A stretch of DNA of 64,000 bases from an uncultured Bacteroidia bacterium (GTDB lineage Bacteria > Bacteroidota > Bacteroidia > Bacteroidales > UBA932). The first letter of the stretch is position 1. Every line of letters begins with the position of its first letter. Position numbers and translations under genes: made by a program. Under the pieces are notes generated by a model. It saw nothing but the letters and a program-made list of their open reading frames with translations, ran no database searches and was not told the origin of the DNA. Location of the stretch: NCBI GenBank assembly GCA_902779785.1, contig CACZDC010000010.1, forward strand, positions 41,103 to 105,102. Direction: 5' to 3'. Positions 1 to 64,000 of the stretch are shown here, piece after piece.

Positions 1-494
1 TGTTCCAGAACGGATGGAGCTACGCCTACAGCACTCGCAAATTCTTCAAAATCCAGGGGGAAAACTTCAATGATATCCAAGAATCCAACCGGATACGAGC
101 GGACGATATCCTTCAATTCAACGCCAAGAAGGGATCCTGTCAAGCCATAAGTATAGCGCCCGTCCTCCACCAGGAATTTTATCATCGTCACGCATTCAGG
201 GCATTTCTGAACTTCATCAAGCAAAATGAATGTTTTGCCCGGCACCAACTTGGTTCTTGTAAAAGAAGAGAGACGCAGCATAATATCGTCCACTCCCGCC
301 GCATTGTTAAAAATTGACCGGGCGGCCTCATTTTTAACAAAGTTTATCTCAACGTAGTTCTGAAAATGGCTCTCAGCATATCTTCTGAAAGCGACCGTTT
401 TTCCAACCTGACGTGCGCCATCCAACATCAGCGCCATATTATGATGGTTTTCGTAAAAGTCTCTAATTATGAGATCCAGCTTTCGGTTTATCAT
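1..494 (-). CDS. AAA-type ATPase of the DUF4143-associated class, 3' part outside the window
   Basis: Reading the minus strand from the ATG at 494 gives about 164 codons that run open off the left edge. Residues 26-33 are a Walker A motif (GARQVGKT), residues 90-96 (ILLDEVQ) a Walker B, and near residue 117 there is LTGSLLG, a typical sensor segment. This layout is that of the large bacterial family of ATPases whose C-terminal half carries DUF4143; that half is not visible here. Such genes are often accessory and their role is generally unknown. The start is supported by a purine-rich stretch just upstream (GGAAGAG). The family call is firm for the ATPase domain, inferred for the rest. Confidence 0.8.
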   Translation of the reverse strand, partial: MINRKLDLIIRDFYENHHNMALMLDGARQVGKTVAFRRYAESHFQNYVEINFVKNEAARSIFNNAAGVDDIMLRLSSFTRTKLVPGKTFILLDEVQKCPECVTMIKFLVEDGRYTYGLTGSLLGVELKDIVRSYPVGFLDIIEVFPLDFEEFASAVGVAPSVLE

Positions 495-585
495 AATTCT
501 CTTCCATTTTTTCTATGCAAAAATAAGAATAATTTCCACTTTTTCCGACCGTTTTAATGAAAATTTCCCATTTTTTCTCAATTTC

Positions 586-2193
586 TTACGCGTCAGCTGC
601 CGCCCTCATTGCCTGTCCTGTGGTCTTGAGCGCTTCGGTGTCGAGGATGCCATCGCAGAGGACCTGGCGGCCGTTGATGAAGACCCGGCGTATGCCGAAG
701 GACTTCTTCTGGTCGGGCGTGGCGGCGGCAAGCTCTGACTCGTCAAAGACGGTGATGTCGGCCTTGAAACCTTTCCGGAGAAGACCGCGCTCTGGAATGC
801 TGAAGCGTTTGGCCACGCCACCGGTCATCTTGCTGATGGTGCGGGGCATAGTGTCCCCCTCCCCGCGGAGGGAACAGCGGAGGAACTTGGGGAAACAGTC
901 GTAGATGGCTGGGTTCTGGATGCCGAACTCCTCCACCCAGGCGTCGGTCATATATAGGACGTCATCCCGCTTGCTCTGCCAGGAGATGATTTCCGGAGTG
1001 CTGTATGGCCCCATATTGACGCGGCCCTTGAAGTCCGACATCTCGCAGAGGTCAAGGTAGGTGTCGAAGCAGCCCTTCTTCCACTCCTTGGCTATCTGGT
1101 ATACGGTCTTGCCCTCGTACTGCTCCATTCCGGGGCCGAGATAGGCGATCTCGATGTCCTTCCAGCCGAAGCCGAGCATCTGTAAGGAGAGCGCCCCCAG
1201 GATGGTGAAACGCCACTGGTTGAGCGGCTTGCGCTTGTCCTCCTTGGAGAGTTCCTGGAACCAGTTGGGAATGAAGACGGTGATTACCGAAACGCCAAGG
1301 GTCTCGTTGTAGATGTCGAACTGCGCGTCAACGCCTTCTGCCTTCATCTCATCGAGGATGCGGTGGAGTTCCTCCTTGCACTTAAAAGTGCTGCGTCCCA
1401 CAAAAATGGCGTGCGAGTACTGGAGCTTCAAATGCGTCCCCTTTGCCATCTCACGGAGTTCATCCAGTGCCCTCAGGATATGGGCGCGGCCGAAGATGGG
1501 ATAGTCCAGGGACACCGCCGATTCCGCCCTGGGATGGACGGTGAGAGGGAGATCGTATTTCTCTGCCAGGAGCGCGACCTCGCGGGTCTCGGGGACATCC
1601 GCAAAGCGTCCGGGGATGTACATCATACCGAGGGATACGCCGCAGGCTCCGTCCTTAAGACCCTGTTCCATAATGGCGAGCATCCTCTTGCGTTCCTCTT
1701 CGCTAAGGAGACGGTTATCGTATCCGGCCACGCTGGCGCGAGCGCTGCAGTGGCCCATCAGGACGGCCAGGTTGCAGGGCATCTTGCGGTCAACGGCCTC
1801 GAAGAAGCTCTTCACGTCCGGGTATACTCCGGTGGTGTCCCCGTGGTAGCCGAAAAGGCCGGCGCCAATTTTGTCCAGGTTGGGCGTGTCCTTCTCGAAG
1901 CCCACGGCGGAAATTCCGCAGTTGCCTGCTATGAAAGACGTGATGCCTTGACGGATAAAGGGCTCGAAGTACTTCAGTGGCTCTTTCTTGATGGCGAACC
2001 AGTCATTGTGGGAGTGCGCATCGATAAAGCCCGGGGATATGCTCAGGCCCGACAGGTCTATGATCTCGTCGGCCTCGTCCTGAAGGCCGCTCCCGACGGC
2101 CGCGATCCTTTCATCCTCCACAAGCACGTCACCCACGAAGGGCTCGGCGCCCGTCCCGTCATAAATCTTTCCGTTCTTAAGTAAGGTTTTCAT
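586..2193 (-). CDS. N-acyl-D-amino-acid deacylase family amidohydrolase
   Basis: A 535-residue metal-dependent amidohydrolase. Near the N-terminus it has the typical composite beta-sandwich start (LLKNGKIYDGTG) and, around residue 60, PGFIDAHSHND with the HxH metal ligands. Later HPRAES and YSHAIFVG supply further active-site histidines. The length (about 480-540) and motifs match D-aminoacylase/N-acyl-D-amino-acid deacylases, which free D-amino acids from N-acyl forms. An upstream in-frame ATG exists at 2214, but the promoter -7 box lies at 2212-2219, so transcription must begin after it; the ATG at 2193 is therefore chosen. Substrate is not determinable from sequence. It stands alone, with an opposing small transcription unit upstream. 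Confidence 0.85.
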   Translation of the reverse strand: MKTLLKNGKIYDGTGAEPFVGDVLVEDERIAAVGSGLQDEADEIIDLSGLSISPGFIDAHSHNDWFAIKKEPLKYFEPFIRQGITSFIAGNCGISAVGFEKDTPNLDKIGAGLFGYHGDTTGVYPDVKSFFEAVDRKMPCNLAVLMGHCSARASVAGYDNRLLSEEERKRMLAIMEQGLKDGACGVSLGMMYIPGRFADVPETREVALLAEKYDLPLTVHPRAESAVSLDYPIFGRAHILRALDELREMAKGTHLKLQYSHAIFVGRSTFKCKEELHRILDEMKAEGVDAQFDIYNETLGVSVITVFIPNWFQELSKEDKRKPLNQWRFTILGALSLQMLGFGWKDIEIAYLGPGMEQYEGKTVYQIAKEWKKGCFDTYLDLCEMSDFKGRVNMGPYSTPEIISWQSKRDDVLYMTDAWVEEFGIQNPAIYDCFPKFLRCSLRGEGDTMPRTISKMTGGVAKRFSIPERGLLRKGFKADITVFDESELAAATPDQKKSFGIRRVFINGRQVLCDGILDTEALKTTGQAMRAAADA

Positions 2194-2211
2194 AGCTATA
2201 GGTTTAACACA

Positions 2212-2219
2212 CAAAAGTA
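2212..2219 (-). promoter_or_regulatory. -7 box (TACTTTTG) for the deacylase gene
   Basis: On the minus strand the octamer TACTTTTG matches the Bacteroidetes -7 consensus TAnnTTTG. It sits 18 nt before the ATG at 2193, leaving a leader of about 10-12 nt. No clear TTTG -33 element is seen at the expected distance. Confidence 0.6.
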
Positions 2220-2248
2220 ACGAAAATCCGCTAGATTATTTTAGTTGT

Positions 2249-2279
2249 TTTGGAAAACCCGCGAGATTGACTAAATTTG
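2249..2279 (+). promoter_or_regulatory. Promoter (TTTG-N19-TAAATTTG) of a very short transcription unit
   Basis: TTTG at 2249-2252 and TAAATTTG at 2272-2279 are 19 bp apart, a near-perfect Bacteroidetes sigma-ABfr promoter on the plus strand, back to back with the deacylase promoter. It would start transcription near 2286. No ORF of useful length lies before the terminator at 2314-2350. Confidence 0.6.
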
Positions 2280-2313
2280 CGACGTCATGGTTGAAACATG
2301 ATATTCTGATGAA

Positions 2314-2350
2314 AAAGGCATCTTAACCCAAGTGAGATGCCTTTATTTTT
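2314..2350 (+). terminator. Intrinsic terminator ending the short unit
   Basis: The 10-bp stem AAAGGCATCT / AGATGCCTTT (2314-2323 with 2335-2344) has an 11-nt loop and is followed by ATTTTT. With the promoter at 2249-2279 it limits the transcript to roughly 65 nt; it could instead act as an attenuator for the small ORF at 2425. Confidence 0.75.
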
Positions 2351-2424
2351 AAAAGAGAAAGAGGAGTCAAGGATGTAGCCTTTACGCCGCCAGAACACTT
2401 TTTACACGATCAGAATATTAAACC

Positions 2425-2607
2425 ATGCACAAAAAGAAAAGTGTTTCTCGTTTTGGCATCAGACTTCAGGCTGAGGTTAGAATGCCCGCTTTTATCAAAG
2501 TGAAATCGTATACTCGGTTTCGCAATGGCAAAAAGGAAAAAGTCTGTTCTTACTGCAGGCGGTCTTGGGAATCCAATGTAGTAAAGGTGCAGATTAGTCC
2601 CCGATAG
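2425..2607 (+). CDS. Small basic protein with a KVKSYTR motif (doubtful)
   Basis: A 60-residue lysine/arginine-rich ORF. Residues about 25-45 contain KVKSYTRFRNGKKEKV followed by CSYCRRSW; the KVKSxTRxxNGKxxxV pattern is familiar from many small proteins of Bacteroidetes that repeat VKSYTR-type units. The pattern argues that it is or was coding. Against this, the N-terminal part has no recognisable features and codon use is unlike the GC-rich neighbours. A terminator follows directly at 2635. Function unknown. Confidence 0.35.
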   Translation: MHKKKSVSRFGIRLQAEVRMPAFIKVKSYTRFRNGKKEKVCSYCRRSWESNVVKVQISPR

Positions 2608-2634
2608 GGAGTAATCCTCTCCCCTTGATTCCAG

Positions 2635-2669
2635 GAGGCCGACATCAACACTTGTCGGCCTCTTTTATT
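2635..2669 (+). terminator. Strong intrinsic terminator
   Basis: Perfect 10-bp stem GAGGCCGACA / TGTCGGCCTC (2635-2644 with 2653-2662), 8-nt loop, then TTTTATT. It marks the right end of the small ORF unit and the left border of the AT-rich island. Confidence 0.8.
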
Positions 2670-2735
2670 CTGCTTACATTTCATATACATATCGTTTTCC
2701 ACTTTTGTGCGTCATCGTTTTTTTTGATCGTATTA

Positions 2736-3048
2736 TCAGATATTTATTCCCATTGCTTCTGATAGGAAAACAACGATTATTCCGATGTAATAAGCGCAAG
2801 CGGGAGTGTAATCCATATTTTGATATTTTATCTTTTTGTTTCGCTTTTTGATATAATGATTCGCGAACAGAATTGTCTTTTGATGCCTTAACCTGGCAGT
2901 ATAAATTGTAGCCTTATTGTTGTAAATAAGTGCAATAATGCCCGGTATTAAGCCCAAAAATAGAATTAAAAGGATCGAAGTTCCAGTCCTATCTGGGGAT
3001 TTCCACGTACTCACCTTGATTAAAGGCATCATTGTTTTCTAAATCCAT
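2736..3048 (-). pseudogene. Decayed CD225/dispanin-like membrane protein gene
   Basis: From the ATG at 3048 the minus strand reads MDLENNDAFNQGEYVEIPR and stops. The continuing protein-like sequence is in another frame: a hydrophobic stretch LLILFLGLIPGIIALIYNNK, then in a third frame YCQVKASKDNSVRESLYQKA, then back to a hydrophobic YYIGIIVVF. Small bacterial CD225-family proteins have exactly this order: acidic N-terminus, membrane helix ending in GIIALIY, a linker with 'A..KAK', a second helix. I infer at least two frameshifts in a formerly intact gene. The longest single ORF (2736-3032, 98 residues with two hydrophobic segments) might still be made. Assignment rests on pattern only. Confidence 0.4.
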
Positions 3049-3103
3049 ATTCTTCGGTCTATGATTGTTAGATATTGGTGGGATGATGCTTTGTCCATTG
3101 TTA

Positions 3104-3841
3104 TTATCGATTTGATAACCAGCCATAGCCTAATAGTAGTCTGATCAAGTAGTTGCTATTTCCAATGTCTTTTAGAGGATACCATTGATGGTCTCCAAAA
3201 TACATGTTGAGGACTTTTCTACAGTTTGCTCCTCTTACTAGAAGAGAACCATTATCAATACTAAGCTTTACATCCCCAATCTTATAAGACTTCCCGTTAA
3301 TCGTAATTGTTGATTGCTCAAGAATAATAAAGTTTGAGTATGCAGCAGACTCATCGTAATATCTAAATACAATTTTGGAAACATCGCGATTCTTTTTAAT
3401 AAGGTATTCAGTCCACTGAGAATCGACAGCATCTAGGAACATCATTTCGGTGGAATTGTTGTTGCCTGAAAATGACGCACACACCTTAAGGTTATTGTCA
3501 TACTTACTCATAAAGTAATATGTGTAAAAGATTCCCCAATCAACATAGTTTCGTTCTCCATGTATTTTAGATATGAGAACATCCTCGATTTCATCAAACA
3601 ATACTGTTTTGATTTCGATAATATTGCTTCGATTCTTTTCAAACTCGACTGTACAGAAGCCTTTGGTTCCAAGAAAATAATCAGTCCCCGAGGTGTTTAT
3701 TTTATGTGGATCCTTAGTAGTGTCACAATACACTATTTCTCCAATATTGTTGGGGATATGACCAAATTGAGATGTCCCGGAAAGAACTTCTTCCAGTAGT
3801 TGTAGGCGCGACTCTGCCAACATAGTTTTTAAATCTTTCAT
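3104..3841 (-). CDS. Hypothetical protein, coupled to the upstream membrane protein
   Basis: 245 residues, not recognised. It has no signal peptide or membrane helix. The region from about residue 50 to 120 (GTDYFLGTKGFCTVEF onward) and again from about 165 to 205 (ILEQSTITINGKSYKI) shows alternating hydrophobic strands that could be two PH-like beta domains; this is only a visual impression. Its ATG shares one base with the stop codon of the 203-residue gene upstream (TAATG), so the two are almost surely translated together. The gene lies in the AT-rich island and its codon use (many AAT, ATA, TTA) differs sharply from the rest of the window, suggesting recent acquisition. Confidence 0.6.
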   Translation of the reverse strand: MKDLKTMLAESRLQLLEEVLSGTSQFGHIPNNIGEIVYCDTTKDPHKINTSGTDYFLGTKGFCTVEFEKNRSNIIEIKTVLFDEIEDVLISKIHGERNYVDWGIFYTYYFMSKYDNNLKVCASFSGNNNSTEMMFLDAVDSQWTEYLIKKNRDVSKIVFRYYDESAAYSNFIILEQSTITINGKSYKIGDVKLSIDNGSLLVRGANCRKVLNMYFGDHQWYPLKDIGNSNYLIRLLLGYGWLSNR

Positions 3842-4452
3842 TAGGCAAATCTTTCTTTAAACCAACGAATAATCCCAGCGAGCATACCTCCAAATATGCT
3901 GCCCAGAATGAGGCCATAAGGAATGTTACTTGTACCCCCTTCTCCAGATAGATCAGTTATTGAACATATGATACAACCTATCATTGCGCCAACACCAACG
4001 ATAATTAGTGATGCTCCACAATCTAATGTTGAGGATTGAACGTGTTCTCTAATGGCATCTTGCGTAGACTTCGTTCTATATATTTCGTCGATGTACAGTT
4101 TCTTAAAGCTGGGACTCATTTGAAGAGAATTCATTTCCTCTTCATAGATTTGAGTAGCAAGTGAAAGGATTGCATCCGAATAACTCTCCTTTTGCTCTCC
4201 TTTTAGAAACATTAATTCGCGTTGGATTGCTTCTTTTGTTTTATCAAACAGTTCTATCGCGACATCATCTGTGATTCTTGCAAATGTATTCTCGTCTAGA
4301 GTATCCTTTGCTTTTGTCAGTAATGCAGATAGTTTTTTGCATAAAAGACGTGCACTGGCAATTGTTGCAGTACTTTTCTTTAGTCGATCAAGTTCTGCAT
4401 AGATCTGGTCATACAAATGCACCATACCATACGTTAGTTCGTAATTATCCAA
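3841..4452 (-). CDS. Hypothetical protein with two C-terminal membrane helices
   Basis: About 203 residues, not recognised. Residues 1-140 are predicted helical and charged, likely cytoplasmic; two hydrophobic segments follow at about 146-167 and 178-196 with a short Gly/Ser-rich turn between them, and the chain ends in a basic tail. The start is uncertain: the frame begins with TTG at 4452, while the first ATG is at 4425. The frame is open further upstream and reads sensibly (KKRDEFIKSEAKRLDNYEL) back to a stop, so the N-terminus may have been lost or may use an unusual start codon. It overlaps the following gene by one base. A membrane-anchored partner for that protein is a reasonable inference. 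Confidence 0.55.
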   Translation of the reverse strand: MDNYELTYGMVHLYDQIYAELDRLKKSTATIASARLLCKKLSALLTKAKDTLDENTFARITDDVAIELFDKTKEAIQRELMFLKGEQKESYSDAILSLATQIYEEEMNSLQMSPSFKKLYIDEIYRTKSTQDAIREHVQSSTLDCGASLIIVGVGAMIGCIICSITDLSGEGGTSNIPYGLILGSIFGGMLAGIIRWFKERFA

Positions 4453-4608
4453 CCGTTTAGCCTCACTTTTAATGAATTCATCTCGCTTTTTAACATATGC
4501 GGAAATTGTCTATTGATACTTTTTGCTTTCCTTCTTTGAGTATATTAAACCGATAAAAAGAAAAAGAAGAAGATAGACTCTCCGATTTATGTTTCAATCT
4601 TTTGATAA

Positions 4609-5517
4609 TCATTCTGTTCCATAGCGTGTGTTGTTTTGAGTTATTTTGATTTGATGCTTTTTTTCGTAGAATCTGTCAGCCGCATCTCGTATAATGTAAT
4701 TTGGATATCGAATGAGTAATGAATCTGAGTAATTGTGACTAATTACTCTAAAGGCAACACCGGATTGAATTGAATGACCAACGATGACGCTGTTTTCGAA
4801 GAGTGGGTTCGTATTCAGCTCATATTGAAGGGCATCTTTTAGGTCATCACGTATCTCGGAAACTGTGTATGCTGGAGGTATGCGTAATCGAAATAAGAAC
4901 AGTGTATCATAGCTCGGCTGAGAGTCTCGGAATATAGCGGCAGAAAGCAAATCCCAGCCATCTTCTATTTCCAAAGGTAAAAGTTCATTATACTGCCTAA
5001 CAATGTTCTCCATAACCTCCATTCTAGCGGCACCGGGATGTTGTCGCGCAAATGCCTTTGCGCTTGCTAAATCATATGAGTCGAGCACAGATTTCGTAAG
5101 ATATCGACCTGATTCGCTTCCGTCATCTTTATAAAAACACCAACAATACGAGTAACCTTCATCAATCAATGCATTATTCAGAGCAGTATCCTCACTCGTC
5201 GCGTCAAATATGGTATATTGATATAATGACATATACTTTGTGTTTGAAGCCAACTCCAGAGAGAAAGAACGGATTTCTGTATCGTCATAAGAGTCTGAAC
5301 ATTTGTAATTATAGGTTACCAGCTTATGTTCATCTGAATATGATATGCTCGTTGCATAAATCCCATCGGCAATATAAATCGGACATGCCTGATCCATTTT
5401 ATTAAAGTAGGAATGAATCAGTTCGATATTGTGTGCCTTTGTAGTATTTTGAGTGCCACAGGAACCTATAAGACAATACACTATAACACTTGAAGCTGCG
5501 AAGAAGAATTTACTCAT
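4609..5517 (-). CDS. Hypothetical lipoprotein
   Basis: 302 residues. The N-terminus is a short basic segment, a hydrophobic run and the lipobox LIGSC with Cys20, so it is probably exported and lipid-anchored. The mature part is not recognised; it contains an Asp/Tyr-rich stretch and a C-terminal region (about 205-285) with mixed alpha/beta character. It follows the TPR gene by 14 bp and is probably in one operon with it and the HEPN-like gene. AT-rich codon use as in the neighbours. Confidence 0.6.
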   Translation of the reverse strand: MSKFFFAASSVIVYCLIGSCGTQNTTKAHNIELIHSYFNKMDQACPIYIADGIYATSISYSDEHKLVTYNYKCSDSYDDTEIRSFSLELASNTKYMSLYQYTIFDATSEDTALNNALIDEGYSYCWCFYKDDGSESGRYLTKSVLDSYDLASAKAFARQHPGAARMEVMENIVRQYNELLPLEIEDGWDLLSAAIFRDSQPSYDTLFLFRLRIPPAYTVSEIRDDLKDALQYELNTNPLFENSVIVGHSIQSGVAFRVISHNYSDSLLIRYPNYIIRDAADRFYEKKHQIKITQNNTRYGTE

Positions 5518-5531
5518 AGTGTAATCTGTAC

Positions 5532-6386
5532 TTAATAATCTATTCCATATCGTTTACACCACTCAATTGCCAGCTTATATCCTAGTTGTGCACTTCTTCT
5601 TTTTAATGATAGCGAATACTGGCCGCCACTTGCTTTATTATAATACAGGTTGTTGAGTTCGCTATCGTACTCATACGGCGCATATAATGTCGATAACAAC
5701 CACATAACACGAGCATCATCAGGATAAAAAGCTAAATAATCCAAATAAGCCTCTTTTGCTTTGGTAGTTCTCCCCGCCCTATGATATAATCTGGCCTTTT
5801 GAAATAGTCCCTTTTTGTGGTTGAGCGTGATAAGATAATCACACCATTTCTCTGCTTCTTGATACTCTTTTGCCCATTGATAAAAAACACAAATATATTG
5901 TGCGAATACATCTGCATAAACAGGATCTTGGCGAACAGGTTTAACAAGCGATGCTAAATAATCGACTTGCTCTTTTTCTGTTCGCCCATCTCCTATGCCA
6001 TATGGTAGCTGCTTTTGGGAATCTGATTTGTATTTCCCATAATCGGCAATGTCTTGAAGGCAATAATACAATGCTTCCGAATAAGATATTGTAAAGTGAC
6101 TGATTTTATAAGTTGTACGTTCTGGATTCTTTGAAAAACAGTTTACAAAGTATCTATAGGAATTTCCACCGTATCCCTTTTCATTATTCTCCTTTATCAA
6201 TCCCATCAAAAGATTGTACCGCCAGTCTTGTTTATCACGACTCAGTAACTTATAACACTTAGTTTCCGCCTCGTAGTACTTACCCTCTTCGTATAACTGA
6301 ACGGTTTTGTTTAAAGTCCAATTAGAGTAGGAAATGAAAACAAGAGGAAGGGTTAAGAACAATAATAGTCTAGTTGTGTGTATCAT
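5532..6386 (-). CDS. Membrane-anchored or exported TPR-like protein
   Basis: 284 residues. Residues 5-20 form a hydrophobic signal/anchor. The segments around 30-50 (VQLYEEGKYYEAETKCYKLL) and 195-240 (GLFQKARLYHRAGRTTKAKEAYLDYL) have the spacing of tetratricopeptide repeats, which usually mediate protein contacts. The C-terminal stretch (AQLGYKLAIEWCKRYG) also resembles a Sel1/TPR helix pair. It lies 10 bp downstream of the HEPN-like gene and 14 bp upstream of the lipoprotein gene, so all three are probably co-transcribed. Function unknown. Confidence 0.6.
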   Translation of the reverse strand: MIHTTRLLLFLTLPLVFISYSNWTLNKTVQLYEEGKYYEAETKCYKLLSRDKQDWRYNLLMGLIKENNEKGYGGNSYRYFVNCFSKNPERTTYKISHFTISYSEALYYCLQDIADYGKYKSDSQKQLPYGIGDGRTEKEQVDYLASLVKPVRQDPVYADVFAQYICVFYQWAKEYQEAEKWCDYLITLNHKKGLFQKARLYHRAGRTTKAKEAYLDYLAFYPDDARVMWLLSTLYAPYEYDSELNNLYYNKASGGQYSLSLKRRSAQLGYKLAIEWCKRYGIDY

Positions 6387-6396
6387 ATCTATTCAT

Positions 6397-7080
6397 TTAT
6401 CGTTTAACAGTAAAACATGACTTGACCTCTTTCAAATCTCTTTTCAATGTAAGTTTTCCTTTTTTGTGCTCCTCAATAATTGTAGCATAGACTTCCTTTA
6501 ACGATTCAATAAGCATAAATGGTTTGATTATGAATTCTTGCTCTTTCACATCAATACAATCCTCATCTAAATCTGAGGAAATAGGAGTCACTGCAAGGCC
6601 ATCATCTCGATCATCAAAACTCCAAACAAACTGATACTTGTACTTATGCGACTGTTTTGAAGAATCACGCGCTATCAATCCAAAGCTGTGCGCCAGAGAA
6701 TGTCTTAAACACGCAATTACTTTGGAGTACTGCTTTATCTCATCATCCCCATACGATTCAATTGCTTCTTGTATACCTCCAGTCTTTCTTTTTGACGATT
6801 CACAGAACAGTTCACCAATTTGCTCGAAGCCAATCAGATAAAGTAGCAACCCAGAAAAAAGATCGGCAATAGGGTTTCCTTGGGGAACGATGTCGCCGCT
6901 TTTATGAGCTTTGCATCGTTCTATTATATGGTCTCGATAAGCGAACGCAATCTTTGACGGTAAAACAGAATCGTCTCCAAGATGTTTTTTTGCTGAGGAT
7001 AAAGCCAATTGAAGAGTGCTAATCCTATCTGATTGTGTCGTAATACCAAGAATCAGGTCAATCAAATCTTTTTCCTGCAT
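6397..7080 (-). CDS. Hypothetical protein with a HEPN-like motif
   Basis: 227 residues from the ATG at 7080; the frame is open to 7149 but the extra residues look untranslated. It is largely alpha-helical. Residues 122-133 read IACLRHSLAHSF, containing R126-x4-H131, the spacing of the HEPN RNase motif Rx4-6H. HEPN proteins are often the nuclease arm of toxin-antitoxin or defence systems, but the motif alone is weak evidence and the protein could be a non-catalytic helical bundle. It begins the probable operon HEPN-TPR-lipoprotein. The nearest promoter on this strand is at 7373, before the structured RNA at 7150-7366. Confidence 0.45.
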   Translation of the reverse strand: MQEKDLIDLILGITTQSDRISTLQLALSSAKKHLGDDSVLPSKIAFAYRDHIIERCKAHKSGDIVPQGNPIADLFSGLLLYLIGFEQIGELFCESSKRKTGGIQEAIESYGDDEIKQYSKVIACLRHSLAHSFGLIARDSSKQSHKYKYQFVWSFDDRDDGLAVTPISSDLDEDCIDVKEQEFIIKPFMLIESLKEVYATIIEEHKKGKLTLKRDLKEVKSCFTVKR

Positions 7081-7149
7081 ACTACTCAAGCATCCCTCGC
7101 CCTGACTCCTGGGCGGAAATAAACCCATACAAAAGAAAGTGTGAGCCAA

Positions 7150-7366
7150 CTTATCTTATTCCCTTGCTGGGCTCTGGACAGCCTCGTGGTGAATAAGGGT
7201 ATAGCTCACACGAATGCTATAGAAAGGGCACGAAGCCCACAGATAGCACGTGTAAGCGTTAATCCTTATCCCGACCACGTTTGAATTGTCCAGATTCAGC
7301 AAGACGGAATAAGCTAAACGCTTTCTATGTCTGCCCATCACCAAATGAAAAAGCCATCTGGCAATG
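7150..7366 (-). ncRNA. Rod-shaped structured RNA, candidate 6S RNA (SsrS)
   Basis: No credible protein is encoded here, but nested complementary segments fold 7155-7313 into one long rod: CTTATTCC 7155-7162 with 7306-7313; TTGCTG 7164-7169 with 7297-7302; CTGGACA 7174-7180 with 7287-7293; GTGGT 7186-7190 with 7274-7278; ATAAGG 7193-7198 with 7264-7269; ACACG 7208-7212 with 7249-7253; TGCTAT 7215-7220 with 7243-7248; GGGC 7226-7229 with 7235-7238. Between the sixth and fifth helices is an internal loop of about 10 by 9 nt. A single interrupted hairpin of 160-200 nt with a central bubble is the hallmark of 6S RNA, which binds RNA polymerase. A promoter on the minus strand ends 7 nt before the proposed start. 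Ends are approximate; the identity is inference from shape. Confidence 0.5.
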
Positions 7367-7372
7367 GACATA

Positions 7373-7380
7373 CAAAAATA
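7373..7380 (-). promoter_or_regulatory. -7 box (TATTTTTG) for the structured RNA
   Basis: TATTTTTG on the minus strand fits TAnnTTTG; a weak TTG lies about 21 bp upstream. Transcription would begin near 7366. Confidence 0.5.
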
Positions 7381-7412
7381 TGGAAAATTTCAGAAAAACT
7401 CAATGCCCACCC

Positions 7413-7559
7413 TTAAGAAACTGCCGCGCGGCTTTTGCCCACGAGAATGACACCGCCGACGACAAGAGCTGATGCAAGCACTTTCTGCCAGCTGAGGGCG
7501 TCGAGACCTGCCCAGATGCTCACGATGGCTGCGATGATGGGCTGGAGGTAGGAATACAT
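7413..7559 (-). pseudogene. 3'-terminal fragment of an EamA transporter gene
   Basis: The minus strand reads MYSYLQPIIAAIVSIWAGLD and continues to ...LVGKSRAAVS before a stop. Its first 44 residues are identical to the C-terminus of the intact EamA transporter at 12471-13373. Over the aligned 132 bases I count nine differences, all synonymous. The homology begins and ends abruptly (about 7427-7561 against 12488-12622). It is therefore a fragment of a second, once functional copy, perhaps from a related strain, and not a freshly copied piece. Confidence 0.85.
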
Positions 7560-7685
7560 ACCGTAAAACACTGAAATCCGGCGCCAGGTCCTTCTTTATG
7601 ACCCGAAGGTCCTTCAAACAGGAAAGTTTCATCTCATTTATGACATCATTGAAAATCAATTGATTTACTAATCTGTCAGTATCAG

Positions 7686-8219
7686 TTAGTCATGGAAATG
7701 GTAGCCGGCAAGTTCCAATGCTTGCCGGAATTGAGCATTGAAAAACTTTTGCTGTCCGCTACCCGGACCGAAGATGCGTACTTTTATCAACATGCCGGTA
7801 TCGCCCAATTGCTCTAATAAGAAATCATATACTCTCGAGAAAAGGGGAATAATTTTTGTCGCCTCATCGATGTTGCCATTCTTTTCTAGTTCGTCAAGTT
7901 CTTCTCTGAAACGACTTATGCTTGTGTCCGATGGCCCATTGCACAAATCCATCATATAGAATCCTTCCCTTTTGAATTCCTTCAGGAGGTATGCTTTCTT
8001 GAAGGAATCCCTTTTGGAATTGAGGTATAACGTGATTTGTCTTGGTTGGATGACCTTCATCACTTCAAGAAACATTGAGTCGCCTTGAGGCACGTTTTCG
8101 AAATAAAAATAGGCATCTTCATTAATGGGCGAAGCCTTTCCAATGAGGAGGTATTTAATTTTTTCGGGGCGATATTTGCGTCTAGCTTCAGTGATTTTTG
8201 ATATTTGATCCTTTTCCAT
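7686..8219 (-). CDS. Hypothetical protein, possibly uracil-DNA-glycosylase-like fold
   Basis: 177 residues, no signal or membrane helix. The segment KYLLIGKASPINEDAYFYFE (about residues 22-41) recalls the 'K.L.I.eAPP....YFY' start of a family of uncharacterised proteins related to uracil-DNA glycosylases; the later FGPGSGQQKFFNAQF is a plausible second loop. The similarity is by eye and the usual catalytic residues are not evident. It lies in moderately AT-rich sequence at the right edge of the island and appears to be transcribed alone. Confidence 0.5.
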   Translation of the reverse strand: MEKDQISKITEARRKYRPEKIKYLLIGKASPINEDAYFYFENVPQGDSMFLEVMKVIQPRQITLYLNSKRDSFKKAYLLKEFKREGFYMMDLCNGPSDTSISRFREELDELEKNGNIDEATKIIPLFSRVYDFLLEQLGDTGMLIKVRIFGPGSGQQKFFNAQFRQALELAGYHFHD

Positions 8220-8290
8220 AGTTTGATTTGATTTTTACAAAAAAAGTCAGGATATCGGGATAAGATACTATTCCTTATATTTCAGATTCT

Positions 8291-8551
8291 TTATATCAAG
8301 AAGTACAGTAGACCCAGCTGAACTAGCAGAATCGCCGGAATTCCTAAAAAGAACTTCCGGTGCTTGGTCTTGTGACGGAACAGATTCATTCCAAGCAAGG
8401 CTCCGACACTGCCTCCGGCGACGGCAAGCCAAATGAGGGTGTCCTCCGGTATGCGCCAATTGTCCCTTTGGGCCTTCCACTTGTCCACTCCGTAGATGAG
8501 GAAAGTCAGGATATTGATTCCGATGAGGTAGATTGCAAAGACGAAGATCAT
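8291..8551 (-). CDS. DUF1294 family small membrane protein
   Basis: 86 residues with a hydrophobic helix at about 4-22, the conserved stretch YGVDKWKAQRDNWRIPE, a glycine-rich second helix (LAVAGGSVGALLGMNLFRHK) and KTKHRKFFLGIP, then a terminal helix. This exact order defines DUF1294 membrane proteins (about 85-95 residues). Function is unknown. It lies between the 177-residue gene and the flavin-binding lipoprotein on the same strand. Confidence 0.85.
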   Translation of the reverse strand: MIFVFAIYLIGINILTFLIYGVDKWKAQRDNWRIPEDTLIWLAVAGGSVGALLGMNLFRHKTKHRKFFLGIPAILLVQLGLLYFLI

Positions 8552-8590
8552 CGTTCTATCTTGACAAATTCATTATCCTCATCAGCCACG

Positions 8591-9112
8591 TCAGAAGTCG
8601 ATTTCGATGGGGTCGTGTGTAAAGGCGCTGATAGTGGCTTTGGCATCCTTGAGGAAATACACGGCGGTATTGCCGTCGTTTTCGTCATACATACTCCGGA
8701 GGCTGGGATTGGCATCCAGCATGGCCTTCTTCACCTCTACGCGCGGATCTTCCACGAGGGTGGCCTTGATGCGCAGCCACTCCCCTCCCTCTGAGTCGAA
8801 GGCACAGATGGCGACCTTCGGATTGGCGGCAATCTGTTTCGCGACGTTCTTGATATGCCCGGTCTGGATGTAGAGCTTGCCCTCTATGATCTCGGCGGTG
8901 CCGAAAGGACGGACCTCGGGCTGGTCCCCGTCCACGGTGGCCAGGAAATAATACCCTGTCTTGTGCAGGAAATCACGTACTCTTTGCATATTGTCTTGGT
9001 TGTTTGACTGATACTCTGCCGGGTTGACCGGCTGTTCTGCCTTCTGCTGACCCTTTGGGCCGCAGGATATGACAGTAAGAAGGATGGCGGCTGCCAGCAA
9101 TAAGTTTCTCAT
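8591..9112 (-). CDS. Pyridoxamine 5'-phosphate oxidase-like (FMN-binding split barrel) lipoprotein
   Basis: From the ATG at 9112 the product has 173 residues. Residues 1-17 (MRNLLLAAAILLTVISC) are a lipoprotein signal with lipobox VISC. The rest is a split-barrel domain: FLHKTGYYFLATVDGDQPEV, then RPFGTAEIIEGKLYIQTG and HIKNVAKQIAANPKVAICAF, typical of PNPOx-like FMN/F420-binding proteins, some of which act as general-stress or nitroreductase-like enzymes. Secretion as a lipoprotein is unusual for this fold. The frame is open 38 codons further upstream, but those codons are a fragment of a YbjQ gene and have been fused by rearrangement. The substrate is unknown. Confidence 0.75.
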   Translation of the reverse strand: MRNLLLAAAILLTVISCGPKGQQKAEQPVNPAEYQSNNQDNMQRVRDFLHKTGYYFLATVDGDQPEVRPFGTAEIIEGKLYIQTGHIKNVAKQIAANPKVAICAFDSEGGEWLRIKATLVEDPRVEVKKAMLDANPSLRSMYDENDGNTAVYFLKDAKATISAFTHDPIEIDF

Positions 9113-9226
9113 TGTCTGAACGAAATCTATGAAGAAATTGACCCCGGCGACGACCTCGCCGAATACGACGCCTTTGTATTCTGTGATTGTGCGTCCTTTG
9201 ATGGGCGGAGTGGTTGCAAGTATCAT
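9113..9226 (-). pseudogene. 5' fragment of a YbjQ-family gene fused in frame to the downstream lipoprotein
   Basis: The 38 codons from ATG 9226 read MILATTPPIKGRTITEYKGV and on to GEVVAGVNF. They align with the start of the intact YbjQ protein at 14432-14752 ([20 protein letters not shown]...GEVVAGVNF) and then end abruptly at the signal peptide of the next gene. The promoter and start codon of the old gene thus now serve the lipoprotein; translation from 9226 would bury its signal peptide, so internal initiation at 9112 is more likely. Confidence 0.75.
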
Positions 9227-9246
9227 ACTGATGCGTGTTTAACTCA

Positions 9247-9254
9247 CAAAAATA
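9247..9254 (-). promoter_or_regulatory. -7 box (TATTTTTG) upstream of the YbjQ fragment/lipoprotein
   Basis: TATTTTTG on the minus strand, 20 nt before the ATG at 9226. A second TATTTTTG on the plus strand at 9277-9284 faces away; no gene follows it, so it is not listed separately. Confidence 0.5.
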
Positions 9255-9351
9255 ACGAAAATCCGCCGGATTTACCTATTTTTGTAAACTAATCTCATTT
9301 TGAAATCGGAGCCGGGATGGAGAACAAGGAGTGGGCGTAATAACAAGTAAT

Positions 9352-9489
9352 TTGCCACGTTGACAGAAAAATGGCATCCTGTGCGTTCTGTGTGTCGACG
9401 CGGCAGGCTTTTGGGCAAAAACTGCCTATTTCCTTGCCGCTTTGACGTAAAATCGCCCTTCTACTGTATTCTGGCTGTCAACGCGGCAA
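9352..9489. repeat. Two tandem REP-like inverted repeats
   Basis: Unit 1: TTGCCACGTTGACAGA (9352-9367) against GTCGACGCGGCA (9394-9405). Unit 2: TTGCCGCTTTGACG (9434-9447) against GTCAACGCGGCAA (9477-9489). Both units share the arm pattern TTGCCnCnTTGAC...GTCnACGCGGCAA and similar loop length, so they are two copies of one palindromic element in opposite sequence drift. They lie in a gene-free stretch (9227-9790). Confidence 0.6.
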
Positions 9490-9504
9490 AAGCGAGTGCA
9501 AGAG

Positions 9505-9535
9505 CACACAAAAACCGGCCCTCGAAGAGGCCGGC
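9505..9535 (-). terminator. Intrinsic terminator of the candidate ncRNA
   Basis: On the minus strand GCCGGCCTC, a TTC loop and GAGGGCCGG form a GC-rich hairpin (with one bulged G), followed by TTTTTGTG. Confidence 0.7.
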
Positions 9536-9691
9536 TGCAATCGTGTGCGGGCGAAGGGACAATTATCGAACCGATTTTGACGATTTTAGGGCCGTGTATC
9601 TGCTTGGAGTTACAGCCATCCTTCGGAGTGGTTATTTTCTTGCCCGGTGGTGATAATAGAGATATGCCTCTCCACCACCTTACCTCCATCA
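9507..9691 (-). ncRNA. Candidate structured small RNA of about 185 nt, unidentified
   Basis: Bounded by a promoter-like site (9698-9729) and a clear terminator (9505-9535). Within it the minus strand contains GGTGGTG...CACCACC (7-bp stem) enclosing GAGA/TCTC, then GGC-TGTA...TACA-C-GGCC, then ATCGGTTCGAT. The longest ORF through it (9426-9761) has no protein-like features. No family was recognised: the SRP core, RNase P P4 and the usual riboswitch cores are absent. No gene lies directly downstream, so it looks like a stand-alone RNA and not a leader. Confidence 0.45.
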
Positions 9692-9697
9692 TACACA

Positions 9698-9729
9698 CAA
9701 AAGCATCCACTCTCCTTTTCCCGTCCAAA
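9698..9729 (-). promoter_or_regulatory. Promoter (TTTG-N20-TGCTTTTG) of the candidate ncRNA
   Basis: TTTG (9726-9729) and TGCTTTTG (9698-9705) on the minus strand are 20 bp apart. The -7 box has one mismatch to TAnnTTTG. Start near 9691. Confidence 0.45.
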
Positions 9730-9790
9730 CCATCGGCCACTACTATTCCCCCTGGCCCCATTTTTCGCCGCCTTCAGCGCTTCTTCACAG

Positions 9791-9895
9791 TTATATCGCC
9801 CGAATCGCTTCTTCAGTGATGGACAGTTCCGGCAGAATGCCGAGCTGGCGGCCTTCCTCGAAGAAGCCAGCGGATTCTTCTATTTCATAGCGCGT
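9791..9895 (-). pseudogene. Short C-terminal gene remnant
   Basis: In the frame that ends at TAA 9793-9791 the minus strand reads WITRYEIEESAGFFEEGRQL followed by GILPELSITEEAIRAI. The acidic, protein-like sequence has no start codon and is preceded in frame by a stop; it overlaps the last codons of the GNAT gene in another frame. It looks like the tail of a gene whose body was replaced. The family is not recognised. Confidence 0.35.
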
Positions 9896-10412
9896 AATCC
9901 AGTCTCATAATTTTAACCGGCCTCTCATCGCCCCGGTACAAGTGACTCAGGTAGTTGGTCTCCCCTGTGTCCCGGAAACCGCATTTCTCCATCACCCTTC
10001 CGGATGCCGGGTTATCCACAAAGAAATCGGCCCAGAGGGTCTGGAAGCCCTTTTTGTTGAAGCACCAATCCACCATCCCTCTGACTGCTTCCGTGCCGAG
10101 GCCCTGGTTCCAGTATGGCTTGGCCAGCCAGTAACCCAGCTCTGCATCCTCTTCCCCGATGCCGATATTGCTTTCCTTCCAGTCGTAGTAGCAGATGCAG
10201 CCAATCGCCTCGCCGGTCTCCTTCAACTCCAGCGCCCAGGTATGGCCATTGGAAAAGATCTCGTGAATGACCCTGAGGCTCTCTTCGATGCTTCCGTGTG
10301 GCGGCCATCCGGCTCTGACACCCACGTCGGGATCCGAGGCGTACTTAAACAGCGCCCCGGCATCGGCCTCGGTCCAAGGCCGAACCTTCAGTCTCCTGGT
10401 TTCGTATATCAT
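9885..10412 (-). CDS. GNAT family N-acetyltransferase, RimJ/RimL type
   Basis: 175 residues from the ATG at 10412. IYETRRLKVRPWTEADAGAL is the typical first strand/helix of RimJ/RimL-like acetyltransferases; ELGYWLAKPYWNQGLGTEAV contains the acetyl-CoA-binding Q/RxxGxG/A equivalent (NQGLGTEA), and NPASGRVMEKCGFRDTG is the conserved C-terminal region. It transfers acetyl groups to an unknown amine, commonly a protein N-terminus or small molecule. Its ATG overlaps the stop of the 40-residue ORF upstream (ATGA), so the longer frame beginning at 10454 is not preferred. Confidence 0.85.
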   Translation of the reverse strand: MIYETRRLKVRPWTEADAGALFKYASDPDVGVRAGWPPHGSIEESLRVIHEIFSNGHTWALELKETGEAIGCICYYDWKESNIGIGEEDAELGYWLAKPYWNQGLGTEAVRGMVDWCFNKKGFQTLWADFFVDNPASGRVMEKCGFRDTGETNYLSHLYRGDERPVKIMRLDYAL

Positions 10413-10531
10413 TTCTCTTCCGCTGACGTGATAACCTTCCACCTGACCAGCCACCGGCCATCTTCAAAGTCGTGGCTGAGTATCTTGAACTTCTCCACTT
10501 CGGCGGGATGGGTTCTGTCATATCTTTGCAT
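10409..10531 (-). CDS. 40-residue small protein between pyrG and GNAT
   Basis: MQRYDRTHPAEVEKFKILSH and then DFEDGRWLVRWKVITSAEEK. Its ATG lies inside the last codons of pyrG (14-bp overlap) and its stop overlaps the GNAT start (ATGA), so it is placed for translational coupling on both sides. The sequence is charged with regularly spaced aromatic residues and looks like a real short beta/alpha peptide, but no family was recognised. It is too short for the usual gene-finder cut-offs. Confidence 0.5.
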   Translation of the reverse strand: MQRYDRTHPAEVEKFKILSHDFEDGRWLVRWKVITSAEEK

Positions 10532-12128
10532 TATTGATGGCGGCGCCGACAAAACTGACAAAAAGCGGATGCGGGCGCTCCGGCGTACTCTTGTACTCGG
10601 GGTGGAACTGCGTCGCGATGAAGAAGGGATGCGAGGGCAGTTCGATGATCTCCACCAGCCCGGTGTCCGGATTGAAACCGCTCACAACCATGCCTGCTGC
10701 TTTCATCTGCTCCATATAGGCGCTGTTGAACTCATAGCGGTGACGGTGGCGCTCACGGATTTCATCCTCTCCGTAAATGCTATGAGCCAGCGTCCCCGGG
10801 ACAAGGCGGCATCTGTATGCGCCCAGGCGCATGGTTCCACCCTTGATGGTGGTCGATTTCTGGCTTTCCATTAGGTCGATAACCGGATGGGTGGTGGACG
10901 GATTCACTTCCGTGGAGGCAGCGTCCGCATAGCTCAGAACATTCCGGGCGAACTCGACCACGGCCATCTGCATCCCGAGACATATGCCGAAGAAAGGAAT
11001 CCCCTGCTCGCGGGCGAAGCGGACGGAGCATATCTTCCCCTCCAGCCCCCTTTCGCCGAAACCGGGCGCGACAAGGATGCCATTCATCCCGCCGAGAAGT
11101 TCCCCGACATTGTCCTTGTTCACGTGTTCTGCATGGATGGTATGGACTCTCACCTCGCATTCGTTGGCCACGCCGGCATGGACAAAACTCTCCTGGATGC
11201 TCTTGTAGGCATCCTGCAATTCTACATATTTTCCCACCAGGGCGATGTCCACGGCGGTTTTGGGCGCCTTCAGCTTGACCAGGAACGCCTTCAGTGCAGT
11301 CAGGTCCGGCTGCGGCAAACCGGTGATTTCCAACTTATCGACAACCATCTGGTCCAGCCGTTCGGCCTCCATATTCAGCGGCACCTGGTAGATGCTCCAT
11401 GCATCGATGGACTGGATGACATGGCCAGGCTTGACATTACAGAAGAGGGCGATCTTGTGCCGGAGCTCCGGAGAGAGTTCCTTCTCCGTGCGGCACACGA
11501 TAATGTCCGGGTGGACGCCCAGGGCCTGGAGTTCCTGGACTGAATGCTGCGTGGGCTTGGTCTTGAGTTCCTTCGCCGCCTTCAGATAAGGGATTAGCGT
11601 CAGATGGATGGACAGGAAGTCTTCTTCGGGAAGTTCCCACTGAAGTTGCCGCATGGCTTCCACGAAGGGCTGACTTTCCATATCGCCGACCGTGCCGCCA
11701 ACCTCGGTGATAATCACATCATAGTCGCCGGTCCTTCCCAGCAGCAGCATCCGCCGCTTGATCTCGTCTGTGATATGAGGGACGATCTGGACCGTTTTCC
11801 CGAGGTACGCACCCTCGCGCTCCTTGGTGATGACGGTATGGTAGATTTTTCCCGTCGTGACGTTATTGGCCTTGGATGTATGGATTCCCAGAAATCTTTC
11901 GTAGTGCCCCAGGTCCAGGTCAGTCTCAGCCCCGTCTTCAGTCACATAGCATTCACCATGTTCATAGGGATTGAGTGTCCCGGGGTCGATATTGATGTAT
12001 GGATCGAATTTCTGGATGGTGACCCGAAGTCCCCTCGCCTGCAGAAGTTTCGCAAGGGACGCGGCGATAATGCCCTTGCCAAGTGAGGAAGCAACGCCTC
12101 CCGTCACGAAGATATACTTTGTTTCCAT
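10518..12128 (-). CDS. pyrG: CTP synthase
   Basis: 536 residues, the normal length. The N-terminal amidoligase domain begins KYIFVTGGVASSLGKGI (ATP-binding loop) with FDPYINIDPGTLNPYEHGE and EDGAETDLDLGHYERF. The C-terminal class I glutaminase has the nucleophile elbow GICLGMQMAVVEFARN and the catalytic HPEYKS. The enzyme makes CTP from UTP, ATP and glutamine in the cytoplasm. A promoter with -7 box TAATTTTG is 30 nt upstream of the ATG. It is followed by the coupled 40-residue ORF and the GNAT gene. Nothing odd in the sequence. Confidence 0.98.
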   Translation of the reverse strand: METKYIFVTGGVASSLGKGIIAASLAKLLQARGLRVTIQKFDPYINIDPGTLNPYEHGECYVTEDGAETDLDLGHYERFLGIHTSKANNVTTGKIYHTVITKEREGAYLGKTVQIVPHITDEIKRRMLLLGRTGDYDVIITEVGGTVGDMESQPFVEAMRQLQWELPEEDFLSIHLTLIPYLKAAKELKTKPTQHSVQELQALGVHPDIIVCRTEKELSPELRHKIALFCNVKPGHVIQSIDAWSIYQVPLNMEAERLDQMVVDKLEITGLPQPDLTALKAFLVKLKAPKTAVDIALVGKYVELQDAYKSIQESFVHAGVANECEVRVHTIHAEHVNKDNVGELLGGMNGILVAPGFGERGLEGKICSVRFAREQGIPFFGICLGMQMAVVEFARNVLSYADAASTEVNPSTTHPVIDLMESQKSTTIKGGTMRLGAYRCRLVPGTLAHSIYGEDEIRERHRHRYEFNSAYMEQMKAAGMVVSGFNPDTGLVEIIELPSHPFFIATQFHPEYKSTPERPHPLFVSFVGAAINNAKI

Positions 12129-12157
12129 GGCCCGGATTTTCTACAAAAACCGGGTTA

Positions 12158-12165
12158 CAAAATTA
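12158..12165 (-). promoter_or_regulatory. -7 box (TAATTTTG) of pyrG
   Basis: TAATTTTG on the minus strand fits TAnnTTTG and would start transcription about 20-25 nt before the pyrG ATG at 12128. A -33 TTG is about 22-23 bp upstream, longer than ideal. Confidence 0.5.
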
Positions 12166-12191
12166 ATCAAAACCCATTGAAATGGCAAGAC

Positions 12192-12329
12192 TTACTGCTT
12201 GTTTTTCTTGGATTCAATTATGTCTGTTATGGGCTGGATGGAAGTGCAAATATAGTGAAAAGTCTGCAAGTCTTGCAGTAATTTGGCCGTTCCCAGGTCG
12301 ATGGCCAGCTCCTGTCTGAATAATGGCAT
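12192..12329 (-). pseudogene. 5' remnant of an mreB-like gene joined to unrelated sequence
   Basis: The 45-codon minus-strand frame from ATG 12329 begins MPLFRQELAIDLGTAK. The first fifteen residues match the N-terminus of MreB, whose proteins begin M.LFsFTQEiAIDLGTAnT. The match stops at the phosphate-1 loop, and the remaining thirty residues (LLQDLQTFHYICTSIQ...) are unrelated; within them the DNA contains TATATTTG, a -7 box. This looks like an end-to-end joint between a lost mreB and other DNA. The rest of the 340-bp gap between pyrG and the EamA gene (12129-12470) shows nothing else. Confidence 0.5.
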
Positions 12330-12470
12330 ATTTAATAATTCAAATCATTAGTGTCCACTAAAAAATTATATAGCTCCTTGATGGACTGACTCTTACGCAC
12401 ACTATTTAAACATTCCTACGTCCATACCGAAGGCCGGTTTTATCACGTCTAAACACTCCATACGCCGTCC

Positions 12471-13373
12471 TCACTCTCTCTTCAAGCCGCGGCTTTTGCC
12501 CACGAGAATGACACCGCCGACGACGAGGGCGGAGGCGAGGACTTTCTGCCAGCTGAGGGCGTCGAGGCCTGCCCAGATGCTCACGATGGCGGCAATGATG
12601 GGCTGGAGGTAGGAATACATACTCACCAGCGTGGGCCGGATGAATTTCTGGCCGTATGGAATCAGGAAATAGGCGACGAAGGTCGCGAAGAAAATCAGGT
12701 AGCCTATCTCCCAGCGGACGTCCGAGGGGATGGACGCGAAGTCGGTATGGACAAGGCCCACGATGGAAACAGGCAGGGAGAGGACCAGGGAGAAGAGGAA
12801 GCTCCATTTCATAAAGTTCACGACGCTGTATTTCGATATCAGCGGGCGGAAGAGGCCAAGGTAGAGCGAGAAGCTGAGGCTGTTGACAAGCAGCAGGACT
12901 ACGCCCCAGGGGGAAGTGGCCGCCGCGCCTCCTTCGTGGACAGAATTGAAGATAAGGAAAAGGATTCCGGCGAAACTGAGGGCCACTCCCCCGGCCTTCT
13001 TCCCGGTAATCGGCTCGCCCAGGAAGAGAAAGGCGAAAATCATCGTGAATATGGGCCCAAGGGTGCCTATTATGGCCGTGTCAATGGCGGAGGTCATCGT
13101 TATGGCCATAAGGAAGGTCATCTGCGGCACGAACAGGCCCACGAAGGAGGCCGCGGCGATTTTCAGATAGTCCCCCTTATCGATTTTCTCCCTCGGAGTG
13201 AAAATGGACAGGGCCCAGAACAGGAGGCTTGCACCTATGGCCCTAAGAGTGAAAAGGACGTATGGCGAGATAGTCTCAGAATTGGCTATATCCTTACAGA
13301 AGACGAGGTTAAGGCCGAATATCGTGTATGCGGCGGCTATGGAAAAATGTCCCTTCAGAGCGTTCTTTTCCAT
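12471..13373 (-). CDS. EamA/DMT-superfamily transporter
   Basis: 300 residues with ten hydrophobic segments in two repeats of five, the usual drug/metabolite transporter layout. The first repeat starts HFSIAAAYTIFGLNLVFCK, the second near GVVLLLVNSLSFSLYLGLF and ends with SIWAGLDALSWQKVLASALV followed by GGVILVGKSR. Such inner-membrane carriers export or import small metabolites; the substrate cannot be read from sequence. Its start is 2 bp after the stop of the AlkZ-like gene, so it is in an operon ybjQ-alkZ-like-eamA. A C-terminal fragment of a second copy lies at 7413-7559. Confidence 0.85.
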   Translation of the reverse strand: MEKNALKGHFSIAAAYTIFGLNLVFCKDIANSETISPYVLFTLRAIGASLLFWALSIFTPREKIDKGDYLKIAAASFVGLFVPQMTFLMAITMTSAIDTAIIGTLGPIFTMIFAFLFLGEPITGKKAGGVALSFAGILFLIFNSVHEGGAAATSPWGVVLLLVNSLSFSLYLGLFRPLISKYSVVNFMKWSFLFSLVLSLPVSIVGLVHTDFASIPSDVRWEIGYLIFFATFVAYFLIPYGQKFIRPTLVSMYSYLQPIIAAIVSIWAGLDALSWQKVLASALVVGGVILVGKSRGLKRE

Positions 13374-13375
13374 AT

Positions 13376-14410
13376 CTAAAAGGAGTGAAAAGCCTTCAGC
13401 TGTTTTTCAATCGCCTCGTCCGGGACGGCCGGTCTTCCGTTGAAGAAATCCAAGGCCCCGTCCGCGGCCGACGGGGTCCAGTTGCCCACGACCTCTCCGT
13501 CAAGGAGGATGACTGGCCAGAAGATCCCGCGATTGTTATGGGCACGGTGGCTGTGGTCGGGACGGAGGGCGATATGGCGGCTCTTGTAGCCAATAAGGTA
13601 CTCGTCATACGACGGCAGCAGGGTGACAAGGCCGCTGCGGAAGCCTCGGCTGCGTCCGTCCTGATGGCGGAAAAATGTAAGTCCATCTCTTTGGCCCTGA
13701 ATGAGTTCGGAGCGAATAGAGTCCATAGCCTCCCGGCACTCGCCTATGCCAAGGCCGCTCCACCACACGAAGTCCTCCAGGGTCGCAGGACCGTGGCTGC
13801 GAAAGTATTTCCGGGCCAGAAGGGAGAGTGCCTCGTCCCTGGGAATCGGATTCAGCCTCGGCAGTTTCTGCTCCGCCAGGGCATAGCTGTGCTTCAGCGG
13901 AAAGAGGTCGCCGCTGCACAGAAGCCCCGAATATTCAGCCAGACGGATGTGGTAAGACAGACGGTGATCGTCCATCACAATGCCTTTCTCTGCGAGTGCC
14001 GCTGCAAAAGAGGTTTTTAGGGCGATACGGTTTTTCGAAAGGAAGTCACTGAAAATCAATTGCATACTGTCCTGCTCGGCTGCCGGAATGCTGACTCCAT
14101 TGGACTTCATCCATCCGGCAAGTCCGCGAAGGGCATTCACGCGGCAGAGGTCCAGCATCCACCTCCAGTCCTCCCCCAAAACCAGCTGCCAGGTGGTACG
14201 GAAGAGATGGCCCCTCACTATCCGGCCTTCATTGTAGGCCGTCTCGAAGTCCCTGGCGGAAGGTCTTTTGGTCCGCATCGACACGGCCCATCGCATCAGA
14301 CGGTACTCCTGCGCCTGCATAGCTCCGAACCACGACACCACCTCCGCAGCCTCCTTGAACTGCGGAGACGCGAGCTGCTGGTTCAGAAGTCTTGTCGAGA
14401 CGGGATTCAT
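13376..14410 (-). CDS. Winged-helix protein of the AlkZ/YcaQ (HTH_42) superfamily, putative DNA glycosylase
   Basis: 344 residues. The start NPVSTRLLNQQLASPQF and, at about residues 29-37, WFGAMQAQEY give the QxQ motif that is catalytic in AlkZ (interstrand crosslink glycosylase); the paralogue YcaQ has QxD. The middle has the RTTWQLV and the winged-helix segments (LARKYFRSHGPATLEDFVWW), and the end has LLPSYDEYLIGYKSR, all typical of this superfamily. A role in unhooking alkylated bases is inferred. It sits between ybjQ and an EamA transporter. A second, shorter AlkZ-related protein is at 58060-58776. Confidence 0.8.
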   Translation of the reverse strand: MNPVSTRLLNQQLASPQFKEAAEVVSWFGAMQAQEYRLMRWAVSMRTKRPSARDFETAYNEGRIVRGHLFRTTWQLVLGEDWRWMLDLCRVNALRGLAGWMKSNGVSIPAAEQDSMQLIFSDFLSKNRIALKTSFAAALAEKGIVMDDHRLSYHIRLAEYSGLLCSGDLFPLKHSYALAEQKLPRLNPIPRDEALSLLARKYFRSHGPATLEDFVWWSGLGIGECREAMDSIRSELIQGQRDGLTFFRHQDGRSRGFRSGLVTLLPSYDEYLIGYKSRHIALRPDHSHRAHNNRGIFWPVILLDGEVVGNWTPSAADGALDFFNGRPAVPDEAIEKQLKAFHSF

Positions 14411-14431
14411 CGAGGTCGCGCAGTACGAGCT

Positions 14432-14752
14432 TTATGCAAGCTTCACCGCAGTTCCCGAGGCCGTGACCATCAGCATTCCGCCGCCTTCGCCGAGAACTTC
14501 ATAGTCAATGTCAATGCCTACGACCGCGTTTGCTCCAAGTTGAAACGCCCTCTCGGACATCTCGTTCAGCGCCTGCGTACGGGCCTTGATAAGTTCATCC
14601 TCATAGGAACCGGAACGGCCTCCGATGAAGTTTCGGATACTGGCTCCGATATCACGGAGAAAGTTCACTCCAGCGACCACTTCGCCGAAAACCACTCCCT
14701 TGTACTCGGCGATGCTGTGTCCTTCCACGGACGGGGTTGTTGTAAGTATCAT
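14432..14752 (-). CDS. YbjQ/UPF0145 family protein
   Basis: 106 residues, the normal length. [40 protein letters not shown] and the C-terminal [20 protein letters not shown] mark the YbjQ (UPF0145, heavy-metal-binding-like) family, which forms pentameric beta/alpha rings; its function is unsettled. A -7 box TATCTTCG at 14772-14779 lies about 20 nt upstream. It heads the operon with the AlkZ-like and EamA genes. A truncated relative is at 9113-9226. Confidence 0.9.
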
Positions 14753-14848
14753 AGCTTGGTATTATTTCCTGCGAAGATACTGAAAATTCGCCGAACACTG
14801 AAATTCTCTATGCATCTCGCTCCGCCAGCCATATTTACGGGGCGGGTT

Positions 14849-15583
14849 TTATGGACAGGCGGAGGGGCGAAGGAGGCGGGTCAGGAGCATTCGGGGGTAG
14901 CCGTAGATGAGGGCGAAGAGGCAAAGGACGGTGTTGAGGACACTGATGCGGAAGAAGTCCCAGAAGGGGCGGAAGTGAGTGACGCGGTCTTCGGGATAGC
15001 TGACCTGCACCGGAACAGGAACAAGACTGATGCCTTTCCAGGCGGAGAAGACCAGCAGCGTGAGTTCGGCCTCGTAGCGGGAAGTCAGGATCCACAGCGG
15101 CGGCAAATCCTCAAGCGGATACACTCGGAAGCCAGTCTGGGTGTCCGGAAGCCGTCTGAGCGTCTGAAGGGCGAACCAGAAATTCGAGAAGCGGTTGGCG
15201 AAGCTGTTGCCGGCAGGCATCCCCTCCGCATCCAGGCGCCTGCTACCGACTACCAAAGTGCGTTCCCCGGCCGAGGCGAGAAGCAGAGGAATATCCTCCG
15301 GAGCGTGCTGACCGTCGGCATCCAAAGTTACGGCAAAGCGGTAACCGCCTTTACGCGCCGCAGTGAGCCCGGTGCGGAGCGCCCGGCCCTTGCCCTGGTT
15401 CTCCTGATGCCGCACCACTAGCGCCGGAAGGCCTTCCAGGAGCCCCTCGACCGGGATTTCGCTTCCGTCGTCCACCACGATCACCCCAATACCCTGCGCC
15501 AAAGTACGGCGGACAACATCGGCCACGGTGCGACTGTTGCCATAGGTCGGAATGACTGCACATATGTCAGAAAGCGGCACCAT
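14849..15583 (-). CDS. Glycosyltransferase family 2, last gene of the polyene cluster
   Basis: 244 residues. Residues 6-14 (ICAVIPTYG), IVVDDGS (about 35-41) and TLDADGQH (about 86-93, the DxD metal motif) define a GT-A fold of the dolichyl-phosphate-mannose-synthase-like GT2 group. The C-terminal hydrophobic stretch (FFRISVLNTVLCLFALIYGY) is probably membrane-associated. In aryl polyene and flexirubin clusters a GT2, often fused to an acyltransferase, modifies the lipid head group; here it is unfused. It begins 1 bp after the dehydratase stop, so it is the last gene of the minus-strand operon. Confidence 0.85.
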   Translation of the reverse strand: MVPLSDICAVIPTYGNSRTVADVVRRTLAQGIGVIVVDDGSEIPVEGLLEGLPALVVRHQENQGKGRALRTGLTAARKGGYRFAVTLDADGQHAPEDIPLLLASAGERTLVVGSRRLDAEGMPAGNSFANRFSNFWFALQTLRRLPDTQTGFRVYPLEDLPPLWILTSRYEAELTLLVFSAWKGISLVPVPVQVSYPEDRVTHFRPFWDFFRISVLNTVLCLFALIYGYPRMLLTRLLRPSACP

Positions 15584-15584
15584 C

Positions 15585-15929
15585 TCAACGATACTGAAGG
15601 GTCATTTTCGCGCAGAGCGTCTCTGAACAGAGGACATTCACTTTCCAGCGCAGCTCTCCGTCCGGAGCGAAGAGATAGGTTAGCAAGGTCTCCTCCCCCG
15701 GAATGACCGGCGAGACAAACTTGACATTGACCGCCTCCTCCAATTCCAACGCCCCTCCTGCACCCTCCTCCGAAAGCAGTTCCGTCGCAATCTGGATGAG
15801 TATTACTCCCGGAGTAATCGGATAGCCGGGGAAATGGGCGGCATAGACCGGCGAAGACGGATCGAGCCGGACGACGGCCTTCCCGCTCGCGCACGAAACT
15901 ATATGGTACAGGCTGTCTTTCAGGCTCAT
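15585..15929 (-). CDS. FabZ-like hot-dog 3-hydroxyacyl-ACP dehydratase
   Basis: 114 residues. AHFPGYPITPGVILIQIATE holds the catalytic His32 in the HFPGxPxTPG turn; at the usual FabZ glutamate the residue is Gln46 (VILIQ), as in the short dehydratases of Bacteroidetes polyene clusters. It would remove water from 3-hydroxyacyl-ACP during polyene extension. The ATG overlaps the stop of the LolA-like gene (ATGA). Shorter than FabZ (about 145), lacking the last strand. Confidence 0.75.
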   Translation of the reverse strand: MSLKDSLYHIVSCASGKAVVRLDPSSPVYAAHFPGYPITPGVILIQIATELLSEEGAGGALELEEAVNVKFVSPVIPGEETLLTYLFAPDGELRWKVNVLCSETLCAKMTLQYR

Positions 15930-16468
15930 TTGCGCTTGACTGAATAAAACTCTATGAAAGTGCTGTCCCCGTCGAGGCCGGAAAGCAGCACGGAATGGAT
16001 ATAATAAGTCTGAGGATCCACCTTGACGACAATCCTTGAAAACAAGCGCTTCAAGTCTCCACGGATAGGATCGAGGATAATGCTAAGTTCCTTTCCTTCA
16101 AGTGTTGACACCTTGAAATCCTTCTCGGAGGGAAGGCGGAAACGGCGAGCCGAAGCGGCGTCGGATGCGTTGAATTCACTCAAGCGAGGCGTCGGCGAGA
16201 CGATCTCCCAGCGAAGATAATCCGGCGCGGCGAGAGTGAGTTTCCCCTTTGAGACAAGATCTTCGCTGAGCATAGGGGAATGCCGCCGCTGGGTAAACTC
16301 CGCCTCGAGCGACGAAGGAAAGTTCGCCTCCTTAAGCCGCGAGAGCACCTCCGCCCCCGCCACCGAAGCCCCCGCAGAAACACCCGCAGAAGCCCCCGCC
16401 GCCGGCCCCTGCGCCGACACTTCGACGCAGAAAAGGACAGCCGCCAATATGAGAGCTAACCGCCTCAT
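15926..16468 (-). CDS. LolA-like outer-membrane lipoprotein carrier
   Basis: 180 residues from ATG 16468 (the frame is open to 16516, but the SMR-like stop overlaps the ATG at 16468). MRRLALILAAVLFCVEVSAQ is a cleavable signal peptide; an Ala/Gly-rich linker follows, then EAEFTQRRHSPMLSEDLVSK and GKLTLAAPDYLRWEIVSP, the core of the LolA beta-barrel fold. In aryl polyene clusters a LolA homologue (ApeL) probably carries the lipid through the periplasm to the outer membrane. It is translationally coupled on both sides. Confidence 0.8.
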   Translation of the reverse strand: MRRLALILAAVLFCVEVSAQGPAAGASAGVSAGASVAGAEVLSRLKEANFPSSLEAEFTQRRHSPMLSEDLVSKGKLTLAAPDYLRWEIVSPTPRLSEFNASDAASARRFRLPSEKDFKVSTLEGKELSIILDPIRGDLKRLFSRIVVKVDPQTYYIHSVLLSGLDGDSTFIEFYSVKRK

Positions 16469-16818
16469 CTTGCAATCAGGACACAACCTGTCATAACCAG
16501 GAAAACGCCCACCCACTGCACCCAGCTGACGGATTCCTTAAAAATCAAGATAGCCGCAAACATCCCGAAGACATAGCTCATACAAGAAAGCGGATAGGCT
16601 ATGCTGAAGGGGAAATGCTTGAGGATATAGAGCCAGAGCACCGTCGCAATGCCGAAGGAAACGCCGCAGCCGAGGTACCACCAGTTGGTAAGCTGGGCGC
16701 GGAAAAATTTCCAGCTCCAGCTGAATGGTCCGGAGACCGCAAGGCCGAGTTTCAGAAGGACCTGGCCGCCGCAGAGGAAGATGCTCTGCAAAAGTGCAAG
16801 AGGAATCAATTTCCACAT
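16465..16818 (-). CDS. Small four-helix membrane transporter (EamA/SMR type)
   Basis: 117 residues with four hydrophobic helices: 2-27, about 41-65, 70-90 and 95-116. The sequence LLQSIFLCGGQVLLKLGL and the C-terminal FKESVSWVQWVGVFLVMTGC are typical of single-repeat EamA/ArnE-like proteins, which work as dimers. In ArnE/F the pair flips an undecaprenyl-linked sugar, so a role in flipping the polyene lipid or a sugar carrier is possible; this is inference. It overlaps the chain-length factor gene by 13 bp. Confidence 0.75.
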   Translation of the reverse strand: MWKLIPLALLQSIFLCGGQVLLKLGLAVSGPFSWSWKFFRAQLTNWWYLGCGVSFGIATVLWLYILKHFPFSIAYPLSCMSYVFGMFAAILIFKESVSWVQWVGVFLVMTGCVLIAR

Positions 16819-17408
16819 AAGTCTCGTAAATTTTCAGGAGTAAGCTCCACGCTTCCTTCGCAGCCAAGGACCAGGGAGGTAGCCCGTGGAACCACGACTC
16901 CCGGGAAGGCAGCCTCCAGGTCAGGAGTCGTCTCGTCGAAGCAGCCGACAAGGGCATTGTCTATGTCCCCGAGGGCGATCTGCATATAAGCGTCCAGCAG
17001 CGCGCTCTCGAAAGAGCCCATCGGAATGGTGGAGGCCTGGCCGCCGCTCACGCGGTGGGAATAAGTCGCATTGTAGCCGTGGCACTTCAGCCTTATGGCA
17101 AGCAGCGAACTAATGGTGTTGTGCGTGGACTGCATAAAATGGGTAGGCTTCATAGGAGCGTCCACAAGACCTTTCATAGCCTTCAAGAAATCCTCCGAAT
17201 TCCGGATGCAGCCGAAGTCCGTCGCCGTGATGATGGCGTCCGGAACTTCCACTCCCGCCGCCTTGAGAGCCTCCGCCGAGGTCCATACCGCCCTTTTCAT
17301 CAGGGCGCCCATACGCCTCGCCTCGATGGGCGAGAAAAGCTGCCTGTAGTCCGGCTCGGCGTCGCCCGCCCGGAGGGAAGAGTGCGATATGAGATAGACC
17401 TTACGCAT
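16806..17408 (-). CDS. Ketosynthase chain-length factor, short
   Basis: 200 residues, only half of a ketosynthase. VYLISHSSLRAG at the start, AIITATDFGCIRNSEDFL and FMQSTHNTISSLLAIRLK follow the thiolase fold, but the nucleophilic Cys is replaced (STHNTIS around residue 96), and the histidine-bearing C-terminal half is absent. This is the form of the chain-length factors (ApeC-like) of aryl polyene clusters, which pair with a full ketosynthase and set the chain length. It overlaps that ketosynthase gene (17401-18552) by 8 bp, fitting a heterodimer. Confidence 0.8.
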   Translation of the reverse strand: MRKVYLISHSSLRAGDAEPDYRQLFSPIEARRMGALMKRAVWTSAEALKAAGVEVPDAIITATDFGCIRNSEDFLKAMKGLVDAPMKPTHFMQSTHNTISSLLAIRLKCHGYNATYSHRVSGGQASTIPMGSFESALLDAYMQIALGDIDNALVGCFDETTPDLEAAFPGVVVPRATSLVLGCEGSVELTPENLRDLCGN

Positions 17409-18552
17409 TGGAAATCAAAAGGGATGTGTCATTCCCACCGAAGCCGAAGGAATTGCAAAGGACGTGCCTCAACGGGCGCTCCAACTCCTTGACTGAAGGG
17501 ATTATACAGGCAGGATCGGCTTCTTTCCAGTTCAGTTGGCGGGGGACGAAGCCCTCCGAAAGCGCCAGAAGGCAGATGACCGCCTCTATGGAGCCGGAAG
17601 CGCTGGTGGTATGGCCGGTGAAGGCCTTGGTGGACGAAACCGGAGGCAACGCCTCTCCGAACACTCTCCGAAGAGCCGCCGATTCGGCCGCGTCGTTGTC
17701 CGGAGTCCCGGTGCCGTGGGCATTGACATAATCGATGTCCTCCGGACGCAAGCCGGCACTCGAAAGAGCCTTCTGCATTGCCAGGAACGCGCCCTCGCCG
17801 GTAGGTGAAGAGGCCGTCTGGTGATAGGCGTCGCAGGCATTTCCGAAGCCGGAGAGCCGGGCAAGAGCCTTTCCTCCCCGCCCGCGCAGAGACTCCTCCG
17901 ATTCAAGGATAAGGAAAGCCGCACCCTCGCCGAGATTCAGTCCGGCGCGGCTCTTGTCAAAGGGCCTGCAAGGCTCCCTGTCCACAATCATAAGCGAATT
18001 GAAGCCGTTCAGATGGAAGGAAGAAAGCGCCTCCGAACCTCCTACGGCAACCCTCGAAGCCAGACCGCTGCGGATAAGGTTCGCGCCGCACAGGATGGCA
18101 TTTGCCGCCGACGAGCAGGCCGTAGAGAGCGTAGTCGACCACAAAGCCCCGCCGAAATGGGCCGCAATCGCTTCGGTGCTCGCTCCGCAGTCGTGCAGAG
18201 CGTTGTAGACGGGAAAACTCTTCTCCGTCAGGTCCATACCGCCGACCGTCGTCCCTCCAATGAGCGGGATTGCGGACAAATCCCCGATCCCGGCCTCCTC
18301 CAAAGCCTCTTTCAAGGCCAGGATGCCAAGCAAAGAAGTCCTCGGAAGCCCTGCGGGAGCCCCGCAAAGCGCCGCCAGCTCTTCGGAAGAAGCCTTCACT
18401 TCTCCGAGAAGCACCTCCTCAAGCTGAGTTTCAAGGTACTTCCGCGGAGCAATGCCCGAACGGCCGGAGCGCAGCGAAGCGAGGGTTTCAGCCTTGCCGA
18501 ACCCGATTGCGCTCACTACCCCGGCGCCGCTTATGAAAATAGGTGGAATCAC
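17401..18552 (-). CDS. Beta-ketoacyl-ACP synthase II type (elongating KS)
   Basis: 383 residues. Catalytic triad present: Cys146 in TLSTACSSAA, His279 in VNAHGTGT, His314 in FTGHTTSASG. It is the FabF-like Claisen-condensing enzyme, and with the short chain-length factor immediately downstream it most likely forms the polyene-elongating heterodimer (ApeO-ApeC type). The gene overlaps the ACP gene upstream by 4 bp (ATGA). GC-rich and codon-typical of the window. Confidence 0.92.
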   Translation of the reverse strand: MIPPIFISGAGVVSAIGFGKAETLASLRSGRSGIAPRKYLETQLEEVLLGEVKASSEELAALCGAPAGLPRTSLLGILALKEALEEAGIGDLSAIPLIGGTTVGGMDLTEKSFPVYNALHDCGASTEAIAAHFGGALWSTTLSTACSSAANAILCGANLIRSGLASRVAVGGSEALSSFHLNGFNSLMIVDREPCRPFDKSRAGLNLGEGAAFLILESEESLRGRGGKALARLSGFGNACDAYHQTASSPTGEGAFLAMQKALSSAGLRPEDIDYVNAHGTGTPDNDAAESAALRRVFGEALPPVSSTKAFTGHTTSASGSIEAVICLLALSEGFVPRQLNWKEADPACIIPSVKELERPLRHVLCNSFGFGGNDTSLLISNA

Positions 18553-18809
18553 TTGGTCCTGTGGGCGTTGATATATTCTGCCATCACGGCGATGCTCTTC
18601 AGAACGGGCTTGCCTTCAGCCGGATTGGACAGGCGGATGCCATAGTCACGCTCCAGAAGGACAATCAGTTCCAGCACGTCGATGGAGTCCAGACCGAGAC
18701 CTTCGTCGCCGAACAAAGGGGCGTTCTCGTCGATGTCCCCGGGAGTGACCCCGTCCAGATTCAGCGAATCTATGATCTTGGTTTTCAGTTCTTTGATCAA
18801 ATCTTCCAT
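18549..18809 (-). CDS. Acyl carrier protein
   Basis: 86 residues, acidic. The phosphopantetheine site is Ser42 in GLGLDSIDVLEL. The insertion EGLGLDS, instead of the fatty-acid LGADS, is seen in carrier proteins of secondary polyketide clusters. It would hold the growing chain. Overlaps both neighbours, by 13 bp with the split gene and 4 bp with the KS gene. Confidence 0.92.
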   Translation of the reverse strand: MEDLIKELKTKIIDSLNLDGVTPGDIDENAPLFGDEGLGLDSIDVLELIVLLERDYGIRLSNPAEGKPVLKSIAVMAEYINAHRTK

Positions 18810-19320
18810 ATTACATTGTCTTTATTGAATTCATATTGTCCATTTTCGCGGCCGACGAGGAAGGCGAAGGCCTCGAAATCCTCCTCCGAGCGGCAGTCTA
18901 TCCATCCGACAACCGCCTCCCGCGTTTCCCTGTCCTGGAAAGCCTCCTCGACCGTCCTGACGAAAAGTTCCGGATCGAACTTCTCCATCACGAAGGCCGA
19001 AGTCTCCCCCGCATATTTGTTCCAACTATATTGGGAAGGGTATATACAAAGAGCGCCGGGGAAGGAAAATCCATCAGGGAGTCGCCGTAATTGCGGTCAT
19101 TGCAGTAAGAGCCGTTCCGGCTGAACATAAGTACTGCGCGGTCGTGGCGAAGCACAAAGCGGTCCGGCTCATCCTTTACGAGCATTTCCGTGAGCAGGAA
19201 GCCCAGCCTGCAGAGGACGTCCATCTTGAAGAACTTCGGATAGTCGCCGGCCACTTTGCGGTAAAGAGCCTCGAGAGACGTCCCGCAAGGGATACTGACC
19301 CGGGAAATGATGCTCAGCAT
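18797..19320 (-). pseudogene. Cluster '3-oxoacyl-ACP synthase'-like gene split by a frameshift
   Basis: The first frame (19320-18988) runs MLSIISRVSIPCGTSLEALY ... FPSPALFVYTLPNIVG and then turns to nonsense (TNMRGRLRPS). Two bases later, in another frame, sensible sequence resumes: WNKYAGETSAFVMEKFDPEL ... through VIWKI at 18797. Homologues I recall from flexirubin and aryl polyene clusters read LPNIV.GEIAIRNK.YGET in one frame, so about 16 bp seem to be missing near 19021-19025. The stop of the first part and an ATG of the second overlap (TGATG at about 18986-18990), so reinitiation could still make both halves. Whether this is a pseudogene, a functional split gene or an assembly error cannot be told here. 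Confidence 0.7.
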
Positions 19321-20363
19321 AGCTCACCTCCTTTTCTGAAAAGCAGGGCTCCGTTCACTCCCCCGAAGCCGGAAAGCAGTTTCACGAAACTCTTCTTATC
19401 CGTACGGCGCAGAGTATGGAAACCCTTGGTAGGCAGCACTATACCCTCATCCACAGCCTTCATTGAGAGTATGGATTCGAGTATCCCGGCAGCGCCCATA
19501 GTGTGGCCGAAACAGCCCTTCAGGGCATTGAGCGGCAGAGCGGTCAGACCGGCGCGGTCTATGGCTATGGCCTCCATCTCGTCATTGTAGAGCGTCGAGG
19601 TCCCGTGGACATTGACAAAGGCCAAGCTTTCCGGATCCACCCCTTCGAGGACATAGCGAAGCGCCTGGTAGCTGCCCTCCCCGGTCCTGGAAGGCCCGGA
19701 GATATGGTTTGCGTCATTCCGTATGGCCCCCTCGGCAAGTTCCCATCCGTCCTCTCCGGCGGAAAGGACCATCGTCGCGACCGCCTCCCCGAGATTGAGT
19801 CCGTCCCTTTCGGCGTCAAACGGACGGCAGGGTTTGGAAGAAAGAGCTTTGAGCGACTGGAAGCCGCAGACTATGAAGCGGGACTGAAGTTCCGCACCCG
19901 TCACTATCACCTTGTCAAAGGCGCCGGAAAGAATCATCCTGCGGCCCTGGACAAGTGCGGCAAGGCCTGAAATACAGGCATTTGAAACCACCAGCGGAGG
20001 GTTGGGATTACCCAGGGCGTCGGCCAGGACACGGGCGGAAGCGGCTAGGGAAACATCCCTCAGGCCGAGAGCCTCGACATCCCCTTTGATCGATGACAGC
20101 ACAATTCCGCAGCGCCTGTCGGAGGGGTCTATCCCTGCCTCCTCGGCGGCCTTGCGGGCGGAATCGACAATCAGAGCATTGAAAAGCGGCCCGTCCGTCC
20201 GAGGGCGATCCAGCAGCGAAGCCACGAAAGGCTCCGGAACCCCGAAAGTGCCTTCGTGCAGCTTCAGGGCGCTTTCCCCCTCCAGCACGGCCGAGAAATT
20301 CTCCGAAACCCCGTCCCCGAGAGGCGACAGGATATGGCTTCCTATGCAGATGACTTTCCTCAT
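19314..20363 (-). CDS. Beta-ketoacyl-ACP synthase family protein
   Basis: 349 residues. Cys130 in VVSNACISGL, His253 in VNVHGTST and His287 in CFGHTMGAAG complete the ketosynthase triad. It is shorter than FabF, with a reduced N-terminal lobe. In aryl polyene clusters a second KS of this kind accompanies the ApeP dehydratase gene. It overlaps the dehydratase by 4 bp and the split gene by 7 bp. Its specific condensation step is not deducible. Confidence 0.88.
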   Translation of the reverse strand: MRKVICIGSHILSPLGDGVSENFSAVLEGESALKLHEGTFGVPEPFVASLLDRPRTDGPLFNALIVDSARKAAEEAGIDPSDRRCGIVLSSIKGDVEALGLRDVSLAASARVLADALGNPNPPLVVSNACISGLAALVQGRRMILSGAFDKVIVTGAELQSRFIVCGFQSLKALSSKPCRPFDAERDGLNLGEAVATMVLSAGEDGWELAEGAIRNDANHISGPSRTGEGSYQALRYVLEGVDPESLAFVNVHGTSTLYNDEMEAIAIDRAGLTALPLNALKGCFGHTMGAAGILESILSMKAVDEGIVLPTKGFHTLRRTDKKSFVKLLSGFGGVNGALLFRKGGELC

Positions 20364-20797
20364 AGGGCGGCCTCCTGCCCGAGGGCGGTCTTGAGATTGG
20401 CCTTGGCCAGTACTTCATCGCCGGAGCGGACCACCACGTCGACCATAGTCACGTTCTCTATTTCCTGGACAAGACTGACGGTGGTCTCTATCGTCTCTCC
20501 GACCTGCGGCAGGCGGAATATCTTTCCCCCGCGTATGGCTCCGATATAGCCGATCCGTATCGGAATATTCAGGATGAATCTCGAAATATAGCCTGTCCTG
20601 GCGGCACTGCTCTGGGCCATATTTTCCAGAAGCCCGGCCGCTCCAAGACGGGAATCTTCGAGCAGCATCCCGCCCTCCTTCACCAGAAAACGTGTCCTGA
20701 CGGCTGCCTCGTCATAATGGACAATGCTGTCCACGAAGAGGAAAGGCGGCCGCTGGGGCAGGATTTCACTCGCCGGTATGGGGGCGAAAGCGCTCAT
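20360..20797 (-). CDS. ApeP-like hot-dog 3-hydroxyacyl-ACP dehydratase
   Basis: 145 residues. ILPQRPPFLFVDSI at residues 13-26 and GLLENMAQSSAARTGY are the two conserved segments of ApeP/FabZ-like dehydratases of polyene clusters. Where classical enzymes have His after LP the residue is Gln, which is common in Bacteroidetes members of this group; the acidic helix residue Glu is kept. It should dehydrate 3-hydroxyacyl-ACP to form the conjugated double bonds. Four-base overlaps with both neighbours. Confidence 0.82.
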   Translation of the reverse strand: MSAFAPIPASEILPQRPPFLFVDSIVHYDEAAVRTRFLVKEGGMLLEDSRLGAAGLLENMAQSSAARTGYISRFILNIPIRIGYIGAIRGGKIFRLPQVGETIETTVSLVQEIENVTMVDVVVRSGDEVLAKANLKTALGQEAAL

Positions 20798-21711
20798 TTC
20801 CAGAAGTCGAAAAAGTTATACCACTGGTCTGGATACTCCCTGACTATGCTCTCCATACGGGAGGCGTAAGCCTGGGCCATCGCGGAGACCTGCTCGGCGC
20901 GGGAAGCTTCCCGGTCTATCGCAAGTTCCTCAATATAAACGCGGTAGCGGCGATACCCGTCCTTCATCACGAAGACTGAGATCACTGGGACGTTCCTCTG
21001 GGCAGCAAGGGTGAAAGGTCCTGCCGGAAAACTTGCGGGAGCACCGAAGAATTCCGCCCTGACAGTCTTTCCGGATCCGTACACACGGTCTCCCGGCATA
21101 GTCACTATCTGGCCGTCGGCAAGGGCATTGTTCAGCGTGAACACGTGGGACAGGTCCGGCTGGACTGGCACCATCTCGACATTCGTGGAAGAAAAGACCC
21201 TTCCGCGGTTTGCGGCGATGGTCCCGCTTTCCCCGGGATAGACCAGGGCGTGGACTTTCTTCAGTTTGGAAGTGAACATATAGCCGGCCATTTCGAAGCA
21301 TCCGGTATGCGACGAGAGCATCATAAAGCCGCCGTCTTCCTTTTCCAGACGGTCGAAAATATCCTTGCGGTACTCGTCCACCTTGAATTTCTTGCCGGCA
21401 TAGACGGCGAAACGGTCGAGAACCACCATCCCGAAACCGAACTCATTGGAATAGACGTGAAGGAAACTCTTTAGAGGTCCATAGCCTATCCTCTTGCGGA
21501 AAAAAGCGTAGGAAGGACGGAATCCGCCTCCGAAGAGCATATAGAACGGAATCACCAGGCCCATCACGCCGTACATAAGCCAAAGCGGCAGCACGCGGAT
21601 AAGCGCGATCAGCATCCGCTGCATCCAGGGAGTGCCGTCAGTACGGCCCTGCCATTCACTGTGTTCGAACTCAGCCAAGTTTCTCCGCGATGAAGTTACA
21701 GAACTCCCCAT
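20794..21711 (-). CDS. LpxL/HtrB-like lysophospholipid acyltransferase
   Basis: Up to 305 residues. An amphipathic N-terminus and membrane helix (LIRVLPLWLMYGVMGLVIPF) precede the HX4E catalytic motif SSHTGCFEMAG and the segment TMPGDRVYGSGKTVRAEFFG. These match lipid-A-type acyltransferases; in aryl polyene clusters the equivalent (ApeD) attaches or anchors the acyl chain in the inner membrane. The ATG at 21711 overlaps the ACP gene by 41 bp; a TTG at 21678, just at the ACP stop, begins LAEFEHSEWQGRTDGTPWMQ, the usual N-terminus of the family, and may be the true start. Confidence 0.85.
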   Translation of the reverse strand: MGSSVTSSRRNLAEFEHSEWQGRTDGTPWMQRMLIALIRVLPLWLMYGVMGLVIPFYMLFGGGFRPSYAFFRKRIGYGPLKSFLHVYSNEFGFGMVVLDRFAVYAGKKFKVDEYRKDIFDRLEKEDGGFMMLSSHTGCFEMAGYMFTSKLKKVHALVYPGESGTIAANRGRVFSSTNVEMVPVQPDLSHVFTLNNALADGQIVTMPGDRVYGSGKTVRAEFFGAPASFPAGPFTLAAQRNVPVISVFVMKDGYRRYRVYIEELAIDREASRAEQVSAMAQAYASRMESIVREYPDQWYNFFDFWK

Positions 21712-21913
21712 AAGTGGGAAGAGCCTTGAAATCCTCCGGTTTCATCTTGAAGCCGAACTCCTGCTCTACCAGCACGACGACGTCCACGACCTCCAGGGAG
21801 TCGATCCCGAGATCCTCTTTCAGACGTGCCTCAGGGCTGATCTTGTCTTCGTCTATTTCCAGTTCATCTATGAGGAAGGCGTTGACCTTCTCTTCAATTT
21901 CATTGATACTCAC
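21671..21913 (-). CDS. Acyl carrier protein
   Basis: 80 residues. Ser39 in LGIDSLEVVDVVVLVE is the 4'-phosphopantetheine site. This is the second carrier of the cluster. It follows the methyltransferase by 4 bp. A candidate activating enzyme (Sfp-like PPTase) is at 42037. Confidence 0.93.
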   Translation of the reverse strand: MSINEIEEKVNAFLIDELEIDEDKISPEARLKEDLGIDSLEVVDVVVLVEQEFGFKMKPEDFKALPTYGEFCNFIAEKLG

Positions 21914-21917
21914 TTTG

Positions 21918-23015
21918 TTAAGCGTTTTTAAGTTTACAAATCATAATACTGTGTCCCTGACCGAGACCGTCGGAAACGGACTCGACCTCCATACCTGCCT
22001 CCCTTACGAGGCGGGCCATATCGTCGGAATGGTACATTTTCGAATTTCCGTTTGCCATCACGGTGAAATACAGGCTTGTCATCGTCAGGCAGAAGGCAGC
22101 CGCTTCGAATCTCTGGCGGTCCCAGAATGTCTCCATAATGCAGAGCCGCGCCTCCGGGGAGAGAATCTTAGCGGCACGCTGGAGGATGGAAAGTATCTCG
22201 TCCTCGGAGAAGCAGTCCAGGAACTGGCTCATCCAGATTATGTCCGGATGGACATCCTCAGGGAAGGCGGCGTCGCGGTCCAGAAGGTTCATAGGACAGG
22301 CGTCGATCCTGTCTGCGCCCTCCTTGCCGGCGGTTTCCGAGCGCATCATCTCTATCTGCTGGGGCAGGTCCACTATGGTCACCTTCACATCCTTGTCATA
22401 GCCGACGCAGCGCATCGCGAAGCGGCCGGTATTGCCTCCTACGTCCATAATCCGCGAAGGATGGAGGCCGAAGAGGATCTCGAGGGCCGGATCGAAGGAA
22501 TTGTCCGAGTAGAAATGGTCGAAGGCGAACCAGCTCTCCCTGGCCCTGGGCGGCAGGCTGGACAGTCCCTCATAGATGGTCGGCCAGGGGCCGAAATGCT
22601 TCAGACCGGCGGGACGGCCTTCCTTCAGGGATTCCTCGAGATGGAAAAAACCCTCGTAATTGATGTCGTTAGTGAAGTCTATGTTCACCCTGGTAGCCAT
22701 ATCGTTAAGCAGGAACCAGCCAGTCTTGGACAGGGAATACTTGTCGGTTTCGGCGTTTATGAGCACAGAGCCAATGGACAGGGATGCCTCCAGGAGGACT
22801 TTTACGGCGTACTCGCTGAGGGAAGTAGCCTCAACTATCTCAGGGAGAGTCCTTTCCTTTTCGCGGAGCAGTTCAAATATGCCGAACTTTATCATCAGCC
22901 GGGAGACCTGATACACGACGGGACCGAAAGCGATGAATTCCGCAAGACGCTGCGCTTCACGCGCACTCAGATGCTCCTTCGTATAGGCTTCCTTGATTGC
23001 CGGAAACAAATTCAT
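21918..23015 (-). CDS. SAM-dependent O-methyltransferase with winged-helix dimerisation domain
   Basis: 365 residues. The first 100 residues (AEFIAFGPVVYQVSRLMIKF, TSLSEYAVKVLLEASLSIG) are the winged-helix dimerisation domain of plant-type/polyketide O-methyltransferases. SRIMDVGGNTGRFAMRCVG is SAM motif I, and VTIVDLPQQIEMM the acidic loop. Such enzymes methylate phenolic hydroxyls, which fits the aryl head group of aryl polyenes or flexirubins. It is the first gene of the minus-strand arm, directly under the bidirectional promoter. Confidence 0.85.
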   Translation of the reverse strand: MNLFPAIKEAYTKEHLSAREAQRLAEFIAFGPVVYQVSRLMIKFGIFELLREKERTLPEIVEATSLSEYAVKVLLEASLSIGSVLINAETDKYSLSKTGWFLLNDMATRVNIDFTNDINYEGFFHLEESLKEGRPAGLKHFGPWPTIYEGLSSLPPRARESWFAFDHFYSDNSFDPALEILFGLHPSRIMDVGGNTGRFAMRCVGYDKDVKVTIVDLPQQIEMMRSETAGKEGADRIDACPMNLLDRDAAFPEDVHPDIIWMSQFLDCFSEDEILSILQRAAKILSPEARLCIMETFWDRQRFEAAAFCLTMTSLYFTVMANGNSKMYHSDDMARLVREAGMEVESVSDGLGQGHSIMICKLKNA

Positions 23016-23043
23016 ACCATTCTGTCAATTACAGTTTAACTTA

Positions 23044-23099
23044 CGAAGGTAATCATTATTGAAGATTTTTGCAAAAAAAGGCTTGTTTCACTATCTTTG
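23044..23099. promoter_or_regulatory. Bidirectional promoter between the two arms of the polyene cluster
   Basis: Plus strand: TTTG 23068-23071, 20-bp spacer, TATCTTTG 23092-23099, giving a start about 13 nt before the ATG at 23119. Minus strand: TTTG (plus 23072-23075), 20-bp spacer, TACCTTCG (plus 23044-23051), serving the methyltransferase at 23015. The two -33 elements are adjacent in one TTTTTGCAAAAAAA stretch, so polymerases would compete or be co-regulated. Confidence 0.75.
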
Positions 23100-23118
23100 C
23101 AGGCAAAGACACGCACGT

Positions 23119-24336
23119 ATGCAGAGAGTTGTAATTACCGGTATGGGCATCTATTCCTGCCTTGGCCGGAGTTTGGATGAGGTCCGGGATTCACTCTTTC
23201 TCGGCCGCAGCGGAATCATTCTTGATCCCGTCCGCAAGGAAATGGGCTTCCGTTCCGGCCTGACGGCGGCCTTGCCCCTTCCTGAGCTGAAGGGCGAACT
23301 GCCTCGTTCCCAGAGAGTTTATATGCCGCAGCCGGCCCAGTATGCCTACTGCGCGACTAGGGATGCCCTGAAGGCGGCCGGGATAGACCAGGACTGGCTG
23401 GACTCCCACGAAGTCGGCCTTCTCTATGGCAATGACTCCACAGCCGACGCCGTCTACAAGTCCATTTCAAAGATAGTCGAGAAAAAGGACACTATGCTCT
23501 GCGGTTCCGGAGCCATCTTCCAGTCGATGAATTCGACCGTGACGATGAACCTCGGCGTCATTTTCCATCTCAAAGGCATCAATCTGACGGTTTCCGGAGC
23601 CTGCGCCAGCGGCTCCCACGCCATCGGCCTCGGCGCCCTGCTCATCCAGAACGGTCTCCAGGACATAGTCGTCTGCGGAGGGGCTCAGGAAGTCAACCCG
23701 GCCGCAACCGGCTCATTCGACGGCATTTCCGCCTTCTCGGTACGCGAGGACAATCCTAGCGCAGCCTCCCGCCCCTTCGACCGCGACAGGGACGGCCTGG
23801 TGCCGGGAGGAGGCGCCGCGACCGTAATCCTGGAAAGTTATGAATCGGCCGTCCGCCGGGGTGCGCCGATTATCGCCGAGGTCCTCGGCTATGGCTTCTC
23901 CTCCAATGGGGACCATATTTCCTCTCCCAATGTGGACGGCCCGTCGCGTTCCCTGGAAATGGCCATACGCCGCAGCGGAATCGACATCCGCGAGATAGGC
24001 TATATCAATGCCCACGCGACCTCCACCCTTGTCGGAGACGCCAACGAAGCCCGCGCGCTTTACCGCGTATTCGGCGACCAGAGGACGGAAGTGACCTCCA
24101 CCAAATCCCAGACCGGCCACGAGATGTGGATGGCGGGAGCCTCGGAGGTCATCTATTCCATACTGATGATGAAAAACGATTTCATCGCAGGCAACCTCAA
24201 CTTCAACCATCCTGACGAGGCATCAGAGAAGCTCCTGATTCCTGCCGAAAGGGTCTCCAAGCACTTCGACACCTTCCTTTCCAATTCCTTTGGTTTCGGC
24301 GGCACGAATTCCACCCTTGTCATACGGAATGTCTGA
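23119..24336 (+). CDS. FabF-like beta-ketoacyl-ACP synthase
   Basis: 405 residues from ATG 23119 (the frame is open from 23059, but the promoter -7 box is at 23092-23099). Cys162 in VSGACASGS, His299 in NAHATSTL and His334 in SQTGHEMWMAG are all present, so this is a complete, active-looking ketosynthase. It heads the plus-strand arm and may be the initiating or general elongating KS (ApeR-like). It overlaps the oxidoreductase gene by 8 bp. Confidence 0.92.
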   Translation: MQRVVITGMGIYSCLGRSLDEVRDSLFLGRSGIILDPVRKEMGFRSGLTAALPLPELKGELPRSQRVYMPQPAQYAYCATRDALKAAGIDQDWLDSHEVGLLYGNDSTADAVYKSISKIVEKKDTMLCGSGAIFQSMNSTVTMNLGVIFHLKGINLTVSGACASGSHAIGLGALLIQNGLQDIVVCGGAQEVNPAATGSFDGISAFSVREDNPSAASRPFDRDRDGLVPGGGAATVILESYESAVRRGAPIIAEVLGYGFSSNGDHISSPNVDGPSRSLEMAIRRSGIDIREIGYINAHATSTLVGDANEARALYRVFGDQRTEVTSTKSQTGHEMWMAGASEVIYSILMMKNDFIAGNLNFNHPDEASEKLLIPAERVSKHFDTFLSNSFGFGGTNSTLVIRNV

Positions 24337-25372
24337 TATCGTGGTCATAGGCGCCGGACTTGGCGGGCTGCTGTGCGGGAGCATACTTGCGCGCTCGGGC
24401 CGGAAGGTCATCGTCCTGGAACAAGGCATTCAGAGCGGAGGGGCGCTGCAGTGTTTCGTACGCGACGGCATTCGTTTCGACACCGGTTTCCACAGTGTAG
24501 GAGGACTTGAAAGCGGAGGGGCTCTGGAAAAGATTTTCCGGCCTCTGGGGCTTATGGAACTGCCCTGGGAAAGGGCGGAAGCGGATGAAGGCTTTCCTTT
24601 TCTGAGGCTTTCAAGCTTTTCCCGTGAAGTGTCTGAACTGGAACGGGAGCATATCCTGGAGCCATATCTCAAGGGGATCTGGAGGCTTCGCGGCGGAGGG
24701 CAGACACTGGTCGACGCCCTTGTCTCCGACATCCGCGCTCGCGGAGGAGAAGTGCTTCTGCGAAAGAAAGTTACATCCATAGAGAGAGGCGTCGTAAGCT
24801 GTCAGGACGGGAGCAGTTTCTCCGGAACCATAGTTTCGGATATCCATCCCCTCACGACCTTTGGGCTCTGCCGTGACCACGTCAGGCCGTCCTACCTCAG
24901 GATGCTGCGCTCCAGGGCGGACAGCCCGGGGATATTCAGCGTCTATATAAAACTCAAGCCGGGCGCTGTCGAATGGCACTCCGGCAGCATTTTCCTGGAC
25001 GGCAGGCTGATGATCCATTTCGGAGATCCCGATTCCGAGGGAAGGGCCATTTCGATGAGTCTGCTCTCCTCGGAGATTCGCGACGGCGAGGAGTGCATCA
25101 GGCTGGCCTATAAGCGTTTCTCCAGTCTTGAGGGAGCGGTTGAAAAGTATTGGACAAGTTCTCCCTCGACCTGGGAGCGCTATACCGGAACGCCCTGCGG
25201 CAGCGCATACGGGGCGGCCGGATTCATCTCCCCTCGCACGCCGGTTGCTGGCCTTTACCTTAGCGGCCAGAATATCGGTCTTCACGGGGTGCTGGGAGTA
25301 AGTATGAGCGCCCTTGCGACCTGCCGGGAAATACTTGGAAACGAAGCAATTGAAAAAATGTTCGGACTATGA
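24329..25372 (+). CDS. FAD-dependent oxidoreductase, phytoene-desaturase-like
   Basis: 347 residues from ATG 24329. Residues 4-29 carry the dinucleotide-binding fold IVVIGAGLGGLLCGSILARS and the acidic end VIVLEQG. RLRGGGQTLVDALVSDIRAR and the C-terminal GLYLSGQNIGLHGVLGV complete the pattern of CrtI/retinol-saturase-like flavoenzymes. It could desaturate or isomerise the polyene or oxidise the ring; similar genes occur in Bacteroidetes flexirubin-like clusters. It overlaps KS upstream (8 bp) and fabG downstream (4 bp). Confidence 0.85.
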   Translation: MSDIVVIGAGLGGLLCGSILARSGRKVIVLEQGIQSGGALQCFVRDGIRFDTGFHSVGGLESGGALEKIFRPLGLMELPWERAEADEGFPFLRLSSFSREVSELEREHILEPYLKGIWRLRGGGQTLVDALVSDIRARGGEVLLRKKVTSIERGVVSCQDGSSFSGTIVSDIHPLTTFGLCRDHVRPSYLRMLRSRADSPGIFSVYIKLKPGAVEWHSGSIFLDGRLMIHFGDPDSEGRAISMSLLSSEIRDGEECIRLAYKRFSSLEGAVEKYWTSSPSTWERYTGTPCGSAYGAAGFISPRTPVAGLYLSGQNIGLHGVLGVSMSALATCREILGNEAIEKMFGL

Positions 25373-26091
25373 AAAAATATGCTCTTGTCACCGGCGGAAG
25401 CCGTGGAATCGGACGCGCGATCTGCCGCAAGCTTGCCTCTATGGGCTACCACGTCCTGATCAACTATGTCTCCCGCGAAGACGCCGCGCTTCAGACTCTG
25501 GAACTGATTGGCGGGCAGGGAGAACTGATACGCTTCGACGTGGCCGACCCCGAGGCTGTGGCGGTGGCCGTTTCCGCCTGGCAGCAGGCCCATCCGGAGG
25601 AGTATATCGAGGTGCTGGTGAACAATGCCGGCATCAGGCGTGACAACTTGCTGATCTGGATGGAGCCGGAGGACTGGAGAAAGGTACTGGACACCACTCT
25701 CGGCGGGTTCTACAATGTCACAAAGGCAGTCCTCCAGCCAATGCTGCTGCATAAATACGGACGGATAATCAATGTTTCTTCCCTCAGCGGCCTGAAGGGA
25801 CTCCCCGGCCAAACCAACTACTCTGCGGCCAAGGGCGGACTCATCGCAGCCACCAAGGCGCTTGCCCAGGAAGTCGCCCGCAAGAAAGTGACAGTCAACG
25901 CCGTAGCGCCCGGTTTCATCCGCACCGATATGGTGGAAGGTCTGGACGAAGCAGCCCTTAAAAAAGACATTCCGGCCGCCCGATTCGGGGAGCCGGAAGA
26001 GGTCGCTTCAATTGTCGGCTTCCTTGCTTCCGAGGAAGCCTCCTACATCACCGGAGAAGTCATCTCCGTCAACGGCGGCCTCTACAGCTAA
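25369..26091 (+). CDS. 3-oxoacyl-ACP reductase, SDR family (FabG/ApeQ-like)
   Basis: 240 residues. TGGSRGIG (residues 8-15) binds NADP, NNAG is at 85-88, and the catalytic Ser138, Tyr151 and Lys155 are in place (NVSSLSG, NYSAAKGG). It reduces 3-ketoacyl-ACP intermediates of the polyene. Last gene of the plus arm; the candidate small-RNA promoter begins about 35 bp after its stop. Confidence 0.92.
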   Translation: MKKYALVTGGSRGIGRAICRKLASMGYHVLINYVSREDAALQTLELIGGQGELIRFDVADPEAVAVAVSAWQQAHPEEYIEVLVNNAGIRRDNLLIWMEPEDWRKVLDTTLGGFYNVTKAVLQPMLLHKYGRIINVSSLSGLKGLPGQTNYSAAKGGLIAATKALAQEVARKKVTVNAVAPGFIRTDMVEGLDEAALKKDIPAARFGEPEEVASIVGFLASEEASYITGEVISVNGGLYS

Positions 26092-26124
26092 GCAGGTCCG
26101 ATGGGGCAATAAAACAGCACACAG

Positions 26125-26155
26125 TTTGCAGATTATAAAAAATGTTGTATATTTG
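26125..26155 (+). promoter_or_regulatory. Promoter (TTTG-N19-TATATTTG)
   Basis: TTTG at 26125-26128 and TATATTTG at 26148-26155 with 19 bp between them, an exact Bacteroidetes consensus. Start near 26162, with no ORF of note before the terminator at 26235. Confidence 0.75.
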
Positions 26156-26161
26156 CACCAG

Positions 26162-26264
26162 GATTCGTCGAAGGGGAACTTCGTTTGAAGGGACGACAAC
26201 CCTCTCAAGAAAACTTGATCCGAGCCCCACATCAAAAAGTCGCTACCTGGCGGCTTTTATTTTT
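26162..26264 (+). ncRNA. Candidate small RNA of about 100 nt
   Basis: Defined by a consensus promoter and an intrinsic terminator: stem AAAAGTCGC / GCGGCTTTT (26235-26243 with 26250-26258), loop TACCTG, then ATTTTT. Before the terminator the sequence can fold CGAAG/CTTCG enclosed by TCGTC/GACGA, and TCAAG-AAAA-CTTGA. No Rfam-type family was recognised; the SRP core is absent. No protein-like ORF. Confidence 0.55.
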
Positions 26265-26289
26265 GCCCGCCGCCGGGTGAAGCCGGATG

Positions 26290-26402
26290 GGCAGGGGCTT
26301 CGAAACGGCGTGGCCACCCTCGGCCGCGTTAGAGGGAGGGGCCCAACCGTCGGGTTGGGAGGGATAGCCCCGAAGGGGCGTACCGGGACGAAGCCCCCTG
26401 CC
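26290..26402. repeat. GC-rich inverted repeat with inner hairpins
   Basis: Outer arms GGCAGGGGCTTCG (26290-26302) and CGAAGCCCCCTGCC (26389-26402), with one bulged C. Inside lie CCAACC-GTC-GGGTTGG and GCCCC-GAA-GGGGC. The block has no gene. I recall similar sequences scattered in Bacteroidales genomes, but this was not checked. Confidence 0.55.
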
Positions 26403-26464
26403 TGGAGGCGAAAACCTGCCCGCGGCTCACTGATCCACGGCACCGCCTACTGTTTGGGCGTCCT

Positions 26465-26644
26465 CCGTGCCGCCGAATGCCTGTTTCCCGGCACGGATTG
26501 CTACTTTGCCCACCTCGGTGCCGGCGAATGCCCGTTTCCCGGTACGGACCCGCGGTTTTGGAGCGTCGGTGCCCGCAAATGCCTGTTTCCCGGCACGGAT
26601 CACTGTTTTGAGACCATCGGTGCCGTCAACTGCCCTCCGGCACG
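26465..26644. repeat. Four-copy tandem repeat with a 51-bp period
   Basis: Units start at 26465, 26516, 26567 and 26618, exactly 51 bp apart. Each unit holds an imperfect palindrome of about 32 bp, e.g. CCGTGCCG ... CGGCACGG around GAATGCCTGTTTCC; the fourth is shortened. The spacers between palindromes vary. The same palindrome with the same 51-bp period occurs inverted inside the coding sequence at 49467-49602. The last copy ends 6 bp before the rnfA stop codon. Confidence 0.85.
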
Positions 26645-26650
26645 CCCAAA

Positions 26651-27253
26651 CTATTTCACCATTCCGCTGAAGCCCATAAAGGCGAGGGCGAGAATACCGA
26701 CGCTCACCAAAGCAATCGGAACGCCTTTGAATGCCTTGGGGACATCGCTGAGGGCGAGATGCTCGCGGATACCGGCGAAAATCACCATCGCGAGGCCATA
26801 GCCGAGCGATGTGGCGAAGGCATAGACCAGGGACTCGCCGAGATTCAGCAGGTGAGCCTCCCCGCCGAAGGTGAATTCTTTGGTCACAACAGTGATCGCA
26901 ACACCGAGCACGGCGCAGTTGGTGGTGATCAGCGGAAGGAAGATTCCCAGAGCCTGATAAAGCGCCGGAGAGACCTTCTTGAGCACGATTTCAACCATCT
27001 GAACCAGAGCCGCGATCACAAGGATGAAGGCTATGGTCTGCAGGAATTCCAGTTGGAAAGGCACCAGCAGATAATGGTTGATCAGCCAGGTGACAAGCGT
27101 CGCGAGAGTTATCACGAAGCAGACTGCCATAGACATTCCGCTGGCGGTGGACAGCTTGTTGGAAACTCCGATGAAGGGGCAGATTCCGAGGAACTGCGCA
27201 AGGACGATGTTATTGACGAATATCGCCGAGATTATAATCAGGAAGTATTCCAT
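26651..27253 (-). CDS. rnfA: Rnf complex subunit RnfA
   Basis: 200 residues, six membrane helices. NNIVLAQFLGICPFIGVSNK near the start and LPLITTNCAVLGVAI in the middle (each with a conserved Cys in a half-helix pair that binds the intramembrane iron) identify RnfA. The complex couples ferredoxin:NAD+ electron transfer to Na+ or H+ export. Last gene of the operon rnfBCDGEA. Confidence 0.95.
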   Translation of the reverse strand: MEYFLIIISAIFVNNIVLAQFLGICPFIGVSNKLSTASGMSMAVCFVITLATLVTWLINHYLLVPFQLEFLQTIAFILVIAALVQMVEIVLKKVSPALYQALGIFLPLITTNCAVLGVAITVVTKEFTFGGEAHLLNLGESLVYAFATSLGYGLAMVIFAGIREHLALSDVPKAFKGVPIALVSVGILALAFMGFSGMVK

Positions 27254-27255
27254 AG

Positions 27256-27843
27256 CTAGTCTTTTTTAAGGAATTTGTTGAAAAGGACCATCAGGTAGCC
27301 CAGGCAGAGGAAGGCGCCGGGGGCCATAACGAAGGCCAGCATACCGTCCCTTCCGCCGATGAAGCTCCAGCCGAATACGCTGCCGCTGCCGAGAATCTCA
27401 CGCACAAGGCCGAGAACCGTCAGGGCCAGGGTGAAGCCGAGGCCCACCCCGATGCCGTCAAAGGCCGATTCGAGGACTCCGTGCTTGTTGGCGAAGGCCT
27501 CGGCGCGGCCGAGGACTATGCAGTTCACCACGATAAGCGGGATGAAGAGGCCGAGAGTCTCATACATCGAAGGAGTGTAGGCCTGCATCAGGAACTGAAG
27601 CAGGGTGACGAAGGTCGCGATGACCACGATATAGACAGGGATATGGACCTTGTCCGGGACGACGGGGGCAATCAGGGATATGGCCATATTCGAAAGGACG
27701 AGGACGAAAAGCGTCGCAAGGCCCATCGAGAGGCCGTTTATGGCCGAAGTGGTCGTCGCCAGGGTAGGACACATACCCAGCAGAAGTACGAAGGTCGGAT
27801 TGTTCTTGACAAGACCGTCGGTAATAAGTTTGAACTTACTCAT
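27256..27843 (-). CDS. rnfE: Rnf complex subunit RnfE
   Basis: 195 residues with six helices. NNPTFVLLLGMCPTLATTTS and FIPLIVVNCIVLGRAEAFAN are the RnfE equivalents of the RnfA Cys motifs; the two subunits are paralogues facing opposite ways in the membrane. The start overlaps the rnfG end by 8 bp; rnfA follows 2 bp after its stop. Confidence 0.95.
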   Translation of the reverse strand: MSKFKLITDGLVKNNPTFVLLLGMCPTLATTTSAINGLSMGLATLFVLVLSNMAISLIAPVVPDKVHIPVYIVVIATFVTLLQFLMQAYTPSMYETLGLFIPLIVVNCIVLGRAEAFANKHGVLESAFDGIGVGLGFTLALTVLGLVREILGSGSVFGWSFIGGRDGMLAFVMAPGAFLCLGYLMVLFNKFLKKD

Positions 27844-28450
27844 TGCTCGCTTCCTCCATTGGTTTTACAGACGCGCCCGTATGGGCATTGACATCTCCGC
27901 CTATGGCCTTGACTGCTGCCACGGCGTTTTCCACGGCCAGGGTATAAGCCCTGGAAGTAATTGTAGATGCGGTAATTGCATCTACGTCACCACCGTCTTT
28001 CCTGACGCTGAGCTTCTTCTCGGCAGGATTGAAGCCCTTCCACTGGCCGATGAATTTTTCATCCGTGGAGCACTTGGCGCCTAGGCCGGGAGTCTCGCTG
28101 TGGGACAGGACGGAGGTGTTGTAAACCACGCCGTCGGGAGTGATGCCGACTATCAGGCTGAGGGGACCGCCGAAACCGACCACAGTCGATTCCACGGCAT
28201 AGCCAACCAGCCTGTCGCCGTCGACGGCCTTGTAGTAGTTGTAAGTCTTCCCGTCCACTTCGACGCTCTCGTAGGAAGTCTCAGTGAAGTGAGGCAGTAC
28301 TTCGCCTATGCTCCGCGCGGTCTTCTCGGCCGCGGCGGCATCTATGGGTTCCTTGGTCAGGGCGTAAGCACCCGCCAGTATGCCGGAGCACAGAAGGCAG
28401 GTCGTGCCGAGGACCAGCACCATATTGACAAGATTGGATTTTGCTGCCAT
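27836..28450 (-). CDS. rnfG: Rnf complex subunit RnfG (FMN-binding)
   Basis: 204 residues. A single N-terminal membrane helix (NMVLVLGTTCLLCSGILAGA) anchors a periplasmic FMN-binding domain. GPLSLIVGITPDGVVY, ETPGLGAKCS and VDAITASTITSRAYTLAV are its three conserved parts; the Thr of the last carries FMN covalently. It overlaps rnfE by 8 bp. Confidence 0.93.
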   Translation of the reverse strand: MAAKSNLVNMVLVLGTTCLLCSGILAGAYALTKEPIDAAAAEKTARSIGEVLPHFTETSYESVEVDGKTYNYYKAVDGDRLVGYAVESTVVGFGGPLSLIVGITPDGVVYNTSVLSHSETPGLGAKCSTDEKFIGQWKGFNPAEKKLSVRKDGGDVDAITASTITSRAYTLAVENAVAAVKAIGGDVNAHTGASVKPMEEASNE

Positions 28451-28453
28451 AGT

Positions 28454-29434
28454 TTACCTCCCGAATTTTTTCTGTTTGAAAGCCATATTGATAAGCGGAA
28501 CGAAGGAGTTCATTATCAGTATGGCGAAGCTGACGCCTTCGGGATAAGAACCGAAGTAACGGATCATCATTGTCAGCAGTCCTATGCCGACGCCGAAGAT
28601 GACGCCTCCCCAGACGCTCATAGGACTGGTCACGTAGTCAGTTGCCATAAAACAGGCACCCAGCACGAGACCGCCGGTGAGAAGGTTGAAGACAGGGCCG
28701 GTGAAGCGGGACGGATCCACGCCCCAGAAGATGAGAGCCGTCAGGGCGACGGTGCCGAAGATGCTCAGGGTGATCCAGGGCTTGATGACCTTGCGGACGC
28801 AGAGATAGATGAAACCGGCAAGAAGGGCCAGGGCGCAGGCCTCGCCGGCCGAGCCGCCGAGGTTGGCGTAAAGCATAGTCGCGTAGTCATAGCCGTTCGC
28901 GGCCATTATTTCCTGCACGCTGCTTCCCTGCATCAGGCCTTCCTGGACGGCGCCGAGAGGCGTAGGTCCCGAAACCGCATCGACCACTCCCTGAGGCGCT
29001 CCCCAGGTAGTCATATAGGTAGGGAAGGAAACCAGCAGGAAGACACGGCCGACGAGTGCAGGGTTCCAGATGTTCTGCCCGAGGCCGCCAAAGGTCATTT
29101 TGGCAATGCCCATAGCCACCACCGCGCCGATGAAGACCACCCACCAGGGAGTGGTGTACGGCAGGTTCAGGGCGAGCAGGATACCGGTAACGACGGCTGA
29201 AAGGTCGCCAATCGTCGAGTTCTTATGAAGAAGATAACGAGTGATTGCGTATTCCAGGATTACGCAGGAGCCCACGCTCACTCCCATCACGAGAATCTCT
29301 CTCCATCCATAGAAGACGAAGGAGACGATAACTGCGGGGAGCAGGGCTATCACGACATCCAGCATCAGGCTTCTGGTGGAGTCCTTGCTGTGGATGTGAG
29401 GTGAAGGAGATATTATCATTTTTCCCATAATCAT
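28454..29434 (-). CDS. rnfD: Rnf complex subunit RnfD (FMN-binding membrane subunit)
   Basis: 326 residues with many membrane helices; SPSPHIHSKDSTRSLMLDVV at the start is typical of RnfD/NqrB. The covalent FMN site lies in DAVSGPTPLG: here GPT replaces the more usual GAT, with the acceptor Thr kept. ATG codons at 29434 and 29428 are both possible; the first overlaps the rnfC stop. Confidence 0.93.
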   Translation of the reverse strand: MIMGKMIISPSPHIHSKDSTRSLMLDVVIALLPAVIVSFVFYGWREILVMGVSVGSCVILEYAITRYLLHKNSTIGDLSAVVTGILLALNLPYTTPWWVVFIGAVVAMGIAKMTFGGLGQNIWNPALVGRVFLLVSFPTYMTTWGAPQGVVDAVSGPTPLGAVQEGLMQGSSVQEIMAANGYDYATMLYANLGGSAGEACALALLAGFIYLCVRKVIKPWITLSIFGTVALTALIFWGVDPSRFTGPVFNLLTGGLVLGACFMATDYVTSPMSVWGGVIFGVGIGLLTMMIRYFGSYPEGVSFAILIMNSFVPLINMAFKQKKFGR

Positions 29435-30807
29435 TACTTTTTAGCGGCTTCGGCAGCGGCTTTCGCAGCTGCGGCACGGGCCCGGATTGCGCCGAGGACG
29501 GCTCCTTTGCCCATACGGATATTGTCGAGAAGAGGAATGTTTGCAGGGCAGGAATAGAGGCAGCAGCCGCATTCTATGCAGTCCTGGATGGCATTTTCCT
29601 CCAGGGCCTCCATATCTCCGGCTTTCACCAGACGGTTCAGCAGGAAGGGTTCCAGACCCATAGGACAGGCATTCGCGCATTTGCCGCAGCGGATACAGGC
29701 GGAGGCAGGCTTGCGACGGGTTTCAGCCTCGGTAAGAAGCAGGAGCGCGCCGGTTCCCTTTACAGTGGCAGCGTCCAGGTTGGCCACGGCCCTTCCCATC
29801 ATAGGACCGCCGCTGATAATCTTCGCGGCACTCTCGGGAACACCTCCGACCGCGTCCAGGATAAAGCGCAGGGGCGTTCCGACGCGGACCAGCAGGTTCG
29901 CCTGCTGCGCTGCGCAGGCTCCGGTGACGGTCACTGAATTGTCGATGATAGGTTTATTCTTCTGGACGGCGTCGTACACCGCGAGGGCGGTCGCGACATT
30001 CTGGACAACGGCGCCGACCGAAATCGGAAGGGCGCCCGAGCCGACCTGACGGCCCATCACGGCGTCGATAAGCTGCTTCTCACCGCCCTGAGGGTAACGC
30101 ATCTTCATAGTCATTACCTCGATGCCCTCATAGCCAAGTTTGGCGATGACCTCGCGGATATGGACAATTGCTTCCGGCTTGTTCTCCTCTATCGCGATGG
30201 TGCAGGGGACATTGCCCATTACCTGGCGGAGGATGGCCGCACCGATGACGACCTGCTCGCCTTTTTCAAGGAGGGTACGGAAGTCAGAGGTAAGGTAAGG
30301 CTCACATTCACAGCCGTTTATGATTACCCTCTCGCACTTGGAGCCGGGAGGCGGCATAAGCTTGACGTGGGTCGGGAAGGTGGCGCCGCCGAGACCGACG
30401 ACTCCGCCGAGACGGATCTTCTCGATTATGGCCTTGTTGTCGGAAGGGATGGCAGTCACGAGAGTCTCGCTCCTGTCGATGCCCTCGGCCCACTCGTCAC
30501 CTTCAACCGCGATTTCTATGGTCATCACAGGATTCCCGGCAAGGTCCGCGCGAGGGGCGATGGACTTGACCGTTCCGGAGACAGATGAGTGGATGAAGGC
30601 TGAAACGAAGCCGCCGGGCTCTGCTACGACCTGACCGACCTTGACCTTGTCCCCGACGGCGACCACCGGCTTGGCGGGCGCCCCGATGTGCTGGGACATA
30701 GAAATATAGACGGTCGGAGGTATGGCCAGAGGCTTGATCCGGCAGTCGCGGGATATCTTGTTGTCGTGCGGATGGACACCGCCTATTGAGAATGTTCTTT
30801 TGCCCAT
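29434..30807 (-). CDS. rnfC: Rnf complex subunit RnfC (NADH-binding, Fe-S)
   Basis: 457 residues. FSIGGVHPHDNKI at the start, the NADH/FMN Rossmann-like domain with LGGATFPTHVKL, and two [4Fe-4S] motifs, CIRCGKCANACPMGL and CIECGCCLYSCPANI. An Ala/Lys-rich tail ends the protein. It is the cytoplasmic site of NAD+ reduction. Confidence 0.95.
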   Translation of the reverse strand: MGKRTFSIGGVHPHDNKISRDCRIKPLAIPPTVYISMSQHIGAPAKPVVAVGDKVKVGQVVAEPGGFVSAFIHSSVSGTVKSIAPRADLAGNPVMTIEIAVEGDEWAEGIDRSETLVTAIPSDNKAIIEKIRLGGVVGLGGATFPTHVKLMPPPGSKCERVIINGCECEPYLTSDFRTLLEKGEQVVIGAAILRQVMGNVPCTIAIEENKPEAIVHIREVIAKLGYEGIEVMTMKMRYPQGGEKQLIDAVMGRQVGSGALPISVGAVVQNVATALAVYDAVQKNKPIIDNSVTVTGACAAQQANLLVRVGTPLRFILDAVGGVPESAAKIISGGPMMGRAVANLDAATVKGTGALLLLTEAETRRKPASACIRCGKCANACPMGLEPFLLNRLVKAGDMEALEENAIQDCIECGCCLYSCPANIPLLDNIRMGKGAVLGAIRARAAAAKAAAEAAKK

Positions 30808-30808
30808 A

Positions 30809-31744
30809 CTACTGTTCCTCCTTCTTTGATTGTTCAGCCTCGGCGGCCTTGGCAGCGGCTTCGGCTTCGGCGGCCTTCTTCTTGCGCTCGGCGATGCGGG
30901 CCTTGACGGCCTCCTTGTCGAGAGCCTTCGGGAAGTTCACTCCGTGGATGGCGCCGGTCGGACACATAGCCTCGCATTCACGGCAGAGCTTGCACTTCGC
31001 AGGGTCGATGTAGGCGATGTTGTTCTCCATCACGATTGCGTCGTGGGTGCAGGTCTTGACGCAGATTCCGCAACCGATGCAGGCATTCGCACAGGCCTTT
31101 TTGGCCACGGGACCCTTGTCCTTGTTGACGCAGACGACCGCCTCACGCATTCCACGCGGGCCTTTCGGGCGAAGTTCGATTATGAGCTTCGGGCAGGCCT
31201 TGACGCAGGCACCGCAAGCCGTACATTTTTCCTCGTCCACGACGGGGAGTCCGGTCTCCGGGTCCATCGAGAGGGCGCCGAACTGGCAGGCTTCGACACA
31301 GTCCCCGCAGCCGAGGCAGCCGAAGGAACAGCCGGTGTCGCCGCTGTACAGCGCGGCTTTGACCTTGCAGGAAGGGAAGCCGTCATACTCGTTGGTCTTC
31401 GGACGGGCACTGCAAGTCCCGTTGCAGCGGATTACCGCCACCTGAGGTGCCTTGGCCTTGACCTCGAAGCCAAGGATTGCGGCCACTTTGGCCATCGTGT
31501 CGTTGCCGCCCACCGGGCAGAAATGCTTTTCAAGGTCGCTTGCCTTGACGGCCGATTCGGCGAAGGCACGGCAGCCGGCGAATCCGCAGCCGCCGCAGTT
31601 CGCGCCGGGCATAGCCTTCTCGACCTCATCGATGCGCGGGTCTTCCTCAACCTTGAACTTTTTGGCCACAAGGAAGAGGACGAGCGCAAGCAAGACACCG
31701 AGAACGGTGATGATGGCAATGGTCCAGATAACAATATTGGTCAT
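30809..31744 (-). CDS. rnfB: Rnf complex subunit RnfB (ferredoxin-like)
   Basis: 311 residues. An N-terminal membrane helix (IVIWTIAIITVLGVLLALVL), the CGGCGFAGCRAFAE Fe-S domain, then several [4Fe-4S] ferredoxin motifs (CSFGCLGCGDCVEAC, CTACGACVKACP, CIGCGICVKTC, CKLCRECEAMCP). The Ala/Lys/Glu-rich C-terminal tail is longer than usual. It accepts electrons from ferredoxin. First rnf gene, directly after rseC. Confidence 0.95.
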   Translation of the reverse strand: MTNIVIWTIAIITVLGVLLALVLFLVAKKFKVEEDPRIDEVEKAMPGANCGGCGFAGCRAFAESAVKASDLEKHFCPVGGNDTMAKVAAILGFEVKAKAPQVAVIRCNGTCSARPKTNEYDGFPSCKVKAALYSGDTGCSFGCLGCGDCVEACQFGALSMDPETGLPVVDEEKCTACGACVKACPKLIIELRPKGPRGMREAVVCVNKDKGPVAKKACANACIGCGICVKTCTHDAIVMENNIAYIDPAKCKLCRECEAMCPTGAIHGVNFPKALDKEAVKARIAERKKKAAEAEAAAKAAEAEQSKKEEQ

Positions 31745-31746
31745 AA

Positions 31747-32163
31747 TTATAGTGATTGGATCGTAAATACATATTCATTCTGCAACTTTTCGCGAAAAAA
31801 GTACAGAGCCAGATAATAGAGTGCGACCGCCCCTATCCCGGAAAGGCCGGCGGCAAGTTCCCCCACCCCGCCCAGGATAAGGCCGAGACAAAGCGCCAGC
31901 AAAAGCAGCAGCGGCAGGAAATAGGCCAGCCAGACGGCCTTGAAGCCCATAGTGGCCTTAAGGACAATCTTAACCTCGTCTCCGACGGAGTAAGTCGCGT
32001 AAGGATCGGTCGGGAGCTGAAGGGCCTTTTCCTCCGCTTCGGACATACCGCAGAGCGCGGCGGCCTTGCAGGAAGAGCAGGCCGCGTGCGAGACAAAGGC
32101 GACCGTGGTCGTCTGCGGAGTAATGGATACTACCTTCCCGATATGGTCTATCTGCCCTTTCAC
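31747..32163 (-). CDS. RseC/MucC family protein (SoxR-reducing system)
   Basis: 138 residues. The N-terminal half has HAACSSCKAAALCGMSEAEE with clustered Cys; two membrane helices follow (about 75-115). This is the RseC family that commonly sits beside rnf genes and is thought to assist redox signalling or Rnf assembly. It overlaps the DUF3108 gene by 4 bp and precedes rnfB by 2 bp. Confidence 0.88.
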   Translation of the reverse strand: MKGQIDHIGKVVSITPQTTTVAFVSHAACSSCKAAALCGMSEAEEKALQLPTDPYATYSVGDEVKIVLKATMGFKAVWLAYFLPLLLLLALCLGLILGGVGELAAGLSGIGAVALYYLALYFFREKLQNEYVFTIQSL

Positions 32164-32990
32164 TTGACTTTCTTTCGTGATATCAGGGAAGTGAAATCGT
32201 GGGCGAGAGAACTGTAGGAGCTGAGCCTGCCGGCCACGCCGCCTACCTTCAGGGGGGCATAGAAGTAAACCGGGATACGGTTCTCGTCATCCGATATCCA
32301 GAGGATTGCATCCTCGTTTCCGTCGAACATCTCGCCGGCCATCACGGAGCAGCCGAACTTCATACAGGAGACCGTGCCGATGCCCTTGGAGTATTTTTTC
32401 TCGCGTCCTTTGAAAGTCAGCGTGAGCACGCTCATATCCTCGTCTATGGCGAATTTGATATGGTAGGTCTGGCCCTCTTTCAGGCTGGAGATGTCCATAT
32501 TGCGGGTGTAGTAGAGCAGGGCCGGGAGATCGAAGGTCGCGCCGTCGTATGGAAGTTCGGCGCTGCGCTTTCCCATAGTCTGGCTGTCCAGCGTAGCGTG
32601 GATCAGCTCCTTGTCGTAATGATAGAGATTGTAGGCGAAGTAACTTCCCTCGTGAGTGTCACGTATGAACTTGAGAGGCTTCACTCCGGGAAGGAACCAC
32701 GAATCGAAACGCTCCCTCACCTTGAAAAAGAGGTCGAAGAAGGAGGCTGTACGCGCACTGAGCACGGAGTGCCAGGCTTCCTTTCCTTCGAAACGGACGG
32801 TATCAATACGCACCGAAGCCGATGCGACATCGGTAACCACGGCGTGCCAGTTATAGGAAAGGACATAATTCAACTTCTCCCCGGGACCGTAAGGGAGACT
32901 GTCCTCACCGCGCACGGGGATAGGGTTCTTCGTCTGTGCGCCCAGAAGGAGCGGCAGTACGAGGAATGCGAGTGTCAGCAGGCGCTTCAT
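32160..32990 (-). CDS. DUF3108 exported protein
   Basis: 276 residues with a signal peptide (MKRLLTLAFLVLPLLLGAQT). The mature part starts YGPGEKLNYVLSYNWHAVVTDVA, then FFKVRERFDSWFLPGVKPLKF, as in DUF3108, a beta-rich periplasmic or cell-surface domain of unknown role. Its ATG overlaps the dnaB stop and its stop overlaps rseC, so it is embedded in the operon. Confidence 0.82.
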   Translation of the reverse strand: MKRLLTLAFLVLPLLLGAQTKNPIPVRGEDSLPYGPGEKLNYVLSYNWHAVVTDVASASVRIDTVRFEGKEAWHSVLSARTASFFDLFFKVRERFDSWFLPGVKPLKFIRDTHEGSYFAYNLYHYDKELIHATLDSQTMGKRSAELPYDGATFDLPALLYYTRNMDISSLKEGQTYHIKFAIDEDMSVLTLTFKGREKKYSKGIGTVSCMKFGCSVMAGEMFDGNEDAILWISDDENRIPVYFYAPLKVGGVAGRLSSYSSLAHDFTSLISRKKVK

Positions 32991-34492
32991 CAGAAATTAC
33001 CGTTTTCTTTGTCAAAATCATAAGTTCCGGACTCCTCGGGAGAAGGCGGGACTTCGCTGTTCATCGCGCTGTCCACAGCAGAAGCCGTGCTCTGCATCAA
33101 GCTCTGTTCCGGCTCCACAAACTTGACCTGAGAGGGTTTGTAGCGCATTTCTATGTCACAAACCTCGCCGTTACGGTGCTTCGCGATGCAGATGTAGGCC
33201 TTGTCCTTTTCCGCAGGGTCTCCGCTCAATCCTACAAAATCCGGGCGATGGATGAAAATGACCATATCGGCATCCTGCTCGATACTGCCGGATTCACGCA
33301 GGTCGCTCAGCTGCGGCTTGCCCATTCCGGTGGAGCGCTGGACCGCATTGCGGCTCAGCTGGGAAAGGGCGATGATAGGGATGTTCAGCTCCTTGGCGGT
33401 CGCTTTTAAGGTACGTGAAATCGCTGCGACCTCCTGCTCACGAAGTCCCCGCAGTTCCGCCGGACCCTGCATAAGCTGCAGATAGTCGACCACGATGAGC
33501 CTCACTCCCTTCTGCTTCACCAGCCTCTTGGCCTTGGTGCGGAACTCCATAATAGGGATGCCCGGAGTATCGTCGATATAAAGCGGAGCCTTGGCCAGCC
33601 TTTTCAGGGTGTCCTCAAGCTGCACCCACTCATAGGGAAGCAGTTTGACCCCGCCCTTTATCTTCTCGCCGGAAAGGCCGGACTCGGTCGTGATCAGACG
33701 CTTTCCGAGCTGCTCGGCGGACATTTCAAGGGAAAATACCGCAACCGGGATATTCGACTCCACGGCGGCGTTGCGGGCTATGTTCAGGGAGAAGGCGGTC
33801 TTACCCACGGAAGGACGTGCAGCCAGGATGATCAGGTCGGATTTCTGCCATCCCTGGGTTATCTTGTCGATGGACTGGAAACCGCTCGGCACGCCGGAAG
33901 GACCGGTCTGGTCCTGCATCTCCTGAAGGTTGTCGAGGACGGAATTGATGATGGAGCCTATGTCCTGGACATCGCGCTTGACATTGTTCTGGATAGCCGC
34001 GAAGACCTTGGTCTGGGCGCTGTCTATCAAATCGTCCACGTTCGTCCCCTCGTCATAGGACTGCTTCAGGATCTCGTAGGAGGCCGTGATCAGGTCGCGC
34101 TGTATCGTCTTCTGCTTCAGTATCTTGATGTAGTACTCGATATGGGCGGCGGCACCGATCTGGCGGCTGAGGTCCGCAAGGGCGACAGGTCCGCCGACAA
34201 GTTCGAGATTTCCCTGCTGACGCAGCTTTTCGCTCACCGTGACCAGATCGATTGACACGTGTTCATTTACGAGGGCTGACATAGCCTCAAAAATCATCCT
34301 GTGTTTCGGGTCGTAGAAACAGGACGGCGACAGTTCTTCCATCGACTCATCTATAGTCGACGGCTCCACCAGCATAGCTCCGAGGACGGCTTCCTCTACA
34401 TCCAGTGCCTGCGGGGGTTTGTTCCCCATCAGGGTTTCAAGGTTTACGGGCGCCTCTCCTCTATTGCCGGTCTTTTTCCTTGGCTCCGGCAT
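32990..34492 (-). CDS. dnaB: Replicative DNA helicase DnaB
   Basis: 500 residues. The N-terminal collar domain includes PPQALDVEEAVLGAMLVEPS; the RecA-like motor has Walker A LAARPSVGKTAFSLNIA, Walker B VRLIVVDYLQLMQG and SDLRESGSIEQDADMVIFIH. It unwinds DNA at the fork. A Ser/Glu-rich C-terminal tail follows. It is followed without a gap by DUF3108 and the rnf genes, an unusual setting that may be fortuitous. Confidence 0.97.
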   Translation of the reverse strand: MPEPRKKTGNRGEAPVNLETLMGNKPPQALDVEEAVLGAMLVEPSTIDESMEELSPSCFYDPKHRMIFEAMSALVNEHVSIDLVTVSEKLRQQGNLELVGGPVALADLSRQIGAAAHIEYYIKILKQKTIQRDLITASYEILKQSYDEGTNVDDLIDSAQTKVFAAIQNNVKRDVQDIGSIINSVLDNLQEMQDQTGPSGVPSGFQSIDKITQGWQKSDLIILAARPSVGKTAFSLNIARNAAVESNIPVAVFSLEMSAEQLGKRLITTESGLSGEKIKGGVKLLPYEWVQLEDTLKRLAKAPLYIDDTPGIPIMEFRTKAKRLVKQKGVRLIVVDYLQLMQGPAELRGLREQEVAAISRTLKATAKELNIPIIALSQLSRNAVQRSTGMGKPQLSDLRESGSIEQDADMVIFIHRPDFVGLSGDPAEKDKAYICIAKHRNGEVCDIEMRYKPSQVKFVEPEQSLMQSTASAVDSAMNSEVPPSPEESGTYDFDKENGNF

Positions 34493-34501
34493 AAGTTCGG
34501 T

Positions 34502-35320
34502 CTATTCGCTGAAGTCAGCGTTGATGATAATGCGGCCGCAGTGCTCGCAGATGATAAGCTTCTTGTTCGAAGAAATCTCCACCAGGCGCTGAGGGGTAAT
34601 CTTGTTGAAACAGCCTCCGCAGGCGTCTCCGTTGTAGATGGAGACCACCGCGAGGTGATTGCGGACGCTGGCGCGGATACGCTCGTAGGCGCTGATGGTA
34701 CGCTCGTCGATCTGGGCGGCGTACTTTTCGCGGCGCTCACGCAGGACGGCCTCCTCCTTTGCGGTCGATTCCACGATGGTCTCGAGCTCGGCCTTCTTGA
34801 TTTTCAGGTCGTCGGTACGGATGGAAAGACGGTCCTTCAAATCGTCGAGGTCTGCCTTGAGGGCACCGATCTCGGCACGGGTGTCGGTAATGTTTTTCTC
34901 GTCGATCTGACGGAGAAGTTCCTGATTCTCAATCTCTTTGTTAAGAGAATCGTATTCGCGGGAATTGGCGATCGTCTCGAGCTGGCGCTGATACTTTTCG
35001 ATTGTCGAATCGTGCTCGGCGATGGACAGCTTCGCATCGGCGATATTGCGGTTGAGCTGCTCGATGAGGGCGGAAATCTCGGCGGAACGCACCTTCATTC
35101 CGGAAATCTCTTCTTCGAGGGCCTCCACCTCGGCGGGGAGTTCACCGCGGAGCTGGATAATGTTGTCAATCTCGGAATCCGCCTTCTGGAGTTCGTACAG
35201 TACGCGGAGTTTCTCCTCGACGCTCAGCTGGGAATCTGCAAAACTTTTCTGCAGCGACACGAAGGTCTCGTGCTGGTCAATGGGAGTTTCCGCTTTCTTT
35301 GTGGTTTTCTTGCTAGCCAT
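34502..35320 (-). CDS. Coiled-coil protein with C4 zinc ribbon
   Basis: 272 residues. Residues 25-205 form a long coiled coil (ETIANSREYDSLNKEIENQE, for example), and the C-terminus has CGGC ... CEHCGRII, four cysteines for zinc. This is the C4-type zinc-ribbon family often annotated as a nucleic-acid-binding protein, close to Nif3-like genes in many bacteria, as here (16 bp from the next gene). Exact role unknown. Confidence 0.88.
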   Translation of the reverse strand: MASKKTTKKAETPIDQHETFVSLQKSFADSQLSVEEKLRVLYELQKADSEIDNIIQLRGELPAEVEALEEEISGMKVRSAEISALIEQLNRNIADAKLSIAEHDSTIEKYQRQLETIANSREYDSLNKEIENQELLRQIDEKNITDTRAEIGALKADLDDLKDRLSIRTDDLKIKKAELETIVESTAKEEAVLRERREKYAAQIDERTISAYERIRASVRNHLAVVSIYNGDACGGCFNKITPQRLVEISSNKKLIICEHCGRIIINADFSE

Positions 35321-35335
35321 ATTTGATAAATCGAT

Positions 35336-36115
35336 TTATTTTACGTAGTAATGCACAGGGTTGCTCCTGTCAAGTTCCTCAGTTTTAAGGACTGCAAAGG
35401 TAGGAAAATTTTTCCGTATCAGCGAAAATAAAATATCAACAATTTCCACTTCGCTTTCGAAATGTCCTATGTCCATCAGCATCAGCCCTCCGTCAGTGAA
35501 AAAATGATGGTAGGAAATGTCTGCGGAGATGAACAACTGAGCGCCTGACCTGCGGGCGGCCTCGATCTCCGAAGCGCCGCTTCCGCCGAGGACCGCAACC
35601 TTCCGGATTTCAGGCACCGGAGCGCTGTAGCGTATGGTTTCAAGGGAGAAACGGGAAGCCACATAGTCCAGAGCCTCCTCGCCGCTCATCGGCTTTTCAA
35701 GCGTACCTATGGCACCGAGTCCGAACCCGCCTTCGTCGCAGAGCACGTTCACGTCCTTCAGGCCAAGGCGCCGGGCCATCGCCCAGCTGACGCCCTCCGG
35801 GACCTTGTCCGCATTGGTATGGGCGGCATATATGGCAACTCCGCTGCGGACGGCCTCGATTATGGCGTCCCCTACGCATTCCCCGCTGCGGATCCTGCGC
35901 ACGCCCTTGAAGATCAGAGGGTGATGGGTAACAATCATATCGCAGCCCTTTTTCACTGCTTCCCGGACCAGGGCGGCAGTGCAGTCGAAGGCCACGAGAA
36001 CGCCGTGGACCTCATCTTCAGGATTGCCGATGACAAGGCCGCTGTTGTCCCATTCTTCCTGGATGCCAAGCGGCGCCCAGGCCTCGATGACCGATGCTAT
36101 GTCCTTGACTGTCAT
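35336..36115 (-). CDS. Nif3-like dinuclear metal-centre protein
   Basis: 259 residues, the short version without the PII-like insert. EEWDNSGLVIGNP at the start, MIVTHHPLIFKGVRRI (metal ligands HH), AIYAAHTNADKVPEGVSWAM and near the end DIGHFESEVE are the conserved metal-binding segments of the GTP cyclohydrolase type 2/Nif3 family. The biological reaction is not settled. It overlaps the MerR-like gene by 4 bp. Confidence 0.92.
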   Translation of the reverse strand: MTVKDIASVIEAWAPLGIQEEWDNSGLVIGNPEDEVHGVLVAFDCTAALVREAVKKGCDMIVTHHPLIFKGVRRIRSGECVGDAIIEAVRSGVAIYAAHTNADKVPEGVSWAMARRLGLKDVNVLCDEGGFGLGAIGTLEKPMSGEEALDYVASRFSLETIRYSAPVPEIRKVAVLGGSGASEIEAARRSGAQLFISADISYHHFFTDGGLMLMDIGHFESEVEIVDILFSLIRKNFPTFAVLKTEELDRSNPVHYYVK

Positions 36116-36429
36116 AGGGATTTGCGTACTTCAAGCAGCTGGGCCTTGATGCTTTTCAGGCTTTCCAGCGCCTTCACCCGGCTCTCTATGCTCTTGCGGT
36201 CCTCGCCGAGGGCGGCCAGGGCCCCGTCGAGGGTCATTCCGCGGTCCTTCAGCAGGAAGCGGATCTGTCTGAGGGTCTCCAGGTCCTCCTCGTGGAAGAG
36301 ACGGTTCCCTTTGGCGTTGCGCACAGGATGGACGAAACGCTCGAAATAATTGCACCAGTAGCGGACTGCGGACGTGCTCTCGCCCAGGGAGGCGGCGACT
36401 TCGCCCATAGTGTAAATGATCTTTGCCAT
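36112..36429 (-). CDS. MerR-family transcription regulator
   Basis: 105 residues from ATG 36429 (the frame is open to 36489, past the promoter). YTMGEVAASLGESTSAVRYW is the N-terminal helix-turn-helix, GNRLFHEEDLETLRQIRFLL the second winged segment, and the C-terminal part a short coiled coil for dimerisation. No effector-binding domain, as in HspR/GlnR-like or CarA-like short MerR proteins. First gene of the run through nif3-like and beyond. Confidence 0.85.
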   Translation of the reverse strand: MAKIIYTMGEVAASLGESTSAVRYWCNYFERFVHPVRNAKGNRLFHEEDLETLRQIRFLLKDRGMTLDGALAALGEDRKSIESRVKALESLKSIKAQLLEVRKSL

Positions 36430-36434
36430 AGATG

Positions 36435-36461
36435 CAAAGATAAGTATTTTTCGTATATTTG
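36435..36461. promoter_or_regulatory. Divergent promoters of the MerR-like and LytM genes
   Basis: Minus strand -7 box TATCTTTG at 36435-36442, only 5 bp before the ATG at 36429; plus strand -7 box TATATTTG at 36454-36461, 5 bp before the ATG at 36467. Both genes would give mRNAs with virtually no leader. Confidence 0.6.
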
Positions 36462-36466
36462 CAGCA

Positions 36467-37459
36467 ATGGACAAGTTCGAAAAGTTCATATTGAATCCGG
36501 ATACGCTCTTATTCGAGATTCGGGACAGCTCTCCGCACCGCGTTAGGAAGATACTGATCGTTGTAGCAGGCGGCGTGCTGCTTTTCGCGCTGTACTTCTG
36601 GTTCTATGTGTACGTGCTTGGCCTGGACCTCCCGAAAACGGCCATCCTGAAGCGCCGGAACGCACTTCTGGCTTCGAGGATAGAGCAGATGTCCACGAGG
36701 ATGGACCGTGAGGAAGACCTTCTCGAAGGACTCGCCGTACGCGACGACAAGATCTACCGCAGCGTCTATGGACTGGATGAGATTCCCTCCTCGGTCCGCA
36801 GGGCCGGCGCGGGAATCGAACGCCACAAGGAGCTTGAAAACCTGGACAGGAACAGCGAACTTGTCGGCGTCACCCTCCGTCTCGACAGGCTTTCCAGGAT
36901 GGCCTATGTCCAGAGCAAATCCTTCGACGAGGTGCTTGCCCTCGCAAAGATCGCCGGAGACCGCGCCTCGCATATTCCGGCCATTCCGCCTATGTCCACC
37001 GATCCCTCCTCATACCGTATGTCCAGTCCATTCGGCTACCGTTCAGACCCGATCTACGGCTTTGCCAAGATGCATACAGGAATGGATTTCGCCTGTCCTC
37101 CGGGGAATCCGATCTACGCGACCGGCGACGGCGTAGTGACCAAGGTCGCCCACGAGAACAAGGGATACGGAAACCACGTCGAAATCTCCCACGGCTTCGG
37201 ATATATGACCCGCTATGCCCATATGAAGGAAATCTGGGTGGAGGAAGGCGACACCCTGCGCCGGGGGGACTGCATCGGCGAAAGCGGCCGCAGCGGGCGT
37301 ATCACGGGACCGCATCTGCACTATGAAGTCCACTACAGGAAAGACTATGTCAATCCGGCCAACTATATGGACCTGACCATACCCGTAAAGGACTACTTCG
37401 GGATGGTCCGGAAACCTGTCGATAAACCTAAGAAAGATGCAGGAGAAGAGAAATCATAA
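36467..37459 (+). CDS. M23 (LytM) peptidase, membrane-anchored
   Basis: 330 residues from ATG 36467. One membrane helix (IVVAGGVLLFALYFWFYVYV), a coiled-coil stalk, then the LytM domain: MHTGMDFACPPGNPIYATGD with zinc ligands His and Asp, YMTRYAHMKEI and PHLHYEVHYRKDYVNP with HxH. All catalytic residues are kept, so it likely cuts peptidoglycan cross-links. It overlaps the second M23 gene by 23 bp. Confidence 0.92.
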   Translation: MDKFEKFILNPDTLLFEIRDSSPHRVRKILIVVAGGVLLFALYFWFYVYVLGLDLPKTAILKRRNALLASRIEQMSTRMDREEDLLEGLAVRDDKIYRSVYGLDEIPSSVRRAGAGIERHKELENLDRNSELVGVTLRLDRLSRMAYVQSKSFDEVLALAKIAGDRASHIPAIPPMSTDPSSYRMSSPFGYRSDPIYGFAKMHTGMDFACPPGNPIYATGDGVVTKVAHENKGYGNHVEISHGFGYMTRYAHMKEIWVEEGDTLRRGDCIGESGRSGRITGPHLHYEVHYRKDYVNPANYMDLTIPVKDYFGMVRKPVDKPKKDAGEEKS

Positions 37460-38345
37460 ACCCGGCAGGATCATAGGAGCAGTGCTGCGATACTTCATAG
37501 CGTCGCTTACTCTGTCCATCCTGCTGTACATAGTCTTCGCCCTGCTGTTTTCCACCAGGGAGGAAAGGAAACTGGAGGAAGAAAACCGGCTCTACGAGCA
37601 GATGTACGCCTCTCTCAGGGAAAGGGAAGCCCTGGTTTCGGACGTCCTGGACGGACTGCTGGCCAAGGACAACGGGATCTACCGTCAGCTTTTCGAAGCC
37701 GACTCTCCCGCCCTGCTGCCCGTCACCGCGGAGGATCTGATTGCGGACAGCGATTCCCTTTCCGACAGTTTCTACCTTTCACTTTCGGCGGTCAAGTCCG
37801 AAAACCTGATGCGGATGGCAGGAAAGGTCGAGGACAATTTCCGGGAGATTTTCGACCTGCTGGTGGACCGGGATACGATTCCTCCCCTCTCGCTTCCAGC
37901 CGTGGGGATGTCTTATGTCCAGACCGGAGCCTCGGTCGGGACAAGGCACAATCCGGTCTATAAAGTCGAGACTCAGCACGAAGGCCTGGACCTGATCATC
38001 CCGCAGGGAGAAGAGGTGATTGCCTCCGCCGCCGGGGTCGTAGCCTCGGTTTCACGCTCCCCGAGAGGGCTCGGGCACGTAGTGGACATAGACCACGGCA
38101 ACGGCTATGTTTCCCGCTATGCCCTGCTGGGAGACGTTGTTCTTTCCAAAGGACAGAAGGTCCGTCTAGCCCAGAAGATAGGCACTGTCGGGGAAAGCGG
38201 AATGTTCGCGCCGCACCTCCATTACGAGCTGCTGTACAAAGGAGAAATCCAGGATCCGGTCAATTATTTCTTCGCCTCAGTGAGTCCGGAAGAATATTCG
38301 AAAATGCTCTATCTCTCGGCGAGCACCCTCCAGTCGATGGACTAG
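37437..38345 (+). CDS. Second M23 (LytM) protein, with one catalytic position altered
   Basis: 302 residues with an N-terminal helix (YFIASLTLSILLYIVFALLF) and coiled coil. The LytM domain keeps HEGLD and PHLHYEL, but the third conserved histidine is lost: YVSRYALLGDV stands where the paralogue has YMTRYAHMKEI. It may be a regulator or weak enzyme working with the upstream protein; overlap of the genes suggests a pair. Confidence 0.88.
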   Translation: MQEKRNHKPGRIIGAVLRYFIASLTLSILLYIVFALLFSTREERKLEEENRLYEQMYASLREREALVSDVLDGLLAKDNGIYRQLFEADSPALLPVTAEDLIADSDSLSDSFYLSLSAVKSENLMRMAGKVEDNFREIFDLLVDRDTIPPLSLPAVGMSYVQTGASVGTRHNPVYKVETQHEGLDLIIPQGEEVIASAAGVVASVSRSPRGLGHVVDIDHGNGYVSRYALLGDVVLSKGQKVRLAQKIGTVGESGMFAPHLHYELLYKGEIQDPVNYFFASVSPEEYSKMLYLSASTLQSMD

Positions 38346-40723
38346 AAAAGCAGCAGGCCTATGCGGTAGGCTGCAAAAGCGAAAACCCAAGCCACTATCA
38401 AGGTATAGACGGCACAGAGAATGGCCCAGCGCCAGGAGCCTGTCTCGTTCTTGATGGCCACGAAGGTGGCTATGCAGGGGAAATACAGCAGCACGAAGAC
38501 CATAAAGGAAAGTCCGGCGGCCCGGGGGACGTCCGAGGCAATTGCGCTCTGGAGGAGAGTGGAGTTCTCGTCGGCAGGCTCGGAGGCGACGGGAGCATAC
38601 ATCACGCCGAGGGTTGACACCACCAGTTCCTTGGCGCCGACTCCGGCGAGTAGTCCCACATCCATCTTCCAGTTGAAGCCGAGAGGCTCCATTGCCGGTT
38701 CCACCGCCTTGCCGAGCCAGCCTATGCACGAATGCTCCTGCTGATAGGCCGCGTCGTGCCCCTCGTGGCGGGGGAAATAGCTCAGGAACCATAGCGCTAT
38801 GGAAAAGGCCAGGATGGTCGTGGCCATCTTTTCCAGATACTGGCGGCCCTTTTCCCAGGTATGGCGGCCGATCGCCTTCCCGGTAGGCACGCGGTAGGGC
38901 GGCAGTTCCATTACGAAGGGCAGGTCGTCGTCCTTGACAAAGCGCGAAAGGAGCTTGGCGCTGAGAAGGGCCAGCACTATTCCGAGCAGGTATATCCCAA
39001 GGAGGGCCGTGGCCGGATGGTCAGGGAAGAAGGCCCCCGCGAAGAGGACGAAGATGGGAAGGCGTCCCGCGCAGGACATAAAGGGAATCACCGCTATGGT
39101 GACAAGGCGGCTCTTGCGGCTTTCGATCGAGCGCGTCGCCATTATGGCCGGAACATTGCAGCCAAAGCCCATCACCATAGGTATGAAGGACTTCCCATGG
39201 AGACCGATGCGGTGCATCAGCTTGTCCACTATGAAAGCCGCGCGGGCCATATAGCCGCTGTCTTCCATCAGGGAGATGAAAAGATAGAGTATCAATATGT
39301 TAGGCAGGAAGACCAGCACGCTGCCGACACCGCCTATGACTCCGTCCACCAGAAGGTCGCGGAACCATCCGTCCCCCATCCACGAGCCCACTTTCTCCCC
39401 TATCCATCCCATCAGAGAGTCGATCCAATCCATAGGATACTGGCCCAGGGTGAAGGTCGCCCAGAAGACCAGCCACAACAGCAGGACGAATATCGGGAAG
39501 GCAAACCAGCGGTTGGTCACTATCGCGTCTATCTTGTCCGTAATGCTGCGGCGCGGCCGCTCCTGACGGTACTGCTCATAGGTCTCGGAAAGCGCACCCT
39601 GGATGAAAGCATATTTCGCATCCACTATGGCCGACTCCGGGGAGCAGCCGAGCAGTTCCCTGATGCGCTGCTTTTCCTCTTCCCTCGCAGTGGAAATCTC
39701 GCCGGCATTAGGAAGTTCCGCAATCAGCTTTTCTATCTCCCTGTCAGTTTCCAAATACTTGATGGACAGATATCTGGTGGAATAACGGTGGCGGATTTCC
39801 CGGTTGGCGGCAATCAGGTCCCTCAGCCGGTTGATGCTCTTTTCCAGTTCTGCGCCGTGGTTTATATGGATATGCCTTGCAAGACGGGGGTCGTTGTTCT
39901 CATAGACCTTTATGACCATATCGAGGAGTTCCTGCACACCCTCTCCGCTCCGCGAAACCGTCGGGCAGACGGGGGTGCCGAGAAGCCAGCCAAGCTGCCG
40001 GACGTCCAGTCTGTCCCCCTTCGCCCGGAGTTCATCGTACATATTGAGGGCGATCACGGTCCTCAGGTTCATATCGATTATCTGGCTCGTCAGGTAAAGG
40101 TTGCGCTCGATATTGGAGGCGTCCACCACATTGACCACCACGTCCGGCATAGCCTCGATAAGGTTCTTGCGGACATAGAGTTCCTCCGGGGAATAGGCTG
40201 ACAGCGAGTAAGTTCCGGGAAGGTCGACCAGAGTTATCTCATAGCCGCCGTGGGAAAGATGGCCCTCCTTCGCGTCCACAGTCACTCCGGAATAGTTGCC
40301 AACGTGCTCGTGGGCACCGGAGGCGATGTTGAAAAGGGAAGTCTTGCCGCAGTTGGGATTGCCCACAAGGGCGACGCGGATGACGTGGCTGCGTTCTTCG
40401 GCAAGGTGCTTCAGGGCCCTGTCCAGGCGCTCCTTTTCCTCCATATCCTGGGGCAGCCCCTGCAGGTGTTCATCGGTTTTCAGCGCCTCGCGGGCTTCAG
40501 CCTCGGTCGCGACTTCTATCCTCGCGGCCTCCTCCCTGCGGAGGGATATCTTGTAGCCTATTATCTCGTATTCTATGGGATCCTTAAGCGGGGCATTGAG
40601 CACCACACGGACTTCCTTCCCGTGGATGAAGCCCATCTCTATCAGGCGTTTACGGAAACTGCCGTGCCCGTGGACACGGACAATCAACGCCTTTTCGCCG
40701 GTCTGTAAATCAGAAAGATACAT
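38342..40723 (-). CDS. feoB: Ferrous iron transporter, FeoA-FeoB fusion
   Basis: 793 residues from ATG 40723. Residues 1-75 form FeoA (LSDLQTGEKALIVRVHGHG, RLIEMGFIHGKEV). The G domain has VALVGNPNCGKTSLFN, the G2 Thr in NYSGVTVDAKEG, VDLPGTYSLS and ALNMYDEL; the C-terminal membrane part has the two Gate motifs (GFGCNVPAIMATRSI, MSCAGRLPIF). It imports Fe2+ under anoxic conditions. The frame is open to 40762 but the promoter -7 box is at 40732-40739. Confidence 0.96.
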   Translation of the reverse strand: MYLSDLQTGEKALIVRVHGHGSFRKRLIEMGFIHGKEVRVVLNAPLKDPIEYEIIGYKISLRREEAARIEVATEAEAREALKTDEHLQGLPQDMEEKERLDRALKHLAEERSHVIRVALVGNPNCGKTSLFNIASGAHEHVGNYSGVTVDAKEGHLSHGGYEITLVDLPGTYSLSAYSPEELYVRKNLIEAMPDVVVNVVDASNIERNLYLTSQIIDMNLRTVIALNMYDELRAKGDRLDVRQLGWLLGTPVCPTVSRSGEGVQELLDMVIKVYENNDPRLARHIHINHGAELEKSINRLRDLIAANREIRHRYSTRYLSIKYLETDREIEKLIAELPNAGEISTAREEEKQRIRELLGCSPESAIVDAKYAFIQGALSETYEQYRQERPRRSITDKIDAIVTNRWFAFPIFVLLLWLVFWATFTLGQYPMDWIDSLMGWIGEKVGSWMGDGWFRDLLVDGVIGGVGSVLVFLPNILILYLFISLMEDSGYMARAAFIVDKLMHRIGLHGKSFIPMVMGFGCNVPAIMATRSIESRKSRLVTIAVIPFMSCAGRLPIFVLFAGAFFPDHPATALLGIYLLGIVLALLSAKLLSRFVKDDDLPFVMELPPYRVPTGKAIGRHTWEKGRQYLEKMATTILAFSIALWFLSYFPRHEGHDAAYQQEHSCIGWLGKAVEPAMEPLGFNWKMDVGLLAGVGAKELVVSTLGVMYAPVASEPADENSTLLQSAIASDVPRAAGLSFMVFVLLYFPCIATFVAIKNETGSWRWAILCAVYTLIVAWVFAFAAYRIGLLLF

Positions 40724-40731
40724 TGCGGGGG

Positions 40732-40762
40732 CAAAGTTACTGCCTTTTCCGCAATGTATCAA
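40732..40762 (-). promoter_or_regulatory. Promoter of feoAB (TTG-N20-TAACTTTG)
   Basis: TAACTTTG on the minus strand (40732-40739) with TTG 20 bp upstream. The start would be a few bases from the ATG at 40723, another near-leaderless gene. Confidence 0.55.
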
Positions 40763-40786
40763 TAACTATAAATAGGGATGTAAGCC

Positions 40787-41773
40787 CTAGAGATTCGGAT
40801 TTTCCTTCTTCCAGTCGGAGAGAGCAGGGATGATGCCGAGGGAAATGATCTCGTCACGCATCTTGCAGAGGTGCTCGTAGGAAGCTTCGAGAGCGGCCAT
40901 CTCCTCTGGAGTTCCTTCCGGAGTACTGTAATGGCAGCCAGTGGCGTCGATGAGCGTAGGCATAGCCATCATCACGTTCTTCCAGGGGCCTTCCTTGACA
41001 TAAGTTCCTGCAGGCCAGGTGAAAGGCTCTCCGCCCATAGCGGCCTCTATCATCTTCACAGCCTGATAGGCAGGGCTCTGGAAGGAACTGCGGCCGCGGA
41101 GCTTGATGATATTGCTTCCGCCCTGGATGGTGTGCTGCTTGATCTCAGCGAAACGCTCGGCGCTAAGGCCGCACTCCGAAAGGGGTTTGCCGTCGATCAG
41201 GACCTTGGAGGCGAAGACTGCCATAGCCTCGCCGTGGCCGCCGTAGGTATGGGCACCGGTGACCTTGCACTGCTGAACGCCGAATTCCTGGGCCAGGGCT
41301 TCCTGCAGGCGGGTCGAATCGAGGGCTGCGAGGGAAGTGAGCTTCTCGGGTTTCAGGCCGGAACGGATGAGAGCCGTGAGGGCGGTCACGTCGGCCGGGT
41401 TGAAAATGACGACGACGAACTTCACGTCCGGGCAGTATTTCTCGATGTTCTCACCGAACTCGGCGGCGATCTGGCAGTTGCCTTTCAGCAGGTCCTCGCG
41501 GGTCATACCCTCCTTGCGGGGAGCTCCGCCCGAAGAAATGATATATTTGGCATCCTTGAAAGCGACGTCCGGGTCGATCGTAGCCGTAAGATTCACTCCC
41601 GGGAAGGCGCAGTGGTCCATTTCGGCCAGAACGCCCTTCAGTCCGGGCTCATAGATGTCGTAAAGACAGATGTTCGGAGTCAGGCCGAGCATAGCTGCGG
41701 TCTGGACCATGTTGGAACCGATCATACCGGCGGCGCCGACAATCAACAGTTTTTCATCAGTAAGGAATTTCAT
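40787..41773 (-). CDS. mdh: Malate dehydrogenase
   Basis: 328 residues. LLIVGAAGMIGSNMVQTAA binds NAD, RKEGMTREDLLKGN has the substrate-loop arginines, and GAHTYGGHGEAM the catalytic His. The LDH/MDH-superfamily form found in Bacteroides and Porphyromonas. It interconverts malate and oxaloacetate in the reductive branch to succinate. Divergent promoters separate it from the PPTase unit. Confidence 0.92.
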   Translation of the reverse strand: MKFLTDEKLLIVGAAGMIGSNMVQTAAMLGLTPNICLYDIYEPGLKGVLAEMDHCAFPGVNLTATIDPDVAFKDAKYIISSGGAPRKEGMTREDLLKGNCQIAAEFGENIEKYCPDVKFVVVIFNPADVTALTALIRSGLKPEKLTSLAALDSTRLQEALAQEFGVQQCKVTGAHTYGGHGEAMAVFASKVLIDGKPLSECGLSAERFAEIKQHTIQGGSNIIKLRGRSSFQSPAYQAVKMIEAAMGGEPFTWPAGTYVKEGPWKNVMMAMPTLIDATGCHYSTPEGTPEEMAALEASYEHLCKMRDEIISLGIIPALSDWKKENPNL

Positions 41774-41808
41774 AGTATCTTAATGTCTTTGTCCAATTTT
41801 TCGGACAG

Positions 41809-41863
41809 CAAAGATAATCATTTTTCACGAATTTTTGTAATTGCCAAAAAACCATTATCTTTG
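41809..41863. promoter_or_regulatory. Divergent promoters of mdh and the PPTase unit
   Basis: Minus -7 box TATCTTTG at 41809-41816 for mdh (ATG 41773). Plus: TTTG 41834-41837, 18-bp spacer, TATCTTTG 41856-41863, start near 41870. Confidence 0.65.
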
Positions 41864-41873
41864 CAGCGTAAAA

Positions 41874-42029
41874 ATGGTAACGACTAGTATGGAGCCTCCC
41901 AGTCAGGTCATCTCTCAAGTAGCGGGCGTCGGTTCAGACGACCCTCTGTCGCGATTGTATACCGATATATTACTAAGGGAACCGGAGACCGAAGTGTCTT
42001 CCGGGGCTTGCGTATTGTCGTTCAAATAA
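41874..42029 (+). CDS. 51-residue ORF in the leader of the PPTase gene
   Basis: ATG 41874 lies within a few bases of the expected transcription start and the frame (MVTTSMEPPSQVISQVAGVG ...) ends 7 bp before the PPTase ATG. Its position suits a leader peptide or a small coupled protein. The sequence has no recognised domain, and codon use is unremarkable, so it could also be chance. Confidence 0.35.
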   Translation: MVTTSMEPPSQVISQVAGVGSDDPLSRLYTDILLREPETEVSSGACVLSFK

Positions 42030-42036
42030 AACTGTA

Positions 42037-42672
42037 ATGGCACTTTATCTTAAGAAAGAACTTGAAAACGAAGCCACAATCGCTGTGTGGCAGATAACGG
42101 AAACGGAGCAGGAACTGATTGAACTCAGCGCCACCCCGACCGACGAGATGGAGGAGATCTCCTTCATCCGCAGCGAATCCCTGCGCAAGCAGCGCCTTGC
42201 CGTGAGAGCCCTCCTGAACACCCTCTTCGAGGAGAAAGTCTATCTCTCCCACCACGACAACGGCAAACCCTATCTGGAGAACAACCCTATCAATATCTCC
42301 ATAACCCATACCGACAAATACGTCGCCGTCATACTCCACGACGAGGAGGACTGCGGCATAGACATAGAATCGCTGGACCGGGACTTTTCAGCCGTCGAGA
42401 AGAAGGCCCTCTCGGAAGAAGAGATCGACGACCTTGAGAACGAGAAGCGCAACGAGCAGCTCGCAATCTACTGGTGCGCCAAGGAGGCGATCTTCAAGCT
42501 CCTGAGCGTCTACAACCTCAACTTCGCCGAGCAGATCGAGGTGGAGCGTTTCCGCCTTCGCGGAGAGGGAGAACTCGAGGCCACCTTCATCGACAAAGAC
42601 GAGGATGAAGAAGAATTCGAGCTCGAATACATAACCTTCGACCGCCACGTTCTGGTCTGGGTCGTAAGATAG
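42037..42672 (+). CDS. 4'-phosphopantetheinyl transferase (Sfp/AcpT superfamily)
   Basis: 211 residues. PINISITHTDKYVAVILHDE and CGIDIESLDRD form the first CoA/Mg site (GIDIE), and IYWCAKEAIFKLLSVYN the WxxKEAxxK motif. It transfers phosphopantetheine from CoA to a carrier protein; the two ACPs of the polyene cluster or the fatty-acid ACP are possible targets. The very acidic C-terminal insert (KDEDEEEFELEY) is unusual. A terminator follows at 42713. Confidence 0.9.
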   Translation: MALYLKKELENEATIAVWQITETEQELIELSATPTDEMEEISFIRSESLRKQRLAVRALLNTLFEEKVYLSHHDNGKPYLENNPINISITHTDKYVAVILHDEEDCGIDIESLDRDFSAVEKKALSEEEIDDLENEKRNEQLAIYWCAKEAIFKLLSVYNLNFAEQIEVERFRLRGEGELEATFIDKDEDEEEFELEYITFDRHVLVWVVR

Positions 42673-42676
42673 GCCA

Positions 42677-42695
42677 ATTTAGAATATTTCTAAAT
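42677..42695. promoter_or_regulatory. Perfect palindrome, possible operator
   Basis: ATTTAGAA-TAT-TTCTAAAT, an 8-bp perfect inverted repeat with a 3-bp centre, 5 bp after the PPTase stop. It lies about 105 bp upstream of the nrdD -7 box. No known regulator site was recognised. Confidence 0.25.
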
Positions 42696-42712
42696 CACAT
42701 ATCTATATATTT

Positions 42713-42743
42713 CGCTGTTAATCAATGAATTAACAGCGTTTTT
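42713..42743 (+). terminator. Terminator after the PPTase gene
   Basis: CGCTGTTAAT / ATTAACAGCG (42713-42722 with 42729-42738), loop CAATGA, then TTTTT. Perfect 10-bp stem. Confidence 0.85.
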
Positions 42744-42800
42744 CGTACTCTGTTAATAACTTTTTACGATAAAAATGACGGAAGATATAAACTAATGAAT

Positions 42801-42808
42801 TATCTTTG
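42801..42808 (+). promoter_or_regulatory. -7 box (TATCTTTG) of nrdDG
   Basis: TATCTTTG starts transcription near 42815, leaving a leader of about 85 nt before nrdD. The leader contains CCGG...CCGG-type pairing but no known riboswitch core. No -33 TTTG is seen. Confidence 0.6.
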
Positions 42809-42898
42809 TTACCCGATAACACTCGGACAGACTTACAATAACATAACCCAGGCATCCGGTCCGCACGCCGGCGCTGCCGCTAACTGACCTTGTCAACA

Positions 42899-45109
42899 AT
42901 GGTAAAACGTGTACTGAAACGTGACGGACGTACCGTCGAATTCAACAACCAGAAGATTGTCGCCGCCATCCTCAAAGCGATGAATGTGACCGAAGGCGGC
43001 GAAGACATCGTGCTTGCGGCCCAGATCGCAAGCGCCATCTCGAAGATCGACAAAGACGAGATGACCGTGGAGGAAATCCAGGACGTGGTGGAGAACGCCC
43101 TTATGAACAGCCCCCGCCAGGAGGTCGCCAAGGAGTATATCCGCTACCGCAACAAGCGCAATATGGCCCGCAAAGCCAAGACGAACGAGATTTTCCAGAC
43201 CATCATCGAGGCCCAGGTGAACGACATCACCCGCGAGAACGCCAATATGAACGCCGACACTCCGGCCGGAATGATGATGAAGTTCGCCTCGGAGGCCACC
43301 AAGAGTTTCGTGGACGAGAACCTTCTCTCCGACCCTGTGCGCGAAGCTGTCGCCGGAAACTATATCCATATCCACGACAAAGACTACTATCCGACCAAGT
43401 CGCTGACCTGCATCCAGCACCCCCTGGACCTCATCCTTGAGCACGGACTGAAGGCCGGCCACGGCGAGTCCCGTCCCGCCAAGCGCATCGAGACCGCGTC
43501 GGTTCTGGCCTGCATTTCGATGGAGACCGTCCAGAACGAGATGCACGGCGGACAGGCCATCCCTGCCTTCGACTTCTATCTCGCCCCCTATGTCCGCAAA
43601 ACCTTCGAGGAAGAGATCGACCAGATAAGCCAGATGGAGAACACCGACTACAGCTCCCTGAAGGGCGCCGAGATCGACGACTACATCAAGCGCGACCTCG
43701 TAGGCCTGCAGGGCAGGGAAAGGGCGATGCAGCACGCCATCAACCAGACCGTGAGCCGCGTCCACCAGGCTATGGAGGCGTTCGTCCACAATATGAACAC
43801 CATCCACAGCCGCGGCGGCAACCAGGTCGTCTTCTCCTCCATCAACTACGGAACGGACACTTCAGCCGAAGGCCGCTGCATCATCCGCGAGATCCTCAAC
43901 ACCACCTACGAGGGTGTCGGAAACGGTTCCACCGCAATCTTCCCCATCCAGATATGGAAAAAGAAGAAGGGCGTGAGCTACCTGCCCGAGGACCGCAACT
44001 ATGACCTCTACAAATTCGCCTGCAAGGTGACGGCCAGGCGTTTCTTCCCCAACTTCCTGAACCTGGACGCCAGCTACAACCAGGACAACGCCTGGGACCC
44101 GAACGATCCCAAGCGCTACATCCACGAGGTCGCGACTATGGGCTGCCGCACCCGTGTATATGGCAACAAGTTCGGCCCGAAGACCTCCATCGGCCGCGGC
44201 AACTTGAGCTTCACTACCATTAATATAGTAAAGCTCGCCATCGAGGCTATGCAGGAAGAGAAGGACAAGGACGAGCGTATCAAGAAGTTCTTCGCCAAGC
44301 TTGACTGGGCCCTCGACATCGCCGCCCGCCAGCTCAACGAGCGCTTCGAATTCCAGAAGACCGCCCTCAAGAAGCAGTTTCCCCTGCTGATGAACGGCCT
44401 CTGGCTCGGAAGCGAAAAACTTGACGATGACGACACCATCGAGTCCGTCATCAACCAGGGCACCCTGTCCATCGGTTTCATTGGCCTCGCCGAATGCCTT
44501 ATCGCCCTTATCGGCAAGCACCACGGGGAAAGCGACGAAGCCCAGGAACTCGGACTGAGGATCATCTCCCATATGGCCGAGCGCATCAACGGCTATGCCG
44601 AGACCTACCAGCACAATTTCACCTTCCTGGCCACTCCCGCAGAGGGCCTCGCAGGAAAGTTCACCAAGAGGGACAAGAAGACCTTCGGCATCCTTCCCGG
44701 CATCACGGACAAGGATTACTACACCAACTCCAGCCACATTCCGGTCTATTATCACTGCACCCCTGAGCACAAGGCCAAGATCGAGGGACCGTACAACAAG
44801 TACGAGAATGCCGGCCACATCTTCTATGTCGAAATCGACGGAGACGCCACGCACAACCCCGAGGCCATAATGCAGATCGTGGACCTTATGGACAAGTACG
44901 ACATCGGCTATGGCTCGGTGAACCACAACCGCAACCGCTGCCTGGACTGCGGCCACGAGGATTCCGAAGAGAACCAGACCGAGTGCCCTCACTGCCACGG
45001 TCACCACATCGACACCCTGCAGCGCATCACCGGCTATCTGGTCGGAACGACCAACCGCTGGAACTCCGGCAAGCTCGCCGAGCTGCACGACCGCGTTGTG
45101 CACAAGTAA
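42899..45109 (+). CDS. nrdD: Anaerobic ribonucleoside-triphosphate reductase
   Basis: 736 residues from ATG 42899. An N-terminal ATP cone (KRVLKRDGRTVEFNNQKIVA), the reductase core with HIHDKDYYPTKSLTC and YGGHG-type loops, and a C-terminal zinc site CLDCGHEDSEENQTECPHC followed by the glycyl radical region RITGYLVGTTNRWNSGK. It reduces NTPs to dNTPs without oxygen. The stop overlaps the nrdG start (TAATG). Confidence 0.96.
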   Translation: MVKRVLKRDGRTVEFNNQKIVAAILKAMNVTEGGEDIVLAAQIASAISKIDKDEMTVEEIQDVVENALMNSPRQEVAKEYIRYRNKRNMARKAKTNEIFQTIIEAQVNDITRENANMNADTPAGMMMKFASEATKSFVDENLLSDPVREAVAGNYIHIHDKDYYPTKSLTCIQHPLDLILEHGLKAGHGESRPAKRIETASVLACISMETVQNEMHGGQAIPAFDFYLAPYVRKTFEEEIDQISQMENTDYSSLKGAEIDDYIKRDLVGLQGRERAMQHAINQTVSRVHQAMEAFVHNMNTIHSRGGNQVVFSSINYGTDTSAEGRCIIREILNTTYEGVGNGSTAIFPIQIWKKKKGVSYLPEDRNYDLYKFACKVTARRFFPNFLNLDASYNQDNAWDPNDPKRYIHEVATMGCRTRVYGNKFGPKTSIGRGNLSFTTINIVKLAIEAMQEEKDKDERIKKFFAKLDWALDIAARQLNERFEFQKTALKKQFPLLMNGLWLGSEKLDDDDTIESVINQGTLSIGFIGLAECLIALIGKHHGESDEAQELGLRIISHMAERINGYAETYQHNFTFLATPAEGLAGKFTKRDKKTFGILPGITDKDYYTNSSHIPVYYHCTPEHKAKIEGPYNKYENAGHIFYVEIDGDATHNPEAIMQIVDLMDKYDIGYGSVNHNRNRCLDCGHEDSEENQTECPHCHGHHIDTLQRITGYLVGTTNRWNSGKLAELHDRVVHK

Positions 45110-45615
45110 TGCGCATCAGAGTACTTGACATCGCCTATCAGACAATGGCCGACGGACCCGGTTTCCGTACGGCCATTTACTGTGCCGGCTGTGCCCATCA
45201 CTGCCCCGGCTGCCATAACCCGCAGTCCTGGGACTTCGAGGCCGGGAAATGGATGGAGGTCGATGAACTGCTGGACATAATCAAGGCGGACTCTATGTCC
45301 AATGTCAGTTTCTCCGGCGGCGACCCCTTCTACCAGGCGGAGGCTTTCACCGAACTGGCCAGGAGGATCAAGCAGGAGACAGACAAAACCATCTGGTGCT
45401 GGACAGGCTTCAGCTATGAGGAAGTCTTAGCCGATGAAAAGATGGCCGCGATGCTGCCCTGGCTGGATGTGCTGGTGGACGGTCCTTTCATTCTAGAGCA
45501 GAGGGATACGACGCTTCTTTTTCGCGGAAGTCCCAATCAGAGAATCATTTACCTCCACGGCGAACCGCCCGAGGACATAATCCCCGGAACCGTTCCAATA
45601 GAGAAATTACGCTAG
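45109..45615 (+). CDS. nrdG: Anaerobic ribonucleotide reductase activase (radical SAM)
   Basis: 168 residues. CAGCAHHCPGCHNPQSWDF contains the CxxxCxxC cluster of the NrdG type; FSGGDPFYQAEAFTELARRI is the SAM-binding GGD segment. It generates the glycyl radical on NrdD. Converges on the EnvC-like gene with a 4-bp overlap of the ends. Confidence 0.95.
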   Translation: MRIRVLDIAYQTMADGPGFRTAIYCAGCAHHCPGCHNPQSWDFEAGKWMEVDELLDIIKADSMSNVSFSGGDPFYQAEAFTELARRIKQETDKTIWCWTGFSYEEVLADEKMAAMLPWLDVLVDGPFILEQRDTTLLFRGSPNQRIIYLHGEPPEDIIPGTVPIEKLR

Positions 45616-46778
45616 CGGAGCCAGTTCTCCGGATTCTGCGGAGACTGGTCTTTCCAGAGTTCGAAATGCAGCAGGTCCTCGCTGTCGATGGTATCGACAA
45701 CGCCGAGGACCTGTCCTGTCTTGACCTGGCTTCCCTCCTTGACGGATACGGTCTTCAGGCGGCAGTACAGGGTAAAATAACTGCCGTGCTGGACAAGTAT
45801 GCACTGATTGTAGCCGGGCATAACGTGGATGCTGGCCACAGTCCCGTCGAAAACCGCTTTCACGGCGCTGTTCTTCGCCACGGTGACGTTTACTCCGTTG
45901 TTGAAAGGCAGCATCACATTCTTGTACACCGGGTGCGGATGCTCTCCGAAAGAGCCTGTCACGGTACCGTCGACAGGCCAGGGCAGCTTGCCCTTGTTGG
46001 AGGCGAAAGAGGATGAAAGTTTCGAGTCGACCTCAGTGGAAGCCTTGCGCTTGGCCTCGGCAGATTTTTTCTGGATGATGGCGTCGGTCTTGCGCTTGAG
46101 TTCCGCCATCTGCCTTTTCTTCTTGTCCAGTTCCTTGAGATAACGCGCTCTGTCGCTTTTCAGCTGGTCTATGAGTTTGCCGGCATCCGCCTCCTCCCCT
46201 TTCAGTTTAGAAACATCCTCGACGCGCCTGTCACGGAGTTCGCTGGCCTGCTCCCGGAGTGAGGACAGTTCCTTTTTGCGCGCATCCAGCTCCGTCTGGG
46301 TCTCGACTATCTTCTCGGCCTGGGAGGACATCTCCCTGGAGAAACTCCTCAGGTAACCGAAGCGCCGGAATCCCTGCGAGATATCCTCGCTGGCAAGTAT
46401 GTACATATACCAGAGACGCGAGTCGCGGTTCTTGTAAGCGTTCCTGACCAGCCGCGCATAATAGAAGTCCAGAGTGTCATAGCGGTCCTGAAGGACGGCT
46501 ACCATTTTTTCGCAAGTCCTTATACTGTCACCGAGAGAATGGATTTCCCTGTCGCTTTCCTCTATCAGGGCCTTCCTCTTCGTTATTTTCCGCTGGATGA
46601 GGTTCAGGTTCTGCTGGGCCTTGTCGCGGTCCTTGGCATTGGCCTTGAGCTGACTGTTCAGGAGGTCTATCTCCTTCTGCAGGGAAGCCTTGGACGTCGG
46701 TTTCTTATCGGCCGAAGCCGGGAAAGACAGCAGCGCGAGCAAGGCTATGGACAGCAATATGAGGGCAGGGCGTTTCAT
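45612..46778 (-). CDS. EnvC-like murein hydrolase activator (degenerate LytM)
   Basis: 388 residues: signal peptide (ALILLSIALLALLSFPASA), long coiled coil (about 25-250), then a LytM domain lacking zinc ligands. Where active enzymes have HxGxD it reads NNGVNV, for YAHL it reads YCRL, and for HLHFE it reads LLHFE. This is the state of EnvC/NlpD-type proteins that activate amidases at the division site. Overlaps the TPR gene by 4 bp. Confidence 0.88.
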   Translation of the reverse strand: MKRPALILLSIALLALLSFPASADKKPTSKASLQKEIDLLNSQLKANAKDRDKAQQNLNLIQRKITKRKALIEESDREIHSLGDSIRTCEKMVAVLQDRYDTLDFYYARLVRNAYKNRDSRLWYMYILASEDISQGFRRFGYLRSFSREMSSQAEKIVETQTELDARKKELSSLREQASELRDRRVEDVSKLKGEEADAGKLIDQLKSDRARYLKELDKKKRQMAELKRKTDAIIQKKSAEAKRKASTEVDSKLSSSFASNKGKLPWPVDGTVTGSFGEHPHPVYKNVMLPFNNGVNVTVAKNSAVKAVFDGTVASIHVMPGYNQCILVQHGSYFTLYCRLKTVSVKEGSQVKTGQVLGVVDTIDSEDLLHFELWKDQSPQNPENWLR

Positions 46779-48457
46779 CTTCCTATGGCAGCCTTGCGTT
46801 TTTCAACTCTTTCGTCCAGGTCAGGGATCTCCCCGTCCTTGTTCTTGGCCCTGGCTTCCATCCAGTATGAGACCGCCAGGTCGTACTCTCCCAGGGCATA
46901 GAGGATTTCGGCATAATGGTCCAGTAGGACGACACTCTCCTTGCCGCCGTGGAGCATCGCGTGCTTCAGGTATGGCTTGGCCTCGGAATCCTTGCCCTGG
47001 AGATGCAGGATCCAGGCATAGGTGTCCAGATAGGTGGGATTGTCCGACTCGGCCTTGACGGTGAGGGCGGACATAGACGCAGCCTTTTTGAGTTTCTTGC
47101 CTTTCAGGCAGAGATAATAGGCATAATTGTTCAGCACGGGGGCGTACTGCGGATCTATCTTGAGGGCCTTGTCATAGGCGCGGAAGGCCTCCTTCTCATC
47201 GCCTTTTTCGTGATAGGCGTCCCCCATTGAGGACCAGGCACGCTTGAGGACAGCCGGGTCGGTGGAATTCTTGGTCAGCCATAGATTGTTGCCTATGATT
47301 GCGTCGTAATCCTTCAGCTGATAGTCGGCCACGGTGAGATAGTCCAGGAAAGCCAGCTCCCGGCTGCGGTTGAACACCTCCTTGGACACCTCTTTCATCT
47401 TGTTCCACTCTCCCCTTGCCCATAGATACTGAATATAGGAAGAGGCCAGCGACAGACTCTCCGGATAGAGTTCGGAAGCCTTGCTGAAATAGTCCCCGGC
47501 CCGCTCCTCGCGCGAAGTGGAGTAGTAATATGTCCCGGCGGTCGAAAGCAGCGTACTGTCCGAGGGATGAGTCTGGAGGGCCGACTCCACGAGTTCGTCG
47601 AACTCGCTCTGATGGCGCTTGATCACCTTCGGATCCGTGCGACGGACGATATTGGCAAGATACAGGCTCTTGGAGCGGGTCGGAGAGGCCGGATCGCGCA
47701 TAAACCTTCCCGCCATCGAGAAGAATTCGGGGTAGGCTCTCTTTCTGAAATAAATCTCGGAGGCACCTACCAGGGCGGGAGTGTAGTCCCCCTGCAGCGA
47801 CAGCGCCTCGTCATAGCACTTCAGGGATAGGGAATCCTCATACTCGGAACTGTAATAATCCCCAAGGGTGCTCAGTACCGCCGGGGACGAATACTCCTCA
47901 TTGAAGCGCCTGAGGCTTTCCACAGCCTCATCCGTCTTCCCCATCTGGCCGAGGATTTCATAACGGGTGAGGGCGAGCTGCTCAGTTGGCCCTACTATGG
48001 ACTCGACATCCTTCAGGGCGTTCAAGGCATCCTCGAAACGGTTCTGCTTTATGTAAAGGGGCAGCAGGTCATAAGACACGCTCGTCTTGTCCGGGAAGTC
48101 CCGAAGTATTGATTCATAGAGATTTATGACCATATCAGTCTCGCCGGAACGCTGGTAGAGCGCGGCAAGGGCTGAACGGTACCAGTAGTTTTTAGGGTCA
48201 AGTTCGGACGCCTTCGTAATATGCTTGACGGCATCATCCGTCCGGCCAAGGGCTGACTCGGCCCGGCCGAGATAGAACCACACCGCGTCGTCGGCAGGAT
48301 TGGCTGCGGCGAGGAATTCCAGGATGGAGGCAGCCTTGGACGCCTGCCCGGCCTGGAGCAGAGTCACGGCATCGACGATGCGCTCCGAATTCTGGGCGGA
48401 AGCACAGATGGCCAAAGACAGGGCGGCCAGGAAAGCCAATATTCGCTGAATCTTCAT
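46775..48457 (-). CDS. Exported tetratricopeptide-repeat protein
   Basis: 560 residues from ATG 48457 with signal peptide (ILAFLAALSLAICASAQ). At least eight TPR-like units, e.g. AVWFYLGRAESALGRTDDAV, NYWYRSALAALYQRSGETDM and AFRAYDKALKIDPQYAPVLN, giving a superhelical scaffold in the periplasm. The -7 box TATTTTTG at 48476-48483 supports this start over the ATG at 48514. Coupled to the EnvC-like gene, so a role in cell-envelope assembly is inferred. Confidence 0.88.
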   Translation of the reverse strand: MKIQRILAFLAALSLAICASAQNSERIVDAVTLLQAGQASKAASILEFLAAANPADDAVWFYLGRAESALGRTDDAVKHITKASELDPKNYWYRSALAALYQRSGETDMVINLYESILRDFPDKTSVSYDLLPLYIKQNRFEDALNALKDVESIVGPTEQLALTRYEILGQMGKTDEAVESLRRFNEEYSSPAVLSTLGDYYSSEYEDSLSLKCYDEALSLQGDYTPALVGASEIYFRKRAYPEFFSMAGRFMRDPASPTRSKSLYLANIVRRTDPKVIKRHQSEFDELVESALQTHPSDSTLLSTAGTYYYSTSREERAGDYFSKASELYPESLSLASSYIQYLWARGEWNKMKEVSKEVFNRSRELAFLDYLTVADYQLKDYDAIIGNNLWLTKNSTDPAVLKRAWSSMGDAYHEKGDEKEAFRAYDKALKIDPQYAPVLNNYAYYLCLKGKKLKKAASMSALTVKAESDNPTYLDTYAWILHLQGKDSEAKPYLKHAMLHGGKESVVLLDHYAEILYALGEYDLAVSYWMEARAKNKDGEIPDLDERVEKRKAAIGR

Positions 48458-48475
48458 TTCTTTCTCCAAAGCATA

Positions 48476-48483
48476 CAAAAATA
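48476..48483 (-). promoter_or_regulatory. -7 box (TATTTTTG) of the TPR-envC-like unit
   Basis: On the minus strand TATTTTTG lies 18 bp before the ATG at 48457. No TTTG -33 is seen. Confidence 0.5.
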
Positions 48484-48531
48484 GCAGATTTTTTCCGAAA
48501 TTTGTATTATGCACTTGAAAAAACCGGGAGA

Positions 48532-49128
48532 GTGAAACGTTTTGCCTTCAACTTGCATCTTATTACTTGGAGTTCACCCAGTGATTCTCCGGGAGGAGCC
48601 CCGTCGTGGGAAAGACGCATTGAAGAATGCAGGAAAGGTGACAGGATGGCCCAAAAGGCCGTTTTCGACGCACTCGCACCCAGGATGAAGGCCGTATGTC
48701 TGCGCTATGTCGGAGATAACGACACAGCCGACGACGTCCTCCAGGACGGTTTTGTCACTCTGTTCTCCAAAATTGACAGTTACTCGGGGGTAGGATCCTT
48801 CGAGGGCTGGGCACGCAAGATCTTTGTCAATACCGCCCTGATGTATCTGCGAAAGACGGACGCCCTTCGCCTCAGCGACGACATCTCCGAAGCCCGGAGT
48901 CTGTCGGACCCTGAGCCGGGAGTCATCCAGAACATAGGCTACAAGGAACTGCTGAGGCTAATCGCCAAGCTTCCTCCCGATGCCAGGACCGTCTTCAATA
49001 TGTATGTAGTAGAAGGTTATTCCCATAAAGAGATTGCCGAGACTCTCGGCTTTACGGAAGCCACTTCCCGTTCCAAACTGCAGAGGGCCAGGTTGCGGTT
49101 ACAAGAATTGATCAAGCAAGAATTATGA
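48532..49128 (+). CDS. ECF-type RNA polymerase sigma factor
   Basis: About 198 residues from GTG 48532; no ATG lies before the conserved part. Region 2 is RMAQKAVFDALAPRMKAVCL to DDVLQDGFVTLFSKIDSYSG and FEGWARKIFVNTALMYLRK, region 4 is LRLIAKLPPDARTVFNMYVV and GYSHKEIAETLGFTEATSRS. The stop overlaps the next gene (4 bp), whose membrane-anchored N-terminus may regulate it. A TTG further upstream (48502) is also possible. Confidence 0.92.
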   Translation: MKRFAFNLHLITWSSPSDSPGGAPSWERRIEECRKGDRMAQKAVFDALAPRMKAVCLRYVGDNDTADDVLQDGFVTLFSKIDSYSGVGSFEGWARKIFVNTALMYLRKTDALRLSDDISEARSLSDPEPGVIQNIGYKELLRLIAKLPPDARTVFNMYVVEGYSHKEIAETLGFTEATSRSKLQRARLRLQELIKQEL

Positions 49129-50363
49129 ACGAAAGCAAGTTTGATTCAGAAATAAAACGCATCCTTTCCGGTGCCGAAGCGCCTGTCTCCCCATCTGCCT
49201 GGGAAGGCATCAGTTCCCGGCTTCCGGCGAAAAGGCACGTCCTGCCCCTATGGCCATATATGGCCGCGGCCGGGATTGCCGCCGCCCTTGCAGCAGGAGT
49301 ATTCCTGTTTAAGCCGGGGGCAGCTCCGGAAAAGGATGCGACGGCAGATGTAATTATCTCTCAGGAAATTCCGTCTATTTCGCAGCAAATCGAAGCGGCG
49401 GCGGAGAATTCCGCCGTCGCCAAGACGGAGTCCCTCGGCGGCAGGGGCACTGCCAGATCCGTACGCTCCGTGCCGGGAAATGCCGTTTCTGCGGCACCGA
49501 CCGAGGTTTCAGTGGCATCCGTGCCGGGAAACACCGCTTTGGCGGCACCGACCGAGGTTTCAGCGCCGTCCGTGCCGGGAAACACCGATTTGGCGGCACC
49601 GACCGAGGCGGCTGCCACAGAGGGGCAGGCCGTCACCCAAAGCGGCAGCGACGACGACCGCCTCCTTGCACTACTGGCCGCAAATGAAGAAAAGTCCGCC
49701 CCAAAACGCATCAGGCTCACTGCCTCCGCCAACCTGCAGGCCGCTGGCAGGCAGACTACGGCCGGAAGGACCATTATGCGAGCCCCTTCTGCCAAAGCCG
49801 AAAAAGCCGAATTCACCAGAGGGGTCACCCGCGAAGATCCGGAATACCATTTCTCAATCCCGGTGACCGCCGGAATCGGCCTTCGCTACAACTTCACCAA
49901 GCGCTGGAGCATCGGCAGCGGGCTGCAGTACACCAATATGAGCCGATCTTTCACCGGAGACTACACCGAATATCAGGATGACGGAGACGTTTTCTCCCTC
50001 GAAAACACCGACATCAACAATATGCAGCACTGGCTGGGCATTCCCCTGAATGTCTATTATGAAATCCTGCCCGACAGCAAGTGGAGCGTACACTGCTTTG
50101 CAGGCGCTGATGTGGAATACCTCCTGCAGAACCATTATCTTGTACACACCAGCGGAAATGACATCCACGTTTCCGAATCCGGACACGGTTTACAGTTTTC
50201 GGTGGGCGCAGGTATCGGCGTAGAATACCGCCTCACCCCCAGCTTCGGACTGTTCCTGGATCCGAGCATCCGCTACTATTTCGACAATCACCAGCCCCGC
50301 TCCGTCAGAACCATACAACCCCTGCGGATGGACTTCCAGGCAGGCGTAAGATTCTCCCTCTGA
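49125..50363 (+). CDS. Membrane-anchored protein with C-terminal outer-membrane barrel domain, coupled to the ECF sigma factor
   Basis: 412 residues. Residues 1-40 are cytoplasmic (SPSAWEGISSRLPAKRH), 44-66 a membrane helix, then a long Ala/Pro/Thr-rich linker, then from about 240 a beta-barrel-like domain (VTAGIGLRYNFTKRWSIGSG ... LDPSIRYYFDNH) as in OmpW/PorT-like proteins. Such a head, helix and barrel arrangement next to a sigma factor is known in Bacteroidetes, where the N-terminus may act as an anti-sigma. The linker (about 114-163) is encoded by the 51-bp repeat, SVPGNxxxAAPTEVS three times. Confidence 0.75.
   Translation: MNESKFDSEIKRILSGAEAPVSPSAWEGISSRLPAKRHVLPLWPYMAAAGIAAALAAGVFLFKPGAAPEKDATADVIISQEIPSISQQIEAAAENSAVAKTESLGGRGTARSVRSVPGNAVSAAPTEVSVASVPGNTALAAPTEVSAPSVPGNTDLAAPTEAAATEGQAVTQSGSDDDRLLALLAANEEKSAPKRIRLTASANLQAAGRQTTAGRTIMRAPSAKAEKAEFTRGVTREDPEYHFSIPVTAGIGLRYNFTKRWSIGSGLQYTNMSRSFTGDYTEYQDDGDVFSLENTDINNMQHWLGIPLNVYYEILPDSKWSVHCFAGADVEYLLQNHYLVHTSGNDIHVSESGHGLQFSVGAGIGVEYRLTPSFGLFLDPSIRYYFDNHQPRSVRTIQPLRMDFQAGVRFSL
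49467..49602. repeat. Three copies of the 51-bp-period repeat inside a coding sequence
   Basis: Copies start at 49467, 49518 and 49569, each beginning TCCGTGCCGGGAAA and ending GGCGGCACCGACCGAGG or close. They are the reverse complement of the units at 26465-26644 (CGGTGCCGCC ... TTTCCCGGCACGGA). The period is a multiple of three, so each copy adds 17 residues without breaking the frame. Confidence 0.85.
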
Positions 50364-50392
50364 ACATAGGAAAACATTTATTTTATATGTGA

Positions 50393-50434
50393 AACAGCAC
50401 AAGTTATCAACAATCTGTGCTGTTTTCTTTTTTT
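50393..50434 (+). terminator. Terminator after the barrel-protein gene
   Basis: AACAGCACA / TGTGCTGTT (50393-50401 with 50416-50424) followed by TTCTTTTTTT. Confidence 0.8.
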
Positions 50435-50464
50435 CCGTCTTATCTTGGCCGAAAAAAGTCGGAG

Positions 50465-51643
50465 ATGAAAAAAATCAAAAATCCCCTCTTCCCCGGACGG
50501 CCGCGCTTTACCACGGAAACTGGCGGAGGGAAACGGCGGCCGCACAGCGAAGGGGCCGCATCGTCTGGGATTCCGGACGGTGTACACCTTTACGCCACGG
50601 CTGTACGCTTCAATAGGGGATATGACTGGCAGTCTGACACCGTGCCTTCCGGAGGCGAAGAACAAATCATTCTGCTGAAGGACGGGGAAGAGATACAGAG
50701 CGTCCCGGCCAGCGGCTCCGCCTCTCCGGAAAGGCATCGCGTCAGGGATGGTCAATTATGGACAGACCGGAGCATAGACGGCAGGACCATTGTGTCGAGA
50801 AACGGCGTGGAGCTCTTTAGTTGGACCCCGGAAGAAAGTCTCAAGGGATTTCTCATCCGTGACGGAGACGTCTACACCCTCGGCCAGAGAATCGGAGGCA
50901 AGGGCATCAGCCTCAGGTGCAACGGTAAAGTGGTCTTTGAACTTCCTTCGGGTACGATACTCGGTGAGGTCAACGACAGCGGATGGGAAAGCGGGGCGCT
51001 TATGACGGATGGGGATGAGTTCTGCTTCTGCTATCGCCAGGATGTCCGCGCGGGAGAACAATTACTCTCGGAATACCGTTTTGTAAAAGGGGGGAGACAG
51101 GTCAATACCGTCCCTGCCGGCAGCGTCCTGAACCTGTATGACTGGAGAATTGTCGGCGGGATCCAGTACAGGAGTGAGATGCGCTCGGACGGTCATTACC
51201 TGGTAGCGGGAGGCAAAGACAACTGCATCAGGAAGAAAGTCTCTCATATCGGGAAACTTCTTCCCTGGAAAGAGCAGGTTGTCGCCTATGGCTATTTCGA
51301 CAGTCCCTTCCAAATCTGGGCGGACGCTCCGGAATACGTAATCCTTTCAACACGCAGCGGATCCGGGGCGGTATGTATGTATAGCGACGGAAACACTCTG
51401 GCCTATGTCAACACGGACAAAAGCGGACGTGTAGCCAGCCTGTCATCCAAAATCGTTCCGACGGGAGATATCTTCTCCACTGGCAATTATCATCTTATGT
51501 CTCCCTGCTGCGGCGCCTACCGGAGCGGCTGCTTTGCCGTGGCCCTTACAAACCTGGACTCCACGGAGCACCTGCTGTGCATAGACGACACCGTGGCAAG
51601 TTTCAATTTCAATGGATATTTTACTTCTGTGAGGATAGAATGA
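50465..51643 (+). CDS. Hypothetical protein, possibly beta-propeller
   Basis: 392 residues from ATG 50465; the frame is open from 50417 but that part overlaps the terminator. No family recognised. Repeated short strands with Gly-Asp turns (FLIRDGDVYTLGQRIGGKG, GALMTDGDEFCFCYRQDVRA, AVCMYSDGNTLAYVNTDKSG) suggest a WD40/propeller-like fold. No clear signal peptide, though the N-terminal KKIKNPLFPGRP could be mis-started. It ends 1 bp before yifB. Confidence 0.55.
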   Translation: MKKIKNPLFPGRPRFTTETGGGKRRPHSEGAASSGIPDGVHLYATAVRFNRGYDWQSDTVPSGGEEQIILLKDGEEIQSVPASGSASPERHRVRDGQLWTDRSIDGRTIVSRNGVELFSWTPEESLKGFLIRDGDVYTLGQRIGGKGISLRCNGKVVFELPSGTILGEVNDSGWESGALMTDGDEFCFCYRQDVRAGEQLLSEYRFVKGGRQVNTVPAGSVLNLYDWRIVGGIQYRSEMRSDGHYLVAGGKDNCIRKKVSHIGKLLPWKEQVVAYGYFDSPFQIWADAPEYVILSTRSGSGAVCMYSDGNTLAYVNTDKSGRVASLSSKIVPTGDIFSTGNYHLMSPCCGAYRSGCFAVALTNLDSTEHLLCIDDTVASFNFNGYFTSVRIE

Positions 51644-51644
51644 T

Positions 51645-53207
51645 ATGCTGATTTATGTACACGGAGCCAAATGTGTCGGAATCGAGGCTGTTCCGGTCAC
51701 GGTTGAAATAGATGTCACGCTGGGTGTCGGGATCCATCTCGTGGGACTCGCCGACGCCGCGGTGAAGGAAAGCCTGCTCAGGACGGTGACCGCCCTGCAG
51801 TCGTGCGGATTCCGCATTCCGGGGAAGAAGATAGTGATAAACCTCGCTCCGGCCGATATGCACAAGCAAGGCAGCGGATATGACCTGCCTATAGCTCTCG
51901 GGATCATTGCGGCAAGCGGGCAGAAGGAACTTCCGGCGCTTGAAAAGTTCCTAATTATGGGGGAGTTGGGCCTTGACGGCAGCATACGGCCGGTCAGCGG
52001 GGCCTTGCCTATGGTCGAACTGGCAAAGGGCAGCGGACTCAAAGGCTGCATTTTCCCGGAAGAGTCCGCCCTGGAAACCGTCGATTACAGCGAAGCGGAA
52101 ATCTATGGCGTCCGCACTCTGGATGACGTACTGCGCATACTCGAGGACAAGGAGGACGCCTCGGATTTACTTATATGGAACACGGAATGCTATCGGAGAG
52201 CCAGGGAGGAGGAAGGCGGCTACAGACGGCGGAACTATATGGATTTCAGCGAGATAATAGGACAGGAAGGCGCGAAAAGAGGTATGGAGATAGCAGCCGC
52301 CGGCAGCCACAATGTAATTCTCATCGGCAGCCCAGGAAGCGGGAAAAGCTCGCTTGCCAAGGCCCTGGCCGGAGTGCTTCCGCCGATGAGCCGGGAAGAG
52401 GCGCTGATTACGTCGAAAATCTATTCCGTTGCCGGGAAAGTGGATTTCAGAAGCGGGCTGCTGAGGGAGAGGCCGTTCCGTTCTCCGCATATCTCGGCAT
52501 CGAAACCGGCCATACTCGGCGGCGGCAGCGGAGAGAACATCCTTCCGGGGGAAGTATCCTTAGCGAGCGGCGGAGTGCTTTTTCTTGACGAATTCTGCGA
52601 GGCTCCGAAATCTACGCTGGAAGCGCTCCGGGCGCCGCTGGAGGACCGAAAAGTGACCATCGCCAGGCTGAAAGCCAAGATTGTCTACCCGGCCTCGTTT
52701 ATGCTTGTCGCCGCCTCCAACCCCTGCCCCTGCGGCTATTATGGCGAAGGAGACCGCTGCAGCTGCTCCCCGGGGGCCAGAGCAGCCTACTTGTCCAAAC
52801 TCTCCGGTCCCATAATGGACCGTATAGACATACAGCTTTGGGTCCATCCCGTGGACACCGCCAAACTGGTCCGCGGGGAGAAGGGCGAAAGCTCGGAAAG
52901 CGTCGCCAAGAGAATTCTGCGCGCAAGGGAAATCCAGCTCAGGCGCTTTTCCGGCCGCGGAATCTTCACGAATGCAGAGATGGGCCAGAAGGAGTTGGAA
53001 GAATTCTGTCCTCTCTCCGACGATTGCCGCAGCCTTCTCGAAAAACTGATTGACCGCCTCGGGCTCTCAGCCAGGGCCTACACTCGTATAATAAAGATTG
53101 CCAGGACCATAGCAGACCTTGCCGGAGACCCGGACATACTCCCCAGACATCTGTCCGAAGCCGCCTCTTACCGTTTCCTGGACCGGAGAAATATACTGGA
53201 GTTGTAA
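51645..53207 (+). CDS. YifB/ComM family Mg-chelatase-like AAA ATPase
   Basis: 520 residues. The N-terminal Lon-like domain (VEIDVTLGVGIHLVGLADAA, RIPGKKIVINLAPADMHKQG) precedes the AAA core with Walker A LIGSPGSGKSSLAKAL, Walker B GGVLFLDEFCE, a zinc-like NPCPCGYYGEGDRCSCSP and the C-terminal lid with ARAYTRIIKIARTIADL. ComM acts as a branch-migration helicase in natural transformation; in this lineage the role is inferred. Confidence 0.95.
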   Translation: MLIYVHGAKCVGIEAVPVTVEIDVTLGVGIHLVGLADAAVKESLLRTVTALQSCGFRIPGKKIVINLAPADMHKQGSGYDLPIALGIIAASGQKELPALEKFLIMGELGLDGSIRPVSGALPMVELAKGSGLKGCIFPEESALETVDYSEAEIYGVRTLDDVLRILEDKEDASDLLIWNTECYRRAREEEGGYRRRNYMDFSEIIGQEGAKRGMEIAAAGSHNVILIGSPGSGKSSLAKALAGVLPPMSREEALITSKIYSVAGKVDFRSGLLRERPFRSPHISASKPAILGGGSGENILPGEVSLASGGVLFLDEFCEAPKSTLEALRAPLEDRKVTIARLKAKIVYPASFMLVAASNPCPCGYYGEGDRCSCSPGARAAYLSKLSGPIMDRIDIQLWVHPVDTAKLVRGEKGESSESVAKRILRAREIQLRRFSGRGIFTNAEMGQKELEEFCPLSDDCRSLLEKLIDRLGLSARAYTRIIKIARTIADLAGDPDILPRHLSEAASYRFLDRRNILEL

Positions 53208-53245
53208 ACATTATAGAAATAAGTCGTAAAAGTTCATTTTTCCGC

Positions 53246-53277
53246 TTTGTCCGATCCGAACTTTTTATGTACTTTTG
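53246..53277 (+). promoter_or_regulatory. Promoter (TTTG-N20-TACTTTTG) of the small-protein/GNAT pair
   Basis: TTTG 53246-53249 and TACTTTTG 53270-53277 with 20 bp between. The start near 53284 leaves a 120-nt leader before the small protein at 53408; the leader has no obvious structure. Confidence 0.7.
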
Positions 53278-53407
53278 CAGAAATATGAGTTGCTTATGAA
53301 GTTGTTCGAAGACATAACACAATAATGACTGGACTGTTACCAAGGAGTTTTGATAGAGTTATAGTACAATTTTTGCGAAGTCTATCGGCAATAATTTAAA
53401 AAGAGTT

Positions 53408-53560
53408 ATGGCGAAACCGATTAAAGAGACCCCGGTTCTTACCGGTGAAGATGCATATCGCTTTGAGAAGGCGGTGCATAATGTCGTGCCGGTTTCCGAG
53501 GAGGAGAAGGCGCAGGCTCAAAAAGACTACGAATGGTGTAAGAGCATTGCTGTGTTTTAG
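53408..53560 (+). CDS. 50-residue protein, putative antitoxin of a GNAT pair
   Basis: MAKPIKETPVLTGEDAYRFE then AVHNVVPVSEEEKAQAQKDY and EWCKSIAVF. It is acidic and predicted helical; short proteins with the start MAKPxKxTPVLxGxDAxRF are familiar before GNAT genes in Bacteroidetes. Only 3 bp separate it from the GNAT gene. By analogy with TacA/AtaR it could bind and silence the acetyltransferase, but it lacks a visible DNA-binding ribbon-helix-helix. Confidence 0.7.
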   Translation: MAKPIKETPVLTGEDAYRFEKAVHNVVPVSEEEKAQAQKDYEWCKSIAVF

Positions 53561-53563
53561 TAT

Positions 53564-54109
53564 ATGGCAATCACCTTGAAAAAATTCGATCCTCACGCAG
53601 GGCCGATAAAGCCTTTTGATTGTAGGGTGGACCTTTTAAACGACTTCCTTCTAGAAGAGGATGCCAATATTCCTAATGCTAGGCACCACGCTCTGGAACT
53701 ACTTGCCGAGACATATGTGTTTGAAGATGATGCCTCCGAGAAGACTGTAGCATATTTTTCGTTGCTGAATGACAAAGTAGATAGGGACCTTTCCGACAAA
53801 AATGTTTGGAATCGACTTTCCCGGGAGATTCCAAATGCCAAACGTAGAAGATCTTATCCAGCCGTAAAAATCGGCCGCCTTGCCGTGGACAAAGATTATG
53901 AGGGACAGTCTTTCGGTAGAATATCCCTCAATTACATCAAACAGACTTTATTAAAGAACAGGGTCTCTGGTTGCCGGTTTGTGACAGTTGATGCTCTTAA
54001 GGAAGCTGTTGGATTCTATCAAAAGAACGGTTTCCAGATACTTGCCTCTCCGACTGACGGCGACGAAACCGTACTGATGTTTTTTGATCTGAAAAAATTG
54101 AAGGACTGA
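53564..54109 (+). CDS. GNAT acetyltransferase, TacT/AtaT-like (putative toxin)
   Basis: 181 residues. VKIGRLAVDKDYEGQSFGRI and the C-terminal ALKEAVGFYQKNGFQIL match the fold of tRNA-acetylating GNAT toxins (RLAVDxxxQGxGxG, AVxFYxxxGF). The acetyl-CoA loop is altered: GQSFGRI instead of GxGIGxx. It may acetylate aminoacyl-tRNA or simply be a small-molecule acetyltransferase. The gene is less GC-rich than its neighbours, hinting at transfer. Confidence 0.75.
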   Translation: MAITLKKFDPHAGPIKPFDCRVDLLNDFLLEEDANIPNARHHALELLAETYVFEDDASEKTVAYFSLLNDKVDRDLSDKNVWNRLSREIPNAKRRRSYPAVKIGRLAVDKDYEGQSFGRISLNYIKQTLLKNRVSGCRFVTVDALKEAVGFYQKNGFQILASPTDGDETVLMFFDLKKLKD

Positions 54110-54195
54110 AACTTGCTGTCGTATACAAACTCGGCTCGCAAATTTCGAGAGTCGTAACTGGACCAATGAAGATTTTTCCAATATTGGAATCTGAA

Positions 54196-54621
54196 ATGCA
54201 ACACACAATCCATATTTCCTCCGTCGCTGACCTGGACAGGGCCGCGGGAGAGTTTCTGAAAGAGACCGAAGGGCATTCGCTGATTGCCCTTCACGGGCCT
54301 ATGGGAGCGGGCAAGACGACCTTCACCTCGGCCCTGTGCAGGCAGCTGGGAGTCAGCGAAGACGCGGTCGGGAGCCCGACTTTCGCCATTGTCAACGAAT
54401 ACCGGACTGCCTCGGGAGAGCCCGTCTATCATTTTGATTTTTACCGCATTACAAAAAATGAAGAAGCTCTGGACATAGGCCTTTACGACTATCTCGACTC
54501 CGGGGCACTGTGCCTTATGGAATGGGCGGAGAACATTGAAGAACTGCTCCCGGAAGAGACTCTCGTCGTCCACATAAACGTCAACCCCGACGGCTCCCGG
54601 ACACTTTCCTGGCAGGACTGA
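54196..54621 (+). CDS. tsaE: tRNA threonylcarbamoyladenosine biosynthesis ATPase TsaE
   Basis: 141 residues (an ATG at 54166 would add ten). LHGPMGAGKTTFTSALCRQLG is the Walker A, SPTFAIVNEYRT and YHFDFYRI, and LMEWAENIEELLP complete the family signature. It works with TsaB and TsaD to make t6A in tRNA. Terminates in convergence with sufD. Confidence 0.94.
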   Translation: MQHTIHISSVADLDRAAGEFLKETEGHSLIALHGPMGAGKTTFTSALCRQLGVSEDAVGSPTFAIVNEYRTASGEPVYHFDFYRITKNEEALDIGLYDYLDSGALCLMEWAENIEELLPEETLVVHINVNPDGSRTLSWQD

Positions 54622-54662
54622 GTTCCCGCGGCTTCTTGATGCGGCCGTCCACGAAAAACGGG

Positions 54663-55250
54663 CTAAAATATGGACAGAGAGGGCATAACGAAGTTCTCCG
54701 GGATTACCGGAGATAGGAAGGAAAGCATCAACAGATGCAGGGCTTCCGCTTCGGGAATACCCCTGGAACGCATATAGAAGAGGGCGTCAGCGTCGAGCTG
54801 CCCTACCGTAGCCCCGTGCGAACATTTCACGTCGTCAGCATAGATCTCGAGCTGCGGCCGGGTCTGGACAAGAGCTGTGGGCGTGAGGACAATATTGTGG
54901 TTCTCCTGCGCGGCATCGGTCCCGTCAGCCCCGGGGGCCACGACGACGGCGCCGTAGAAACTCACATTCGAACTGCCCGAAGCTATGCCGTTGACAAGCT
55001 GGGATGAGCGGCAGCGAGGAGCCCTGTGATGGACAATGGTCCTGATATTGACCTTCTCGGCAGCTCCGCAAAGATACAGTCCCTTAAGGCTGAACTCGGC
55101 CCCCTCTCCGGCGAGGTCCACGAAGATGTCCACATCCTTCGACTCGCCGGGAAGTATCTGGAAATCAAGCTCCAGTCTCTCCCCTTTTCCAAGGACATAG
55201 ACTTGACTCCCGGAAGGAGTTTCAGGCACTGTGTAATGACCCTGTCCCAT
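54663..55250 (-). CDS. sufD: Short SufD-like protein of the SufBCD complex
   Basis: 195 residues from ATG 55250 (a TTG at 55265 is also possible). It covers only the C-terminal half of SufD: beta-helix segments (GEGAEFSLKGLYLCGAAEKV, VNGIASGSSNVSFYGAVVVA) and the conserved RPQLEIYADDVKCSHGATVG, FYMRSRGIPEAEA. The N-terminal domain of the usual 400+ residue protein is missing. Its ATG is at the sufC stop. Confidence 0.85.
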   Translation of the reverse strand: MGQGHYTVPETPSGSQVYVLGKGERLELDFQILPGESKDVDIFVDLAGEGAEFSLKGLYLCGAAEKVNIRTIVHHRAPRCRSSQLVNGIASGSSNVSFYGAVVVAPGADGTDAAQENHNIVLTPTALVQTRPQLEIYADDVKCSHGATVGQLDADALFYMRSRGIPEAEALHLLMLSFLSPVIPENFVMPSLSIF

Positions 55251-55251
55251 C

Positions 55252-55995
55252 TCAGAACTGCTCAAATCCCTTGTTTTCGATGGCCTCTATCAGTTCCGGC
55301 CCGCCGCTGGCGACTATCCTGCCGTCCTTGAGGACGTGGACCCTGTCCGGACGGACGTATTCCAGAAGCTTCTGATAATGAGTGATTATGATGGACGACT
55401 TCTCGGGACTTCTGAGGGCGTTCACCCCGTCGGCGACAATTTTCAGCGCGTCCACGTCCAGGCCGGAATCCGTCTCGTCGAGAATGCTCAGAGTCGGCTC
55501 AAGCATAGCCATCTGGAAGATTTCATTGCGCTTCTTTTCCCCGCCGGAGAAGCCTACGTTGACCTCCCGCTTGGCAAATTCAGGCTTCATCTTTACAAAG
55601 GCCATCTTCTCCCGGAGAAGCTTCATAAACTCCGCGCCCTTCATTTCCGGCAGTCCGGCGGCCTTCCTGTGGGCATTGACGGCAGCCTTCATAAAGGCGG
55701 TGATGCTCACCCCGGGGATCTCGACCGGATACTGGAAACTCAGGAAAATGCCGGCGTGGGAGCGCTCTTCCGGAGACATTTCCAGAAGATTCTTACCGTC
55801 GAAAAGTATGCTTCCAGCGGTCACCTCATAGTCCGGGCGTCCGGTCAGGACCGCGTTGAGCGTGGATTTTCCTGCCCCGTTCGGGCCCATAACCGCGTGG
55901 ACCTCGCCCTTCGGGAGGCAAAGGTCGACTCCTTTCAGAATCTCCTTATCCCCTACCCTGGCGTGCAAGCCTTTGATTTCCAATAAGTTTCCCAT
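55252..55995 (-). CDS. sufC: Fe-S cluster assembly ATPase SufC
   Basis: 247 residues. Walker A VMGPNGAGKSTLNAVLTGR, signature VGFSGGEKKRNEIFQ, Walker B TLSILDETDSGLD, His switch IIITHYQKLL. ABC-type ATPase that drives the SufBCD scaffold. Starts 1 bp after the pnuC stop. Confidence 0.97.
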   Translation of the reverse strand: MGNLLEIKGLHARVGDKEILKGVDLCLPKGEVHAVMGPNGAGKSTLNAVLTGRPDYEVTAGSILFDGKNLLEMSPEERSHAGIFLSFQYPVEIPGVSITAFMKAAVNAHRKAAGLPEMKGAEFMKLLREKMAFVKMKPEFAKREVNVGFSGGEKKRNEIFQMAMLEPTLSILDETDSGLDVDALKIVADGVNALRSPEKSSIIITHYQKLLEYVRPDRVHVLKDGRIVASGGPELIEAIENKGFEQF

Positions 55996-55996
55996 T

Positions 55997-56581
55997 TCAA
56001 GCCTTCCTTTTATAAAGTTTCATCCAGCTCGCCAGCGACCATAGTCCGTTCACCAGGTACAGCCCGCAGACAATCGGCATAAAAATATGGCCTACACTGA
56101 CGTGCAGGATAATCTGCGTTATATTCACAATCAGCCAGGCAATCCAACAGTCCCATTTCTTGAGAGCGCTGAGAAGCTGGGCCATAAGTATCAGCACGGT
56201 CACGCAGGAATCCAGATAAGGGTGCGGATCCGCCGGGAAAAGAGTATCCAGCGTCCATCCCCACGCCAGCGCCACAAGCAGGACCGTACCTATTGCAAAT
56301 GCCCTTCCCGTCCAGCTCAACATACTGACTTTCAAGTCCTTCTCATTGTCGGAAGAGCGCTCCTCCTCCCTCGGATGAGTCCAGCGGTAGTGACCCAAGA
56401 TATTGATTGCGAGCGAAATCGGCTGCAGCAGCAGGCTGGCGTAAAGGTTCTTCGTGTAGAAAAGTACGAAGAGGGCGGCTGTATAGAGATAGCCCACCCA
56501 GAAATTGTACTTCGAATTACGCCCGGCCAGCACCACGCAGGTCAGGCCGAGGACTGCCGATATGAGGTCTATCCAGTTCAT
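55997..56581 (-). CDS. pnuC: PnuC-like nicotinamide riboside transporter
   Basis: 194 residues, seven hydrophobic segments. [39 protein letters not shown] and [20 protein letters not shown] are the conserved parts of the PnuC family, which facilitates uptake of nicotinamide riboside or related vitamins. It overlaps sufB by 4 bp and ends 1 bp before sufC, an unexpected place, dividing the suf operon. Confidence 0.88.
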
Positions 56582-58020
56582 CCGACAGCGCCTTCAAGTG
56601 ATACCTGCAAGAGTTTCTGGGCCTCGACGGCAAATTCCATCGGCAGGCGGGAGAGGACTTCGCGGGCATAGCCGTTGACTATCAGCCCAACGGCCTCTTC
56701 CGGGCCTATTCCCCGCTGCTCGCAATAGAAAAGCTGATCCTCGCTGATCTTGGAGGTCGTCGCCTCGTGCTCGACAGTCGCGGACGGCTGTTCGGAGCGA
56801 ATGACAGGGAAGGTATGGGCACCGCAGCGTGAACCTATCAGCAGGCTGTCGCACTGGGAATAGTTGCGGGCGCCGACGGCTCCCTTGCCCATACGGACAA
56901 GGCCGCGGTAACTGTTCTGGCTCTGTCCGGCGGAAACGCCCTTGGAGACTATCCGGCTGCGGGTTCCGCGGCCGAGATGGATCATCTTAGTGCCGGTGTC
57001 GGCCTGCTGGTGATTATTGGTCACGGCGACCGAATAGAACTCCGAGGAAGAATTGTCGCCCTTGAGTATGGTCGATGGATACTTCCAGGTTATCGCCGAG
57101 CCCGTCTCGACCTGGGTCCAGCTCAGGTGCGAGCCCTCTCCCTTGCATATTCCCCTCTTGGTCACAAGGTTAAGTATGCCTCCGCGGCCCTCGGAGTCGC
57201 CGGGATACCAGTTCTGGACAGTGGAATACTTCACGTCCGCGCCCTTTTCGACTATGATTTCCACCACTGCGGCGTGAAGCTGCTGCTCGTCCCGCATAGG
57301 AGCGGTGCAGCCCTCCATATAGCTCACATAGGAGCCTTCGTCGGCCACTATGAGCGTCCTCTCGAACTGGCCGGTGCCGCGGGCATTGATACGGAAATAG
57401 CTCGACAGTTCCATCGGACAGCGCACTCCCTTGGGGATGTAACAGAATGATCCATCGGAGAATACGGCGCTGTTCAGGGCGGCGAAATAATTGTCCGAAG
57501 CCGGGACTACGCTGGCGAGGTACTTTCTGACCAGTTCCGGATGCTCCTTGACCGCTTCGGAAAAAGAGCAGAAAATGATGCCCTTGTCGGCAAGGGTCTT
57601 TCGGAAAGTGGTCTTGACGGAGACCGAGTCGAATACCGCATCCACGGCCACCACCCCGGCAAGAGCCTCCCTTTCGTGAAGCGGAATGCCGAGTTTCTCG
57701 AAAGTCTCCGCGAGAGCCGGGTCTATCTCCTTAGGGCGGTCCTTGTCGGACTTGGGCGCGGCATAATAGATAATGTCCTGATAATCAATGGGCGGCAGGT
57801 CAAGATGGCCCCAGTCAGGCTGGGACATCGACTGCCACTTGCGGAAAGCGTCCAGACGGAATTCAAGCAGCCACCCGGGTTCTTCCTTCCGGGCGGAAAT
57901 CAGGCGTATGATATCCTCGTTGAGGCCCTTGGGAATCAGTTCCTGCTCCACCTCCGTCACGAAACCCTCCTTGTACTCTCCCGCGGTTATATCCTGAATT
58001 ATCTGCTTATCCTTGTCCAT
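56578..58020 (-). CDS. sufB: Fe-S cluster assembly scaffold SufB
   Basis: 480 residues from ATG 58020. [19 protein letters not shown] at the start, [20 protein letters not shown] and [37 protein letters not shown] and [20 protein letters not shown] with the conserved Cys are the hallmarks. The frame is open far upstream (to 58569) but that sequence is antisense to another gene. Confidence 0.97.
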
Positions 58021-58047
58021 TGGAGTACAAAGATAGCTGATTTTTTG

Positions 58048-58055
58048 TAATTTTG
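58048..58055 (+). promoter_or_regulatory. -7 box (TAATTTTG) of the AlkZ-related gene
   Basis: TAATTTTG with only 4 bp to the ATG at 58060, so the mRNA would be leaderless. Confidence 0.5.
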
Positions 58056-58059
58056 CAGT

Positions 58060-58776
58060 ATGTCCATAGGCCGTCACGCAGGAAACATCGCCCCGCCCCG
58101 GATAGTCAGTCCGGAGACAATGTACCGCTGTATACGGGACTATGGAATCCTTCCTTTTTTCGAAAACCGCATCCCGGGCTGCTCGGTCGAAGAAATGACG
58201 GCCCCGGGCTTCTGGTTCGACGGCGACGAGGACACTCTGGGGCCCTGGGACTGGAAAATCCATTGCGTCCAGAGCGGCGACATAGCCTATGGCAAATTCC
58301 TCTGGGGAGGGAAGGCGGCTTTCGCGACCATAGAATGGTACCGCGAGCTTATAAACTGGCGCCGCTCCCAGCCGAAATATCAGCCCGACGAGGCCGGAAG
58401 GCAGATTCTGGACTATCTGGAAGAACACGGCTCCATAGGGATAAAGGAAGTTCGGGCCCTTCTCGGGGTCAAGAAAAGCGCCGCCGACGCGGCCATAACC
58501 CGCCTGCAGATGCAGTGCCGCGTCCTTACGGGCGACATCAGCAGGGTATACCGCGGTGAAGACCTCCACTACAACGGCTGGCAGATCAGCTCATTCTGCA
58601 CCCCTGAAGCCCTGTTCGGGGAAGGCGGAACGCCAGGCCCCGGCGGCTTCCCCTTCGCCGATGACAATCCTCTCGAGACCTCCAATTCTCCGGAAGAATC
58701 CCGGGAGGCGCTGGTGGAGCATTTCCTGGAATTCTTCCCCGGAACAAATCGCGAAATAATACTTAAAATGCTATGA
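58060..58776 (+). CDS. AlkZ-related protein
   Basis: 238 residues. The order [60 protein letters not shown] and VITRLQMQC-like [20 protein letters not shown] is that of a family annotated as AlkZ-related, with a winged-helix region at 110-160. The QxQ motif of AlkZ is in the ITRLQMQCR segment only by coincidence, so activity is unknown. It overlaps the next gene by 4 bp. Confidence 0.7.
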
Positions 58777-59642
58777 GATACTTACTTCCACTCTTCCTTC
58801 TAGCACTGGTCTCCTGCCAGCCGAAGGCGAATTACCTGCTTGACAACTGCAGCGAAATCCGCGACCTCCGCACGGGAGAACTCCTCACGCCACGCCAGGC
58901 CTTCAAGGCCGACGGCTGCTACGGCTGCATCCAGGCCGACCTCTTCGAGAGCCGCCAGACGATTTCCTTCGTCCGCTACCGCCCGGAGAAATTCTACACC
59001 ACGGTGGTGGCTTCAGAAAGGGAAGCCGCCGACTCCACCAGCGCCCTCTGCCTCGGCGCGGAAGCCCTTGCCGGAATCAACGGCTCTTATTTCAATGTGG
59101 ATTCCCTGATTACGACCTGTTTCCTCAAGGACGACGGCAATGTGATCGGAGAGACTGCTCCGAGCGAATATGACCGCACCAACGCCGTCCTGACCCTTTC
59201 CGAGACTCAGTTCAACATCGACGAGTGCGACACGACGGCCGTCTTTGCAGGGGCTGACGCCTGCTGGGAAGTGATGGTCAGCGGGCCCATCCTAATAGAC
59301 GAAGGACAGGCCGTGGAATACACCCAGGAGATGGTGCCGGGAAGATGGAAACGCTTCTATATCAAGCGCCATCCGCGCTCTATGGTCGGCCGCGAAGCTG
59401 ACGGGACGACCTGGCTCATCGTAGTGGACGGCCGCGTCAAGGGAGAGGCTGACGGTATGACCATAGCGGAGATCACGGAACTCAGCAAGATGCTCGGCCT
59501 TAGGGACGCCATCAACCTGGACGGCGGCGGTTCATCAACCCTCTGGACCCTGCAGGGAGGCGTCCTGAACCATCCTGTGGACAACCATCAGTTCGACCAT
59601 TACGGCCAAAGACAGGTTCCCAACGTGCTTATCGTGCGCTGA
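58773..59642 (+). CDS. Phosphodiester glycosidase (NAGPA-like) lipoprotein
   Basis: 289 residues. Signal with lipobox ALVSC (Cys15). AGINGSYFNVDSLITTCFLK and near the end LGLRDAINLDGGGSSTLWTL, followed by NHPVDN, are the conserved motifs of the NAGPA/DUF2233 family, which cleaves sugar phosphodiesters such as N-acetylglucosamine-phosphodiesters. Substrate unknown. Converges with aroDA (14-bp overlap). Confidence 0.9.
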   Translation: MRYLLPLFLLALVSCQPKANYLLDNCSEIRDLRTGELLTPRQAFKADGCYGCIQADLFESRQTISFVRYRPEKFYTTVVASEREAADSTSALCLGAEALAGINGSYFNVDSLITTCFLKDDGNVIGETAPSEYDRTNAVLTLSETQFNIDECDTTAVFAGADACWEVMVSGPILIDEGQAVEYTQEMVPGRWKRFYIKRHPRSMVGREADGTTWLIVVDGRVKGEADGMTIAEITELSKMLGLRDAINLDGGGSSTLWTLQGGVLNHPVDNHQFDHYGQRQVPNVLIVR

Positions 59643-61626
59643 GCGAACTGAACAATTCCAGGAAGCCCGGGAAGGATTTGGCGACGCAGGCCGTGTCGTC
59701 GATCTCGACCGGGCTTTCCGCACCCAGCTCGGCCAGCTTCAGGGCCATCACCATACGGTGGTCGCCGTGAGAGGTGAAACGGCCGCCCTTTAGAAGTTTC
59801 CCGCAGAGGAGACGCTGAGTCAGGGACATACCCGCGACGGTCATCTCGTCCTCCACGATGTCGACCGGAACTCCCATATTTTCAAGCATTTCCGCAATTG
59901 CAGCGGCACGGTCGGTTTCCTTGTGACGGAGTCTTTCGACCCCAAGGATATGGCTCTCTCCGGGGCAGAATGCCGCCAGGACGGCGACAATGGGGAAGAG
60001 GTCCGGACAGTTGTTGAGGTCGGTATCGAAAGCATTGAGCGGCGCACGGCGGATATGCAGGGCTCCGGTGGTCGGGGTCTTCCCGTCCAGCTGGGACATA
60101 CTTGCACCCGCGTCCATAAGTATGTCCATAATCGAGATGTCCGCCTGAAGCGACTCTGTATCAAGACCTTCCACTTCCACTTCGCCGAAAATCGCAGCCG
60201 CGGCAAGGAAGGGCGCAGCCCCTGACCAGTCGCCCTCTATCGCAAAATCGGCCGGGTAGTAACGCTGGCCGCCGCGGATCTTGAAACTCATCCCTGTACA
60301 GCGCGACCAGTCGTTGTTCTCCAGGAAATCTTCGTCTCCCTCCATCTCGCTGCCTATCTGGATGCCGAATTTGCGCAACACGTCCATAGTTATGAAAAGG
60401 TAGGGAATACTACGAGGCTCGGTGACATAAAGCATTGAGCGATCGTCACATAGCGGGAGGGCGGCAAGGAGGCCGCTGAGAAGCTGGGAGCCGCCTTTGC
60501 CGGAAAGCTCGGCGCGACCGGGGATAAGTGGACAGCCGACGGAGAGCGGCAGACAGCAGTCCGCGTCACGTCCGGCCTGGGCACCCTCGGGATAAAGACG
60601 CACGCCGAAAGAGGCCATAATGTCGTGGGCTCCGCTGAGGGGGCGCTTCAGCAGAGTTTTCTCCCCCGTGACGCGTACAGGGCCGGAATTCAGCACCGAG
60701 AGCAGAGGTATCATCAGCCTGGTCAGAAGGCCGGACTCTCCGGTATGCACCTCTTTCAGGGAAAGTTTCCCAGGAAGGGCGCCTATTCCCTTGATAATCA
60801 ACTCGTCTCCTTTTTCCTCGACACTTGCGCCGAGGCTGCGGGCGACTTCTATGGCAGAAATGCTGTCGCCGCAGGGAGAGTAGCCGCTGAGGGTGGATGT
60901 GCCCTCAGCAAGGGCGGCGAAGATTATGGCCCTCTGGGCAAAACTCTTCGAGGCCGGCATCCTTACCGGGGCCGGCGGAGCAATCATCTTCCGCTCGCCG
61001 TAGACCGCCTCCATCATTTTGGACGTAGTCCACTGGCCGGGCGCGGTCGCGTCGTCCTCTCCGAGGCTGGCATAGCTGAACGGAGCCCCCTTGGCAAGGG
61101 CTTCAAGCCTGCTTTCCCGACCCTCTTCGCCCATACAGAAAGCCACGAGAGTCCCCGGGAGGGCATCTTCGTAAAGCTCCATTATCCTCTCTACATCGGC
61201 CTCTGACTGGGCTGTGGTCACGATTTTCGCGACTTCGCCGCCATAGTTGCGGCACCTTTCCAGCATAGACAGCAGAATGGCGCGGGAAGGTGTACCCTTG
61301 AAATCGTGAAAAGAACGGATCAGCACCGTGCCGTATTTCTGGCAGGCCTGACGGAGATTCCGGCCAAGCCAGGAGGGGGCCTCAACTTCCAGGTCCAGAT
61401 ATTTCGCTCCGACTTCGACAGCTTTGAGCAGTTTCTGCTCAGCATCCTGGTCGGCAAGGCGGCAGGTCGCAATCAAAGGCACGTCTGAGATGGAAAAAAG
61501 GGTTTCGATTTCGTCCAGGTCCAGCGGACAGAGGTCCAGGCGTATCTCCGCCATCTCAATCCGGCCGCTTTGGAGCAGTTCAAGGATTTCGTCGAGGGTT
61601 TTGTGTTGTATCGATGTGCAAATCAC
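59629..61626 (-). CDS. Fused 3-dehydroquinate dehydratase (type I) and EPSP synthase
   Basis: 665 residues. Residues 1-215 are AroD-like: MAEIRLDLCPLDLDEIETLF, RSFHDFKGTPS (His) and VAKIVTTAQSEADV (Schiff-base Lys). From about 225 the protein is AroA-like: PASKSFAQRAIIFAALAEGT, TGESGLLTRLMIP, SGKGGSQLLSGLLAALPLCD, GVERLRHKETDRAAAIAEML and HGDHRMVMALKLAELG. Both active sites look intact. The usual EPSPS GNSGTT reads GESGLL here. Two non-adjacent steps of the shikimate pathway in one chain. Confidence 0.93.
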   Translation of the reverse strand: MICTSIQHKTLDEILELLQSGRIEMAEIRLDLCPLDLDEIETLFSISDVPLIATCRLADQDAEQKLLKAVEVGAKYLDLEVEAPSWLGRNLRQACQKYGTVLIRSFHDFKGTPSRAILLSMLERCRNYGGEVAKIVTTAQSEADVERIMELYEDALPGTLVAFCMGEEGRESRLEALAKGAPFSYASLGEDDATAPGQWTTSKMMEAVYGERKMIAPPAPVRMPASKSFAQRAIIFAALAEGTSTLSGYSPCGDSISAIEVARSLGASVEEKGDELIIKGIGALPGKLSLKEVHTGESGLLTRLMIPLLSVLNSGPVRVTGEKTLLKRPLSGAHDIMASFGVRLYPEGAQAGRDADCCLPLSVGCPLIPGRAELSGKGGSQLLSGLLAALPLCDDRSMLYVTEPRSIPYLFITMDVLRKFGIQIGSEMEGDEDFLENNDWSRCTGMSFKIRGGQRYYPADFAIEGDWSGAAPFLAAAAIFGEVEVEGLDTESLQADISIMDILMDAGASMSQLDGKTPTTGALHIRRAPLNAFDTDLNNCPDLFPIVAVLAAFCPGESHILGVERLRHKETDRAAAIAEMLENMGVPVDIVEDEMTVAGMSLTQRLLCGKLLKGGRFTSHGDHRMVMALKLAELGAESPVEIDDTACVAKSFPGFLELFSSLSAR

Positions 61627-61705
61627 CGTTGTGTATATTGTTGATTATTAAACATTTATGCGCGAGTCTCTGTCCTGTTCGGGACAAAGACTCTGGGTCA
61701 AGTCG

Positions 61706-62734
61706 TTAGTGGTCAAGCAGTTGTGTGACGGCGACGGGAAGCAGTTCGCGGATGATGACCTCGCCCGGGACGACGGGAAGCACGAAAGCGACCTTCGATC
61801 CGGTCGATTTCTTGTCCTTGCCCATCGCTTCGGCAAGCACGTCGAGGGGATAGGGGCATTCGACCGGCAGAGCGCAGGCCTTGAAATCGGCCTCAAGACG
61901 CGCTGCAAGGCTCTTTCCGCTCTCCGGAGTCTTCGACAGGCCGAGGGAGTCAGAGAGGCGGGCGGCGAGGATTATGCCTATGGACACGGCCTCCCCGTGG
62001 GCGATGTCGTCACCGCGAAGGCGGGCTTCGTGTTCGATGGCGTGGGCGAAAGTATGGCCGAGATTCAGCTTGCGGCGTTCTCCCGATTCGTAGAGGTCGC
62101 GGGAGACGATTGCTTCCTTTATGGATGCGGCACGAAGGATCAATTCACCGACTGGCTTCCCGGCGGAAAGGGCTCCGACAGCCTCGGAGTAAGCGTCGGC
62201 GTCAGCTATCAGGAAGGTTTTGAGAAGCTCCGCAGCACCGCAGCGGAACTCCCTGTCCGGCAGAGTCTTAAGGACTTCCGGGCATATAAAGGTGTACTCC
62301 GGAAGGACTATTGTGCCAAGCATATTCTTGTAGCCGTCCAGATTGACTCCGGTCTTTCCGCCGACGGCCGCATCGACCTGGGCGAGAAGGGTCGTCGGAA
62401 GATTGGCATAGCGCACTCCCCTCTTGTAAATGGATGCGGCGAAACCGGCCATATCGCTCGTGATTCCGCCTCCGACGGCAAGCACCAGCGCCCGTCGGGA
62501 GGCCCCGGCCTCAAGCAGGCTGCGGCAGATTCCGAGGACCGTGTCTATGGTCTTGTACTCTTCGGAGGCCTCTATGGCTATGGTCCCTTTTACGGAGGGG
62601 ATGGCCGCTATGACCTCGGAGGCTGCCCAGGCGACGTTCTCATCGTAGACAAGGTATATTTCCTCCTCATTTCCGAGGTAGGAGGCCGCTTCTCTGAGCG
62701 AGCTTAGACTTACTGTCCGGCGTTTTGCTTCCAT
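61706..62734 (-). CDS. aroB: 3-dehydroquinate synthase
   Basis: 342 residues. LAVGGGITSDMAGFAASIYK binds NAD, LPTTLLAQVDAAVGGKTGVN and NMLGTIVLPEYTFICPEVLK are family motifs, and NLGHTFAHAIEH has the zinc histidines. It makes 3-dehydroquinate, the substrate of the first domain of the downstream fusion (79 bp away), so the pair forms a shikimate unit. Confidence 0.96.
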   Translation of the reverse strand: MEAKRRTVSLSSLREAASYLGNEEEIYLVYDENVAWAASEVIAAIPSVKGTIAIEASEEYKTIDTVLGICRSLLEAGASRRALVLAVGGGITSDMAGFAASIYKRGVRYANLPTTLLAQVDAAVGGKTGVNLDGYKNMLGTIVLPEYTFICPEVLKTLPDREFRCGAAELLKTFLIADADAYSEAVGALSAGKPVGELILRAASIKEAIVSRDLYESGERRKLNLGHTFAHAIEHEARLRGDDIAHGEAVSIGIILAARLSDSLGLSKTPESGKSLAARLEADFKACALPVECPYPLDVLAEAMGKDKKSTGSKVAFVLPVVPGEVIIRELLPVAVTQLLDH

Positions 62735-62752
62735 AAATTATTCTTCTGCAAA

Positions 62753-62760
62753 CAAAGATA
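62753..62760 (-). promoter_or_regulatory. -7 box (TATCTTTG) of aroB
   Basis: On the minus strand, 18 bp before the ATG at 62734. Confidence 0.6.
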
Positions 62761-62828
62761 TGGATATGACAAGAGATTTCCAAATCGGCTGGCACTATAA
62801 TTGTGGCTTTTTAAACAAAACTTCAGAT

Positions 62829-63167
62829 ATGAAAAAATTACTTATACTTGCCCTGACTTTCTTTGCGCTTGAACTTTGCGCGGGGGCACAGGCGGTCTAC
62901 GCCGTCAATTACAAGAGCGATGCTGACGTGAAGGTCTATGTGGCCAATTACAAGAGCGATGCGGATCTCGCGGTATGGAAATGCCCGTACAAGAGCGATG
63001 CGGAGGGCAACAAGGGACTGTGGTATTTCGTCAACTACTCCAGCGACGCGAAAAAGAAGATCTATTTCGTAGATTACAAGTCCGACGCAGACCTGGTGAT
63101 ATGGTTCGCCTCCTACAAGAGCGACGCCGGCTGGCTACGCAAGGAAAAGCAGCATCTAATGTATTAG
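62829..63167 (+). CDS. DUF6150 secreted repeat protein
   Basis: 112 residues with a signal peptide (KLLILALTFFALELCAGAQ). The mature part is six copies of a short strand unit with the core YKSDA (NYKSDADVKVY, NYKSDADLAVW, PYKSDAEG, NYSSDAKK, DYKSDADLVIW, SYKSDAGW). This is the DUF6150 pattern, probably a small beta-structure. Function unknown. ATG 62829 is chosen over 62760 because it starts the signal peptide; TATAATTG near 62793 may be its -7 box. Confidence 0.85.
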   Translation: MKKLLILALTFFALELCAGAQAVYAVNYKSDADVKVYVANYKSDADLAVWKCPYKSDAEGNKGLWYFVNYSSDAKKKIYFVDYKSDADLVIWFASYKSDAGWLRKEKQHLMY

Positions 63168-63174
63168 CCGCGGA

Positions 63175-63780
63175 ATGGTAAAAAACATAGTATTTGACTT
63201 CGGCGGGGTTCTTGTGGACTGGAACCCCCATTATTTGTATGACAGGCACTTCGGGAGCCGGGAGAAAGCCGACTGGTTCCTCGAAAATATCTGCACCGGA
63301 AGGTGGAATATCCAGATGGACGGAGGCAAGCCCTTCGCCGAGGGCTGTGCCGAACTCTCGGCGGAATATCCTGAATGGAGAAAGGAAATTTATATGTTCT
63401 TCGACAGATGGATAGAAATGATGGCCGATGAGATTCCAGGGATGCGGGAGCTGCTGGGCGAGCTGAAGGCGGCGGGCTACGGTCTGTATGGACTCACGAA
63501 CTGGTCGGCCGAGACTTTCTGCCAGGTCAGGGACCGCTACGAGGTTTTTTCGCTTCTCGACGGGATGGTCGTTTCGGGAGAAGAGCATATAGTCAAACCG
63601 GACGAGGCTATCTTCAAAAGGTTGCTGGATCGCTACGGCCTGAACGCTGCGGAATGCATCTTTGTCGATGACCTTCAGCGCAATGTGGACGGCGCCATCC
63701 AGGCCGGACTCCAGGGGCTGCTTTTCCGCGGGGCTGAAAGTCTCCGGAAAGATTTTACCCGCCTGGGCATTTGCATATAA
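63175..63780 (+). CDS. HAD-family phosphatase, subfamily IA (YihX-like)
   Basis: 201 residues. IVFDFGGVLVDWNP with the nucleophile Asp8, YGLTNWSAETF (motif II), IVKPDEAIFKRLLDR (motif III Lys) and IFVDDLQRNVDGA (motif IV). Such enzymes dephosphorylate sugar phosphates; the physiological substrate is not deducible. It follows the DUF6150 gene by 7 bp. Confidence 0.9.
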   Translation: MVKNIVFDFGGVLVDWNPHYLYDRHFGSREKADWFLENICTGRWNIQMDGGKPFAEGCAELSAEYPEWRKEIYMFFDRWIEMMADEIPGMRELLGELKAAGYGLYGLTNWSAETFCQVRDRYEVFSLLDGMVVSGEEHIVKPDEAIFKRLLDRYGLNAAECIFVDDLQRNVDGAIQAGLQGLLFRGAESLRKDFTRLGICI

Positions 63781-63801
63781 TCACATTAATCCTTATATTT
63801 G
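63770..63801 (+). promoter_or_regulatory. Promoter (TTTG-N20-TATATTTG) of tRNA-Leu
   Basis: TTTG 63770-63773, exactly 20 bp, TATATTTG 63794-63801, 13 bp before the mature tRNA. A textbook Bacteroidetes promoter overlapping the end of the HAD gene. Confidence 0.8.
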
Positions 63802-63814
63802 CAACCCCATACCA

Positions 63815-63899
63815 GCCCGGATGGCGGAATTGGTAGACGCGCTGGACTCAAAATCCAGTATCCCTTAAAGATGTGCGGGTTCGATTCCCGCTCTGGGCA
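63815..63899 (+). tRNA. tRNA-Leu(CAA)
   Basis: 85 nt. Acceptor stem GCCCGGA (63815-63821) pairs with TCTGGGC (63892-63898); D-arm GGCGGAATTGGTAGACGC; anticodon stem CTGGA-CTCAAAA-TCCAG with anticodon CAA; long variable arm (TATCCCTTAAAGATG), the class II feature; T-arm GCGGGTTCGATTCCCGC. The 3' CCA is not encoded. Confidence 0.97.
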
Positions 63900-63900
63900 C

Positions 63901-63948
63901 GAGAGGCTGACTAAAAAGTCGAAAGACTGATAGCCAGCCTCTCTTTTG
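63901..63948 (+). terminator. Terminator after tRNA-Leu
   Basis: Outer stem GAGAGGCTG / CAGCCTCTC (63901-63909 with 63935-63943), inner AGTC-GAAA-GACT, then TTTTG. The last 52 bases of the window hold nothing recognised. Confidence 0.8.
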
Positions 63949-64000
63949 TCTAGTAGCCAAGGCTCCGTGCCGTCAGGTAGCCAACCTCTGGCGGGACTCC

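Follow-up and report, generated by a model that had tools for sequence, protein, structure and literature searches.

The window analysed here is a 64,000-bp stretch (contig C10, positions 41103-105102) of G000, a 2.78-Mb assembly in 126 contigs whose genus, judged from its sequence, is probably Candidatus Cryptobacteroides. Two arrays of a 51-bp unit are found in the window. The first is intergenic. Three units, each with a 34-bp palindromic core and a 17-nt linker, occupy positions 26447-26599 on the minus strand (cores at 26464-26497, 26515-26548 and 26566-26599). A fourth, degenerate core (26617-26650, minus strand) lies directly 3' of the stop codon of a 200-aa minus-strand ORF (26651-27253), which carries the putative label rnfA from the original prediction. 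The closest named matches of this rnfA-labelled protein (94% identity and below) come from ruminant Bacteroidales MAGs, and records bearing the name Candidatus Cryptobacteroides match it at 83-84%. The second array consists of three units lying in frame (SVPGNAVSAAPTEVSVA, SVPGNTALAAPTEVSAP and SVPGNTDLAAPTEAAAT; 49467-49619, probably minus strand) inside a plus-strand gene (49125-50363). The spacing originally reported is exact in both arrays, with core starts at 26464, 26515, 26566 and 26617 in the first and at 49467, 49518 and 49569 in the second, and Tandem Repeats Finder assigns a period of 51 to each. As the unit is 51 bp long, each in-gene copy adds 17 residues, as had also been proposed.

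The palindrome has a consensus of about TCSGTGCCGgGAAACnGGCATTTGGCGGCACGGA. The repeat had been described as palindromic; the palindrome is imperfect, and 24 of 36 units have a mismatch at column pair 3/32. The similarity between units extends into the 17-nt linker, and a common consensus is found in 26 internal linkers. Because the linkers are conserved and are not unrelated spacers, a CRISPR array was ruled out.

The gene at 49125-50363 encodes an Ala/Pro/Thr-rich linker and an outer-membrane beta-barrel (PF13568); on our reading of the sequence, a membrane segment precedes the linker. The gene shares 4 bp with the 3' end of ORF 48502-49128, which encodes a putative sigma factor. The intergenic and in-gene arrays belong to one family, as had been suggested. 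A BLAST alignment of locus L038 (1918-2056) with window positions 49604-49466 spans 139 bp, linkers included (75.5% identity, E-value: 1.6e-21), and a covariance model built without the in-gene units finds them with E-values of 1.8e-6 to 7.8e-4. The reverse orientation assigned to the in-gene units is likely, although the indicators are divided. The BLAST alignment and the two internal linkers place the units on the minus strand (6.7 and 11.8 bits, where 17-mers from this gene have a median of -12.1), whereas the intergenic-unit model gives the cores a small advantage on the plus strand (37.9 and 35.2 bits; minus strand 33.0, 32.1 and 27.9 bits). This disagreement over orientation could be taken to mean that the in-gene copy is an independently evolved Ala/Pro/Thr linker with a chance resemblance to the repeat, as could the hypervariability of the linker among relatives and the fact that any repeat within a reading frame would be expected to have a period that is a multiple of three. 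Given the length of the BLAST alignment and the recovery of the units by a model made without them, such an origin is hardly credible.

Relatives of the 49125-50363 protein were collected as 30 loci, the first being the query itself. The linker could be read in 14 of the 29 other loci (in the other 15 the host frame was not found or the frame was wrong), and the SVPGN unit is in none of these 14 readable linkers. The nearest relative (G034, 52% identity) has a linker of other sequence. The array was therefore gained, or replaced an older linker, in the lineage of G000.

Copies in the genome and in the genus

The original prediction of a dispersed repeat would have failed had the genome held no further copies and the two arrays been explained by chance similarity of GC-rich sequence. 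Further copies exist. A 14-base probe allowing up to two mismatches matched G000 140 times, compared with 25 matches for a reversed control. A first covariance model, built from 36 intergenic units, gave 54 rows at an E-value of 0.01 or less, five of them on the three in-gene units, from which we count 52 units in 22 clusters. The earlier observation is confirmed and chance is excluded. Among 51 units of the first-fetched loci, adjacent units are spaced by 51 bp in 28 of 30 pairs, the remaining pairs being spaced by 50 and 53 bp. It had further been proposed that the repeat can take the form of a hairpin array or of coding sequence. Both forms are present, but the coding form accounts for just one of the 22 clusters: the other 21 lie outside any recognizable gene (placed by eye on ORF tables, with ORFs running through arrays counted as spurious), the exception being the gene at 49125-50363.

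Members of the GTAG and CGTC REP superfamilies are palindromes of 20-40 bp present in many, mainly intergenic, copies, a description that fits the 34-bp core and its 52 copies. The unpaired GTAG or CGTC tag expected at one foot of such palindromes is not a regular feature of the unit. Within 10 nt of the palindrome, GTAG is found in one of 48 units on the 5' side and in none on the 3' side, and CGTC in four of 48 on each side.

Other repeats were seen in the same intergenic regions. A second family adjoins the intergenic array of the window, where positions 26272-26412 align with the intergenic segment L041:1903-2048 over 148 bp (82% identity). In L040, L041, L048 and L051 the arrays have upstream of them another repeated block, the ends of which are palindromic (about CCGCGTTGAC...GTCAACGCGG). 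As such a block precedes several arrays, the intergenic regions concerned resemble mosaics in which several repeat families are combined. Elsewhere in the window, positions 7427-7561 and 12488-12622 are 135-bp copies with 93% identity.

The search for copies in relatives depended on how the unit was described. A pattern search of genome contigs, a set that possibly lacks G000 itself, gave no matches, and neither did a pattern with one mismatch in 60 other genomes of the genus. Both searches would have been misleading without a structure model. The first covariance model gave five weak single matches in 399 other genomes of the genus, a count that is too low because the stricter filters used kept only 20 of the 54 rows from G000. 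In three of these five genomes the match is accompanied by a second palindrome at a distance of 51 bp, and in a fourth by a degenerate one. A second model (R2) was built from 17 units, nine of them from these five genomes, and matched 22 of 40 further genomes at an E-value of 0.01 or less, several of them in 51-bp series. Fewer than one of the 40 would be expected by chance, as far as the E-values, which are rough for both models, can indicate. The R2 matches in L236 and L240, which are presumably Mrp-like, look like chance, with one unit each and no partner seen. The layout of the repeat thus recurs in the genus, but its exact letters were found only in G000.

Pairing was compared with shuffled alignments at two levels. 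Within G000 it does not exceed the shuffles (87.3% compared with 88.2%). Across species, 90.2% of cells are paired in the 17-unit alignment, compared with 77.4% after shuffling, and the covariation score is 0.336, compared with 0.127 (0 of 500 shuffles as high); this alignment leans towards structure because most of its units were found with a paired model.

Such covariation of the arms between species would be expected if the intergenic arrays were RNA elements, for example 3' hairpins acting in mRNA stability or termination, under selection at many genes. The position of some arrays directly 3' of stop codons, as at 26650 and in L043, fits this idea as well. It is nevertheless very unlikely. 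No Rfam family reaches its gathering score in 17 loci, covariation within G000 is not above the shuffles, and the in-frame copies inside enzymes (described below) would be left unexplained. Selection at the rnfA-labelled gene is also difficult to reconcile with its relatives: the array 3' of this gene is absent in the five near relatives inspected (L181, L182, L185, L188 and L190), and 713 kb of loci from relatives contain no unit that scores at least 14 bits. In 80 named rnfA loci, R2 gave eight matches with E-values of up to 1, the best of which (E-value: 0.074) is, like the others, not convincing.

A RAYT-like transposase and the 51-bp unit

The two largest arrays of G000, with nine and six units, flank a 304-codon gene (C1:149359-150270) in one orientation. 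A RAYT-like gene had been suggested as a possible partner of the repeat, and this is such a gene. Its product resembles the REP-associated tyrosine transposase profile NF047646 of NCBIfam (E-value: 1.7e-4; 21.5 bits, cut-off 80) and Pfam PF01797 (Y1_Tnp; E-value: 0.011; 16.3 bits, cut-off 23). Because both scores are below the curated cut-offs, the protein is called RAYT-like. The HUH residues H70 and H72 (HxH) and Y127 are invariant in all 24 aligned members of the family, as are the Arg and Asn of a YxxRN motif. From its place, Y127 would be the catalytic tyrosine.

The structure predicted by AlphaFold (pLDDT 86.2) has 4er8, the complex of a REP-associated tyrosine transposase with a REP hairpin, as its best Foldseek match in the PDB (probability 1.0, E-value: 2e-3, TM score 0.55 by target length), consistent with a Y1/HUH fold; there is no Foldseek match at an E-value of 0.001 or less. 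Among the 50 matches listed, those after 4er8 are largely IS200/IS605-type transposases, with some unrelated folds. A phmmer search found no solved relative of the protein.

At an E-value of 0.001 or less, the transposase family is present in 245 of 300 genomes of the genus, G000 included and distant members counted. It was found in none of 245 genomes outside the genus (from an order sample of 247), a search in which a loose first look preceded scoring, so very distant relatives could be missed. G000 has a second family member on contig C15, which is 79% identical to that of G034 and has its own 51-bp repeat on one side. Five other Y1 genes of G000 (L095-L099; four over the Pfam cut-off and one below it) were considered as owners of the unit and rejected, there being no unit nearby. 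One of them, in L099, is flanked by its own 93-bp double-hairpin repeats (1636-1728 and 2731-2823, 97% identity), and those in L096 and L097 have flanking 108-bp repeats (77% and 73%).

The association was examined in 33 transposase loci. Thirty of them were retrieved through similarity of the encoded protein (L248-L277, where L248 is the locus of the query), and the order search added three (L278-L280). The palindrome search used pairing as its sole criterion and presupposed no particular letters. Thirteen of the 33 loci contain palindrome pairs at a distance of 51 bp (34 pairs, six of them from the locus of G000 itself), and 20 have no such strict pair. At 45-50 or 52-57 bp there are no pairs in the 33 loci, nor are there any after dinucleotide shuffling. 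A first scan of 30 loci over distances of 36-89 bp gave two more pairs, at 62 and 73 bp, and none in 58 control loci (220 kb). The period of the flanking repeats was tallied in the 24 loci used for the protein alignment; the other nine (L252, L255, L261, L268, L269, L276, L277, L278 and L280) were omitted as cut off, interrupted by an internal stop, unclear in their place in the locus, distant or not needed. The best period is 51 in 17 of the 24 loci, 52 in two, 50 in two and another value in three, and in 13 of the 17 period-51 loci the match is better than the highest among the control loci (33 of 51). A period of 51 or 52 is found in none of 26 rnfA control loci.

The palindrome arms differ between species (for example, TTTGTTCCG, GTCGGCCAC, CTAAAGCAC and CGCGGGCAC) but keep their ability to pair, and arm identity tracks transposase identity. 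For the arms read by eye, which could be done in 18 of the 24 loci, the Mantel correlation is 0.77 (0 of 5000 permutations as high). It is 0.66 for 15 loci (0 of 5000) and 0.59 for the 12 loci of the closer clade (2 of 5000).

These results bear on whether the units are an ordinary minisatellite spread by replication slippage and recombination, with a transposase lying between two arrays by chance. Tandem structure and whole-unit differences in copy number are what slippage would produce, and the mobility of the unit is itself deduced rather than observed. Slippage would not, however, disperse units to 22 places, and a chance neighbour would explain neither why loci chosen by transposase homology are enriched in palindrome pairs at 51 bp and at none of the neighbouring distances, nor why the letters of the arms follow the transposase protein. 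A minisatellite is therefore considered unlikely. The reading that we favour, with a probability of about 0.85, is that the 51-bp unit is a REP-like non-autonomous element of the RAYT-like HUH/tyrosine transposase encoded at C1:149359-150270, a member of a family found only in this genus.

Units lying in frame within conserved genes

Rickettsia palindromic elements (RPE) insert in frame in genes, and copies of the 51-bp unit were found within open frames in other species of the genus. The 22 best R2 loci, one per genome, were considered, 20 of which were inspected for open frames (L236 and L240 were left out). Five of the 22 matches lie in open frames of conserved genes: aroB (G005 and G037), an hddC-like gene (G028), queH (G032) and mnmE (G004, E-value: 0.0099). 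In addition, the first model matched an in-frame unit in a glycosyltransferase 2 gene (G220). The weakest case is mnmE, in which the second palindrome was read as 52 bp away. Where a solved structure was compared, the units coincide with extra sequence or with a break in the alignment. In the HddC-like protein, residues that are direct neighbours in 5xhw are separated by a stretch of 88 residues, which includes the 17-residue units. Around its unit MnmE is longer than 3gee by 16 residues, distributed over four pieces, and the AroB units fall at a break in the alignment with 5eks. The HddC-like protein of G028 (L230:1242-2792) also carries another inserted stretch (CHSERSEES...).

The aroB genes of the genus were collected with a query that itself holds units, giving 31 loops including that of the window, of which 28 were readable (L283, L284 and L302 were not). 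With a palindrome defined as having at least seven of nine arm bases paired, palindromes at 51-bp spacing are present in six of the 28 loops (G005, G037, G057, G085, G183 and G264). By this definition 30 aroB loci contain 11 pairs at 51 bp, compared with a mean of 0.57 at other distances; when eight of nine bases are demanded, the numbers become too small for a conclusion (two pairs at 51 bp and one each at 46, 52 and 67 bp). The AroB loop has 94 residues in G037 and 77 in G005, a difference of exactly 17 residues, or one unit, between two species. The aroB gene of G000 (61706-62734, minus strand) has a short loop of 61 residues without a unit. In the AlphaFold model of the G037 protein most of the enzyme is predicted with confidence, and residues 194-212 have a pLDDT under 50. 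The aroB loop of G139 (L288) has palindromes at 26- and 52-bp spacing and is perhaps a degenerate array.

The units begin in the same codon phase in the four cases in which they run along the gene, and the cases taken as opposite-strand use other phases. It had been asked whether copies in genes always keep the frame. All those found do so, but they were recognized by their open frames, and copies that break a gene would therefore have been missed. A step of 51 bp corresponds to 17 codons, so the gain or loss of units causes no frameshift. The family as a whole does not keep to multiples of three, as some relatives use steps of 50 or 52 bp (52 bp in the flanking repeats of transposase loci L253 and L266, for example), which would break a frame.

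In G000, four of the six reading frames contain no stop codon in 45-47 of 48 units, compared with about 28 in mononucleotide shuffles, but all 48 units belong to a single family. When 17 families are taken together, the open frames number 81 of 102, a total reached in 0 of 1000 mononucleotide and 27 of 1000 dinucleotide randomizations. Selection for stop-free units is not claimed, because the dinucleotide null is beaten weakly.

Relation to known systems and proposed model

The arrangement in G000 is most readily compared with the REP/RAYT (TnpA-REP, or REPtron) systems. As described in passages of PMC8266576 and PMC6006769, these combine many short, mainly intergenic palindromes with an HUH/Tyr transposase gene, and repeat and transposase diverge together. 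The G000 system differs from those described there in its direct tandem arrays, its 51-bp step and the absence of a regular GTAG foot. Its transposase also scores far below the RAYT profile cut-off. The subclass motifs in a table passage of PMC6006769 end in NP, NQ or EQ, and none of them has the Arg of YxxRN.

REPs inside reading frames have been described for the GTAG and CGTC families, in which clusters encode 43-82 residues (PMC3733652). According to that paper, the GTAG repeats are tied to RAYTs, the CGTC repeats are not associated with transposase genes, and head-to-head dimers predominate. The G000 repeats are, by contrast, direct, without a regular tag and associated with a transposase. 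The RPE share with the 51-bp unit a palindromic element lying in frame in genes. They occur in other bacteria, and in the portion of PMC3733652 that cites them no fixed 17-codon tandem step is described; the regular CGTC tag is absent from the G000 repeat. PARCEL elements are likewise tandem palindromic DNA units that code, in this case for a 25-residue motif in ORFs lacking assigned functions, and the abstract (PMC2996958) mentions no tie to a RAYT. The G000 unit differs in being 51 bp long, encoding 17 rather than 25 residues and being mostly non-coding in its own genome. A literature search whose reach excluded most subscription papers and all bioRxiv preprints found no description of this 51-bp repeat.

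We read the repeat and its transposase as a RAYT/REP system that is specific to the genus and whose repeats are direct, tandem and spaced by 17 codons. The model would operate as follows. The transposase would recognize the 34-bp palindrome when it is folded into a hairpin in single-stranded DNA and, by analogy with known TnpA-REP proteins, would cut and join units. Strand transfer or slippage would then lengthen or shorten the arrays, always by whole units. An array without stops that arrives in a loop or linker able to tolerate it would add or lose 17 residues and persist there, of which the linker of the gene at 49125-50363 may be an example. The deduced part of this model comprises the mobility of the unit, the recognition of its hairpin and the reason for its 51-bp step.

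The consequences for proteins can be put forward more tentatively, at somewhat less than even odds. A genus-specific RAYT-like family may have settled on a 51-bp step that makes its arrays a source of in-frame insertions, such that, across the genus, the same AroB loop and further conserved proteins are lengthened and shortened by 17 residues at a time, and some of these changes are kept as useful or harmless. Repeats between genes and repeats inside proteins are linked here to one transposase family that is common in its genus. Species with differently lettered versions of one layout would form a natural set for the study of co-evolution between transposase and hairpin, and the system may make it possible to follow the gain and loss of 17-residue segments in proteins.
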